Part shown: piece after piece, positions 1-64,000 of the stretch
Numbering within the stretch: the first letter of the stretch is position 1
How the letters are laid out: the number at the start of each line of letters is the position of its first letter
Assembly (NCBI GenBank): GCA_016946835.1
Contig: JACVTC010000013.1
Span: forward strand, 1,015,001 to 1,079,000
Source of the DNA: Neocallimastix lanati (nom. inval.)
Lineage: Eukaryota; Neocallimastigomycota; Neocallimastigomycetes; Neocallimastigales; Neocallimastigaceae
Length of the DNA stretch: 64,000 bases
Reading direction: 5' to 3'
Made by a program: the position numbers and the translations under genes
The notes under the pieces: generated by a model
Database searches by the model: none
Told to the model about the DNA's origin: nothing
The model's input: the letters and a program-made list of their open reading frames with translations, nothing else

Positions 1-348
1 GTACTTGAAAAATATAGCGGATCAATACCATTTGAAGATGAAGAAACTGGAAATGAAGCTGAGGAATTATTAGGAAAAGATATGACAGGAATGAATTCAA
101 TTCATATTGCATTAATGTCATTAGATATTGAGGATGAAAATGTTAAAATCGAAGTTAGAAAAAAAATTATTGAAGAATTAATACAGGTTATTATATTTTC
201 TTTAATAATACTAAAAATAACAAATAATAACAAATAATAAATAGCGAATAATAAATAATAATAGATAATAATAAATAATAATGATGATGATGATAATAAT
301 AAAAGTACAAAATAATAATAATAATAAATATACATGAATAAAAAAGTG

Positions 349-385
<37 letters not shown>

Positions 386-3300
386 CGTTAAAAAAAAAAA
401 AAAAAAAAAAAAAAAGAAATAAATATCTAATATCTAAATAAGAAAAAAAAAATTTTTTTTTTTTATTACAATATATAAAATATTAATAATACTTTAAATC
501 ATCTTTATATATATTAAAAAAAGAATTAATCATATATAATTTTTAACAATATTAATATAACAATTTTTATTATATATATATATATTTTATTCAAATCATT
601 AAATATTTAATTTTAAATTATATTTTAATTTTTTTTTATTATTTCTTTATTAAGGCTCTTCCTAATGATATTGATTTAAGTATTTATCGTTGGGGAAATA
701 ATAATACCACACTTCATTTAGCATCATTCTTAGGAGAACGATCTATTATTAATAAAATATTAAATAAAGGAGAAAATCCTTCTTTTACTAATGATTTAGG
801 AAAAACTTCAATTGATGTTGCAGCAGATTATGAGCTTTCAGATTATTTGAACGAAATCAATGAAGAATTAATTGAGAAAAAAAGAGAAGAATTAAAAAGA
901 AAAGAAAGTTTACTGAATACCTTAAAAAAATGTGAAGATATTGAGACAACACTTAATCAGAATAAGCAAGAAAAATTAGCAGCTGAATCCAAAGTAAAAA
1001 TTGAAAACAAAGAAATAAATAATGAAAATAATAACAATAATACTAAAATAGAATCCATGAAAGCCATGGAAGAAAAGATAATAAAAGAAGAAATAATTAG
1101 TGATAATAATTCCGATAAAAAAAATGACAATAAAGATATTCAAAATTCTAATGAAACAATTACATGTGAGAACTCAAACCCTTTTGACTCAAATGTCGAA
1201 AGTTCTTCTAATAATACCATTAATAATACAAATGATTCAAATCTACAAATTAATTCAGGGGACAAAGATATTAAAGAAGAAATAAAAGAAGAAGAAATAA
1301 AAGAAGTAAAGGAAGAAATAAAGGAGGAAAAAAAGGAAGAAGAAAAGAAAGAAGAAGTAAAGAAAGAGACAAAAGAAGAAGAGAATAATGAAACGGATAA
1401 AAGTTCTATAGATAGATCCAAATTTTCAAATTTGATTGATATGGATATGATTAATAATTTAATTAATTCACAAGCTATATATATGAATGCTGATAATAAT
1501 ATACAAGAAGAAGAAGAAGAAGATGATGATGATGATGAAGAGGGAGAAGAGGAAGAGGATAATGAAAATATAGATGAATCAAAAATTAATATTAATATTA
1601 ATAAGAATACTAGTGATAATATGGAAAATAATAATAATAATAATAATAATAACAAAGACAATAAAAATAATAATATAGATTCTGTTATCTCAAAAGCTAA
1701 TACAGAAATTAACAGAAACAGCAATACCAATAATATTAAAGCAACTGTCGAAAAAATTAATTCAAACGGATCAAAACCAGAAGTGAGTAATAATAATATT
1801 AGAAATCAAATACCCACAGAATCGGTAGCCTCTAAAAAGAATATATTTGAAAATAATAATCTTAATCATGAAGTCAATAAAGTTAAGGAAAATAAAATTT
1901 CCTCAACCTCCTTTAATACTGCCAAAGAAAATTTTGCTAATAGTTCAAAATCTTATAATTCTTCTAAAGAATTCGATACCGTTAAAACAGAAATAATGGC
2001 TCAAAATAATAATAAAAGTATTAAATCTATTATTAATAACATAAATAATGCAAATGATAACAATAATAAATTACAAAGAAATGAAAAGAATGTAATTTTA
2101 GAAAAAGATGATACCAAGGTAACTATGACCAATATTAATAAAAATAATTATTTGGAAAAAGTAAAGGAACAACCAATAGAAAAATCAATTCAAAATTCAA
2201 ATGAAATTATTAGTAATAATAAAAATACTAATTCTCTTAGTAAAGCAATTTCAATAACAGAAAAGACACCAGATGAATATAAAAAAGGTCTTAGTGGTAG
2301 TATTAAAGAAGCAATATCTAAATATAATAATAGCAATAGTATTAATATCACACAAACTACTAATGAACCTATTAAGCTTCGTGAAACCATAAAAACTGTT
2401 AAAATAAATGAAAAAAGTGAAAATGGTAATGATCATATTAAATATTTTATATATATATAATATTTAAAATAATAATAAATTAATATTAATATGTATATAT
2501 ATTTAATAATAAATTTTTATTAATTAATTAATAATATTATATTTAATTTTATTTTATTATATATCCTGATATATTTGTTTATAATAATTATTTAAAATTA
2601 ATATTGATAAAATAAAAAAAATTTTTTTTCTTTTTAGTTGAATCCACTATTAAAAAGGATATCAAACCAAATGTAAATGAATTAAATGGTTCAGTTAAAA
2701 AAAGAGAAAGAGACATCTCAAAACTTATTCAGGCCTTTAATCAGACACCTAATTCATCTAGTGAAAATGCTAAAAATTCATTTTCAAAACAAAATATTAT
2801 TGCTAAAGAGACAACAGTCCCAACGTCATCGTCACCATCATCATTATCAACCTCAACAGAAAAAAAGATTAATAATATACCATCAACTACCGTATCTCAT
2901 ATTAATACTTTAAAATCTGCCATTGACAATAAATCGGAGCCAATTTCTCCTGAAAATAAATCAGAATCCATTTTAAATAAAGATAAACTTCACAAATCCA
3001 TAGAACCTTCCGGTAAAGGAAAAGAAATGAGTAAAGTACAATTATTAAGTTCGAAATTTTTATCCAATGTTGCTCAAAATACGGACACGGAAGTCAGCAA
3101 TAATACAAATGTTGAACCTGTTATTAAGAAAGTTGATGAATCCAAAAATATTAAGGCAGAAGAGCCAGTTTCATTGAAAACTAATAATAATATTACCGAA
3201 AAGGTAGAAATTAAGCCAAAAACTTCCTTTGAAAATACTATTTCATCAGATAACAAATTAAAAATTATTGAAAAACCTAATTTGAATATTATTAATAGAA

Positions 3301-6300
3301 AGAAATCTGAAAGTAAAATTGATGCTATTAAGAATTCTCTAATTAACAATATGAAAGAAGAAAAACCTAAAGAAAATATTAATATTAAGAACGGTAGTAA
3401 AATTGATGCCATTAAAAATTCACTAGCTAATAATAATAAAGAAGAAGAAAAGCCAAAGGAAAACATTGATATTAAAAACACTGTTAAGATTGATACTATT
3501 AAGAATTCACTATCCAATAATACTAAAGAAGAAGAAAAGCCCAAAGAAACCATTGATATTAAAAGTACCAGTAAAATTGATGCTATTAAAAATTCACTAG
3601 CCAATAATACTAAAGAAGAAGAAAAACCAAAGGAAATCATTGATATTAAAAGTACCAGTAAAATTGATGCTATTAAAAATTCACTATCCAATAATACTAA
3701 AGAAGAAGAAAAACCAAAGGAAACCATTGATACTAAAAGTACCAGTAAAATTGATGCTATTAAAAATTCACTAGCCAATAATACTAAAGAAGAAGAAAAG
3801 CCAAAGGAAACCATTGATATTAAAAGCACTAGTAAAATTGATGCTATTAAAAATTCACTAGCCAATAATACTAAGGAAGAAGAAAAGCCAAAAGAAAATA
3901 TTAATATTAAAAGTACTAGTAAAATTGATGCTATCAAAAATTCACTTACTAATAGTAAAAAAGAAACACAGAAGGAAGAAATAAGCAATGAAAATGAAAA
4001 CAAAGAAAAACCAGGTGAATCTTTATCTCCACAAATTCAAAAAGAAGAAGAAAAAGAAGAAGAAAAAGAAAAAGAAAAAGAAAAAACAACCACAAAAGAA
4101 AAAGAAAAATCTGTAAATAATTCTGAAATTCATGAGAATTTGAATGATATCAATGATAATACTACAATTTCTATTTCTGATCTTACATTGAATGAATCTA
4201 ATGAAGAAAACAATAAATTATCCAATTCTTCAAAGCTTAAAGAAGTAAATAACTCTCTAACTTATATACATTTATACTTAACTATTATATTATATGAAAA
4301 TATTAATTATTATATCAACTTTTTTATTCAAATAAATATTAATAATATATAAATATAATTATTTATTTATTTATATATATATATAAAAGAAATCTAAATT
4401 AGAAGATGATTACACTTCTGTAAGTAAAAATAAAATTATTTGTTTATTTATTTTTACTAATTAATATTTTTTTTGAATTAAATTAACAAATAAATAATAA
4501 ATAAATAACATATAATATATTTTAAATTATATCAATATATATAAATAGGATGTAAAGCCAGATAATGACTTTGTAAGTATATATATATATATATATGAAA
4601 TATTAAAAGAAAATAGAAAAAAAATATTAATATACATATATAATATTTGTATTATTCATTATTTATTTATATATATGTAAACATTATTTAAATCATTAAT
4701 TTTTAATAAATTTTATAATTACTTATTAAATTGATCTTATCATTCCAAAAGTCTTTACAATTTGATTCTGTATGTATTTTAAATATTAAAACATTTCAAA
4801 ATAATAAGACATTATTTTTTTTTTGGTTTAATACTTATCAATAATACTATAATAAATTTTTTTTATTGTTTTATTATATATATAGTTATCATTAGATCTT
4901 CCTACTATAGCATCAGTAACATTATCTTTAGATGAAATCTTAGTTGCTCAAGATATGAACTTTAGTTCAATGTTTAGTGACTTTGATCTCAGTAAAAGTA
5001 ATACGGATAGTCCAATAAAAGATGTAAAAGCATCTAATAATACAGATTTAGATTTATCAGATAACACTTTATACAATAAAACTGAAAGTAACGAATCCAT
5101 TAATAAAACGGGTAATTCTTTAAAGAAACCCCTGGAACAAAAAGAAATTAAAAGTCAGAATAAAGTTGAAAGGAAAATTGATGAAAATAAAGAAAATTTG
5201 GTTGAAACCTCTGTAACTAAAAGGGAAAAAGATAAAGAAGCTAATTTAAATAAAAATACTTTAGAAAAGGTAGTTCCAAAAGAAAAAATGATTAACAAGT
5301 TAGTTTCATCTGAAAAAGAAAAAGTAGTAGATCAGAATAGATTAAAGGAAGATACTTCACCTAAAAATGAAAGTAGTAAAGAAAAGGAAATTCAAAAAGA
5401 AGTTAAAAAAGAAATAGTTATAGATAAAGGAATTAAAAAGGAAGAAGAAAAAGAAATTCATGTGGAAAAGAAAATAGATTCAAGAAAAGAAGATAATGTA
5501 AAAAAAAGTAATTCTGAAGAGATATCTCAAAATAATAATGAAGATGGAAATAAAATCTCTATAGAAAGTCAACCAAAGACATCCGAAAATGATGAATCAT
5601 TATCCTTGGATCCAGAAAAACCATCTGAAATAGTTGAATCAGATAATAATAATAATGAGGCTGCTGTTGTTGAAAAACAAAAAGATAAACATTCCAATAT
5701 GGTATTAAAAGAAAAATTATATGATGAACAAAAGAATCATAATAAGATTGGTTTAATTAAAAGTGCAGATTTATTAAATAAAAATACAATTATTTCATCA
5801 ATTAAAAAGACCAAAACAAGACAAAAGGGAGTACAATTTAAATCTTCCTGGAGTGGTGAACTTGAATCAACTAAAAGAATGTCTAAAGATCATCTCAATT
5901 ACATTTCAACCTCTAAAGGAAACTTTATTATTAAATTGAATAGAATGGATATAAAGTCTACTTGTCCAGTATTCTTCTCTGGAAATTTTGAAACCGATGC
6001 CATGTATACCATGTTCTGTGAATTCAAATGTGATGATGAAGTTTACTACACTACTAAACAATACCCTATCCATGGCAATAGCCCAACTATTTCAATGAAT
6101 GAGGATATTAATATTCCATTAACCTACGATCAAAATAACTTAGAAATTAATGTTATGATGATTAAGAAGTCACCAAACTTTATGCCACCTCAATTTCTTT
6201 CAAAATCATCCAAAAATAATTCTTCCTCAGGCATGTCTACTCTAACACGTACCATGTCCCATTCTAAAAAAACTATTCATCATCTTATGTTCTGGAAGAA

Positions 6301-7722
6301 AAGTAAAAATTCCGATGGTTTCAGCAGCGTCAATAGTGCCACCATGAATGGTGGTATGATGAATTACGGAGGATTTGAAGATATGAACGGTAATAACTTA
6401 TTATCCCAAAAGAATGATCTTCAATTTAGATCACTTACCTCCAACTCTTCAATATCTAAAATGTTTGCCTCCGATAGTAATGGCTCAAATACTCATGGAG
6501 GTAGTAGTCATCATGGTCGTAATCATCATCCATCTGTTAAAACTATTTTCAACAATACTAATAATAACACAAGTAGTTCAACGATTCCATCACCATCCAA
6601 TGGTTTATCTCGTGAATCTACAATGGATTGTATTACTGGTAGTAATACTAGCTTAAACTCTACCTATAGCACGAATACAAATGCGTCTTCATCATTATCA
6701 TCCCCTGATAACATTTTTGTTGCTGGTAAAATTATAATGGATTTAAAGGAACTTAAAGAACAGCATATGGGTGAATTAATTGACGATAAAAGATATGAAA
6801 TTTCACCACCAAAGCCAATAAAAAATAGTAACACAAATTCAGGTTAATAATAATATATAAATATATATATATTTATATATATATATATTAATGATATATA
6901 ATATTAAATAATATAATATTATTTACTATAATAATATTAATTTTTTTTTTGCTTTTATTTTTATTTTATTATAATTATTACTATTTAAAACAAAAGAATT
7001 ACCACCAGTTGGAAGTGTTCGTATTCGTAAGAAGGTTATGCAATGGGATGGTTTAGATGTACCATTAGTTATTCTCAATGGTAAATTAAATATGTCTGTA
7101 TTCTACATACCAGACTTTTCATATAAAGAAGTATGATATTAAATATATATTACAATGAGGATTTTATATATATATATATAGTTAAAAAAAAAAAAAAAAA
7201 AAAAGTAAAGAAAAATTAATTTTAATTTTATAATATACATATATATATAGGATTTATTCGTTCCAAAGACAATCTCCGATTGCCTTGATTGTGTTGATTG
7301 TCAACGTTGGCATGAAACAGAAACAAAATCAGGTTATTTGCTTCAAAAAGGAGGAGATGTTAATGTAATTTTTTTTTCATTTAAAAAAAAAAAAAAAACT
7401 TTATTTAATAATTATCAATTGAAGTTTTATATTAATTATTTAATGTAGAAAAAAAAAAAAAAAAAAAAAAAAAAGTTAAAAAAAAAAAATTTATTAAAAT
7501 TTTATATTAAAAATTTTAAATATTAAATATTCTATGATACATATAGGATTGGAATAGACGATTTTATCGTTTAATAGGAGAAAAACTTATAGCTTTTGAT
7601 TCAGAGGTAAATATTAATAAATATTAATTTATAATAATATACTAATAATATAATGAACTAATATACAAAAATCTTCGAAATAAAATAAAAAATTATGCTA
7701 TACATATCCTTTTTTTTTAAAA

Positions 7723-7753
<31 letters not shown>

Positions 7754-8148
7754 TAAAATAACAATAAAATAAATAATAAAATTAAAATTATTAATAGGCA
7801 TCCGAAAATAAAGCTACTATTGATTTAACTCAATGTAAGTTTATCAATCTACTTCTACCTGATCCACAAAATAATCAATTTATCAATGAAACTCTACCAA
7901 ATGGTGAAGAATATACCACAATCGTATGTTTAAATCCTTCGGCATGTACTAATGAAAATTATATATTTGAATTAGTATTTAAAGATGATGATGCTATTGA
8001 ATTTAAATGTGAATCATTAGAAGATATGAATGCATGGTGTAAAGAACTTCAAATTGTTGTTCAAGAATGGGAAGATTTCCAATATCCAAATTGGTGGACT
8101 GAAATATTAAATTATAAGGAGGAAATTCAAAATAAAGAAGAAAACTAA
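1..8148 (+). CDS. Ankyrin-repeat / anillin (Bud4)-like protein with C-terminal PH domain, 5' partial
   Basis: The gene enters from upstream and ends at TAA 8146-8148. Traced exons: 1-186, 655-2425, 2638-4244, 4390-4419, 4549-4572, 4752-4769, 4886-6842, 6997-7130, 7251-7364, 7547-7606 and 7798-8148, all with GT-AG introns. They join in frame into about 2083 aa within the window. The second exon opens with an ankyrin unit (TTLHLASFLGE, then LGKTSIDVA). About 1200 residues of Lys/Glu/Asn/Ser-rich sequence follow. From about nt 5820 there is a folded region resembling the C2-like part of an anillin homology domain (SWSGELESTKR; FIIKLNRMD). A PH domain ends the protein (SGYLLQKGGDVNDWNRRFYR, with a conserved Trp near DMNAWCKEL). 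Anillin and Bud4 proteins tie septins, actomyosin and Rho to the division site, so a cortical or septal scaffold role is inferred. The fusion to ankyrin repeats is unusual. The PH domain is clear; the anillin assignment is moderate. Confidence 0.7.
3312..3970 (+). repeat. About 81-bp tandem coding repeat, 8 copies
   Basis: This lies inside the third exon of the anillin-like gene. Eight in-frame copies of a unit of roughly 27 residues begin with SKIDAIKNSL and are followed by an acidic/basic linker (KEEEKPKE). The third copy has diverged (VKIDTIKNSL) and the last is truncated. Spacing is near 81 bp and the middle copies are almost identical, which suggests recent expansion by unequal exchange. 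Each SKIDAIKNSL could form a short amphipathic helix; no function is known to me. Confidence 0.9.
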
Positions 8149-8154
8149 ATTATT

Positions 8155-8193
<39 letters not shown>

Positions 8194-8505
8194 TTTTATG
8201 ATTATTATTATAAAATAATAAATAGAGTTTTTTTATTTATATATTTTATCTATAAATACTATATTAATTATCCTAATACCTTTTTTTTTTTAAACATTGT
8301 ATATTTTATTTTAATAATTAAGAATATAGATACATTTTATAAAAATATTATATTATTTAATATAATTATATTTATTCTTTTATATTTATATGATTTATAC
8401 AATGTATAAAAAAAATATATATATTCTATCTGAAATTTTTTTTTAATTTATATATTCTAAAAAAAAAAAAAAAAACTATCTTAACTTTTATTTTTTATTT
8501 AACTA

Positions 8506-8559
<54 letters not shown>

Positions 8560-8644
8560 CATTTAGAAAAAATATATTATTTATAATGATTGGGATTTTA
8601 TTTATAAAATATTGATAAAATAATCAAATATTATACTATTAGAT

Positions 8645-8689
<45 letters not shown>

Positions 8690-8880
8690 TATATATATAT
8701 ATATAGAATTTTGCCTAATATAATATAATTTTAAATTAAAAAAAAAAAAAAAAAAAAAGTAGAATAAATATAAATCATTAAAAATTAATAAAATGTTTAT
8801 ATTTTTTATTTTTTCTTTATTTTTTTTTCCTTTAATAGTATATATATTAATATATTTATAGCTTTAATTAATTACAATTA
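8149..8880. other. 3' flank with poly-A/poly-T tracts, no gene seen
   Basis: Downstream of the anillin-like stop. It holds a poly-T run of about 30 nt (8159-8190) and poly-A runs near 8510-8555, 8653-8687 and 8738-8758 in an almost pure A/T background. I see no ORF with protein-like composition and no RNA gene. Confidence 0.7.
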
Positions 8881-8884
8881 TTAT

Positions 8885-9165
8885 TAAATTTTACATTAAG
8901 GTTATTAATTAATGGACCAGCAAATCATTTGTATTAATATATTTTAATTGAACATGTTTATTTAATATATTTTCATTGTTGAAATCAAACACTAATATAT
9001 CTAAGCTTTGGGTTTAAATAACCTGCTTCAATGCTACTTTTGCTTGCTTTATTATCTGTGAATATTTCTATAGTTTCTGTTTTTCCAAATAATTCTTCAT
9101 GTAGATTTTTAATTGGTGTCCGTTTAAATAATTTGTCTTGAAGTAGATTTTCTGTCATTTGGATT
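8885..9165 (-). pseudogene. Ty1/copia RNase H relic
   Basis: Read on the minus strand, this stretch translates with a few stops and one frame change into a copia-type RNase H C-terminus. An IEIFTDNKAS block (the conserved DNK) is followed by GYLNPKLRYI at the usual spacing. In another frame HVQLKYINTNDLLA corresponds to the conserved 'L.YI.T...LAD' end of the domain. No LTR or other domain is attached. It is a short, old remnant, unrelated by position to the intact-looking copia at 36-42 kb. Confidence 0.55.
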
Positions 9166-9179
9166 ACTATTTTTTTTTA

Positions 9180-9425
9180 TAACAACGAGGAAATTGTTCT
9201 GGGACGGTCTTCTTCAATAATTTTGGAGGCTATAGCAACACGAACATCGAATTTATATCCATATCTGGCACTAAGTATCCATAAGAAACCAATGCTAAAT
9301 TCAAGACATTTGAAGTTGACCATTAGGTAGTCTCTAGTCTTATCAAATTTATTTTTCTTATAAGCCTTATAGTAATACTAGATTGGACAATTAGTTTTCT
9401 AAATGCTTTCTTTTCCGTAGTCATT
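9180..9425 (-). pseudogene. LINE C-terminal relic
   Basis: The minus-strand translation contains GFLWILSARYGYKFDVRVAI. This resembles GFNWILRLRAGYKYNTTIAI in the LINE at 14.54-14.60 kb, downstream of its RT. The two therefore look like copies from related non-LTR elements, here truncated to the C-terminal end and in opposite orientation. Stops interrupt the frame. It directly abuts the copia RNase H relic. Confidence 0.5.
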
Positions 9426-9842
9426 GTTTTAAAATATAAAAAGGAATATTGATATTCATAAAATTATTTTACTTTTATTTACGTTAAATATATTAAAAAC
9501 TATTATTTATATTTAAAGGGTAAATATAAATAATAAAGGTCACTTTACAAATACTTTAATAAGTAATAAAGTGGTCTCGTTTGTATAAATTTTTCTTTAA
9601 ACTAGTGTGTTCAGAGAGAAATTTATCACAAGTGTATGCAAAAATTTTTATAGATTTAATTTTTAATTTAATTTAAATTTATGAAAGTAAAAAATGAAGG
9701 TAAAAAATAAACCTAAATAATAATAATAATAATAATAATAATTAAAAATAATAAATAATAAAAAAAGGCCTTTGATTTTATAATTACATATAATGGATTA
9801 CGCTAGGAATATATCCTTGTAAGGGTTTTATTTCGCCGAGTT
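9426..9842. other. Non-coding stretch between relics
   Basis: AT-rich sequence with a short (AAT)n run near 9717-9742 and a small inverted motif around 9538-9585 ('gtcactttac' against 'taaagtggtc'). No coding potential is seen. It ends in the 'tttcgccgag' sequence beside the left arm of the TIR element. Confidence 0.5.
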
Positions 9843-10154
<312 letters not shown>

Positions 10155-10329
10155 CCCACTCTCTAAAAAATTCTTTAATCATTATTCTATTTATTTACTT
10201 AATCTCTTTTTAAAAATAATTTTAACTATTAATAAATTATAATTAAGTACGATAGAATTCAATTAGTCAATTTTCAGTCATTTATTAATAATTTATTATT
10301 AATTAATAATTTTAATATTTAAATCATTT
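10155..10329. other. AT-rich spacer
   Basis: Short A/T-rich spacer between the TIR element and the next relic. Nothing recognisable. Confidence 0.5.
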
Positions 10330-10528
10330 AAACATTTCAGCCTTAATTTAATGAAATCATTTCTAACACTTTCTTTTTTTTTTAATAGAGTTTCCATATT
10401 TTTGTAACATTTAACTAAAGCCTTGAATTCCTCAGTCCGTGTTAATTTTTTTTTTTATAAAAAAAAAATTCCAATCTTAGTCAATCAATTATTTGGATTC
10501 TTTTTCTTGAAATTCTGGATAATAATTG

Positions 10529-10569
<41 letters not shown>

Positions 10570-10735
10570 TAAATAATGTTTTTAAGTATTTATTAAAAGA
10601 TTCTGAAGCATTATTTGCAATATGCTCAATATTATCACAATAATTCCAATTTTCAATTACATAGCTAATAGATAGATTTTTTTTTTAAAATATTCTAAAA
10701 AGTCCAAAAATTGATCCTAATTATATTCTTGACAT
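10330..10735 (-). pseudogene. Possible transposase relic (MULE-like)
   Basis: In minus-strand frames interrupted by poly-T/A runs, pieces such as ENWNYCDNIEHIANNASESF and NKYLKTLF can be read. These resemble the '..NNA.E.FN..L' segment near the end of Mutator-like transposases. A Lys-rich helical piece follows. No catalytic triad is visible and the reading is broken. The assignment is tentative. Confidence 0.3.
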
Positions 10736-11079
10736 TCCCCCTGTGGAGCGTACCACTAGAAATAGTGTCTCTAAGGGGGTATTACTATCAGTATTTCCCT
10801 TGGTATAAGGAATGATAGTTCATATAGAATATTAATATTAATGATCAGTCTGTAGAAATATAGAAATTTAGTTTACCGATTTCATTTCATTTTTATTTCT
10901 GTTGTAATCAAAGTTTTTGTTTCTAGTTTTTTATCATGAAGGATCTTGGAACTATTTAATTTTTTTTTCTTTACTAACTTTTTTATTTCTTTTATCTTTT
11001 GTTTATTATTATCTTTTTTATATTTATATATTCATATATACTTTTATATTTAATATTTTTTATATATACTTTATATTTG

Positions 11080-11114
<35 letters not shown>

Positions 11115-11500
11115 TATACATATATATATATATTTAGTGTCTTGTCTGAGCCAGGTAAGTATAACTTTTTTTTTCTTTTTCTTTTTATTATAAATTTCTC
11201 TGTTCCTTTATCTTTCTTCTACTTATGAATGAATCGAGTAATTATCTTTCCTTTCTTCTACTTTACTGATTATTATTGTGTTAATGTTTTATTATCTATA
11301 TTCTTTTACCTTATATGAATTCTTACTTTAAAATATTTCCAGTTTAATACATTAATCCTACATCAAAATTTGATCTATTATTCTCAGCAATACTCAAACT
11401 TCAATGATATGTTATACGAAAAAAAAAATATTAAGAACAAACTTGCCTATAATTATTTAATCTTCCAGCTTATTTTTTAGTTATAATTATTACAAATTTA
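10736..11500. other. Unassigned stretch with a GC-richer island
   Basis: 10736-10830 is clearly less AT-biased than its surroundings (ccccctgtggagcg; taagggggtattac) but has no long ORF. Near 11136-11165 is 'gagccaggtaagtataac', which fits a strong 5' splice site. Poly-T (11078-11108) and A/T filler follow. It could be the 5' end of the LINE that follows, but I cannot show this. Confidence 0.3.
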
Positions 11501-14500
11501 AACTTCTAATTCTACAGTATTATTATTTGGAATATCTTACAACAATTGTATACAATGAACTCAACTTTATATATATTTCAAACTTTCACCGTGGTGTCCG
11601 CCATTACAATAAATTCTATATGATATTCATTAATATACTCAATAATTGGTCAGTAAAAAAACTTTACAATTGTATCAGTAATTTATCTAGTTCTTTTTTT
11701 AATATCATCTTTTCAATAGTTAGAAAATTTTCACCATTATAAGGTTCTTATTTTATTATAAAAGTAAATGCTCTCAGTAGTAATACCTTTAAACAATTCT
11801 ATGATTTGTTAAATGATGGTCTTCATTCCTTTGTTAAAATTAACTCTAAAGAATGTAAAGGTTATTCAAATTCTAATGACTGCAAATCCAATTATAATAA
11901 AGTTAAAAAAATTAAAAAAAAAAAAACAAGAGAAAAATTAAATTTTTTTTTATATTCTCAGAGATTTCTATTCAAGTCATCTTTATTCTAGCTCTTCTTT
12001 CTTCAATTTATGCTCTAGCTGGAATATTAATAGTTAGAATTCTGAAAAGAGAGATGGAGTTATGTATTTAAATTCAGTATTTTAACCTGACCTGTATGTA
12101 TATACCTTCAGGAAACTGGTAATAGTAAGTTCCTCTCTAAATGGAACTCTCCTTCTATTTTTGATTACAATTCTGGTTTTCTTCATGCTAATTCCAAAAT
12201 CCCTGGAATAAGAGTTTTATATATTGGTGTTCATAATTTTTGTTCTTATGCTGATGAAAATGCCAACTACAATTATATTATATCAGTTAGTTCGACGTCA
12301 TTTTGGAATCAAAGATGTTCTATTGGCAATATCTACTTTCCTCAATATGGATGGCCTGAAGCTCGTTTAAATGCTTTCTCTAAAATAGAAAAATGTTTAA
12401 GTAGTCAGTGTATTATCAAAATTTCCATGATTGGACTGTTGCTAATCATACTAGTAATAGTATTACTAATTCTAAAAGTTCCAAATCTTCTTGCAACAAC
12501 CATATTATCTATAATAAAGCTATGATTCCTCATGTACATTTATCTTCTGCTTGCTCATTTGTAAATGATATTTCTGATCATTATCCTATCTTCTTATCTT
12601 GCAATAAGAATCTTTCAGATGGTTTTAATAAACCTAAGAAAACTATCAAATGGTCTAAACATATTTGTAGTACTCAGAATACAAATATACTATCTCATAA
12701 TTATTTTTCTGTTTTAGTAAATAATTTTGAATCCAAATTTGATGAAACATCAGCAGATGATATGGTTAAAGAATTTATTAATACTTCAATCAGTGTTAGT
12801 AAAGAAATTAAACTAAGACTATTGGGCAAATGTTTTCCTCAATAATACTCGTAATCCAAATACATGGAATATAAATAATCCTATTTCTCTCTCTGATATA
12901 AGAAATACAGTACTTTTTATGAAGCGTAACAACGCTCCTGGACCTGATGGTATTCCTACTGAATTTTATAAAGCTTTCTTTTGTAATTATGATCTAGAAG
13001 AAAGATTTCCTTCTGCTGGCGAATGCCATGAAATTATTTTTAACAAAATTTGGGAAGGTTCTTTTCCTAATGAATGGAACTCTGCATCTATTGTTTCTAT
13101 TCCAAAGAAAGGTGATCTTTTCTAATTGTAATAATTAGAGAGGTATCTCTCTTATCAATGTCGGTCTTAAAATTCTAACAATAATAGTCACAGATAGAAT
13201 CTCTAAATATGCTTTTGAACATAATTTTATTAGACCTGAACAATTTGGTTTTCTCAATCATGAAGAATGTATCCGTCTCTTCATTTCTATTAGAGAAATT
13301 TTTCAAAGAAGAAAATTTAAAGGTAAATTCACATATGTAGTTTTTCTTGATATGAAAAAAAGCATACGACTCTGTTCCCATTTTCAACATTCTTATAAAA
13401 AATCTTTCACCTTGGTATCCGTGACAAATGTTTTGATTTCATTTCTAATCTCTATCTTACTTCTAAAGCTAGAGCTCGTTACCTTGATATGTTATCAAAT
13501 AAATTTCCTGTTCATCGTAGTTATTAGACAAAGTTGCCCGTTATCATCAATTTTGTTTAATTTATTCATTAATGATATTTTAAACAATTGTGATAAATAT
13601 GGTGTTAGTATTTGTAATAAAAAATGTTGTGGTGATCTTTTTGCTGATGATATTGTTCTCATAGGGCCTAATGAAAGAAAAATAAAGGCTCTACTTCGTC
13701 ATATTTTTTGTTTAGCTAATAAAAATGAAATGTCTTTTGGTATCAATAAATGTGATACAATAGTTATTAAACCTTTAAATTTTGTTTCATATCCTGTTTA
13801 TGAAGAACCTACATTTTACCTTGGTATGTATTCTATCCATATTTATTTAGGTATCTCCTTCAGTAATGATCTCTCCTTTGAGCCTATTATCACTTATATG
13901 AATTCTAAAGTTAAAAAATCCTTATTTTCTTTCTCTAGTTTTTTATCCAATAATAAAGTTCCATTAACTTTTAAAAGATCTATCATTCAATTATATATTA
14001 TTAGCAAAGTATTATATTTTGCTCCACTTTTAGGTTCAAACAAAAACAATTCTAAGAATGTACAATCTTTAATTAACACTGCATTGTTGTAGTGTATTAA
14101 TTCTGACTCCTCGAACATGGAAGATTACCTTAAACATTAAAAAGAAGAAAAAATGTAAAAATTATATCAAAAGGGAACTCAACGGTTATAGTGTTTATGT
14201 CTTATCTCATGATCTTTAAGTATTTCCAATTGCTGGCTTTTGTACTTCTTTTCAAGTAAAATGCTTTTGCAAATGGAAAAATTCTAAATGTATTATTAAA
14301 GATAATCAACCATATCCCTTCCATACCACATTATTCTTGGTCAAAAAAATCACTGATGCTCTACAAGAAAATTAGGAAAAAGAATATCACTAAATTCAAA
14401 GATATTATTGAATCATATTGGTCTGATATTGGCAAATTGAAAGGAATTAAAGGTATGAATTACGATAACTTCAAATTTATAAATACTAGAAATTTTTTCA

Positions 14501-14850
14501 AGCTCAGCCTTGAATACCCTTATTTCAGTTTTGGTTTTAACTGGATCTTAAGATTAAGAGCTGGTTACAAATATAATACCACTATTGCAATTAGATATGG
14601 TAGAGTTTCTGACAATTGTCCTAAATTCTGTCCTTGCTGTGGAAAAGGTAAACAATCTTTTATTAATTGCATATTTGAATACTCTACCTTTACTTTGTGT
14701 CCATGTAAATCTAAAGATTTACATCGACAAAAACGATGACCTTTTTATTTTATTAGCAAATAGAGAGTTTAGTAGATACCACATTATCTATATTAAAGAT
14801 GTTACTTCTTTGTTTTATTATTTTAGATTTAACTGGTGATCATGTTACTA
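11500..14850 (+). pseudogene. Degenerate non-LTR retrotransposon (LINE) with APE endonuclease and RT
   Basis: The plus strand can be read in several broken frames as one LINE. From about 12.1 kb come endonuclease-like pieces ending in SDHYPIFLS near 12574-12600, the C-terminal motif of APE-type endonucleases. RT follows: NAPGPDGIPTEFYK (12930), SIPKKGD (13095), the EQFGF block (13240), FLDMKKA with the first catalytic Asp (13340), the LFINDIL block (13560) and FADDIVLIGP (13640), the catalytic FxDD box. The C-terminus keeps GFNWILRLRAGYKYN and a Cys-rich knuckle (CPKFCPCCGKGK, about 14617). Frameshifts and stops separate the pieces, so it is inactive. Its 5' limit is uncertain and no poly-A tail or target duplication is evident. 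Confidence 0.75.
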
Positions 14851-15581
14851 CACATAGTATACATCACATCGAAATTTTTATAACTTTTGAACTTATTTTT
14901 ATTCTTTATTACATTAAATTTTCTATGATTAATTAAAATTTGTTATTTTTAAATTTTTATTATTTTTTATTTTACTTAATCTTTTACATACATCGTATTT
15001 TTATCTTAAAATAATGTAATTTTTTTATTTTTAAAAAAATGTAATACATAAAAATATTTTAATCTATTTAATAAGCACTGGAAGTGTATTCTCTTCCTAG
15101 TCTGAAAAAAAAAAATAAAAAAAATAAAAAAAAAAATGTTCTTGGCAATCATTTTTTATTTTACTATAAATTATCAAGGTTAATAAAAGGAAAGTTCGAA
15201 ATATTTTGATACAAATATATAAATCTTTTTTTTTTTTTTTTTTTTTTTCATTTAATGATTAATTTTAATTGTATATATTTTAAATGAAGATTAATTATCC
15301 AAACCCTTGGATAATTAATAATTAAAAAGTAAAATATTTTTAATTTTATTATTCCTTTTTTTTTTTTTTAGTTGTAACTGATCAATAATAAAGTATTTAT
15401 GAAATTATTTTACTTTTCAATATATTTTAATTTATAAAAAATTTTATATTATAATTTAATTTATTTATATTTATTTTTATATTTTGTAACCATTATTATT
15501 ATTTTCATTGTTATTATAAAAATATTATTGATTATTGCTATAGTTTATATTATTTATTTATTATTTATTATTTATCAAGTT
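14851..15581. other. AT-rich stretch after the LINE
   Basis: Contains A-rich runs (15106-15137), poly-T (15227-15249 and 15357-15370) and a small inverted pair around 15290-15320 ('gattaattatcc' against 'ggataattaat'). No coding or RNA signal is seen. Confidence 0.5.
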
Positions 15582-15686
15582 AAATATTTACTTTAAAAAA
15601 ATAAATACATCAATATTAATAATATTTAATTTATTTATTTATTTATTTATTTAATAATTTTCAATTTAGAGAAATGCAACATGGAG
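15582..15686. repeat. Second copy of the TIR-element right end
   Basis: About 100 bp matches 10053-10154: an 'aatatttacttta' start, then 'caatattaataatattta', a (TTTA)n run and 'taataattttcaattt' before an 'agagaaatgcaac' end. The terminal motif has drifted from ggcgaaatgc to agagaaatgc and is repeated once more just after it (gagaaatgcagc). No left arm was found. This is a truncated or decayed family member. Confidence 0.55.
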
Positions 15687-15944
15687 AAATGCAGCATTTT
15701 TTTAATACGTCACATGCTTTCAAAATAATTAACAAAATACTCCACTCTAAATAATTATCACTAAAAATAATAATAAGGTTTTTCATGTTTTTTTTATAAA
15801 GGTAAAAGAAAAATTTCATGAACTATAACAAAAATATATGTATATTTATAGAGAAAACAAAATATAACAAATATATATATATTTTACAATTATAAGAAAA
15901 TCAATAACAATTGATTTGTATGAGTAATTATATAAATATTTAAT
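15687..15944. other. AT-rich spacer
   Basis: No feature seen between the repeat copy and the tRNA-like element. Confidence 0.5.
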
Positions 15945-16324
15945 TGTTAGAATTTAAAAATAAAAAAAAAAAAAAAAATCAATGCCATGTTGGTCAAGTC
16001 GGTTAGGAAAATACAGATTACTTCCAAGTAGGCCGGGTCTTTAATGTCATGATGGTCCAGTCGATTAGGAAAACACAGGTTACTGTTAAGTAGGCCGGAT
16101 TCGAAAATCCAGATATAGTACACCAGAAAAGACTGAGGTTTTTCTAGCCTGGCTGAGGGTATCAAGTTCATGCCGCCACGGTGGTGTCCCAAATAAAAAA
16201 AAAGGGCTTTCCCTTGGCTGCAAATTCACCCAATTCTGATACTACGTTATAACTTAATCATAGGTCTTGATGATGTCACTAGGTGGGTTAATTGTGTAAG
16301 AATTAGGCAGGACAAATTCTAACA
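15945..16324 (+). mobile_element. tRNA-like short element flanked by an 11-bp inverted repeat (SINE or MITE)
   Basis: A GC-richer 340-bp block. It starts with a 62-bp tandem duplication (15981 and 16043), each copy resembling the 5' half of a tRNA. The A-box-like motifs are tggtcaagtcgg and tggtccagtcga. The second copy continues into 'ctgttaa' (a GTT anticodon-like loop) and a B-box-like ggattcgaaaatcc (16097-16110). A non-tRNA body of about 210 bp follows to 'caggacaaattctaaca'. An 11-bp perfect inverted repeat (tgttagaattt, 15945-15955; aaattctaaca, 16314-16324) brackets the whole. Pol III boxes favour a tRNA-derived SINE; the inverted termini favour a MITE that captured a tRNA. The arms pair too poorly for a functional tRNA. 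Confidence 0.55.
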
Positions 16325-16364
16325 CGCCAAATATAAATATAAATATAAGAAATTTATTTTTAAT

Positions 16365-16395
<31 letters not shown>

Positions 16396-16399
16396 CTTC

Positions 16400-16400
16400 A

Positions 16401-16487
<87 letters not shown>

Positions 16488-16560
16488 GTATTAGTATTAG
16501 TATTAGTATTATTAGTATTAGTATTAGTATTATTGTATTATTATATAATCATCTATTATT
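16400..16560. repeat. (ATT)n microsatellite
   Basis: Trinucleotide run of about 35 ATT units, grading into interrupted 'attagt' units near 16480-16530. Confidence 0.9.
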
Positions 16561-16599
16561 ATTTCTCTTTTTTTTTTTTTATTTACCTTCACCCACATT

Positions 16600-17030
16600 T
16601 TGTCAAAGTCAAAGCAGAAATGATCCAGAAAAATAAAGACAGTTATCGATGTTCATGCTTCTACACTAAAAATTCCTTTTTACCAATGACAGGATGGTAA
16701 TACTCAATAATGACATGGGGTTGTTGATAAGTAAAGATCATTTGAATCTCGGTAATAGCACCGGAAGCCCCAATATTCATTTTTTTATCCCACCAATTAA
16801 AATGATTATTACAATAGTAAGTGTTATTATTCATGAATGTTCGTTTCATGAACAAAATAAAAGTTCTAACCAATGCCTATTACCTTATTGATGTCTCCGT
16901 CTTTGTCTATGCCAAAGTTTTGGAAGAAGGATGTGAGCATAAGTGACATGTGTAAGAGAAGTGCCCACTCTGTTCAAAATTTAGGCTAGAATGAAAACTA
17001 CGGAAGCCTATTCACTTTAAGGCCTACAAT
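16600..17030 (-). pseudogene. Unidentified coding-like island
   Basis: This block has balanced codon-like composition unlike the flanks. On the minus strand two frames give protein-like pieces: one contains FFQNFGIDKDGDINKVIGIG (an EF-hand-like DKDGD loop) and the next NWWDKKMNIGASGAITEIQ. A frame change with stops lies between them. I do not recognise a family. It looks like a decayed exon or gene fragment, or an unknown mobile element. Confidence 0.25.
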
Positions 17031-19073
17031 AATTTATTATAAAAGATTACAATAAAAAAGAAAAAGATAAAAAAAAAAAATTTTTAATAATTATTAAATA
17101 AAATATATAGACAAATATAACATATAAAAATACTTTTAATATGAATAAAAAAAAGAAGAAGGTATATATTAGAAATTATTAATTATAATTTAAAAACTAT
17201 TAATATATTACTTTTAATATATAAAAAAATTAATTCAATATTCATTAGTTATTTTGTTGACTAAATAATATTCTATATATTTATTCTATTCTATTAATTA
17301 TTATTTTTATTTTATCCATATTATCTGTATTATTATCTTATAACATGGTCTTTTAATATATTTTTATCTTCACATATTAAGATGTTAATAAATAACAATA
17401 TATAAAAATAATAGTAAGAACTAAACTATTATTTTATATAAATTTTTATTTTTATTTTTTTTTTTTCTTTTGTTATTGTATATAGTATTACAAATAAAGA
17501 ATTCACTACCTTTAGTAAATCAATTTAAAAATCATATTATGCACTTCTCATAGTTGTCATTATACTACTCATTTTCTACCACTATATCAAAATAAAGGTG
17601 TAGAAACCATAACCATGATTTGAAGTTCATTTCGTAAAGTCCAATACAATAATTAATAAATGTTTTTAAAAATGTACATTTTTGGCAAATCAACCCATAA
17701 ATTTTTATTATATTTTATCATAAATTTTTTATCATATGATAGCTGTTGTGATATGCGGGACTTTTATGTGCAATAATTTATAAGCAGTGGGTTTTTTTAA
17801 ATAATGATAGTTTAGTAAATTATATTAATAAAATTATAATATTTGTACAATTAAAATAATAATTCTAATTTCTAAAATTTTACAAGAGATTCTTCTATTT
17901 CTAATATAAATAATATAATCTATTTATAAGAAATAGGTAATCTATTAATTATATATTCCAATATATAAAACAATATTAATTTTATATGAATTAAAATATT
18001 ATAATTATTATAATTATAATAATATATATTGAAATAAAATAAAATAAAATAATTATTATCAAAAGAGATATAAATTTAATATTTAATAATTATTATTAAA
18101 TTTACAAATATGTTACTACACATATTTGTTTTAGTTATATAAATTTTGGGATTATGCCAAATTTTCACGTGATGTATTTAATATGTGGCTATAGTTATGT
18201 TTTGCTACATATTATTATTTTTTGCATTATTTTGTTATTACAATTTTTAAATTAATTATTAAGTGAATAATTAAATAAATCATAAAATGGTTAGATTTTA
18301 TGATTTTAATTCTTTAATTTAAATGTTATTAATAAAAGAATTATATAAAAATATAACTGTTATTAAAAATATAAATGTTATTAATAATAATTCTTTTATT
18401 TAAATGCTATTAAAAAAAATAATTATGATAAAATTATTAACTATAAAAACGTATTTGAGTATTTATTTTATTTTATTTTATTTTATTCTATTCAATTCAA
18501 TTTGTACTTTATATTCATATTCTACTATTTATTTTATTTTATTTTATTTTATTTTTATATATTTATATTAACTTTCTTATTTATTTATTTATTTATTTAT
18601 ACATTTATTTTTTTATATAAAATTGTATTAAAATTTTTTATGGCGTTAATAGAAAATTTTACAAGCCATTAAATATAAATGGCGTATTGAAAATTTGTAT
18701 TAAAAAATTGGCGAAATGCACCACATTCATAAAGTTTGATTAATGCTAGAAATTAAACTTTTATTCAAAGTTTAAATTTTTTTAAAAAAAAATTTTTTTT
18801 CAAAATAAAATTCCAAAAAAGTTCAACAAACCAAAAAAAAGATTTTTCTTAATATTCTTAAAAAATTCATTTCTTTAATATATAATTAAATAATTATTTA
18901 ATTATATTTATTTATTATTCAATTATTTATTATTTATTATTTATTATTTATTCATTCATTTATTTATTATTTATATATTATTTATTTAATTACTTATTAT
19001 TTATTTAATTATATTCAATTATTTGTTTACTTATTTATTTATACTTTTATTACCAATTGATTTACTTTTATAT

Positions 19074-19112
<39 letters not shown>

Positions 19113-19435
19113 TTATTTTTAAAAATAAATTAAAATTTTTGTGTAATCAGAAATTTAATTAATGTTTCATCAACAATTTTTATATATAGTTATAATCAAT
19201 TGTAATATATATTATCTCATTTATAAATTACAATTTCAATTAATTTGTATACTAAAAAAAAAAAGAAAAAAAAAATAATAAAATAGAATTATAATTATAA
19301 TTTTAATTATACATATATATCATATAATATAATAATAATATATATGTTTTAATGTATGTAAAACCTATAATTTTTATTATAAAAAACTTAATACAATTCT
19401 TTATATTTTTTTTATTTATTTATTTAAAAATTATT
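17031..19435. other. Gene-poor AT-rich stretch
   Basis: Mostly A/T sequence with (TTTTA)n, (TTTA)n and poly-A runs. A mildly GC-richer part at 17490-17790 has no open frame. An isolated copy of the TIR-element end motif, attggcgaaatgcaccac, lies at 18707-18724 and matches 10142-10159 at 17 of 18 bases. No gene is seen. Confidence 0.5.
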
Positions 19436-19437
19436 AA

Positions 19438-19599
19438 TTTAGAGTTTAAATTATGTATGGCTTGAGCTAAAATATTTCTTAATTAATATTTAAAATATGA
19501 TATGAATTACATTTAATAAAGTCAAGCCATATTTTTAGTAATTTCGAAAAGATTAAATAATTAATTAAAAAAAAAAAGTTTCACAACCACAACTCTAAA
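19438..19599. repeat. Nested inverted repeat (foldback candidate)
   Basis: Two nested perfect 9-bp inverted pairs: tttagagtt (19438-19446) with aactctaaa (19591-19599), and atggcttga (19457-19465) with tcaagccat (19522-19530). The inner pair closes a loop of about 56 nt. The nested order suggests a foldback element or a structured transcript, though the arms are short. Confidence 0.35.
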
Positions 19600-21162
19600 C
19601 TTAAAAATTTAAAAAAAAAAATTTTTTTTTTTTTTTAAAAGTCAACTTTATTTTTAATGTTTTATATAATAATGAATATTTATTAGAAAAGAAAAAAAAA
19701 GAGAAAAAAGAGGGAAAACAACAACAACAATAATAATAAATATTAATAGATAGAAATAAAAATAATACTGGAAATTATTTTAAAATAAAAAAAAATAAAA
19801 TATTTATTTTTATTACTTTATTAATTATTTTAAGAAGAGTTTTTTATAAAGTAAAAATAATTATAGTTTAGAAAAGGAAAAAAAAAAAAAGTTGGGCTAA
19901 TATAAATAAAATAAATACAAATTATATATTATAAATGTTATAAATGTTATAAATATTATAAATAATATAAATTAAAATATTTAATTAGTTATAGAATAAA
20001 ATAATAAAAAAATGTTAATATACATATCAATACAGTTTAAATATAAAAAATTATAATTATTATACAAATAAGAATAATATAATATTTTTATTATTTTTTA
20101 TATTTTTTATATTTTTTATATTTTTTCTTTTCCCATTCCCTTTTTTTTTTTTTTTTTTTTTATTCTATTTTAAAATAAAATAAAACAATAAAAACTAAAC
20201 AAAATAAAATAAAATAAAAATAGAATAAAATAAAATGAAATAAATAAAAGAAAAATAAAATAAAATAGAATAAAATAAAATAAAATAAATATTATAAATG
20301 TATGTATATAAATATAAATATAAATAAAATAAAATAAAATAAATAATAATAAAAGATAATAAAAGATAATAAAAGAAAAGTAAAAAATAAAATATAGAAA
20401 AGCAAACAACAATAGAAATAAAAGTAAAACTTTTAATTTTTTTAAATAAAAAAAAAAAAAAAGAAAAAAAATTATATAGCTTTTATTTATATTTCATATA
20501 ATTTTATTTTTTATTATAATTATTATTTTTCAATAATATATAATGTAATTAAGTTATTCTTTACATTTCTGCATATTATCAAAAATATAATATTCAAAAC
20601 AAACAAGCAAATAAAAAAGAAAAAAAAAAAAGAGAGAAAGAAATAAGAATAAGAGAAAATATTAATAAATATATATATTATAAAATAAATATATTTCTTA
20701 GTATTATTCAAGAGACCTTATAGGAAGAAAAAAAAAAAATATATTATATATATATATATTCTACAATTGAATAGAATCTGTATTACTGATTTAGTATTCA
20801 TATTTTAATAATTTTGAAAAAGATTTTATTTTTTATTTTTTTTTTCAAAATATAAAAAGATTTACTTAATACATTATAAAATTCTTTTTAATTTTTTATT
20901 TTTATTTTTTTTTTTTTAACTTCTTTGTTTCATTCATGAAATTGAGTTACATAATATAAATTCATAATAAGAATTCATAATAAGAAATTTAATATATTTT
21001 GAAAGTTAAAAAAAAAAAAAAAGCTATTATTTTCATTTTAAAATTGAAAAGAAAAAAAAAAAAAAATAAAAACTTTTTTGTAAATAATAAAAATAATAAT
21101 TAATTATTAAAAACAAACTAAATAGTAGTAATATATAATAGCAATAATAATATAATTTAAAA
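19600..21162. other. Upstream region of the LRR gene
   Basis: Very A/T-rich, with (AAAAT)n/(TAAAA)n runs across 20160-20400 and poly-A tracts close to the start codon. It should contain the promoter and 5' UTR of the LRR gene. No individual element can be singled out. Confidence 0.4.
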
Positions 21163-22291
21163 ATGGTTAGTCTTCATTTCTTCATACAAAAGACCTTATA
21201 TTATTTTGTTACTTTAGTCCTTATTTTTAATCTTCCAAGAGCCTTAGCAGATATTGAAGATTGTACAATTTTAGAAAGATCTTTTAAATTATTGGGACTA
21301 AAAGATATTTCTGACCATTATTCCAAAAAAACAGTTGTATCTCCTTCTCCTTCTCCTGCCACGGCTCCTTCTTGTTGTGATATTAATGGATTAATAAAAT
21401 GTGAAAATATAAATGGGAAAAAATATGTTACTGAACTGTAAGTTTTTAACTTTAAATTTTAAATTTATGTATTTTATACTAATAAAGAACAAATATTCAT
21501 TATGTTACTAAAAATTTTAATATACACTTTTTAGTCATCTCAGAAATTATAATTTTAATGGAAAAGATATGAATGAAGTTTTCGAGCAATTGAGTAAAAT
21601 ACCAAAGCTACATTATATGTAAAAATTCTTTTATATATATTATTAATTTAATATAATAATTAATAATAATAATAGTAAATAATAATAATAATATCAATAA
21701 TTAAAATATTTTTAATATTACTATATATTTTGATTTAAATATTAAGATCCTTAGCTGAAGATGCTATTACTGGAAGTATCCCAAAAAGTATTAGTAAAAT
21801 AAAACAATTGACAAATTTGTAAATATATTTTTATTAAAATAATAATTTATTACATATATATTATTTATTTATTTATTTATTCACTTTAATAATTATTTTA
21901 ACATTATATATATATATTTATATACATAATAGGAGTTTAAGAAAAAATCAGTTAACTGGAGCTATTCCTGAAAATTTAAACGAATTAACAAATTTAGTCT
22001 ATTTGTTAGTATCAATTACAAATTTAATTATAAATGTATATGAGATATAATCCATTATTTAAATATATAAATAACCTATATATATATCTTTTATATATAT
22101 ATATAAAGAGATTTATCAGAAAACAATTTAAATGGTGAAATTCCAAAATCATTAGGAAAATTAAGTAATCTTAAAGTTTTGTATGTATATTAAAATTATT
22201 ACCTTAATTTATTTATTAATGTAAAAATTTATTTATTAATGTAAATAACAAAACAAATAACTAATATATATAACTTATTTATTTATTTATT

Positions 22292-22333
<42 letters not shown>

Positions 22334-23933
22334 GTTATTTAAAGAAAATTAAATAATAATGGTTTTTCTGGAGCTATACCATATTCATTTAAAGATTTAA
22401 AAAATCTTGAACAATTGTAATTATTATTATTATTCATTATTAATTATTAATTGTTAATTATAATTTGTACAATTTTATAAACTGAGAATATATTACTAAT
22501 ATATTTTATAATAATTTATAATGAAAAATTAATAATCTATGATAATCAAATACAAATTAAATTAAACTATATAATATAGACAATTAAGTAATACGGCAAT
22601 TACTGGTTACGTTCCTGAATTTCCAAAAATGAATAATTGTACTTTCACTAATACTAATATTTGTTATCTCTCTCAATCAAAATTGAGTTGTAAGGTTGAC
22701 ATTAAGGAATGTTCAGATGAAGATATTAAAAATACTGATTCTATAAATGGTCGTAATACATCTAAAAGTAATGATGATGATGATGATAGCAAAATAGATG
22801 GAGATGATAAAGGTTTATCAGGTTTTACTATATTTATAATCATTGTGGCTATCATCCTTGTTGTTGTAATCATTAGTTTATTAATCTATAAGTACATAAA
22901 TAATAATAAAGAAGGAGAAGAAGCAACTAAATTTGTAAATTACATGGATCAAAATACTAATGAAAGTATTCAAAAAAAGGAAGAACCTTCTAATAATAAT
23001 GAATCTAAACCAAGGGAAAATACAGTCTTAAATACTAACAATATAAGTACTACTCAAAATGTTAATGAAATATTACCGGAAAATGCTAATGATATCTCAT
23101 GTGCTTCTATTACTAATATGCCAACTATAGATAATGATCTTCTCTCACCAATTATGTCAAGTGGTATGGCATCAACATCTCCATTCTTAAATAGTAATTC
23201 CTTTATTAGTATGAATCCTTCAGATGTTTCAAGTTCACAATTGGTAGTTCCATCAGCTTCTTTAAATAAGAATTCATATTCAGTATCTAATGTAAATTCA
23301 ATAATGGCAAGTCCATCAATAACTAGTTATTATATGCCAAACTATCCAGTGGTTGATCAAACAAGTCCAGAATATATAAATACAATGAATGCCATGTTAA
23401 ATAATATGAATGCTATGAATGCTATGAATATGAATACTATGAATGCTATGAACACCATGAATATAAATATGAATACTTTGAATAATATGAATGGTATGAA
23501 TACTATGACCAATATTAATAATATGAATAGTATGAATGCTGTGAACAGTGTGAATACTATGAATAACATAAATACTATGAATACTATGAATACTATGAAT
23601 ACTATGAATACTCTAAATAATATGAATACTTTGAATACAATGAATACTCTGGATAGAACAAATACTATAAATAACATGAATCATGATACTTTACCTTCAT
23701 CTATTCCTCTCTCAAATCTTAATTCTGCAAATAGTATTAATGGTCATAATGTATTCAGTTTAGAACATTCTGCTAATCCAATTGCTCCAAATCGACAAAA
23801 AACAACTAGAGTTGAATCAAGAAGCAATACTAAAAAAATAACTAAAGAAGAAGAAGCAAGAATTGTAAGTGGAGCTAAAGAAAATAATAATAATAATAAT
23901 GGTGATAATTTACCATCTTATGAGGAACTTTAA
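21163..23933 (+). CDS. LRR single-pass membrane protein (plant-type LRRs, one per exon)
   Basis: Seven exons: 21163-21437, 21535-21618, 21747-21818, 21933-22004, 22109-22180, 22345-22416 and 22580-23933, giving 666 aa. A signal peptide (hydrophobic core near residues 8-26, ending ALA) is followed by a Cys-containing cap (CC, C) and LRRs of the plant-specific 24-residue type (NxLxGxIP). Four internal exons are exactly 72 nt and all repeat junctions are phase 2, so each exon is one LRR. After a Cys-rich C-cap and an acidic stalk comes one TM segment (about GFTIFIIIVAIILVVVIISL), a basic stop-transfer stretch, a low-complexity cytoplasmic tail with Asn-Met repeats and a terminal LPSYEEL. There is no kinase domain. 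A cell-surface adhesion or recognition role is inferred from the architecture. The start is the ATG that opens the signal peptide. Confidence 0.85.
23380..23690 (+). repeat. Asn-Met-rich tandem coding repeat in the LRR tail
   Basis: Imperfect 9-12-bp units (aatactatg, aatgctatg, aataatatg) encode alternations such as NTMNTMN and NAMNAMN over about 100 residues of the cytoplasmic tail. The Met periodicity is kept across synonymous variants, suggesting some constraint or repeated expansion. Confidence 0.85.
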
Positions 23934-24253
23934 GAATTTTATTATGAATGTGAATAAATATATATAAATGTATGTATTATGTATATACAATAGTATTAAT
24001 AAAAATACTAATTATATATTTATAAAAAAAATAAATAATGAATAAAATAATTCAATAACATATAATAAACATTAAAATCAAAATAAAAAAAAAAAAAAAA
24101 ATAAAAATACAATAAAATAAAATATACAAAAAAGGCATAAATATTATGAATAATATATGAAATCAAATTAACCCAATTAAAATTAAATATTTAATAATAG
24201 AAAAACCAGACAAAGCAAAATTAAAATCAAAATCACAGAAAAAAAATAATTAA

Positions 24254-24301
<48 letters not shown>

Positions 24302-24468
24302 TAAAAATATACTTGTAATAAATGAGAATAAATATAAATAATAATATACTAGTAGAAATATTATTATTATAAATATCAAGTATATATATTATATTTAATA
24401 CCATATTTTATTACAAATGTATTTTTTTAATATTAAATCATTAAATCACATTTTAAATTTTTAATATA

Positions 24469-24516
<48 letters not shown>

Positions 24517-25250
24517 TTTTTTTATAAATTTTTTTAAATTTTTTTTATTATAATTTAAATATTAATTTTAATAATTTTAAAACTTTTTAAATAAATTATA
24601 AGAAATAAAATAAAATAAAAAATAAAAAATGTTTTTAATGATAAAGGTAATTTTGAGTATTGTGAAATTATATAATATATTTAAGAAATTTTCATTTCTT
24701 ATCTTTAAGGTTTAATGTTAATTTTGTAATAAAAAAAAAATAAATAATAAATTAATTATTTAAAAAAAAAAAAAAAAAAAAATAAAAAAAAAAAAAAAAA
24801 GGAAAATGAAATAAAAAAGACTAAAATAAAATAAAATATAGGATATGTAATAGTGATTTCGTCTATAATTTAAATAAATGAAAAAAACTATATCTAATAA
24901 ATTTAATAATTAAATGAATAATTAAAAAAATATTATTATTTTTAAATGTATATTTAATATATTTAGGAAACAGCAAGATATGTTTTAATATCTTTATAAA
25001 TTTAAAATTATAAAAAAATTTTATATAATTATTTAGAGTCCAATATCTCATGTTTTAGTTGTCCAAATGAGTTGAAATTAATATATGTTATAGACCTCGA
25101 GTGTAGCTTTCTAATGAATATAATATTAGTTTTAATTTTAGCAGGAAATTTCCATTATTTATGAAATTATCACTATTTTTCTTTGAAATTATTTATTAAA
25201 AAACTTTCTGTAATTTTATACAGAAAAAATATTAAAGAAGTTATTATTAA
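23934..25250. other. Intergenic, AT-rich
   Basis: Poly-A and (AAT)n runs at 24255-24300, (TA)n at 24474-24500 and poly-T at 24500-24524. A slightly more complex stretch at 25030-25160 has no open frame. No gene is seen. Confidence 0.5.
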
Positions 25251-25287
25251 TAATTAATAAAATAAATATAAATATATTGTGCAAAAT

Positions 25288-25362
25288 GGGTTGAAGTGTG
25301 ACTTGAATCCATGAAGAAATGGTCATAGCCAAAGTAACTAACCTTTTAGATCATCGTTCTAA
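25288..25362 (-). other. tRNA-like sequence (pseudo-tRNA or SINE head)
   Basis: On the minus strand an A-box-like tgatctaaaaggttag and a B-box-like ggattcaagtcac are spaced as in a tRNA. The anticodon and acceptor stems pair badly, so a working tRNA is unlikely. It lies just past the 3' end of the downstream gypsy relic. It may be a tRNA fossil or the head of a tRNA-derived repeat. Confidence 0.3.
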
Positions 25363-25394
25363 CTTTACTAACTGAAGACTTAGTTAATATAGTC

Positions 25395-27435
25395 CGCCCC
25401 CAGAATTCGGATACCTGACCAATCTAACTATTAGGCAAAACTTATACTAAAAATAGAGCAAAAATAATATTTAACTATTTTATAATTCGAACTTAATAAC
25501 CTAAAATTAGGATGATATTAATAAAGTTACATGAATATAATATAAACGATAATACATGAATATGGACAATTTTTAAATAATAATATAAGATAATGTTTAA
25601 TAATATTGATATTGATAAATTATTGAAATTTATATATATATGTTTGTTTGATATTATTAAAGTATTAATTAAAGATTCATTTTTCAAATTCAATTTTAAT
25701 TATTTTTTGATAAATTCTTCTAAAAGTTCAGGGCAATTTAAATTTGTTTCAAGCACCCAAGATATCCTTTCCATTTAAGATATAAAATATTGAATTTTTC
25801 CTTAATATTTTCTTTTATTTAGGATTTTTTTTACAACTTCATATTTTTTCATCCTCGTTTACAATTGTAATGAAATGAAAAAAAAAAAATTAAATAATTA
25901 TATGTGGAGGTGATTTTTGTTTTCTTCCAAAATAATATTTGAAGTATGGTTTAAATTCAAAAACATGAATGACTGGATGTATCCTAAGATTCTTTGGTAA
26001 TTCTAATTATTAGGATACTGGTGAAATTTTCTTAATAATTATGTACGGATCAATTTTTCTAGGTTTTTAATTTTTTTACCATTTTACCATTATGAATAAT
26101 AAGTGAACTGTTAATCCATACTTTATTACTTGATTTGAAATTAGGGGCTTCAATTCTATGTTTGTCGGGCGAATTCCTTTTATTTCTTTGTTGCTTGTTG
26201 TAAATTTTCTTTTTTTTTAAGTATTTTTGTTAATTTGGTAAAGTCATAAGTAAATTCGTCGGTGCTCAAGTAACGTCAGTATTACTTGGAATTTCAAGGG
26301 AATGTCTTGGATTGAATGGGGTGGAATGGGGATGCAGGGTTCATGGTAACTGTTAAGGGAAGAGCAAATAGCTTTCCAATTCTTCTGAAGTGAATGGAGT
26401 ACCTCGATCAGAAATAATTTCAGAGGGTAGGTAGGTAGTCCATGAAAATGAAAAAAGTTATTCATAGAGGCAGAGGTAGTTTCGGTAACAGAAGGTACTT
26501 TTTAGGAAAAGGAATAAAAATGATCCATTTTTGATAAAATCAATCAAGAACATCAAAACTATAAGTAAAAAACATTGGAATCAGGAAGATCAGTTATAAA
26601 ATCCATAGATACAGAATCCTAAGGTTCAGGAGGAATTTCAAGGGGATTAAGAAGTTTATATCTGGAGTTTTTAAAAAGAAATTTGGTTGATCAGAGTAGA
26701 GTTGATTGTAGGTATCAGAGCAGAATTTATCATCTTTATAAACATTAAGAATTTAATTAATTTAAAGAAGTAACCAAGGAAATGATGGCAAAAAAATAGT
26801 TTTCAGGTCGAAGAACAGTAAAAAAAAGTGTTGCTAAGATGAGGAATCATTATTACTAAAGGTGTAATTATTTCGATGGGATAATGCATCAGGTTTTCCA
26901 TTAGCAGAATCAGAATGATAAACAGTTTTAAAATTAAAATTAGAAAGAAATAATGCCTAACGAACAAGTCTTTGATTTATATTTTTTTTGAGTTTTTTCT
27001 AATAAAGCAATGTTTCAATGATTTGAAGAGATAATGAAAGGAAAAGAAGTGCCCTTTAAAAAAATGTCTCTACCCAATATTCAAGAGAAGAGCAGAGACG
27101 ATAACTAAAGCTAAAAGTTCTTTATCATTGATAGCGTAGTCTTTTTTTTTTAGGAGAAAGAGATCTAGAAAAGTAGGCAACCGAATGAACTTTTTGTTAT
27201 CTTTGAAATGTCTTTGATAAAGGATGGATCCCAATTGCAAAAATTACTGTAATCAATTTAGACCATAGAAGAGATTTCACGATTTGAATTATCAAAAGTA
27301 ATAGCAGAAAAAAAAATTTCAATTTAACATCGTCAAAAAGCAGATTGAACTTCAGATGACCATATAAATTTAACATTCTTTTTTAATAGTTGGTAGAGAG
27401 ATTGAGCTAACTGAGCAAATCCGGGGAATAAAACG
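25395..27435 (-). pseudogene. Ty3/gypsy chromovirus relic A (RT end, RNase H, integrase, chromodomain)
   Basis: Reading the minus strand from 27435 downwards: the RT connection (FPGFAQLAQSLYQLLKKNVK), RNase H ending in the VYHSDSANGKPDALS block (about 26885-26925), then the integrase core (EAICSSLNSYH-like segment near 26345-26420). A chromodomain-like end follows (KKYEVVKKILNKRKY and LKWKGYLG, about 25750-25850) and a purine-rich tract (ctgggggcgga, about 25393-25403) where a 3' LTR should begin. Many stops and frameshifts are present and the 5' half is missing. Domain order and the chromodomain identify a chromovirus-type Ty3/gypsy element of fungi. The boundaries are approximate. Confidence 0.65.
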
Positions 27436-27436
27436 A

Positions 27437-27545
27437 CATTCATGGATTTGGAAAATTATCAATTTAAATTTATGTCGTTGGGATTAACAGGTACTCCAGC
27501 TACCCTCTAGCATGAAATGATTTCTTATTTTATTTCCTCTCAGTG
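27437..27545 (+). pseudogene. Opposed gypsy RT fragment
   Basis: On the plus strand about 30 residues (LENYQFKFMSLGLTGTPATL) match the conserved '..Y.F..MPFGLTNAPATFQ' segment of Ty3/gypsy RT. It abuts relic A in the opposite orientation, so a second element or a rearrangement broke this locus. The fragment stops at 27510-27545. Confidence 0.5.
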
Positions 27546-27994
27546 GTATGTAATGAACATTTTGATTTATTATTATTAAATGAAATTGGTTATTAATAAT
27601 AACATACAAAAACTTTATTGACCCAAGAGGTCGAAACTATAAAAACATAAGTAATGTAAAAAAAAAATTGTCTTATTAAAATATTTATTTTATTAATGTT
27701 AAAAAGTATTAAAATATTGATTAACAATAACTAAAGTATTACTTATATATTAATTATTTATAAAATAAAAATACTCATAAAAGTATTTTGTTGAAGAAAT
27801 CACTCATATTTATACTTTTTCCCCATAAAAATAGTTTCTTGAATGAAAAAAAAATATAAAAAGTTCTTGAAAAAGATTTAATAGAAAGATTTTAATAGAA
27901 AAAGATTTTAATCAAAAAAAATAAATCATATGATAAAAATAATAAAATAATTTCTAAAATTAGAATTTTCTAATATTTTCTGAAATTCATAGAT
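27546..27994. other. Spacer between gypsy relics
   Basis: AT-rich, without coding sequence. It may contain the decayed 3' LTR of relic B, but I could not pair it with a 5' copy. Confidence 0.4.
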
Positions 27995-30120
27995 TCATAA
28001 TATGGTCCTCCTCAAGAAATCGGATACAAGACCAATCTTTAAGCTAAACTATAATATTAAGTTGGAAATTACTTAGATATTTTATTATTATTATTATTAT
28101 TAAAATTTTTTTTATTTTTATTTTTAGTTAAATTATAAGTATTATATTATAATAATAAAAATGCAATGAATATTGATAAAGTTACATGATAATAATACAT
28201 TGATAAAACTATAAGTAAAAATTATTTATTAATAATATATGTTTGGTTATAAAAAGATATTAGTAAAGTAATAATAAAATATAGTGATTTATTTTCGATT
28301 AAATAATAAAAAATTTTTCTTAATTTTAATTAAGTGTTTTGTTTAAGATTGTTATTAATGATTTTCATGAGTTGAGGACAAATGAGGTTACGTTTGGGTT
28401 CTCAAGAGGTTTCAGGTAATAGATATCCCTTTCATTTAATTAGGTACTGATATTTGCCATAGGGTTTCCTTTTATCTAAGATTTCTTCAACTTCATATTC
28501 TTCTTCTTCTTCATTTAACAACTACTGGTAGTGGGGGATTCTTATTTTCTTCCAAAGTTATCTTCATAGTATTATTCCAAATCGGAGTAGCAACGGAAGA
28601 ATTGTTCGACGACGAAGTTCACTTTCTTCGTTGGACCATTGATTTGATGGTGCAAATGAGAAGAGAGTTTCATTGAGATATTCAAAATCTTATGATGGAT
28701 TGTCAAAAATTTAGAAGTGAACTGAGTACCACGATGGGATGGAATAGGATTTCTTTGGGTAAAACCACGATATCTAAAGAAGGTATTTATAAAGGATTTA
28801 ACAGGTGTCTTCAGCAGAAGGAACATTTGGGAAAGAAATGAAGTGTCGCATTTTAAAGAAGCGATAGAGAATAACGAGAATACAAGTGAAATCATTGGAA
28901 ATTGGAAAGGTCAGTATTAAATCCATTGAGATTGAAGTCCAACGGTGATTAAGAATATTGGGTGGTTGTAGAAGACCATAAGATTTATGTTTGGAGTCTT
29001 TTGAGTGGCAACAGAAGTCACAGGAACGAACATAGTCTTTGATAATAATGTACATAGAGGGCCACAAGAAATTCACGGAAAGTAAGGGTGGTAGTTTTCT
29101 TGATACTAAAGTGTCCAGCAGAGGGAAAATTATGGCAAATGTTTAAGACAGAAGAGCAATACCATAATAATATTAAGTTAGTGAGCTAATTTAGCAAATC
29201 TGGAAACTAAACGACGATAGTAGTTAGCTAGTCCTAAAAATAATTGAAGTTCTTTGGTGTTAGTTGGTGCAGGCCATTCAAAAAATGTATGAGATTTTAA
29301 AATGATTCATATAAATACTGTAGGATGATATTCTATACCTATGAAAATCTAAAAAAGCTACATATAATTCGCATTTTTCAAGTTTAATGTGTAGCCCAGC
29401 GTTTCTTAGTCTTTTAAGTACTTCTGTAAATTATTTAAAATGAGTATCCAAGTCAGAAGAGAAGATGAACAATATCGTCTATATAACAGAAAACACATAA
29501 ATGATATCTTCGATGACGTCATTAATGAAGTGCTGGAAAACCACGGGAGCATTTTTAAGCCCAAAATGCATTACCAAGTTTTCAAAGTGTCCATAAATAC
29601 AAGTAAAAATAGTTTCGTATTCAAGGCCTTCCTTAATTCTAATAAGATTAAAAGTTTGACGTAGATCAATTTTAGAGAAGATTTCACCTTTACGAAGGCA
29701 TTCAAGCATATGATCGATTAATGGAATTGGGAACGAGTCGCCAAAAATGATTTCGTTTAGTCGGCGATAATCAACAACTAATCAAAGTTCTTCATTTTTT
29801 TTTAGTACAAAGAAAATTAGGGTATCTTCAAAAAATTTGGTTTTTCTGATGAAATCCTATGCTAATATTTCATCAATGTATTTTTTGAGGGCGGTTAGTT
29901 CTTTCTTGGTTAATGGATATATTGGACCATAGAACAGGCTAGAATCAGGTTTGAGGTTAATCTCACAATAATAAGGACGATGGGGAGGTAGATTATTTGT
30001 AAACATCTTACTAAATGCATCTTTAAAGGGTTTTAATTTGGTAGGAAAGTATTTTTTTTATTTTTTCCTCGACTTCAATTGATTTTTCTTCTGCATTTAG
30101 AATAATTTGCTTTTGTGAAA
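27995..30120 (-). pseudogene. Ty3/gypsy chromovirus relic B (RT, integrase, chromodomain; RNase H lost)
   Basis: From about 30090 downwards on the minus strand: the RT approach segment (YYCEINLKPDS), the RT core (KIDLRQTFNLIRIKEG at about 29650; VMHFGLKNAPVVFQHFINDV at about 29530-29590) and the RT end (EWPAPTNTKELQLFLGLANY at about 29210-29275). The integrase zinc finger and core follow within a few hundred bases (CDFCCHSKDSKHKSYG; MDLILTFP), then a chromodomain (EYEVEEILDKRKPYGKYQYL, about 28430-28500). Two Trp codons of the chromodomain read TGA. The catalytic YxDD box is not readable and RNase H is deleted. A purine tract (gaggagga) near 28005 marks the expected 3' LTR edge. Inactive. Confidence 0.7.
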
Positions 30121-30689
30121 GGTATTATTGTTTCCTCATTTTTTAATTCATTTTTCTAATAAATACATTGAATATTGATGGATTTCTATGATGGTTTTAC
30201 AAACTTCTCAATTATCAGAATTATTTATAATATTTGAAATGAAAATTTTTCTAAAATTGCATTAAATAAATAATCAAATTTTCAAAATTTCTCTGTCTAT
30301 TTTATTAATATTTAAATTTTTTAATTCTTGAAATATATTACCTATGGAAGAGATGAATAATGATATTAAACTTTTATTTTCATCGAAATTTAGATCATCT
30401 AATTCTTATTCTAAAATTCTAATATTAGTTTTGTGATAAATAACACTAAATTTTAAATGTGTTAAAAGATATAATTAATTTAATTGTATTTATATAACCT
30501 TATATATATCTGAATTGTGTAACATATTAATTTTGAAAAATATATAAATATTTAAACAATAATTAATTTGGTTTAAGGTTTCAATAAAGCAGTTTTACCA
30601 TTATTATTAATATTCTTATATTTTTTATTATTATTCATGTATATTCTCAATTTAGAGTTAATAATAACAGGTTATTTTATTATTATTAA

Positions 30690-30832
<143 letters not shown>

Positions 30833-31165
30833 TTAACATTTATTTATTATTCATTTATTTCATTAGGAATTTGAGCCGTACCTGTAAATTCTTACGATAA
30901 CTTGTCATTAGTTGGAAATAAAATCAATTTATTTATATTTGTATTAATATCAACTCTTTCGGAACCTTAACTATATTTTTCTTTCATTTATTTTAATATC
31001 CAAAATATCCATTTTATCTTTAAATATTTTTAAATAATGGAATAAAATTATCAAAAGTGATTATAATTAAATAAAGATTGATTTCTTTATTATCGAGATT
31101 CTCTTTTCTTTTTTCTGAAGAAATTTCCACAACAACAGTATTATTAATACTAATAATAATATTGT

Positions 31166-31167
<2 letters not shown>

Positions 31168-31240
<73 letters not shown>
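31168..31240. repeat. (AAT)n microsatellite
   Basis: About 24 AAT units. Confidence 0.95.
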
Positions 31241-31243
<3 letters not shown>

Positions 31244-31911
31244 GTAATGGTAATAAAAGTAATAATAAAAGTAATAATAATGATAATAATAATAATTTAA
31301 TCTCATATAAATAACACAATTTCAGTTTATAGGCTTTATTTTTATAGATTTAGTTTATTTTATTTTTGTATGATATATATAAAAATTAATTTTTTATGAA
31401 GATTTATTATACATTTAATTACATTAAATATTAAGTCATTATCATAAAACAATATTCTAAAAGTACAATTTGATAGCTTTTTTTTATAACATAGTCTTAA
31501 ATTGGTAATATTATTATTATTAAATATAATTTTTTTGTTATAAAAAATATTTAAAAATACTTGAAAATAAAAGTAAAAAAAAAAATAATAAAAGAAAAAA
31601 AAATAATAAAAGAAAAAAAAAATAAAAGAAAATATATTAAAATAAAAAATTAAATATATTGAATTTTTAAAAATTTTATATTTAATTAAATAAAAATATG
31701 TATTTAAAAATATATTAGTCTGTATTTGTTTAAATTTTTTTAAAGAAAAAAATGAAAATGTTTTCTAAATAACAATCAAAAAAAAAAATATAAAAAAAGA
31801 AAGATGTATACATAACTATTTATATGAACATTAATTAATGGTTTATTATTACAATGATAATAAAGATTTATTTTATAATTATTATCATATTTAATAAAAT
31901 TATTGATATAT

Positions 31912-34417
<2,506 letters not shown>

Positions 34418-35989
34418 TTTTTTTCTTTAATTTTTTATATTTAGGGAATTAGGATTTATCTAATAAAAAGGGAATTATTTTTAATTTCAAAATGTTCTAA
34501 ATTTTATCGGTTTTACTGGGATTTAATATTTAATGCTAATTTTTTATTTTATAAATTTATATTGATAAATAATATTATATAAAAAATTCTTTTAAAATAT
34601 TAATTTGATATATTACAAAATATTATATATATATATAATATATTATAGAGTTTCTGTATATTTTTATTCCTAATTAATTTTAAAAAACTTTTTATAATTG
34701 TTATTACTTTATATTATTAATATAATCTTAACAAATTTTTTTTATTTTTTTATTTTATTTTTTTTGTTTTATTTTATTTATATATATAAAAATATAAAAT
34801 AAAAATATAAATAATTTTTGTGTTATATTATGATTAAAAATGATATCATATTTTTTTTTTTTTTTTTTTTTTTTTGAAAATACTAAGATTTTTTTTTTAA
34901 AATTTATTTTTAACTATACTTTTATTTTTATTTTTATATTTTATTCCTAATTATAATTTTATTTTATTATTTTTTTTTTATTCTAAACTATTTTTTTCTC
35001 TTTTATTTCCATAATATAAATTAATAATTTTCCATAATACTTTCTAATAATAATTTTACAAAGTATAATAAATATTAAAAAAATTAAATCAAAACTTTAT
35101 TTAATATTTAATAAGGAAAAAAATTTATTATAAAATATTATAAAAAATTTTAAAATTATTTTCATATTGATCACTGATTAAAATATTTAATGAGTATTGA
35201 CATTATTCTAAATTCATAGAGACAAAAATAAAAGGCAATATAAAGAAATAAAAATATATAAAAATTTATTTATGTATTGTTAAAATAAAAATGTATTATA
35301 ATTTTTTTTTATGATAAAATAATTTTAAATATAAAAAATAATTTCTTTTAATATTTATATACATTTATATTTTATTTTAAAAAGCCTATTGCTATTAGTT
35401 ATTAGCCATTATTATATAAAATATCCAAAGATACCTATTTATTTAAAATATAAAATAAAATATTACAAATAAAAATTGTTAAGAATAAAGTTTTTATATG
35501 ATATTATTCTTTCTATTAAGCAAAATGCCATATGTAAAATTATTTTTTATAAATATTATAAATTATTAAAAGATCTTTAATTATATAAAATGTAACATGG
35601 TGAATACATGACGTAAATTGAACATTTATGTAACAGCACATAAAATAAAATCGTGATATAATTAAAATTTATGTAATAAAAATAAAAAAAAATAAAAAGT
35701 AAAAAATAATTATTAAAAAAATAGTTAACTATAAATAATATTAAAAATTAATAATAAAATCATAATTAAAAATATAAAATTATATTCGAAATTACAGAAG
35801 TGTTTATTTTTAAAATAATTGAAATTAATATAATTAAGTTATTAATAATAAAATAAATAATGATAAAAAAAAAAAAAATTTTTTTTTTTTTATTTATATG
35901 AATTATTTTACCATATAATTTTGAAGATTTAAGCTTTTTAAAATTGAAATAATTTTTATTTTATTATTTTTTAATTTTTTATTCAAAAT
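34418..35989. other. Upstream region of RIBC2, left part of a divergent promoter region
   Basis: A/T-rich, with a poly-T run at 34852-34875 and no ORF. With 42006-42376 it forms the original ancestral spacer (about 1.9 kb) between two divergent flagellar genes. No specific promoter motif can be named. Confidence 0.5.
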
Positions 35990-36238
35990 TGTTAAAAATA
36001 AAGTTCAAATAGTATAGTAATTTATATTATATATATTTAAATCTCTATGTATGTATGTATGTATGTGGCTTAATACATATAATATTAATTTGAAGTTATT
36101 GTGTAATTGATGTAGTAAAAAACTAATACATGTAATTAGTATAAAATAAAATAATAATTTAATAATTAAATAAAATAGAACTTAAATAAATAAAAAAAAA
36201 AAAAATAAAAAAATAAAATAAAATAAAAATAAAAAACA
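35990..36238 (+). repeat. 5' LTR
   Basis: Begins tgttaaaaata and ends aaaaaaca, with a (TATG)n stretch inside. Base-for-base the same as 41754-42002 on my reading. Confidence 0.9.
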
Positions 36239-36240
36239 AA

Positions 36241-36256
36241 AGATTAAGAGTCTCAT
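36241..36256 (+). promoter_or_regulatory. Primer binding site, complementary to the tRNA-Lys(CUU) anticodon arm
   Basis: agattaagagtctcat is the exact reverse complement of the anticodon-arm sequence atgagactcttaatct, known for tRNA-Lys(CUU) in many eukaryotes (about tRNA nt 26-41). It starts 2 nt after the LTR terminal CA. An internal tRNA match, in place of the usual tRNA 3' end, fits the half-tRNA priming known for Drosophila copia and yeast Ty5, which use initiator tRNA-Met. Confidence 0.65.
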
Positions 36257-36264
36257 TAGCAGTA

Positions 36265-37305
36265 ATGAGTGAAAAAAGGAATATAACGAATACTGTTGAA
36301 GAAACAGTAAATACATTAAACCAAATAAATACAGTAAACATAGCAAATAAACCAACTACTACAAAACACCTATTAACATCAAATAACTACAGACTATGGT
36401 TAACGGATATGGATCTTTTATTAGTTATTAATGATGTTGATGACTATGTTTACGAAGAAAAGATAAAAGTTATAAAGAAAAACAAAATAGCTAAAGAAAA
36501 TCTAAAGAAATATAAAAAGGTTAGAGGTTGTGATGACCTATATTATGAAAAAGACGTCACAAAAGAAATGATAAAGCTAGATTCTTTAGCTAAGCATCTG
36601 ATAAACAATAGCATATCAGATGAAATCAAAATTAAATTAGATTTTCAAAGATCTAGTGCCTATCAAATTTGGAACATTTTAAAAGCAAGTAATACTAGAT
36701 CAAATGAAGAAAGGAAATTAGAATTAAAAAATAAGTTAAAGAATATGAAATATAACAAAGAAAATGATATTTCATTATTTATTGAAGAAATGAACAACAT
36801 TTTCAATGAATTAAGTAGTCTTGAAATGGAAATCAGCGATGAGAAGAAATTTGAATATCTTTATCTCGCTCTTCCATATGAAATAACATTGGAAGTTAAC
36901 ATAATGGACCACGATGGGAAATGGGAAGATGTTACCAAATGTCTAAAAAAGAAGGTCCCTAAGCTAAAATATCTTAAGGAACTTAGAAAAGAAAATAACC
37001 ACAAGAATAATACAGTAATAAACGTTAACTCAATGACCAAGAAAAATAGATTCACACCAAGAAACAACAGAGAAAAAAAAAGATGTTATATATGTAACAA
37101 GCTAGGACATATAGCACGGGACTGTTGGCATAATGAGAAGAACAAAAGAAAAAAGAACAATAATATCAAAGCCAACAACGCAAGTATAAACAAAGAGGAT
37201 GGGTATTGCGAATTTGCTGATGCTCAAATAAGCCTCGAAGATTACAATTCAGATGAAGATATCCAATCCTCATACTCCGTTCGACCGAGGCGTGGACGCT
37301 ACTAA
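36265..37305 (+). CDS. Copia Gag
   Basis: 346 aa. The N-terminal part matches copia-type gag: LTSNNYRLWLTDMD, then the UBN2-like region with NKLKNMKYNKENDISLFIEE and EYLYLALPYE. A CCHC zinc knuckle (CYICNKLGHIARDC) lies at about residues 274-287 and a basic stretch surrounds it for RNA binding. The start is the first ATG after the LTR, 9 nt past the primer site. The ORF is intact and overlaps the pol frame by 74 nt, so pol is probably expressed by +1 frameshifting. Confidence 0.9.
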   Translation: MSEKRNITNTVEETVNTLNQINTVNIANKPTTTKHLLTSNNYRLWLTDMDLLLVINDVDDYVYEEKIKVIKKNKIAKENLKKYKKVRGCDDLYYEKDVTKEMIKLDSLAKHLINNSISDEIKIKLDFQRSSAYQIWNILKASNTRSNEERKLELKNKLKNMKYNKENDISLFIEEMNNIFNELSSLEMEISDEKKFEYLYLALPYEITLEVNIMDHDGKWEDVTKCLKKKVPKLKYLKELRKENNHKNNTVINVNSMTKKNRFTPRNNREKKRCYICNKLGHIARDCWHNEKNKRKKNNNIKANNASINKEDGYCEFADAQISLEDYNSDEDIQSSYSVRPRRGRY

Positions 37306-40300
37306 AGCAGAAAATAACATGCCGAGACAAAACCTCAGTTATTATGTGACTGCCCCGTCAACTAAAGCGAAGCTACCAAGTAATATAGTCAGTTGGACAA
37401 TTGACTCCGGAGCCACCTATCACATGACAAATGCATTATCAAGTTTAATAGATAAGATAAGGTGTGAAGAAATTATCCAATTCGCTGACGGAGGTACAGT
37501 TACTGCTACGTACAAAGGTACGTACGTAGGCTATATTAACAATAATGAAATTACATTACGAAATGTATTATATATTCCTAAATTCAAAAGAAGTTTGTTG
37601 TCAATAGACAACTTAAGTGAAGAAGGTTATAAAACAATATTTTACAATTTTAATAATAAAAATTTAGTTACCATTTACAACAAAGAAGGCAAAAGGATAT
37701 TTACTACCAAATCTAATAAATCCAAAATATATAAAGTATGGACTTTCAAAAATAAAATAGAATATAATAGGGACAACAACAAAAAGACTATTACATGTGA
37801 CAATATTATAAAAGCTTTTAACACAGAAAACATGGAGCTATGGCACCGCCGTCTTGGCCACTTTTATATAGATAACATTAAAGAAAAATTAAATAATATA
37901 AACATACAAAATAAATGTATAATATGTGCGTCCAAGATGAGAAATAAACCTTATAACAAAGCAAGAAACAAATCAAAAGAGCCGTTTGAACTTATACATA
38001 TGGATACAGTGTCATCCCTAGATAGCTCCATATATGGAAATAAATATTTCTTAAGTATATTAGATGATTATACCAGGTACGGATGGGTCTTTTTTATGAA
38101 CTCAAAAGCCGAAGTGTTCAATATTTTCAGAAAATGGTATAAGAAAGTCACCAACATTTTCAACAAAAATATTAAATATATACGAACCGACAATGGTACT
38201 GAGTTTACAAATAATAACTTTAGGAAATTTTGTGAAGAAAATGGTATTGAACAACAATTTTCAATACCTTACAACCCACAGCAAAACGGAAGAGCCGAAC
38301 GTTTTCAAGAAACCCTCATTTATAACGCCACCGCCATGCTCAAAGACGGTAAGCTAAATCATAAATATTGGGAAGATGCTGTAAGGACAGCAAATTACAT
38401 TCATAATAGGTTACCACATAATGGTAACAACAACAAAGTGCCTTTTGAGGAATTATATCAAGAAAAGGTCGATTATGAAAAGTTTAGAGTATTTGGTTGC
38501 CAAGTTTACTTTTATATCCCAAAACAATTTAGGCGAAAATTCAACGGAACCTCCCTTCCTGGAATATTTTTAGGATATGATGATAAAAATCCAACAGCCT
38601 ACATAATATATGATACTACAAATAATAAAATAGTCCTTTCAAGGACAGTTGAATTCTTCGAAGATACCCCTGGTAATATTTCCGCACCTTCTACAAGACC
38701 AGAAATATATAACTTTGAGGTTAATATGGAAGAATACGATGAAAATAACAAAAATACAGTATTACTCCAAGACTATAATAACAAAAATAAGGAACATGAA
38801 AATAAAGAGACAACAGAAAATAGAGAAGAAAATAAAAATAATAACAATATAAATAATAATGATAACTTAAATAATTTAAATAATAATTATTTAGAAAATA
38901 ATAATTTAAATAATAATAATAATATAAATAATAATTATCCAAATGATAATAATTTAAATAAATATAATTTTAATAAAAATTATTTAAATGATAATAATAT
39001 TAATTTTACTTATAGTCCTAATCCAAATAAAAATTTTCCCCAATCAACCAATATAATTGACCCATATAAAAATTATAATAATTATAATATTTTACCTTTA
39101 AATAATTTAAATAGTAATATAAGTAGCAATTTACCTTTTGCAGAAAACTTAAATCCGGCCATTTACAATTATAATGCTGGATTTATAAATCCTAATTTAA
39201 ATTATTTAAATAAAAATAATTATATTCAAAATGAAAATTATAATAATTTTCTAAATGAATATAAGGGTCATTTATATTTAAATGATAATAATTTAAATAA
39301 TAATTATATTAATAAAATTATAAATTATGAAAATAATGCTCAAAATTCATCAAATTCAGGAAATTTAAACAATAAAAATTCAGAAGATAATTCTCAAGGT
39401 AAATATAATTTAATTAACAACATAAACAATAAAAATGATAAAATGGAACAATCCATACATAATTCAAATTGTAATGATAACGTTATGAATGGAAATTCAA
39501 GTTCCATTGATAATAATTATGTAAAAAATAATTATATTCCAAATAATAATTTATATAAAAATAATTTTAATACAAAAATGAGAATTAATAATTTATATGA
39601 TGGTCAGTCGAATATGAACGATGTCCAACGTATAAATAATAATTCTAATATAAACAAAGAATTAAATTCAAATATAAACAATGAATTAAATTCAAATATA
39701 AACAAAGGATTAATTTCAAATATAAACAATGAATTAAATTCAAATATAAATAAAGAATTAAATTCAAATATAAAAAATGAATTAAATTCAAATGTAAGCA
39801 AAGAATTAAATTCAAATGTAAACAAAGAATTAAAATCAAAAGTAAACAAAGAATTAAATTCAAATATAAAAAATGAATTAAATTCAAATGTAAACAAAGA
39901 ATTAAATTCAAATGTAAACAAAGAATTAAATTCAAATGTAAACAAAGAATTAAATTCAAATGAAAATAAAGAATTAAATTCAAATGAAAATAAAGAATTA
40001 AATAAATTAGATATGAATAATAAATCAAATAATTCTACAATATCAAATATTAATAATGATAAAGAAACACAAGATAAAACAAATAATAAGAAAACAAGTA
40101 AACGTAAAGGAAAGAGAAAACTTGATTCAGAAACAAAACCTGAATCAAAGAAATTAAAATCATCAAATTTAAAGGACAAGAACGTTAAACGGAAAGGTAA
40201 GAGAAAACTTGATTCTGAATTAAAACCAGAATCAAAGAAAATAAAATCATTTGATTTAATGGATATAATAGAAGATAATTTTTCTTTATTATCTACAAAG

Positions 40301-40705
40301 GAGGAGCTGTGTGAACCCTATAATTATCCTGATATATTCAATAAAATTGATAAAAATGAATGGTTACAAGCAGTCAAGGAGGAATTAAACAGCATGAAAA
40401 ACTTAAAAGTTTATAAGAAAGTTGATAGGGTACCCAAGGGTAGTAATATAATAACACCAAAGTGGGTGTTCAGATACAAATATAATTCAGACAATAGTAT
40501 AAATAAAAGAAAAGCAAGACTGGTAGCCAGAGGTTTTACACAAAAACAAGGCATTGATTATAATGAGACGTTCTCGCCCACATTGAAACAGGACTCTTTG
40601 AGAATAGCAACTGCTATTGCATCAGCCAATAACTTTAATATATATCAAATTGATATAAAATCAGCCTACCTAAACGCTACACTAAACGAAGATGTGAGAC
40701 TTTAA
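37232..40705 (+). CDS. Copia Pol, N-terminal part (protease, integrase, first half of RT), interrupted
   Basis: The frame is open from 37232 (+1 relative to gag). In order: aspartic protease WTIDSGATYHMTN (about nt 37395); the integrase zinc finger H-H-C-C (LWHRRLGHF ... CIICASKM); the integrase core with three acidic residues (MDTVSS; RTDNGTEF; NPQQNGRAERFQE); an Asn-rich linker of over 450 residues; and the RT start (EWLQAVKEELNSM, WVFRYKYN, ARLVARGFTQKQGIDYNETF, QIDIKSAYLNATLNEDV with the first catalytic Asp). The frame stops at 40703-40705. Family comparison shows that the following RT segment, including the YGLKQS-type block, is missing, so this is a deletion and not a simple stop. Pol here is non-functional. 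Confidence 0.88.
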   Translation, partial: ASKITIQMKISNPHTPFDRGVDATKAENNMPRQNLSYYVTAPSTKAKLPSNIVSWTIDSGATYHMTNALSSLIDKIRCEEIIQFADGGTVTATYKGTYVGYINNNEITLRNVLYIPKFKRSLLSIDNLSEEGYKTIFYNFNNKNLVTIYNKEGKRIFTTKSNKSKIYKVWTFKNKIEYNRDNNKKTITCDNIIKAFNTENMELWHRRLGHFYIDNIKEKLNNINIQNKCIICASKMRNKPYNKARNKSKEPFELIHMDTVSSLDSSIYGNKYFLSILDDYTRYGWVFFMNSKAEVFNIFRKWYKKVTNIFNKNIKYIRTDNGTEFTNNNFRKFCEENGIEQQFSIPYNPQQNGRAERFQETLIYNATAMLKDGKLNHKYWEDAVRTANYIHNRLPHNGNNNKVPFEELYQEKVDYEKFRVFGCQVYFYIPKQFRRKFNGTSLPGIFLGYDDKNPTAYIIYDTTNNKIVLSRTVEFFEDTPGNISAPSTRPEIYNFEVNMEEYDENNKNTVLLQDYNNKNKEHENKETTENREENKNNNNINNNDNLNNLNNNYLENNNLNNNNNINNNYPNDNNLNKYNFNKNYLNDNNINFTYSPNPNKNFPQSTNIIDPYKNYNNYNILPLNNLNSNISSNLPFAENLNPAIYNYNAGFINPNLNYLNKNNYIQNENYNNFLNEYKGHLYLNDNNLNNNYINKIINYENNAQNSSNSGNLNNKNSEDNSQGKYNLINNINNKNDKMEQSIHNSNCNDNVMNGNSSSIDNNYVKNNYIPNNNLYKNNFNTKMRINNLYDGQSNMNDVQRINNNSNINKELNSNINNELNSNINKGLISNINNELNSNINKELNSNIKNELNSNVSKELNSNVNKELKSKVNKELNSNIKNELNSNVNKELNSNVNKELNSNVNKELNSNENKELNSNENKELNKLDMNNKSNNSTISNINNDKETQDKTNNKKTSKRKGKRKLDSETKPESKKLKSSNLKDKNVKRKGKRKLDSELKPESKKIKSFDLMDIIEDNFSLLSTKEELCEPYNYPDIFNKIDKNEWLQAVKEELNSMKNLKVYKKVDRVPKGSNIITPKWVFRYKYNSDNSINKRKARLVARGFTQKQGIDYNETFSPTLKQDSLRIATAIASANNFNIYQIDIKSAYLNATLNEDVRL
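39652..40010 (+). repeat. 24-bp tandem coding repeat in the copia Pol linker
   Basis: About 15 in-frame copies of an 8-residue unit (NKELNSNV and variants NNELNSNI, NENKELNS) lie between integrase and RT. The preceding 800 bp is nearly all Asn/Leu/Tyr codons. It is unusual for a copia polyprotein and resembles the Asn-rich style of host proteins. Confidence 0.9.
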
Positions 40706-41730
40706 ATGAAAAACTTATAAATATTGGTTTTAATAGACTTCGAAGTGAACCATGCATTTACGTTAAAATGAATGATCGGAATAAAATTATTTGTCTTCTT
40801 ACAGTTTATGTAGATGATATATTATTAACAGGTAATGAACATGAAGTATATAAAACAAAACATTTATTAAAAAATTATTTTAACATAACTGATATAGGTC
40901 CTGTGGATACAATCATTGGCGTTAAATTTATAAAAGAAAAGGACGGCTATCTATTGCAACAACATAAATATCTAGAGAATATATTAAGAAAATTTGATAT
41001 AGATAAGTATAAAATATCTTCAAATATGATACCAGAAGAAAATGAAGAATTAAGAAAAAGAAAATTCAATATCACGAAATACCAACAAGCTATAGGTAGT
41101 TTATTATATCTCGCGATATGTACTAGACCGGATATCTTATTTCCTGTGAATAAAGCTTCCAGAAAAGCCAAAGATCCAAATTATGAAGATTGGTATAATG
41201 TCATCAAAATATTTAGATACCTCAAGGGAAAACCTAATTATGGTTTAAGGTATTCAGGAAACTTAAAATTAAATGTTTATGTAGATGCAGATTACGGAGG
41301 AGATGTAGAGTCTAGAAAATCTACTACGGGTTATATAATTAAAATAGGTTCAGGACCTACCTCATGGTATTCAAAATTACAACACTGTGTATCTGTATCT
41401 TCTGCCGAAAGTGAATATTATGGAATAAATGAATGCGCTAGACATTGCTTGTGGTATGAAAATGTATTAAATGAATTAAAATTAAATTGTAATTGTATAA
41501 CAATAAATGTAGATAATAAAGCTGCCATTTATAATTGCGAAAATGAAACTATTAACCCAAGATCTAGACACATAGACATAAAATATCACCACACAAGAGA
41601 TCTTATTAAAGAAAATAAAATAAAACTAAAATATATAAAGTCTGAAGATAATCTAGCCGATGGTTTTACAAAGTATCTTAATACATATCTATTAAATAAA
41701 TTTAGAGATTCTATTATGGTGAAGTGTTAG
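40699..41730 (+). pseudogene. Copia Pol, C-terminal part (RT palm and RNase H), out of frame
   Basis: Open in a different frame from pol. It begins TLNEKLINIGFNRLRSEPC, then the catalytic YVDDILLTG (40807), an RT thumb, and RNase H with NVYVDADYGGD, SSAESEYYG, the DNKAAI block and RSRHIDIKYHH, ending KSEDNLADGFTK. The first ATG is at 40768, but the homologous sequence starts at 40699. It was once continuous with the upstream pol frame, and all its motifs are well preserved. Confidence 0.88.
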
Positions 41731-41745
41731 TCACAATTGAACTTT

Positions 41746-41753
41746 AGGAGGAG
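41746..41753 (+). promoter_or_regulatory. Polypurine tract
   Basis: aggaggag immediately precedes the 3' LTR TG, the expected plus-strand primer position. Confidence 0.85.
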
Positions 41754-42002
41754 TGTTAAAAATAAAGTTCAAATAGTATAGTAATTTATATTATATATAT
41801 TTAAATCTCTATGTATGTATGTATGTATGTGGCTTAATACATATAATATTAATTTGAAGTTATTGTGTAATTGATGTAGTAAAAAACTAATACATGTAAT
41901 TAGTATAAAATAAAATAATAATTTAATAATTAAATAAAATAGAACTTAAATAAATAAAAAAAAAAAAAATAAAAAAATAAAATAAAATAAAAATAAAAAA
42001 CA
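41754..42002 (+). repeat. 3' LTR
   Basis: Copy of 35990-36238 with no difference seen. It should supply the polyadenylation signals of the element. Confidence 0.9.
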
Positions 42003-42115
42003 AAAAAAATTGTCTATGAAGATTATTGGTTATATTATATTATTTAGTTATTTATTTTTTATTTTTTATACAAAATGATAATTTTTGTTTAAATAGTAAA
42101 AGTAGTCATAGTAAT

Positions 42116-42229
42116 AGAAAAATTATAATAGAAATACCATTTATAAATAGAATAATTAATTATAACTATGATAGAAAAATTATAATAGAAATACCATTTA
42201 TAAATAGAATAATTAATTATAACTATGAA
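42116..42229. repeat. 57-bp tandem duplication
   Basis: Two copies (42116-42172 and 42173-42229), identical but for the last bases. The unit is a multiple of three and lies in a 70-codon ORF (42026-42238), doubling KIIIEIPFINRIINYNY. It lies in the short region between the copia element and the CFAP210 start. Confidence 0.85.
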
Positions 42230-42376
42230 CTAAATTAAAAAGGAATAAATTATAAAATAATAATATTAATATTATAAAAAAAAAAAAAAAGAAAAAAAAA
42301 AAAAAGAAGAAGAAGAAGAAAAAAAAAGAAAAAGAAGAAAAAATAATTTATAATAATTTTTTTTAAAAAAAAAAAA

Positions 42377-44793
42377 ATGGAAACAATTCATAACGTAACA
42401 AACGAATACGATTTAAACGATATTAAATTAAGAAATTTACTCAAAAATGTTGGTTATTATCCTGGTGATAAACCAGAATTATTAACGTAAGTAAACTATT
42501 TTTATGATATTTCATTTATTTTTACATATATATACAATATGAAAGTGAATAAGTGTAATAAATTATTGATAAAAAAAATTATTGTATTAAAATACATATA
42601 TATAATATAAATTTAAATATTTTATTTAATATATATATAATAGACGTTCAACGAGAACAAATGGACCTGTATTAGATGGATTAGAATATCTTCGAATTAC
42701 AAATTCTCTTTCTAAGGATGATCAATTACAGAAAAAAATTAGACAAAATGAAGTAATAAAGAAGAACAAAATAAAAATGATATTATTTCAATATATATAT
42801 CTATTATTATTAATAATTTTATTTGGTCATATTATTTAATTCAAAAATAATGTAATATTAATAATATTAATAAAAATTATTAAATTATTATCCATAATTT
42901 TTCATTTAAAGAAAGAATATCTTCATAAAGTATCTCAAGATAGAATAAAGAATTGGAAAAATACAATTTCAGGACAAAGACGAATGAAAGATGAGATAAG
43001 GAAGAAGAAATTAGAAGAAAAAGAAGAGCAAAAAAGAAAAGAAAATGAAATATTTTTAGAAAATGAAAAAAAGAAAAGAGAGGAAATGTTAGAAAAAGTG
43101 AAACAAATAAGAATTCAAGAATTAGATTCAGTCAAAGCATTCAATATTAAACTACGACATTTTGAAGCATTGAAAGTAATAATTATTAAAATATAAACAC
43201 AAAATGATGACATTAAATTTATATATATTTCATCATATGATTTATTATTTTATAAATCATATAATAAAATAAATATTATTAATTTTTATATAAAGAAAAA
43301 TATATTAAAAGTAATTTTAATACCAATAATAATAATTATATATATATATATATTAAGGAAAGAAAATTACAAATTGAAAATAAAAGATTGAGACAAAAAA
43401 TACAAGAAGAATATGACAAAAAAATAGATGAACACTTTAATGAACTTAAAAAAGTCGAAGCTGAAGAAGATAGATTAAAATTAAAAGAAAAATTAAAATT
43501 AGCAAAAGTGGTTGATGATTATAATCAAGGATTAAGAGAGAAAAGAAAGATTGAAAAAGCTTTACTTAAACAAGTATATTATTTTAATAATTTTTTTTTT
43601 TTTTTTTTTTTTTAGATTTTAATATAGAACTATATATGATAATAAAAAATAATAATAAATATATAAAAAATAAAAAATAAAATTTATGATTACAAAATTT
43701 TTTAAAATTTAAAAAAAATTTATTCAAATTTTAAATAAATAAATAAATAAAAATAGTGATATAATGAAATAAATGAAAAATGAAATATAAATAAATATAT
43801 AATATTATTTATAATAATTTTATTATTATTAATATTAATATTATTAAAAAATAAAGGAATCATTAAAAGATCATGAAAAACTTGTTCAAAAAGATTTGGA
43901 AGACAAAGAAAAAGCACGGATAGAAGCAGCAAAAGAAAGAGAAAAATTTAAAAGTCTTTATGCCAATATTAAAGAAAAAGAACTTCAAAATAAAATGAAA
44001 AAGGAGAGAGAAAAATTAATAGAAGATAAAATAAAAGCGGAAATTGATAAATACAATGAGAAAAAAGAAATTCAAAATGAATTACGTCAACAACGAGAGA
44101 TTGAATTAAGAAATAAAATTAATCCAAATAAAGAGATAATATATAAAATGATAGAAAATGATAATAAAAAGAAGAAGAAAGAATTTGAAGAGTTTCAAAC
44201 TAAATGGCTCGATGTTGAGGATATACGAGTTAAAAGAGAAGAAGAAAGAGAAAGAAAAAATGCTCAATTTAAGAAAGAATTATATCAAGCTTACCTTGAC
44301 AAAGTAATTCATAAAAATAATATCTTATAATAACTTTAGTTATTATTATATTATTATTTTTTTCTTTAAAAAAAATAATATTTTTATTATTTGATTTTAT
44401 TTATTTTTTATTTTTCTTTTTTATTAATAATTATAATATTAAAAATACTTTTATTATTATTCATATAAATAATATATAGAAAGAAGAAAAGAAAAAGAAG
44501 AAGGAACTTCAAGAAAAGAAAGGTTTAGAATTAAGTAAAATATTAAAAGAATATGATGAATGCACAAAGAAAATGGAACAATATAAGCAGGAACAAAAGA
44601 AATTAGAAAAAATGAAATTAGAACAATTAAATAATATATTAAAAGTAAAAATTTATTATTTACTATTGTTATAGTTTGAATTAGTATTATTATTATAATT
44701 ATTTTGAGTTTATTTTTTATGTATATATAAAATTATTATTTTTACATTAAAATTAATTATAATTAAATATTATCAAATTATCAATTATGTATA

Positions 44794-44829
<36 letters not shown>

Positions 44830-45440
44830 TAGGAAGAACAATCAGCAAGAAAGATTCAAGATAAGGAAGAAAGAAATAAATGGAGAAAATTAATCATGGA
44901 AAATCAAGAATTAGATAAAAAACACTATGAGGAATATGTTAAGAGTGTCGCCAATGAAAGTTGGACTAAAGATAATGAACCACTTCAACGATACATCAAA
45001 GGTCAATTAAACCCAGAAGTAAATACAAATGGAAATGGAAATCGTCGTTTTATGTATAGCAACCTTCATATGGTATATATTAAATTCGTTAAAAAAAAAT
45101 AAATAATATTATTTATAATAGTAATGTTAATAATAATAAAGATATTGATAATTTTGAATTAAAATATAAAAATTATTATTAATATATATTAAATATATAT
45201 ACATAATTAAAATAAAAAAATAAAAATTTTTTTTTTATTTTTTTTCTTACTATTTTATGATATTATTATTATTTCAATAATTAGATTAATACATGGGAAA
45301 GACTTGGATATACAGGAAAGTATATGCCTAATGATTTAAAATTATCAAGTGAAACCATTGGCAGTCATGATGAATACATAAAAGATCTCAAACAAGAGAA
45401 ATACCTTCCAATAAATTATGAATCAAAGGATTTTCATTAA
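42377..45440 (+). CDS. CFAP210: CFAP210 (CCDC173)-like TPH-domain flagellar protein
   Basis: Eight exons: 42377-42486, 42644-42752, 42912-43175, 43358-43573, 43857-44303, 44480-44644, 44833-45072 and 45285-45440, giving 568 aa. The protein is a highly charged coiled coil of the trichohyalin/plectin-homology (TPH) type. The segments DRIKNWKNTISGQR and LRHFEALKERKLQIENKR correspond to conserved positions of CFAP210, and length is close to the human protein (about 550 aa). CFAP210 is a microtubule inner protein of axonemal doublets. Other TPH proteins (CFAP53, MNS1) are possible but fit less well. It is divergent to RIBC2. The start is the only ATG before the first exon's domain, after a purine-rich leader. 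Confidence 0.8.
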
Positions 45441-47951
45441 GTCAATATCTATTTTAGAATTAAAATAATTAAAACAGTAAAAGCAGAAACAATAAAAATA
45501 GACATTACAATGAAATAAGAATTTATACATATCAATAACAAATATATAACATTTAGAAAATATAAGTTCTTTAATTTTTAATATGTCATAATTATTACAA
45601 GTCACATTATACTGATATTTACCATTTTATTTATATTTAACTACAAAATAATTATCATTTTTTTATTCTTCATATATTATTAATTTAATTCATTATTTAA
45701 ATTATAAACAATTTTAATTTTTAATAATTCATTTTTAATACAATTTATTTTTAATGATTATATTTTTATAATTTTATTCCATAATTACTTTTAGTTACTT
45801 TTAGTAATCTTTATTAAAATTTAGTAGTACTACTTTTTTTAATAGATTTTATTAAATAATGTTATTACAATTTACAATATAGTTAATATTTTACAATATA
45901 GTTCTTTTTTCGATATATAATTAAAAATAATTTATTATATATAATATAATAAAAATTATTTCATTACTTTTTTTTTTTATTATTATTATTACAATATGTT
46001 AATTTCTTACCATAGATTAATTTTTTTTATTATTATTATTACAATATGTTAATTTCTTACCGTAGATTATTTTTTTTTTTTTTTATTTTTATTTATTTTT
46101 TTTTTTTTTTACTAATTTTGTGGTTTTAATAATAAATAAAAATAAATAATACAATAAATAATTTAAAATATAATTATTTATATTAATAATTTTTGTTTTG
46201 TTTCGTTTTTCATTTGTTTTGTTTTTAAATAAATATCATATTTTTTCATGCATAATTTTCGTAGTTAGTTCATAGAAAATAATTATTCATTTTTTATTGT
46301 TATTTTCAATTTATCATCATTTTATAATTTTATATAATATTTTATATTATTTTAGTTATAATTATAAATTAATTTTTAAAAATTTTCTTGTATCAAATTT
46401 TTAAAAAAAAAAAAAAATTACATATATATATATATGTGGATGGATTAATAATTATCGATCAAATGAATTATTTGAAAAAAAGTACTTAAATATCATGTAA
46501 AATATTTTTACATAAAAAATAAGTTTTAATTGATAATTATCTTTTTTTTCAAAAAAATAAAAATATTTATAATATATAAAATAATAATATTAATTACATA
46601 ACAATAAAAATAAATAATAAGCTAGTGAATATATACTATAGTGATATATATAGTTTTGAAAAATGCTTAATATAACTAATGAACTTAATCATTAACAGAA
46701 GTAATAAAATTTTTATCAAGAATATTATAATAATGAAGAAATGGTAAATGCTTTACAAATTAAAACAAATAATAATAAAATTAAAAATAAAAAAACTTTT
46801 AAAACTAATTTTAGAATAAAAAATAATTAATAACAAAAAAAGTATTAAATATATAATAGAATAATATTGCTGAGTTCTTTCTTATGTATAGAAATATAAA
46901 TAAGAAAGAACTTAAAAATGATTATATAGGGAAAATATGAATATTTAAAACAGATTTTATTAAAAAGAATTGATACAAAATAATAAATATTTTCTTTTTA
47001 TTTGAATGGTTTTTAAATAATACAAATATAAGATTGATTTTATTAATTTTCTGTTCATTTAAAAAAAAAAAGGATTCTTTATAATGTTAAAGTTTTATTA
47101 ATTCAATAAAAATTATTTTCATAAAAAATTTAACTTAAAAAAAATATAAATTTATATTTATATTAATAACTTTTATATCTATATCATTAATTTTATGAAT
47201 ACTATAAAACGAATTTCCAATTAAATATTTTTATTATTATTTTTATATTTTTATTAATAATAATTTATATATATATATTTTCAAAAACTTTTATATAAGT
47301 ATTAATGTTTTAGGAATATTTTATTTTTAAAGAATATTTTATTTATATATTAATTTTAAAATTTTGTAAAATTGGTAATTTTAATTTTTATATTAATGAA
47401 AAGATTATTTTTTTTAAAGAATATTTTTTTATATATATTTTTATGACTTTTTAATTTTTAAATTTTTTTTCCTATATTTTAAATGCTTTTTATCGATTTC
47501 AAGAATTTTTTTTTTATTTATTTATATATAATAATAAACCATAATATTGTTCTTTATATATATATATGTATAATTAAATAATAATGGTTTATATAATATT
47601 ACATTGTTATTAATTTCATAATCACTATATTTATACCTTTATATTAATTCGCTTTAATCTATATATTTTATAATCTAATTACTTGTAATATCATTCATTA
47701 TTATTTTTTCTTTTATAAATATATATAACTATAAAAAGTATTATTTATTTTCTTAATGTTTATTTTCCTAATCTTCATGCATTTTATTAATTAAATCTTT
47801 TATTAATTTAATTAATAAATTTTAATCATTATTTATTATTTTTTTTATTAATACTAATAGTATTTTATAAAATTATAAGTTTTAAATGAAAAAAAATCAA
47901 AAATAAATAAATTAAACTATTTTAACAATCATAATTATGAATATTAATAAG

Positions 47952-47983
<32 letters not shown>

Positions 47984-48211
47984 TTGATACATATAAAATA
48001 TTTTTTATTTACAAAATTAATTTCAAATAAATAATATAACTCTTAAACCCATCTCAAATTGATTCTTATAATTATATAATATATTATATATATATATATT
48101 TAATATATGATAAAAAAAAATTAAAGAGTATAATAAATTATATACACTTGATATATTATTATGTTTATGAATGTTTATATTTAATAAGATATAAGTTATA
48201 TATTTGAATTA
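45441..48211. other. Intergenic between convergent genes, AT-rich
   Basis: 2.8 kb with no ORF of protein-like composition. It contains a 50-bp tandem duplication at 45971-46070, several poly-T runs and (TA)n near 47952-47980. No RNA gene was recognised. Confidence 0.6.
45971..46070. repeat. 50-bp tandem duplication
   Basis: Two copies (45971-46020 and 46021-46070) differing at two positions. Confidence 0.85.
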
Positions 48212-51200
48212 TTATAACGATAATGCTGAAAATGATTTTATATAAGCCTTTAGTTCCTATTTAAATATTATAATCATAATTAAATTATATATATTTATAT
48301 ATATATATATATATATATATACATTTATTATATTAATTTATTATAAAAATATTATTATTGCTTGTTGTATTATATAAATGTAATAATAATTTATTAATAA
48401 ATTTTTAAATATTACTTTATATCTTTTATAATGAGCTTCTACAGGTTTCAAATCTTCTTTTGTTTTTATTGGACGTCCATTCTTTTTATAAAATGATTCT
48501 TGATATCTAATTAATTCTTCTTGTATTTTTCTCTTTTCACTTTTACATGCATTTAACCTATAAATATAAAATAATATATTTATTTAATAATTTATATTTA
48601 TTATTTCTATCATTAAATAAATTATATATTCTCAAAACCAATTGATTAAACATACATGCATCGTTCAAATGGATTATCAATTTTTCTTAATAAATCCGCT
48701 TTTTTCTTATTCTATATAGTTGTTTCCATGGATTATTATTTTTTTATTATTATTATCATATGAAATATAAATTATAATTATATATATAATATTTTATATT
48801 AAAAAGTTAGAAATAAAACAAAAATAATAAAAATATAAAAATAAAAAATAAAAAATAAAAAATAAAGCAAAAAATTAAAAATTATTTTAATGATAAAAAT
48901 TTAAAATTTTAATTTTATCTTTACTATTCATTATCTTTCATAGTGTATTCATAATTTACCTTTATTTTTTCTAATGATTTTTTTAGTCTCTTAATATACC
49001 AAAATACTTCTTTTAATAATATTTTATCCGTATTTTTATATTCTTCCAGTTTTTCTTTCTCTATTGTATTATTTATTTTAGATTTGGTATAAAAATCTTT
49101 AATAGTTGATAATTCTCGTTTTATTTCTTTATAAGTTCTCAGAACTTCATCTGGCTTCATGGCAAATACATAGATAGGACGATGTTCTAGTTGCCTTCGT
49201 TTATCAATATTCCTTAAAATACGTTGTCCAGGACTTAAATCCTTAATTCCATAATATAAGTAATCATTTTCTAGTTTTAAATCTATTCAATATAAAAAAA
49301 AAAAATTATATAGATAAAAGATTATAATTTTAATAAACTTATGAATATGAATATTTTTTTTAAAAAAATATTGTACTAATAATAAAAAAATATATATATA
49401 TTCAAATAATATTATATATAATTCAATTAATATTAATGAAATAAAACCTTTATAATTCGATAAATCTTCGGATGATTCAATTTTTTTCATACATGACTGA
49501 AGATCAATAAATGGATAATATACTATATAAATATAGTATATAAACATAATTTGTATATATTAATAAAAAGAAAAAAAGATAAAAATTGTTATTATTCCTT
49601 CTTTAAATGTTATAAATATTATTAACTATGAATTAATCAATTTATATTAAATACCATTAATATTGCCATCTTTATATATTTGATATTTATCTAATTCATC
49701 TATAATATATTATATATAAATAAATTATATATACACATATATATATGTGCGTGTGTATATTGTTATTAAATATGAAATAAATAAATAATTACGAAAAGTT
49801 TAAATATGATATATATTATGATTTATGATTAATTTATTTATTTATTTATTTATTTATTTATCTATTTATTTATTTATTTATAACTTCTTTTATTACCTTT
49901 TATATAATTTCTTAAAAGTTTGAATTTATTTTTCGTAAATTTTTGCATTTCTTTTATAACTTCGGTATCTTCATTTTCTCTTTTTGAAAACTCTTTTAAT
50001 TCTTTACAATATTTATCTAAGAACTTTAAATAATGTACAAGATCTCTTAATCTCTCCATAAATACTTTTTTCTGTTGTTGTTGAATACTCTTCATATGAT
50101 TTATCTTTGATATGTTTTTCATTCGTACATTAAAGTCCCTTAAACTTTTGAAAAATTCTTCTCTCTTCACATCTATTACCATATGACTATAGGAGCCTGA
50201 TAAATGTCCCCGATCATATCTTTTGATTCTTCTATCATCGGAAAATACTGATTGACATTTATTTAATTTTTTTTTATTTTTATTTTTATTAAAACAATTA
50301 ATGCTATTCACTATTTCTCTGATTTTTCTCTCTTCCTCTGATATTTCTTCTTTTTTTGAATCTTTATTATCCAATTTTTTTTCATCACTATCATGATAAT
50401 TAGTATTATCGTTGTCAAGATGGGTATCACTATCAATATCATTATTACTTAAATAATGACCTTGTTCAGATTTTGATATAAATTCATTCTCTCTAGTTTT
50501 TTCTGAATAATTGTTTAAAGATTCTATATCAATACGTTTAGATAAAATAGGTAATTTTTCTTCCTGTTCTTGATATAGATTTTCTCTTTTAAAAAGTTTA
50601 GAATCACTAATAGAGAAATTTCTAGTAATTCTTTCTTTTTCTTCATTACTTAAATTCATTATATCTTTTACTTTCATATTCTCTAATAAACTATATCGGT
50701 TTCTATTATCAGTTTCAAAACTATTATTATTATTATCATTATTATTACTATTATTATTATTGTTGTTGTTGTTGTTGTTAATATTATTATTATTAGTAGT
50801 GGTAGTAGTAGTAGTATTGTAAATATTATTAACACTATTGTTTGATATTAATTCTCCTGATATATATCTTAAAGAACCCATAATAGGTTTATTTTTAATA
50901 TTTTTGTCAACAATGGCATTGTTATTGTTATTGTTTGTTAATAATATTATATCGTTGGTATTACAGTTACTACTTGTTGGTGAGGTAATACTTTTAGTAC
51001 TAATATTATTTTGCTTTATAATTATGAAGATATTTATATAAAATGAAAATAATATTTTTTTTATAATAACATAAGTATAATAATTAAAAAAAGTTATATA
51101 ATATATAATAATAAAAATATTTCATTAATTTAAAATAAATTAATTATATTAACAGTATTTTATTTTAAATATAAAATATATAAATAAAAAAGTTAAATGT

Positions 51201-53120
51201 TTTTTATTTTTTGATAACATATGTATATATATTTTTTTATTAATTTACATTCAAATTATCATTATTAGATAGTAAAGATGAATGATAATTTTTGTTATTA
51301 TTTTCACCAATATTTGGTTTAGTTGAATTGAAAGGATTAGAATTTAATTGTTCCTTTTCTTGATAATTCTTCTTATTATCTAAATTAGCTAAGGTTTCTT
51401 CTCTTGATAAATAATTATTAGGTACTTGATATTGATTAATATTATAACAATCCATATCAACATACTTATGATCATTCATAAAATTATTAAAAAAATAATA
51501 ATAATAAATATAAAAATATACACATATATATATTTATTTATTTATTCAATATTTAGATCAACATATTTGTTTATATATTATATATATAATAGAAAAGAAT
51601 AGATATTAACTTTAGTTTCTTGTTGTCCTTGGTTATCTTTCAAAACATTTCTATTATCATCCAGAGAGTTTTGAGTATTTTTAATAGGATTAAGAATAAA
51701 TTCAATTGATTTATCATTATTATTAGTATTAGTATTAGTATTAGTATTAGTATTAGTATTATCATTATTATTATTATTATTATTATTTAATTGTTTCTTA
51801 GCGTCATTTCCTATAATTATTATTTTACTATTATTTTTGAATAAACTATCATTCGCAATATTTTCAATGAATTTACTTAAATTTCCTTGACTCCGGAATG
51901 AATCTTCCATCAATGAAGTCTCATTTAATTCATTAAGATTTAGAAAAGATAAATGCATTTCATTCAAATTTGAATAGGAATTTGATTTTGAATTTAAATT
52001 ATTGATAATGAAAGAATCATTAGGAATTGTATTATCTAACAGTATAATATCATTACAATTTTTTATACTAATACACGATATATCCATTAATTCTGAATTA
52101 TTGACATTATCCACAATAAATGTATCTTGATTATTACTACTATTATTATTTAATACAATTTTTTCATCATCCCGTATAAATGATTCCATTTTGATTCCAC
52201 TATTATTATTATCTATTTTACCAACTTTATTCATATTTATATTATTATTATAATTATTATTATTATTATTATCACTATTATCATTATTGTTATTATCTAT
52301 TTTAATACTTTTATCATTGCTATTATCATTATTATAATTATTATTGTTTTCAGTTTTAATATTAGTATCATTATTATTGTCATTATTAATTTTTGTATTA
52401 GTATTAGTATTGACATCAATAATTTTTGTACCATTATTTTCATTGTTTTTATCAATTGATGAAGTGCTAATACTATCCTCCATTGAAATAATTTCATAAT
52501 CAAAATCTTTAAATGTAATATCCTTTATTGAAATTTCGTCACTATCATAAGTTGGTTTGATATCAAAATAAGAAAATTTTAATTCCTCCTCCTCTCTCTA
52601 TTAAATTATATATATTATAAAGCAATACATATTATTTAAAAAAAACAAATAATATATATATATTAAAACTTTATTTTAAATATTTATAAATTATAAATCA
52701 TTAAATTTTTCTTAATTCTTTTTTTTTTTTTTAGTTTATTAATAGATAACAATAGAAAAAAAATTACCTTTATTCTTAATCTTTTATAATAATGAATGAT
52801 AGTATTTGTAATGTGTAAAGGTGCGATTAAAGTTGTTTGTACATTCGTTGTTTCTAGACATTCAATTAACTTTGGTGCAAGCATAATACTTAAATTACCA
52901 ATATCCATCTTATTATAACTTTTGAATTTATCTACACAAAACATAAATTCTAATATATAAAGTAATGTGTCATATCTTTGTTTTGGTAATTGTAATAAAG
53001 CTTTACCCATTTCATCGCATGAGTCTATTATACAGAATAAAATTATATATAATTTTACATAAAACGATATTAATTAATAATAATTATAAATTTTGATAAA
53101 TTTTATGATATTATCATTAA

Positions 53121-53175
<55 letters not shown>

Positions 53176-53383
53176 GTTATAAATAACCTTTTGCTGATTC
53201 AAATAATGTGAAAAATTCTTTTGGTATAATCTTTCCAGATATTTCTTTTAAGAATTGTTTAAATAAGGTAGCAATAGCATAGTCATCACTATAGTTTGTA
53301 AAATCAATTACACCAGCTATTTCATTCAAAAATAAAATAATAATATAATTATATAATTTATATTAAAAATTATTATGGTTAAT

Positions 53384-53440
<57 letters not shown>

Positions 53441-54428
53441 TTTTTCTTTGAATTTATATATGTCACATTTTCCTTATGCAAATATTAAATTTACTTTTAT
53501 CAATTTTTTCTTTAATTTCATTTCTTAAGTTAAAGCATCCACTAAACCGAAATAATCCTTCTTTCATTAACACTATTTACATAAACAACATAGGATATAA
53601 AAGTATATAATTTTTTTTTTATTGATTTATTTATAATAAAATAAAAAAAAAAAAAAAATAAAAAATAACATACATGTTAACAATATGATTTAAGAGATTA
53701 TAATGTCAATGAAATTTAATAATACTTTTTTATATTAACCTTTTTCCTGTTTTAAATATTTTACAAATTGCTGTATTTCCATAGGTATATTTTTTAAATT
53801 ATATTCAGATTGAAATAAACTTTCCATGGTAACTGAATTATTTTCATATCCTGAATTGTTCTGCCATATTTCGGTATTTCTTTCAGTTATAAGAGTAAGA
53901 TTTGAGCTATCGAGATTATTGTTTTGGTGGTTATCTGATGTAAAAGTAGTATTATCCTCTAGCAATAATGATTTTTTTTTATCATGATGTTTTTTATTAT
54001 CTTTTTTTGTATTTTTATATAAAAGAAAATTATAACAAAATAATTTATATTTATTTGTATATATTTATATATATTTATATAAAAAAAAAAAAAAGAAATA
54101 TATAATTATATAATTATTTTATATATTGTATTAGAACATGAAAAGTTCAAAAGATCGTCTTTTTTTTTTTTTTTATAGTAACAACAACAATAAAAAAAAA
54201 AAAAAAAAAAATACTGATGTATTTAATTTAAGTCAATGTACTTTCTAATTCTTTAGAAGATAATATTCTTCGACGTTCCAACAACTCCTCAATAGAGAGA
54301 CCAAATATTTGTGTGCCATATAGTCGATTATTATTCGATTTTATTTTTAGTAGAGACGAAACTGTCTCTGGATAAATGTATTTATTAATACTTTCATTAT
54401 TCTTTAAATATTTTCTAAATAAATACAT
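48212..54428 (-). CDS. RhoGAP protein with FAM13-like C-terminus
   Basis: Fourteen exons on the minus strand: 54428-54242, 54000-53740, 53572-53495, 53316-53188, 53024-52768, 52597-51611, 51464-51249, 51013-49897, 49699-49655, 49522-49448, 49282-48960, 48711-48656, 48557-48416 and 48256-48212. They sum to 1305 codons plus stop, in frame throughout. An N-terminal RhoGAP domain starts FGLSIEELLERR and has GLFRFSG with the arginine finger, DDYAIATLFKQFLKE, and NLSIMLAPKLIE. A long Asn-rich acidic middle follows. The C-terminus (CKSEKRKIQEELIRYQES, NGRPIKTKEDLKPVEAHYK, ELKAYIKS) matches the conserved FAM13 C-terminal block. It should stimulate GTP hydrolysis by a Rho-family GTPase. The first intron donor (GTACAT) is the weakest junction. 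Confidence 0.85.
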
Positions 54429-56386
<1,958 letters not shown>

Positions 56387-57215
56387 TTAGAAGCGGAGCT
56401 TTTGGAAGAACCACTTGTTCTTACCACTCTTGTATCTATTATTAAAATATCAAAAATATTTAAATTAAATTTCATATATATAATTTTTTGTAAATAACTT
56501 TGTTAATACTTTGAATAAAATAGTAATTATAAATAAATATTATAAAAGTTTACCTTTCTTCGAAAGCCTTCTTGATAACCTTACGGGTTTGAATTCTTTG
56601 GCTTGGGTCCTTGAAAGCATCAAGAGTAACGTTTTGCTTTAAATCGACATCAAGACTGTATCTGGTTGGCATGATGTGGTTGAAGTTAACGACCTTGACA
56701 AATGGCTTGACCTTAGAACGCTTGGCAACAAGCTTTTGACCCATGGACTTGGTAACCTTTAATGGGTATCTTTCAATACCAGCAACAATGGCGTGTGGGT
56801 ATGGACGTTCCTTGGTACCTTCATCATAATGTATTTAAAATAAATGCAAACAAATAAGATGCAATATTGGTTAAGGAAATATTTAATTGTAATTATTTAT
56901 CTGTATTATATTTTTTGTATTATTTTTTATAGAGTTAATATTATAAAAAAGTAATCATTTTTTATATATATAAAAAGGATATTTTTAACAATGACGGCCT
57001 TCTTTCCGGCGAAACGACCTTGTAAGATAAGAACAACCTATATTAATAATATTCAAATAAATCTCATTAATAACATTACATTATAGATTAAATTAATCAA
57101 AACCTATTCATCCATCCATCATTTTAAATTTCAATTTATTTAATTTAATAATTCATATACATTTAATATTATTTATTATTCCACACACCTTTCCTGGCTT
57201 GAGGAACTTGACCAT
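56387..57215 (-). CDS. RPL27: 60S ribosomal protein eL27
   Basis: Four exons on the minus strand: 57215-57189, 57037-56983, 56830-56554 and 56435-56387, giving 135 aa (the family is about 136). The protein begins [20 protein letters not shown] and ends [10 protein letters not shown], both diagnostic of eL27. It continues through a KOW motif and the [16 protein letters not shown] segment. It is a large-subunit ribosomal protein. Codon use is far more C/G-ending than in neighbouring genes, as expected for high expression. The second intron does not follow GT-AG and reads as U12-type AT-AC; the other two are GT-AG. Confidence 0.96.
56831..56982 (-). other. U12-type AT-AC intron in RPL27
   Basis: On the minus strand the intron starts ATATCCTTTTT (from 56982), matching the U12 donor consensus ATATCCTTT. 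It contains TTCCTTAAC at 56878-56870, the U12 branch-site consensus, and ends in AC (56832-56831). Splicing here joins GTTAAAA to ATTATGATGAAGG and restores the conserved VKNYDEGTK of eL27 exactly. The branch A to AC distance is about 40 nt, longer than the usual 10-20. No GT-AG alternative keeps the conserved residues. Confidence 0.88.
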
Positions 57216-57694
57216 GATGCCTTTAGGACTAATAAATAATATTAATTAAAAGAGGGTTTAAACATTTTTCTCAAATTGAATCTCTTGAATAATAAGATAG
57301 AATATAATGAATTTACCCAATCAATGATTAGTATAATATTTAGCCACTCTATTATATATATAATATTATTAAAATCTAATTATATATATAATAATAAAAA
57401 TTAATTTATATTATTTATTTATTTATTATTTATTTATTTATTTATTATTTTTATTTATTTATTATTTTTATTTATTTATTTATTTTTTATATATTTATTT
57501 ATTATTTATTATTTATTTATTTATTTATTTATTATTTATTTATAAATTTATAAATTTTTTATTTTTTATTTATTTATATTTATTATACATATTAGTAATA
57601 TAATGAAAAATGTTTAATAATTAAATAGTAAAAATAATTTTTAATAATTTTTATTTTATTATGATTTTAATAATGTATAAATCATATTATACCT

Positions 57695-57842
57695 TTGTCG
57701 ATTGCATAATAATTTTATAATGATTTTATATTAATTTTATAATAATCTTATAATAATTTATAATAATCTTATAATAATTTTATAATAATTTTATAATTTT
57801 ATTTATTTAAAATTATTATAAAATTATTATGCAATTGACATA
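57695..57842. repeat. Inverted-repeat foldback element
   Basis: About 32-bp near-perfect inverted arms: ttgtcgattgcataataatt at the left (57695 on) and its complement ending at 57842 (aattattatgcaattgacat). The roughly 80-bp centre is made of 'ataatnttat' units. It would form a long hairpin. A small MITE is inferred; no target duplication is clear. Confidence 0.55.
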
Positions 57843-58514
57843 TTTTTTAGAAATTACTTAGTACTATTTTTTTCCTCAATCAAAATAACTTTAATTCAAT
57901 AATCATTAATTCGTGTATTTAATTTTACATAAAAAGTTTAGATATTAGTAATATATATTAATGAACACTTAATTATATTTTATTAGATAACAAAATTATC
58001 TGAAGAATAATTTCTTATTATTACTAATTAATTTTTACTTTGAAGAATAATTTTGTATTTCAATCCCTAATTCATTAAAATATTTGCTTAGAACAAAATG
58101 AAACAAAAAAATAAAATTTCAAAATCTTTGCTTTGATTAAAGCAAGTATAAAATAAAATCTTAAAATCTTATGCAATAATTTATAAAAGAATGAAACGAA
58201 ATATAATGAAATTTATAAATTGTAATAAAATATAATAAATTACATAGTGAAGTAGTTTATAAATGATTAATTATGAAAATAAAGTATATTTACTTGTATA
58301 AAAGAAATTAATTACATCAAAAAAATAAAAAAATAAAAATAAATGAAAAATGAAAATATATAAAAAAAATAAATAATATATAAATAAATAAATAATAAAA
58401 TATAATATAATTAAAATAAAAAAATAAATAAAATTAAAAAAATATATATATATTTATATATATATTTATATATTTATATATTTATTTATATTTATTTATT
58501 TATATATATATATA

Positions 58515-58517
58515 TAT

Positions 58518-58604
<87 letters not shown>

Positions 58605-58605
58605 T
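58515..58605. repeat. (TTTA)n microsatellite
   Basis: About 22 TTTA units. Confidence 0.9.
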
Positions 58606-59836
58606 GTAATTAATTAAAAAAAAAGATAATTATATATATTAATATTACTTGATTTTCACTTTTTTTTTTTTTTAAACAGACATAAACCATGTTACACGGA
58701 ATTTTCTGGCATTTAATTTAAAAAAAAAAAAAAAAATACTTAACTCCATAAAAAATAATAATAATAATAATTTATATATAAATTACATAAATATAAATTA
58801 ATTTTTAAGATTGATCATAATTCAATTAATAATTTTATTAGTAAAATGAAATTTTTTTTTTTTTTAAATTTTTATGAATTCAAATTTTATGATTATAGCT
58901 AAACAAGTTATAAAAATTTTATTAAAAGTTAAGTGCTCCACATTTAGTTAGATTTTCACTATTTATTACTTTACTTTCCTATTAACAATATACTATCTAC
59001 AAATCTCAATCCATAACAGGCTTTTTTCTTCTCAAATTATACCAAGAAGTACTTCAGCGACTGATTTAAATCCACTAGAATCCTCTATAAATGGAAAATA
59101 TCTAATAATAACCATATGAATTCAATCTTTTCATAAAAAAAAAAAAAAAAAAAAAAAGCCATAAAAAAAATACCATTTTAATCTTCTCAAATCTATATAT
59201 ATTTATCTATTTATCAAATAAATAAACTAATGAATATAAAATATAATATGATATATAAAAAATAAATAAATAAAAGAAGACAAAAAAAATAGATAAAATA
59301 AATATAATTTTGATTATATATATAATTATATTATATCATATTTATATAAGAAATATAACTTATACATATAGCTATAGTTATATTTCATAATATTCTATAA
59401 TTATAATTTATATATAATTAAATTATTTATATTTAATAAATACTATTCATCAAATTTTTTATAATTTTTTTTTTATAATTATAATTATATATCATTAAAT
59501 TATTTATTAATAAATACTCTTCATCAATATAATATTTTTTTATATAATATAATTAAATATTTTTAAAAAGATTTTAAAATATTTAATTATTAAATTTTAA
59601 TATAAAAATGTTTATATTAAAATACATGTAAAAAAAAATACATATAAATTATTAATATATATAATTATAAATTAAAAAAAATTGTATTTATTATTTTTTT
59701 ATATTATTTTTGAACTTATAAACATTAAATTGAAAGAAAGAATTTATTTATTAATTAATATATTTAGACATTTATTTATTTGTATAACTTATTTATTTAT
59801 TGATTTAAAAATTAATTTTATAAATTTAAACTAAAA

Positions 59837-60766
59837 ATGGCTGCTAATTATGAAAAATATTTAAATGACTTTGTTGAAGCATTAAAATTTGAATTAAATA
59901 AATATTATATTACATTAAAGAAGATTCCAGAAATTGATTGTAAAACGTTTTTTAAACCAGAAAATTTAATATCCATAAAAGAAAGATTCTATTCTGAATC
60001 TAAAAAAGTTATTGATAATGTATGTAAAAAAAAAATTAATAATAATAATAATTATAAATGATTGTAAATAATGTTTTTTTAAATATTTAAATCAAAAATA
60101 ATAATAATAATAATAATAATAAATTTTAATAATTTAAATAAATTGAAATATTTTTTAAAATTTAAAAATATAGGTTATATGGAACGATATGTTTATAATG
60201 ATAGTTTGTATGATCCATGTACTTATTCTTTTTAACATTATTCAAGATAGGGGTAGATATTTTAAGCAAATTTTATATGTTATCTGTTTAAGTAAGTCAA
60301 TGAAATTTATTAAAATTAAATTTTACTACAATTATATCCATTAAAATATTCTAAAATTGTAAAATTAATAATTAATTTGTTTTTTTATATTATCAAAATA
60401 ATAATAATAATAAATAATATTTAATATTTAATATTTAATATTTTTATTGATACTATTTAATAACTGCAATAATAATTATAAATTAATACTAAAAACAAAA
60501 AAAAAAAAAAAATGAAACAAAAAAGTTTTATTAAGTTTTTCTAGTAGTTACTTAAATCAATTGGGTACTGAAAATTGGTCAAAATTTGCTGCAAAGAATT
60601 ACTTTGATGAAGAAGGAAAATTTATGTTATTATTTTTAAACATTCCAGTTTTTATTGAATTAGGTTTATGTTTAGTGAGTATTATATATATATATATATA
60701 TACATATTTTTTTCTCAATAATTTTAAGTATTTACTCATAAAATAAATAAAATGTTGTATGAAATC

Positions 60767-60815
<49 letters not shown>

Positions 60816-61007
60816 GTTTTTATTTCAATTTTATCATTAATTTATTTATGTTCTGGAAATAAAAAATCAAAAAAGTCAAAATCTGGTAAGAAAAGTGTTG
60901 CAAAGAAACCAAAACCAGAACCAAAGAAACCAGTCTCAAAGGATAGTCAATTAAAGGGTAACGTTAAAAAGCCATATAAGAAAGCCCCAGTAAAAAAATT
61001 TAACTAA
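59837..61007 (+). CDS. TMEM18: TMEM18-family membrane protein
   Basis: Four exons: 59837-60019, 60174-about 60291/60295, about 60545-60674 and 60816-61007 (about 207-213 aa). After a soluble N-terminal helix come membrane segments (MIVCMIHVLILFNII; LLFLNIPVFIELGLCLVF; ISILSLIYLC). The TMEM18 signature lies between them: NYLNQLGTENWSKFAAKNYF then DEEGKF, matching 'Y.NE....NW..FS..QYFD..G.F' of the animal protein. The C-terminus is Lys/Pro-rich. TMEM18 proteins are nuclear-envelope/ER membrane proteins of uncertain function. The junction between exons 2 and 3 is ambiguous: the GTAAGT donor (60292) with the strong CTAG/TAG acceptors breaks the frame, while a donor 4 nt later (GTCAAT) or an earlier acceptor (60526) keeps it. 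Confidence 0.82.
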
Positions 61008-61855
61008 TTGGGATTGAAAATTAAAGAAAAAACAATTAAAATAAAAGAAAATGGAAAATACCAAATAATAAAAAAAAATAAAATAAAATAAATATAAAAA
61101 ATAAAATTTATATCACTTTTAATTTTATATCACCATTATTTTTTTTTATCAATATTTTTTAATTATTCGTCATCAATTTTCTATAATAATTATATAAAAT
61201 ATATCATTTATTAAAATTATATAATTATAAAAATTTTATAAAAATAAAAAATAATGATAATAATAAATTGTTGAATAATAATATTTCACATTAAAAAAGT
61301 ATTTAATTTCTTCATAGCATATAATTAATAATATATAAAAATTTAATAATTACAAATTTTCTTATTTAATAACTTTTTTATTATTTATGTTTTATTTAAT
61401 GATTATAATTTATTTATTTATTTATTTACTTATTTATTTATTTACTTATTTATTTACTTATTTGAATAACAAAAAAAATTTTTTAACACTATTTAAAAAC
61501 ATATACTTTATTATTATTTATTATTATTATTTTATTCTTTATTAAATGATAATGATAATAATTTATTTACTTATTAATTTATTCATTTATTTACTTATTT
61601 AATTGAATAGCAAAAAAAAAATTTTTTAAACACTATCCTACAATAAATATATCAGAATTATTTTTAACACTATTTTACTATAAATAACGATTTTCCTCTA
61701 CACAATTTTATAATTTATATATCACCACAACTATTTTTAACAATTCAAATAGAATTGTTAACTTTTAAGATTTTTTTTTTTTTTTTTTTTTTTACGGACA
61801 TAATCATTGCGAATTTTAATTCTATTTATTTATTTATTTATTTATTAATTACATG

Positions 61856-61891
<36 letters not shown>

Positions 61892-61946
61892 AGTAATATA
61901 AAATAAAAATAAACATTCAAAATAAAGTGTATAAATAAATTCAGTT

Positions 61947-61977
<31 letters not shown>

Positions 61978-61979
61978 AA
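61008..61979. other. 3' intergenic, AT-rich
   Basis: Between convergent genes. It carries (ATTT)n-like runs at 61410-61460, poly-T at 61770-61793 and 61859-61888 and poly-A at 61946-61980. Two related segments near 61370-61500 and 61510-61640 share 'tatttacttatttattt' and 'aatagcaaaaaaaattttt', suggesting an old local duplication. No gene. Confidence 0.55.
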
Positions 61980-62335
61980 AAGGACCATTATTCAACGAAA
62001 ACCTTTAAGATGATAAGATTTCTGTTTTATAAGGAATTCTTATTCTGGATTAGGGTTTGAATTGACAAACTGAAATGAAATGAAATTATGGTCTTCTCCT
62101 TTAGAGGCATTGGCCCTGATGGCCTGTCTTAACTGCAATATCAGTATTGACGCTTCTAGTTAGTTTACTTTTATACTGTCGGAATAGCCATCCTTGTTTG
62201 TTCGAGTACTAGCCCTGGGCATAATTTCTGTATAGAGAACCACAGATCTCACCAGGAATGGCGTTTTAGAATAATTAACCAGAAATGATTTGATTCTTAA
62301 ACAAAGCATCCCATTCCTTTATATAATTTAAATCA
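61980..62335. other. GC-richer island, unidentified (ncRNA or repeat candidate)
   Basis: About 350 bp with near-balanced base use in a region that is otherwise almost pure A/T. It includes aggcattggccctgatggcc, gttcgagtactagccctggg and cacagatctcaccagg. No long ORF exists on either strand. A short B-box-like gttcgagtac is present without a convincing A box. I do not recognise a known RNA. It could be a structural RNA gene or the end of a mobile element. Confidence 0.4.
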
Positions 62336-63040
62336 GTAATATCTACATCTCTTCCACCAAGAAGGATAATATATAATCGGTACTACATCATATATATATT
62401 TACACCCTTATTATTCAGAAAATTACTAATATTAACATGATTTTCATTAATTGACCTATTCACTATAATATTAGTAATGATATTATTATTTTTACAATCT
62501 TTTTTTTTTTTTTTTTAACGACAGCAATTTACAATCACTAATATTAAAATTCCTATTTTCATGATGAATACTATTATTATTATGAACAATACTAATTCTA
62601 TAGTTATTATTATTAATATTATAGTCTTCATTACTATTGAGAGTCACCTCATTCATCTTAAAATAGTGTAGAATCAAATACTAATTTCTTAAAGTAGTAG
62701 ACCTATGAATAAATGAATATTTATAATACTCCACAAATTATTCTATTCTATTTTTTTTTTTTTTTTTTTTTAAACATTCCATATTCCTTCATAAACTTAT
62801 TTTTAATTTATTCTTTTTTTTTTTTTATTGTTGACACTAAAATAAAATAAATCGTAAAAAGAAGAAATATAATTTTTTTTTTATTATTATTTTTTATTTA
62901 TATTTTATTTATTTGTTATTTATATATTATTTATTTAATTTTTATTAAAGTGAGTGCGAGTATGCCCCCTTAGTAAGTAAATATTTTTGTGAAAAAAATT
63001 GGAGAGTTTCGTTTGAGAATGCGCGTCTTTTTTTATATTA
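62336..63040. other. Intergenic, AT-rich
   Basis: Contains a short minus-strand ORF (62492-62677) rich in Asn/Asp that starts MILHYFKMNEVTLN, without a recognisable domain, plus poly-T runs at 62502-62517 and 62752-62771. Probably non-coding. Confidence 0.4.
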
Positions 63041-63132
63041 ATATATGTAAGATAGTTTATGCTATATATGTAAGATAGTTTATGCTATATATGTAAGATA
63101 GTTTATGCTATATATGTAAGATAGTTTATGCT
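63041..63132. repeat. 23-bp tandem repeat, 4 copies
   Basis: Four identical copies of a 23-bp unit (atatatgtaagatagtttat plus gct), starting at 63041, 63064, 63087 and 63110. They lie about 350 bp beyond the CTP synthase stop. Confidence 0.95.
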
Positions 63133-63489
63133 ATAATTATGCTATTTGATTGTATTTTACATTTTGTTTCTTTCTTTTTTTTTTTAATACATATTTATTG
63201 TAAATGATTAATTTTTTATTTTTTTTTTTTTTTTAATAGTTACTACATGTATATATGTTATAATTATTACTAAAACAAAATTATTAATAGTAATTATTTT
63301 AAAAAAAAAAAATTTTAAATAAATGAATAATTTAATAAAAAAAAAAATCTATTATTAATATAAATATTTTTGAAATATTTCATAAAAAAGATTAAATATA
63401 TGATTATTTTAATAATATTAGATACTTTTTGCCTTTTTTTTTCTCCTTTTTTTTATTAATGAACCTTAAATGATGATTATATGTTAAAT
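63133..63489. other. 3' flank of CTP synthase
   Basis: A/T-rich with poly-T runs (63175-63186, 63218-63234). It probably contains the 3' UTR and polyadenylation site of the CTP synthase gene. No separate feature. Confidence 0.5.
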
Positions 63490-64000
63490 TTATTGTTCAT
63501 CGGTAGTTGGAGCATCAACTGGAGTTTGTTGAGAAAGTGGGTTTAATTCGGTAAGACTTGAAATTTCAGAAATTTCTGTAAAACTACGGTATCTACCTAA
63601 GTTACCTCTATTTTTTTCTGGTAATTCTAAGGATTCAAAGTAAGTTTCTAATAAACCAGAAGCAGCTAAGATAAGACCCAAGAAGAGTGGAGATGGATTT
63701 AATGGACGAGTTTTGTATTCTGGATGGAATTGAGAAGCAACAAAGTATGGATGACCTTCTAATTCTAAAATTTCCATACGTTCACCAGTTTCATCACGAC
63801 CAACGAAACGAAGACCATGCTTTTCTAATTCTGGTACATATTTTGGATTAACTTCATATCTGTGACGATGTCTTTCACTAATAGATTCACGACCACCATA
63901 GAGCTTTTTAGCAATACTATCATAATCTTTAACAAAGTTAGTAACTCTGGAACCTAAACGCATAGTACCACCCATTTGAGTCTTTGAACCTTCTGGCATG
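63490..64000 (-). CDS. URA7: CTP synthase, C-terminal part
   Basis: The gene enters from the right edge on the minus strand and ends at TAA 63490-63492, giving 169-170 residues of the glutamine amidotransferase domain. [18 protein letters not shown] matches the conserved CTP synthase block just before the GATase end. [10 protein letters not shown] follows, and [10 protein letters not shown] carries the catalytic His and Glu of the class I amidotransferase triad. The Cys and the whole synthetase domain lie outside the window. The enzyme makes CTP from UTP, ATP and glutamine, often in cytoplasmic filaments. A short Ser/Thr-rich tail ends the protein. Codon use is C/G-richer than neighbours, as for a well-expressed gene. 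Confidence 0.96.

Follow-up and report, generated by a model that had tools for sequence, protein, structure and literature searches.

Introns removed by the minor spliceosome carry the consensus words ATATCCTT at the donor and TTCCTTAAC at the branch site, and the spacing between their branch site and acceptor is regarded as tight; AT-AC introns of the U2 type show an ATAAGT-like match to U1 at the donor. In 1998, Incorvaia and Padgett reportedly found that donor activation in minor splicing depends on U6atac pairing with the donor. The review literature, in the portion available, places the optimum between branch site and acceptor at 11-13 nt (PMC3584512), and approximately 26% of human minor introns are given as AT-AC in the accessible part of PMC10639083. 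Among the matches listed, the latter was the sole paper on the minor spliceosome of Neocallimastigomycetes, and the same part of it records minor introns and minor snRNAs in this group, including Piromyces finnis and Neocallimastix californiae. Ribosomal protein genes of fungi are also known to carry U12 introns, as excerpts of PMC2846911 attest. Supplements and most subscription papers lay outside the search, and among the matches that it listed no title dealt with the eL27 intron, the tract distances or the U6atac box considered below.

The gene for eL27 (RPL27) occupies the minus strand of the window, by which we mean the whole 64,000-nucleotide stretch of Neocallimastix lanati DNA that was analysed, lying within a contig of 1.89 Mb (C35), and comprises four coding exons. 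Exon 1 (57189..57215), encoding MVKFLKPGK, is followed by a GT-AG intron of 151 nt (57038..57188; GTGTGTGG...ATATAG); exon 2 (56983..57037) closes with the first base of a split Asn codon, and intron 2, of 152 nt, runs from 56982 (first base) to 56831 (last) with AT-AC ends. Exon 3 (56554..56830, 277 nt), a further GT-AG intron (56436..56553, 118 nt, GTAAAC...AATAG) and exon 4 with the stop codon (56387..56435) complete the gene. Within intron 2, the donor ATATCCTTTTT (56972..56982) matches RTATCCTTT, and the branch site TTCCTTAAC (56870..56878) matches TTCCTTRAC; the latter is followed by a tract of 39 nt (56831..56869), 51% T, in which the terminal AC, part of the closing ATAC (56834-56831), is the sole AC or AG. 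Removal of the intron, which is in phase 1, restores the conserved eL27 sequence including VKNYDEGTK, and the spliced product matches Pfam Ribosomal_L27e (E 2.5e-38) and KOW (E 5.2e-07). A public protein whose cluster includes Anaeromyces robustus is 100% identical to this product over 135 aa, which gives the predicted splicing indirect support; the next-best source, among the best 120 of 3386 matches, was Spizellomyces punctatus, at 81% identity. We reasoned that intron 2 is very probably a functional U12-type AT-AC intron of this anaerobic gut fungus, spliced out by the fungus's own minor spliceosome.

Elsewhere in the window, neither a tRNA nor an Rfam match at Rfam's own cut-offs was found. 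A Copia-type retrotransposon (36217-41730, plus strand) carries integrase and RVT_2 domains in overlapping frames, as well as a gag-like zinc-knuckle frame recognized by eye; several broken frames at 12091-14739, on the same strand, form a LINE-like remnant with an RVT_1 match (E 2.1e-15). On the minus strand, 33346-33723 encodes a RIB43A domain (E 7.2e-31), presumably of a flagellar microtubule protein, which fits a zoospore-forming fungus and, taken with the eL27 protein match, points to the Neocallimastigomycota; a long open frame at 2616-4352 (plus strand) encodes a low-complexity protein in which several near-identical repeats of approximately 28 residues (KIDAIKNSLxNNxKEEEKPKExIDIKST) were recognized by eye.

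Only one other eL27 locus was found in the genome, on contig C17, with 95% protein identity over residues 28-125; its exon 1 is not visible because the bases 5' of its exon 2 soon read N. It too is interrupted by an AT-AC intron, placed at the codon that is split in the window gene; this intron is 162 nt long, as against 152. Exon 2 is identical between the two genes (55/55 bases) and exon 3 agrees at 266 of 277 positions, whereas the introns agree at 106 of 147 aligned bases. The C17 intron has the same donor ATATCCTTTTT, and its branch region and acceptor are preserved; the conserved segments are the first 16 bases, TTCCTTAACCAAT (with one mismatch further on) and TTTTAAATAC.

The preliminary description had supposed that the organism keeps a working minor spliceosome and had pointed to U11, U12, U4atac and U6atac as its expected traces. 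Genes for all four were found along their full length with Rfam models, which supports the retention of a minor spliceosome, presumably a working one. U6atac matched at two loci (57.4 and 56.4 bits, cut-off 33), U12 at 56.8 bits (cut-off 53) and U11, barely above its cut-off of 39, at 40.5 bits; U4atac scored 47.2 bits, below the Rfam cut-off of 53, with an E value of 4.8e-5. None of 14 control genomes was matched by any of the four models. The U12 candidate preserves GUAAGGA for branch-site binding, and it is with this region that the branch site of eL27 intron 2 pairs. An exon matching PF18036, which we take to be the U11/U12-25K domain, is present as well (36.2 bits, cut-off 22.8), although its matches in PDB are weak (1v2y, E 0.022; U11/U12-25K 8r7n, E 0.034).

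The U11 gene probably spans approximately 270 nt (L007:1367-1636, contig C50 of G000), and the Rfam match omits most of two model stretches. The start of that match, AGAAUAGG, would mispair with the donor; an altered U11 was considered on this account and rejected, AAAAAGGGCUUAUG being found 134 nt upstream. The GCUUAUG of AAAAAGGGCUUAUG pairs with CGUGAGC, immediately ahead of the Sm site (-8.6 kcal/mol, versus -4.1 for the short form), and the chance expectation of the 11-mer AAAAAGGGCUU is 4e-5 per 200 nt, and we infer that the long form with AAAAAGGGCUUAUG as its 5' end is the true U11. In this form, donor positions +4 to +11 can pair with the 5' end AAAAAGGG through seven standard pairs and one G-U.

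One result is at odds with removal by an ordinary minor spliceosome of this genome: in the U6atac copies that were recovered, the match to donor positions +6 and +7 has been lost. Both copies (L002:1501-1649 and L003:1501-1646, on contigs C246 and C588 of G000) read GUGUUGUAUGAGCCGAGAGACAGUUGGCAC, where the Rfam consensus reads GUGUUGUAUGAAAGGAGAGAAGGUUAGCAC; GCCG replaces AAGG, such that the box that should pair with donor +4 to +8 reads GCCGA where AAGGA is expected, and the changed box as a whole is GCCGAGAGACAG in place of the standard AAGGAGAGAAGG. In what we take to be the standard pairing register, A16-U4 and G15-C5 remain, C14/C6 and C13/U7 are unpaired, G12 may wobble with U8 and A11 may pair with U9. 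The duplex predicted for this U6atac and the eL27 donor reaches -2.8 kcal/mol, in another register, versus -7.1 for the Rfam consensus. That both copies have lost the bases for pairing at donor +6 and +7 is possibly new.

It is quite possible, though we incline against it, that the two copies are simply decayed duplicates, a standard U6atac being absent from the assembly or missed, and that the minor spliceosome is ordinary in everything except its long branch-to-acceptor tracts. The copies share approximately 1.2 kb, with 11 of 150 bases differing just upstream and 17 of 855 (approximately 2%) downstream, and thus represent one recent duplication, that is, a single witness to the change and not two independent ones; the assembly contains N stretches, and the Rfam search of the genome scored the best 46 of 4700 candidates. 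Against decay, that search gave these two matches, and a pattern that left the changed positions free and tolerated up to 2 mismatches returned the same two loci and no third copy. (The pattern also gave no match in viral and prokaryote contig collections, which says little.) Positions 1-53 are identical between the copies, which is weak evidence at this divergence. Strong stem II pairing with the genome's own U4atac also speaks against decay. It is predicted at -24.8 kcal/mol for the two together, versus -16.4 when the U6atac consensus is combined with the genome's U4atac; the reverse mix, at -25.3, is not worse. In support of removal by the minor spliceosome, the U4atac/U6atac cofold as a whole gave -44.3 kcal/mol, while 200 shuffles of the U6atac part only averaged -34.0 (sd 2.8) and reached -41.0 at the lowest. 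Against such removal, stem I is weaker than in the consensus (-7.6 versus -11.5 kcal/mol). For U6atac/U12 helix I the prediction is -6.1 versus -5.3 for the consensus, via a different set of four pairs.

Whatever the state of U6atac, splicing of the segment might fall to the major (U2) spliceosome, which would treat it as a GT-AG intron with shifted borders or as an AT-AC intron of the U2 type. Introns 1 and 3 of the gene are both GT-AG, and the branch-to-acceptor tract is long and T-rich, as would suit such removal. To compare the options, introns with GT, GC or AT donors and AG or AC acceptors, of at least 40 nt, were enumerated between introns 1 and 3, and those leaving a product of 110-170 aa were kept, yielding 86 candidates. 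The AT-AC intron at 56982-56831 ranked first (score 583 versus Spizellomyces eL27), followed by a runner-up at 568, whereas the best-scoring GT-AG alternative that keeps the frame reached 519 and removes VKNYDEGTK, a stretch present with 1 or 2 changes in the five other fungal eL27 proteins compared. Moreover, the donor ATATCCTTTTT lacks an ATAAGT-like match to U1, and the second eL27 gene retains both the U12 donor and the branch site. We therefore regard U2 removal as highly improbable. The coordinates given for the AT-AC intron in the preliminary description proved exact, its in-frame return of VKNYDEGTK is borne out by the spliced product, and its estimate of approximately 40 nt between branch site and acceptor agrees with the 39 nt measured after TTCCTTAAC; comparison of gene and protein sequences argues, with high confidence, that the eL27 AT-AC intron is genuine.

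The motif words are of little help by themselves. In the window, TCCTTAAC occurs 2 times versus 1.31 expected and RTATCCTT 8 times versus 8.96 expected. The whole assembly (199 Mb, 762 contigs, approximately 19% G+C) was searched for the pair, with the branch word starting 54-114 nt past the start of the donor, and gave 17 matches versus 23 for the reversed pattern that served as control. Since the pair is not enriched over its control, it proves nothing alone in so AT-rich a genome; as far as sequence can carry it, the case for the intron is carried by the reading frame and coding context and by the second eL27 gene, not by the motifs. That the eL27 segment is an ordinary AT-rich stretch bearing motif-like words by chance can hardly be credited, for although the words singly and as a pair are no commoner than expected, they fall exactly at the frame-restoring border within a conserved gene and recur in the second copy despite its diverged intron body.

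Seven of the 17 matches, two of them the eL27 pair, were accepted because they interrupt coding sequence whose frame is restored upon removal as AT-AC introns; they were selected by eye on the basis of coding context together with reading frame, except that L015 was taken on its frame only. Read through unspliced, all seven contain stops in every forward frame. Six of the ten matches that were not accepted have one or more stop-free frames on one strand or the other and are thus probably exonic, and the remaining four (L012, L016, L023 and L024) were assigned to neither class. The five further introns (L015, L017, L020, L021 and L025) lie in one unnamed gene and in RasGEF-like, IFT/WD-type TPR, eIF2A and CDC24-like genes. 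In two cases, eIF2A (E 3.3e-16) and the IFT-type TPR (E 3.7e-05, narrowly below the cut-off), a Pfam match spans the junction with equal lengths on the two sides; the exon matches of the RasGEF-like, CDC24-like and IFT-like genes fall under the curated cut-offs, only eIF2A lying above, and L015 gave no Pfam match. For L021, an AG lying 12 nt beyond the AC would likewise keep the frame, at the cost of 4 residues; the AC was preferred on inspection by eye, a choice backed by the equal lengths of the eIF2A match on the two sides. Six of the seven introns are in phase 1, and L017 is in phase 2.

Because the search pattern fixed the donor and branch consensus, the free observations in this set are the acceptor ends and the distances. 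All seven introns end in AC. Counted from the base after TTCCTTAAC through the final intron base, the tracts are 39 and 52 nt in the eL27 pair and 17, 32, 34, 41 and 89 nt in the others, every one of them longer than 13 nt; 11-13 nt, which the 39 nt of the eL27 intron also exceed, is an optimum and not an absolute requirement. The idea, already voiced in the preliminary description, that the long distance reflects local rules is thereby supported. The T content of the tracts ranges from 35 to 74% in what is an AT-rich genome. Together they contain one internal AG, the fourth base past the branch word in the 89-nt tract, and no internal AC; shuffles gave an expectation of 9.95 for AC and AG combined (P 5e-5) and of 5.2 for AC (P 0.0013), although the acceptors were chosen for frame, and selecting ACs by that criterion may tip the result toward the first one. 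The near absence of AC and AG fits a scanning mechanism that would stop at the first AC. The long tracts (17-89 nt) are possibly new, and the proposal of a long-tract variant, made from sequence, rests on these seven introns.

Two further classes were sought and discarded. A strict search for the GT-type motif, aimed at GT-AG minor introns, gave 3 matches versus 1 for its control, none of them intron-like in composition and open frames, and a search with longer donor-to-branch distances gave 4 versus 1, none of which was accepted (L033 being placed in neither class). The conjunction of seven introns ending in AC with no intron-like GT-type match under the strict search may also be new.

The intron with its elements, their recurrence in the second gene, the four snRNA matches, the 25K-like exon and the tracts almost free of AC and AG are all read directly from the genome. 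Given expression of the snRNA genes and splicing as drawn, both of which we infer, U11 would read the donor of the eL27 intron, U12 would read its branch site, and the acceptor would be the first AC met from the branch site, 17-89 nt off and not at the usual 11-13. A bolder version of this scheme, which we put forward tentatively and consider rather doubtful, is that roles have shifted in the anaerobic gut fungi: the donor would be defined almost wholly by U11, with U6atac making a different or much weaker contact that dispenses with pairing at +6 and +7; GT-AG minor introns would be lost or nearly so; and the acceptor would be the first AC within approximately 90 nt of the branch site. If true, a lineage whose working minor spliceosome breaks both rules, donor pairing by U6atac and the short branch distance, would be a natural experiment on what that spliceosome needs. 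Annotators working on early-branching fungi should then allow for AT-AC introns whose 3' tracts are long, which could escape a search that assumes one short distance.

Compared with the U12-type AT-AC introns of animals and plants, the introns described here are alike in the donor ATATCCTT, the branch site TTCCTTAAC, the AT-AC ends and phase 1, and in their complementarity to U11 and U12; they differ in their tracts, 17-89 nt in seven introns against an optimum of 11-13 (PMC3584512, in the portion available), and in that the strict GT-type pattern gave three matches here, none intron-like. The Neocallimastigomycetes of PMC10639083 belong, to judge by the protein match and the low G+C, to the same fungal group and have minor introns and minor snRNAs; the accessible part of that paper names species without a gene, a U6atac sequence or a branch distance. 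The excerpts of PMC2846911 describe minor introns in ribosomal protein genes, fungi included, with R. oryzae carrying one in multiple gene copies, but the genes are others, the introns of R. oryzae S13 and Phytophthora L31 are GT-AG, and eL27 is not named in them. Judged by these parts of the two papers, the eL27 intron is not unprecedented and is less novel than first thought (PMC10639083, PMC2846911). In itself it is a further case of the known U12 introns; it is the long tracts and the altered U6atac box that set this group apart.
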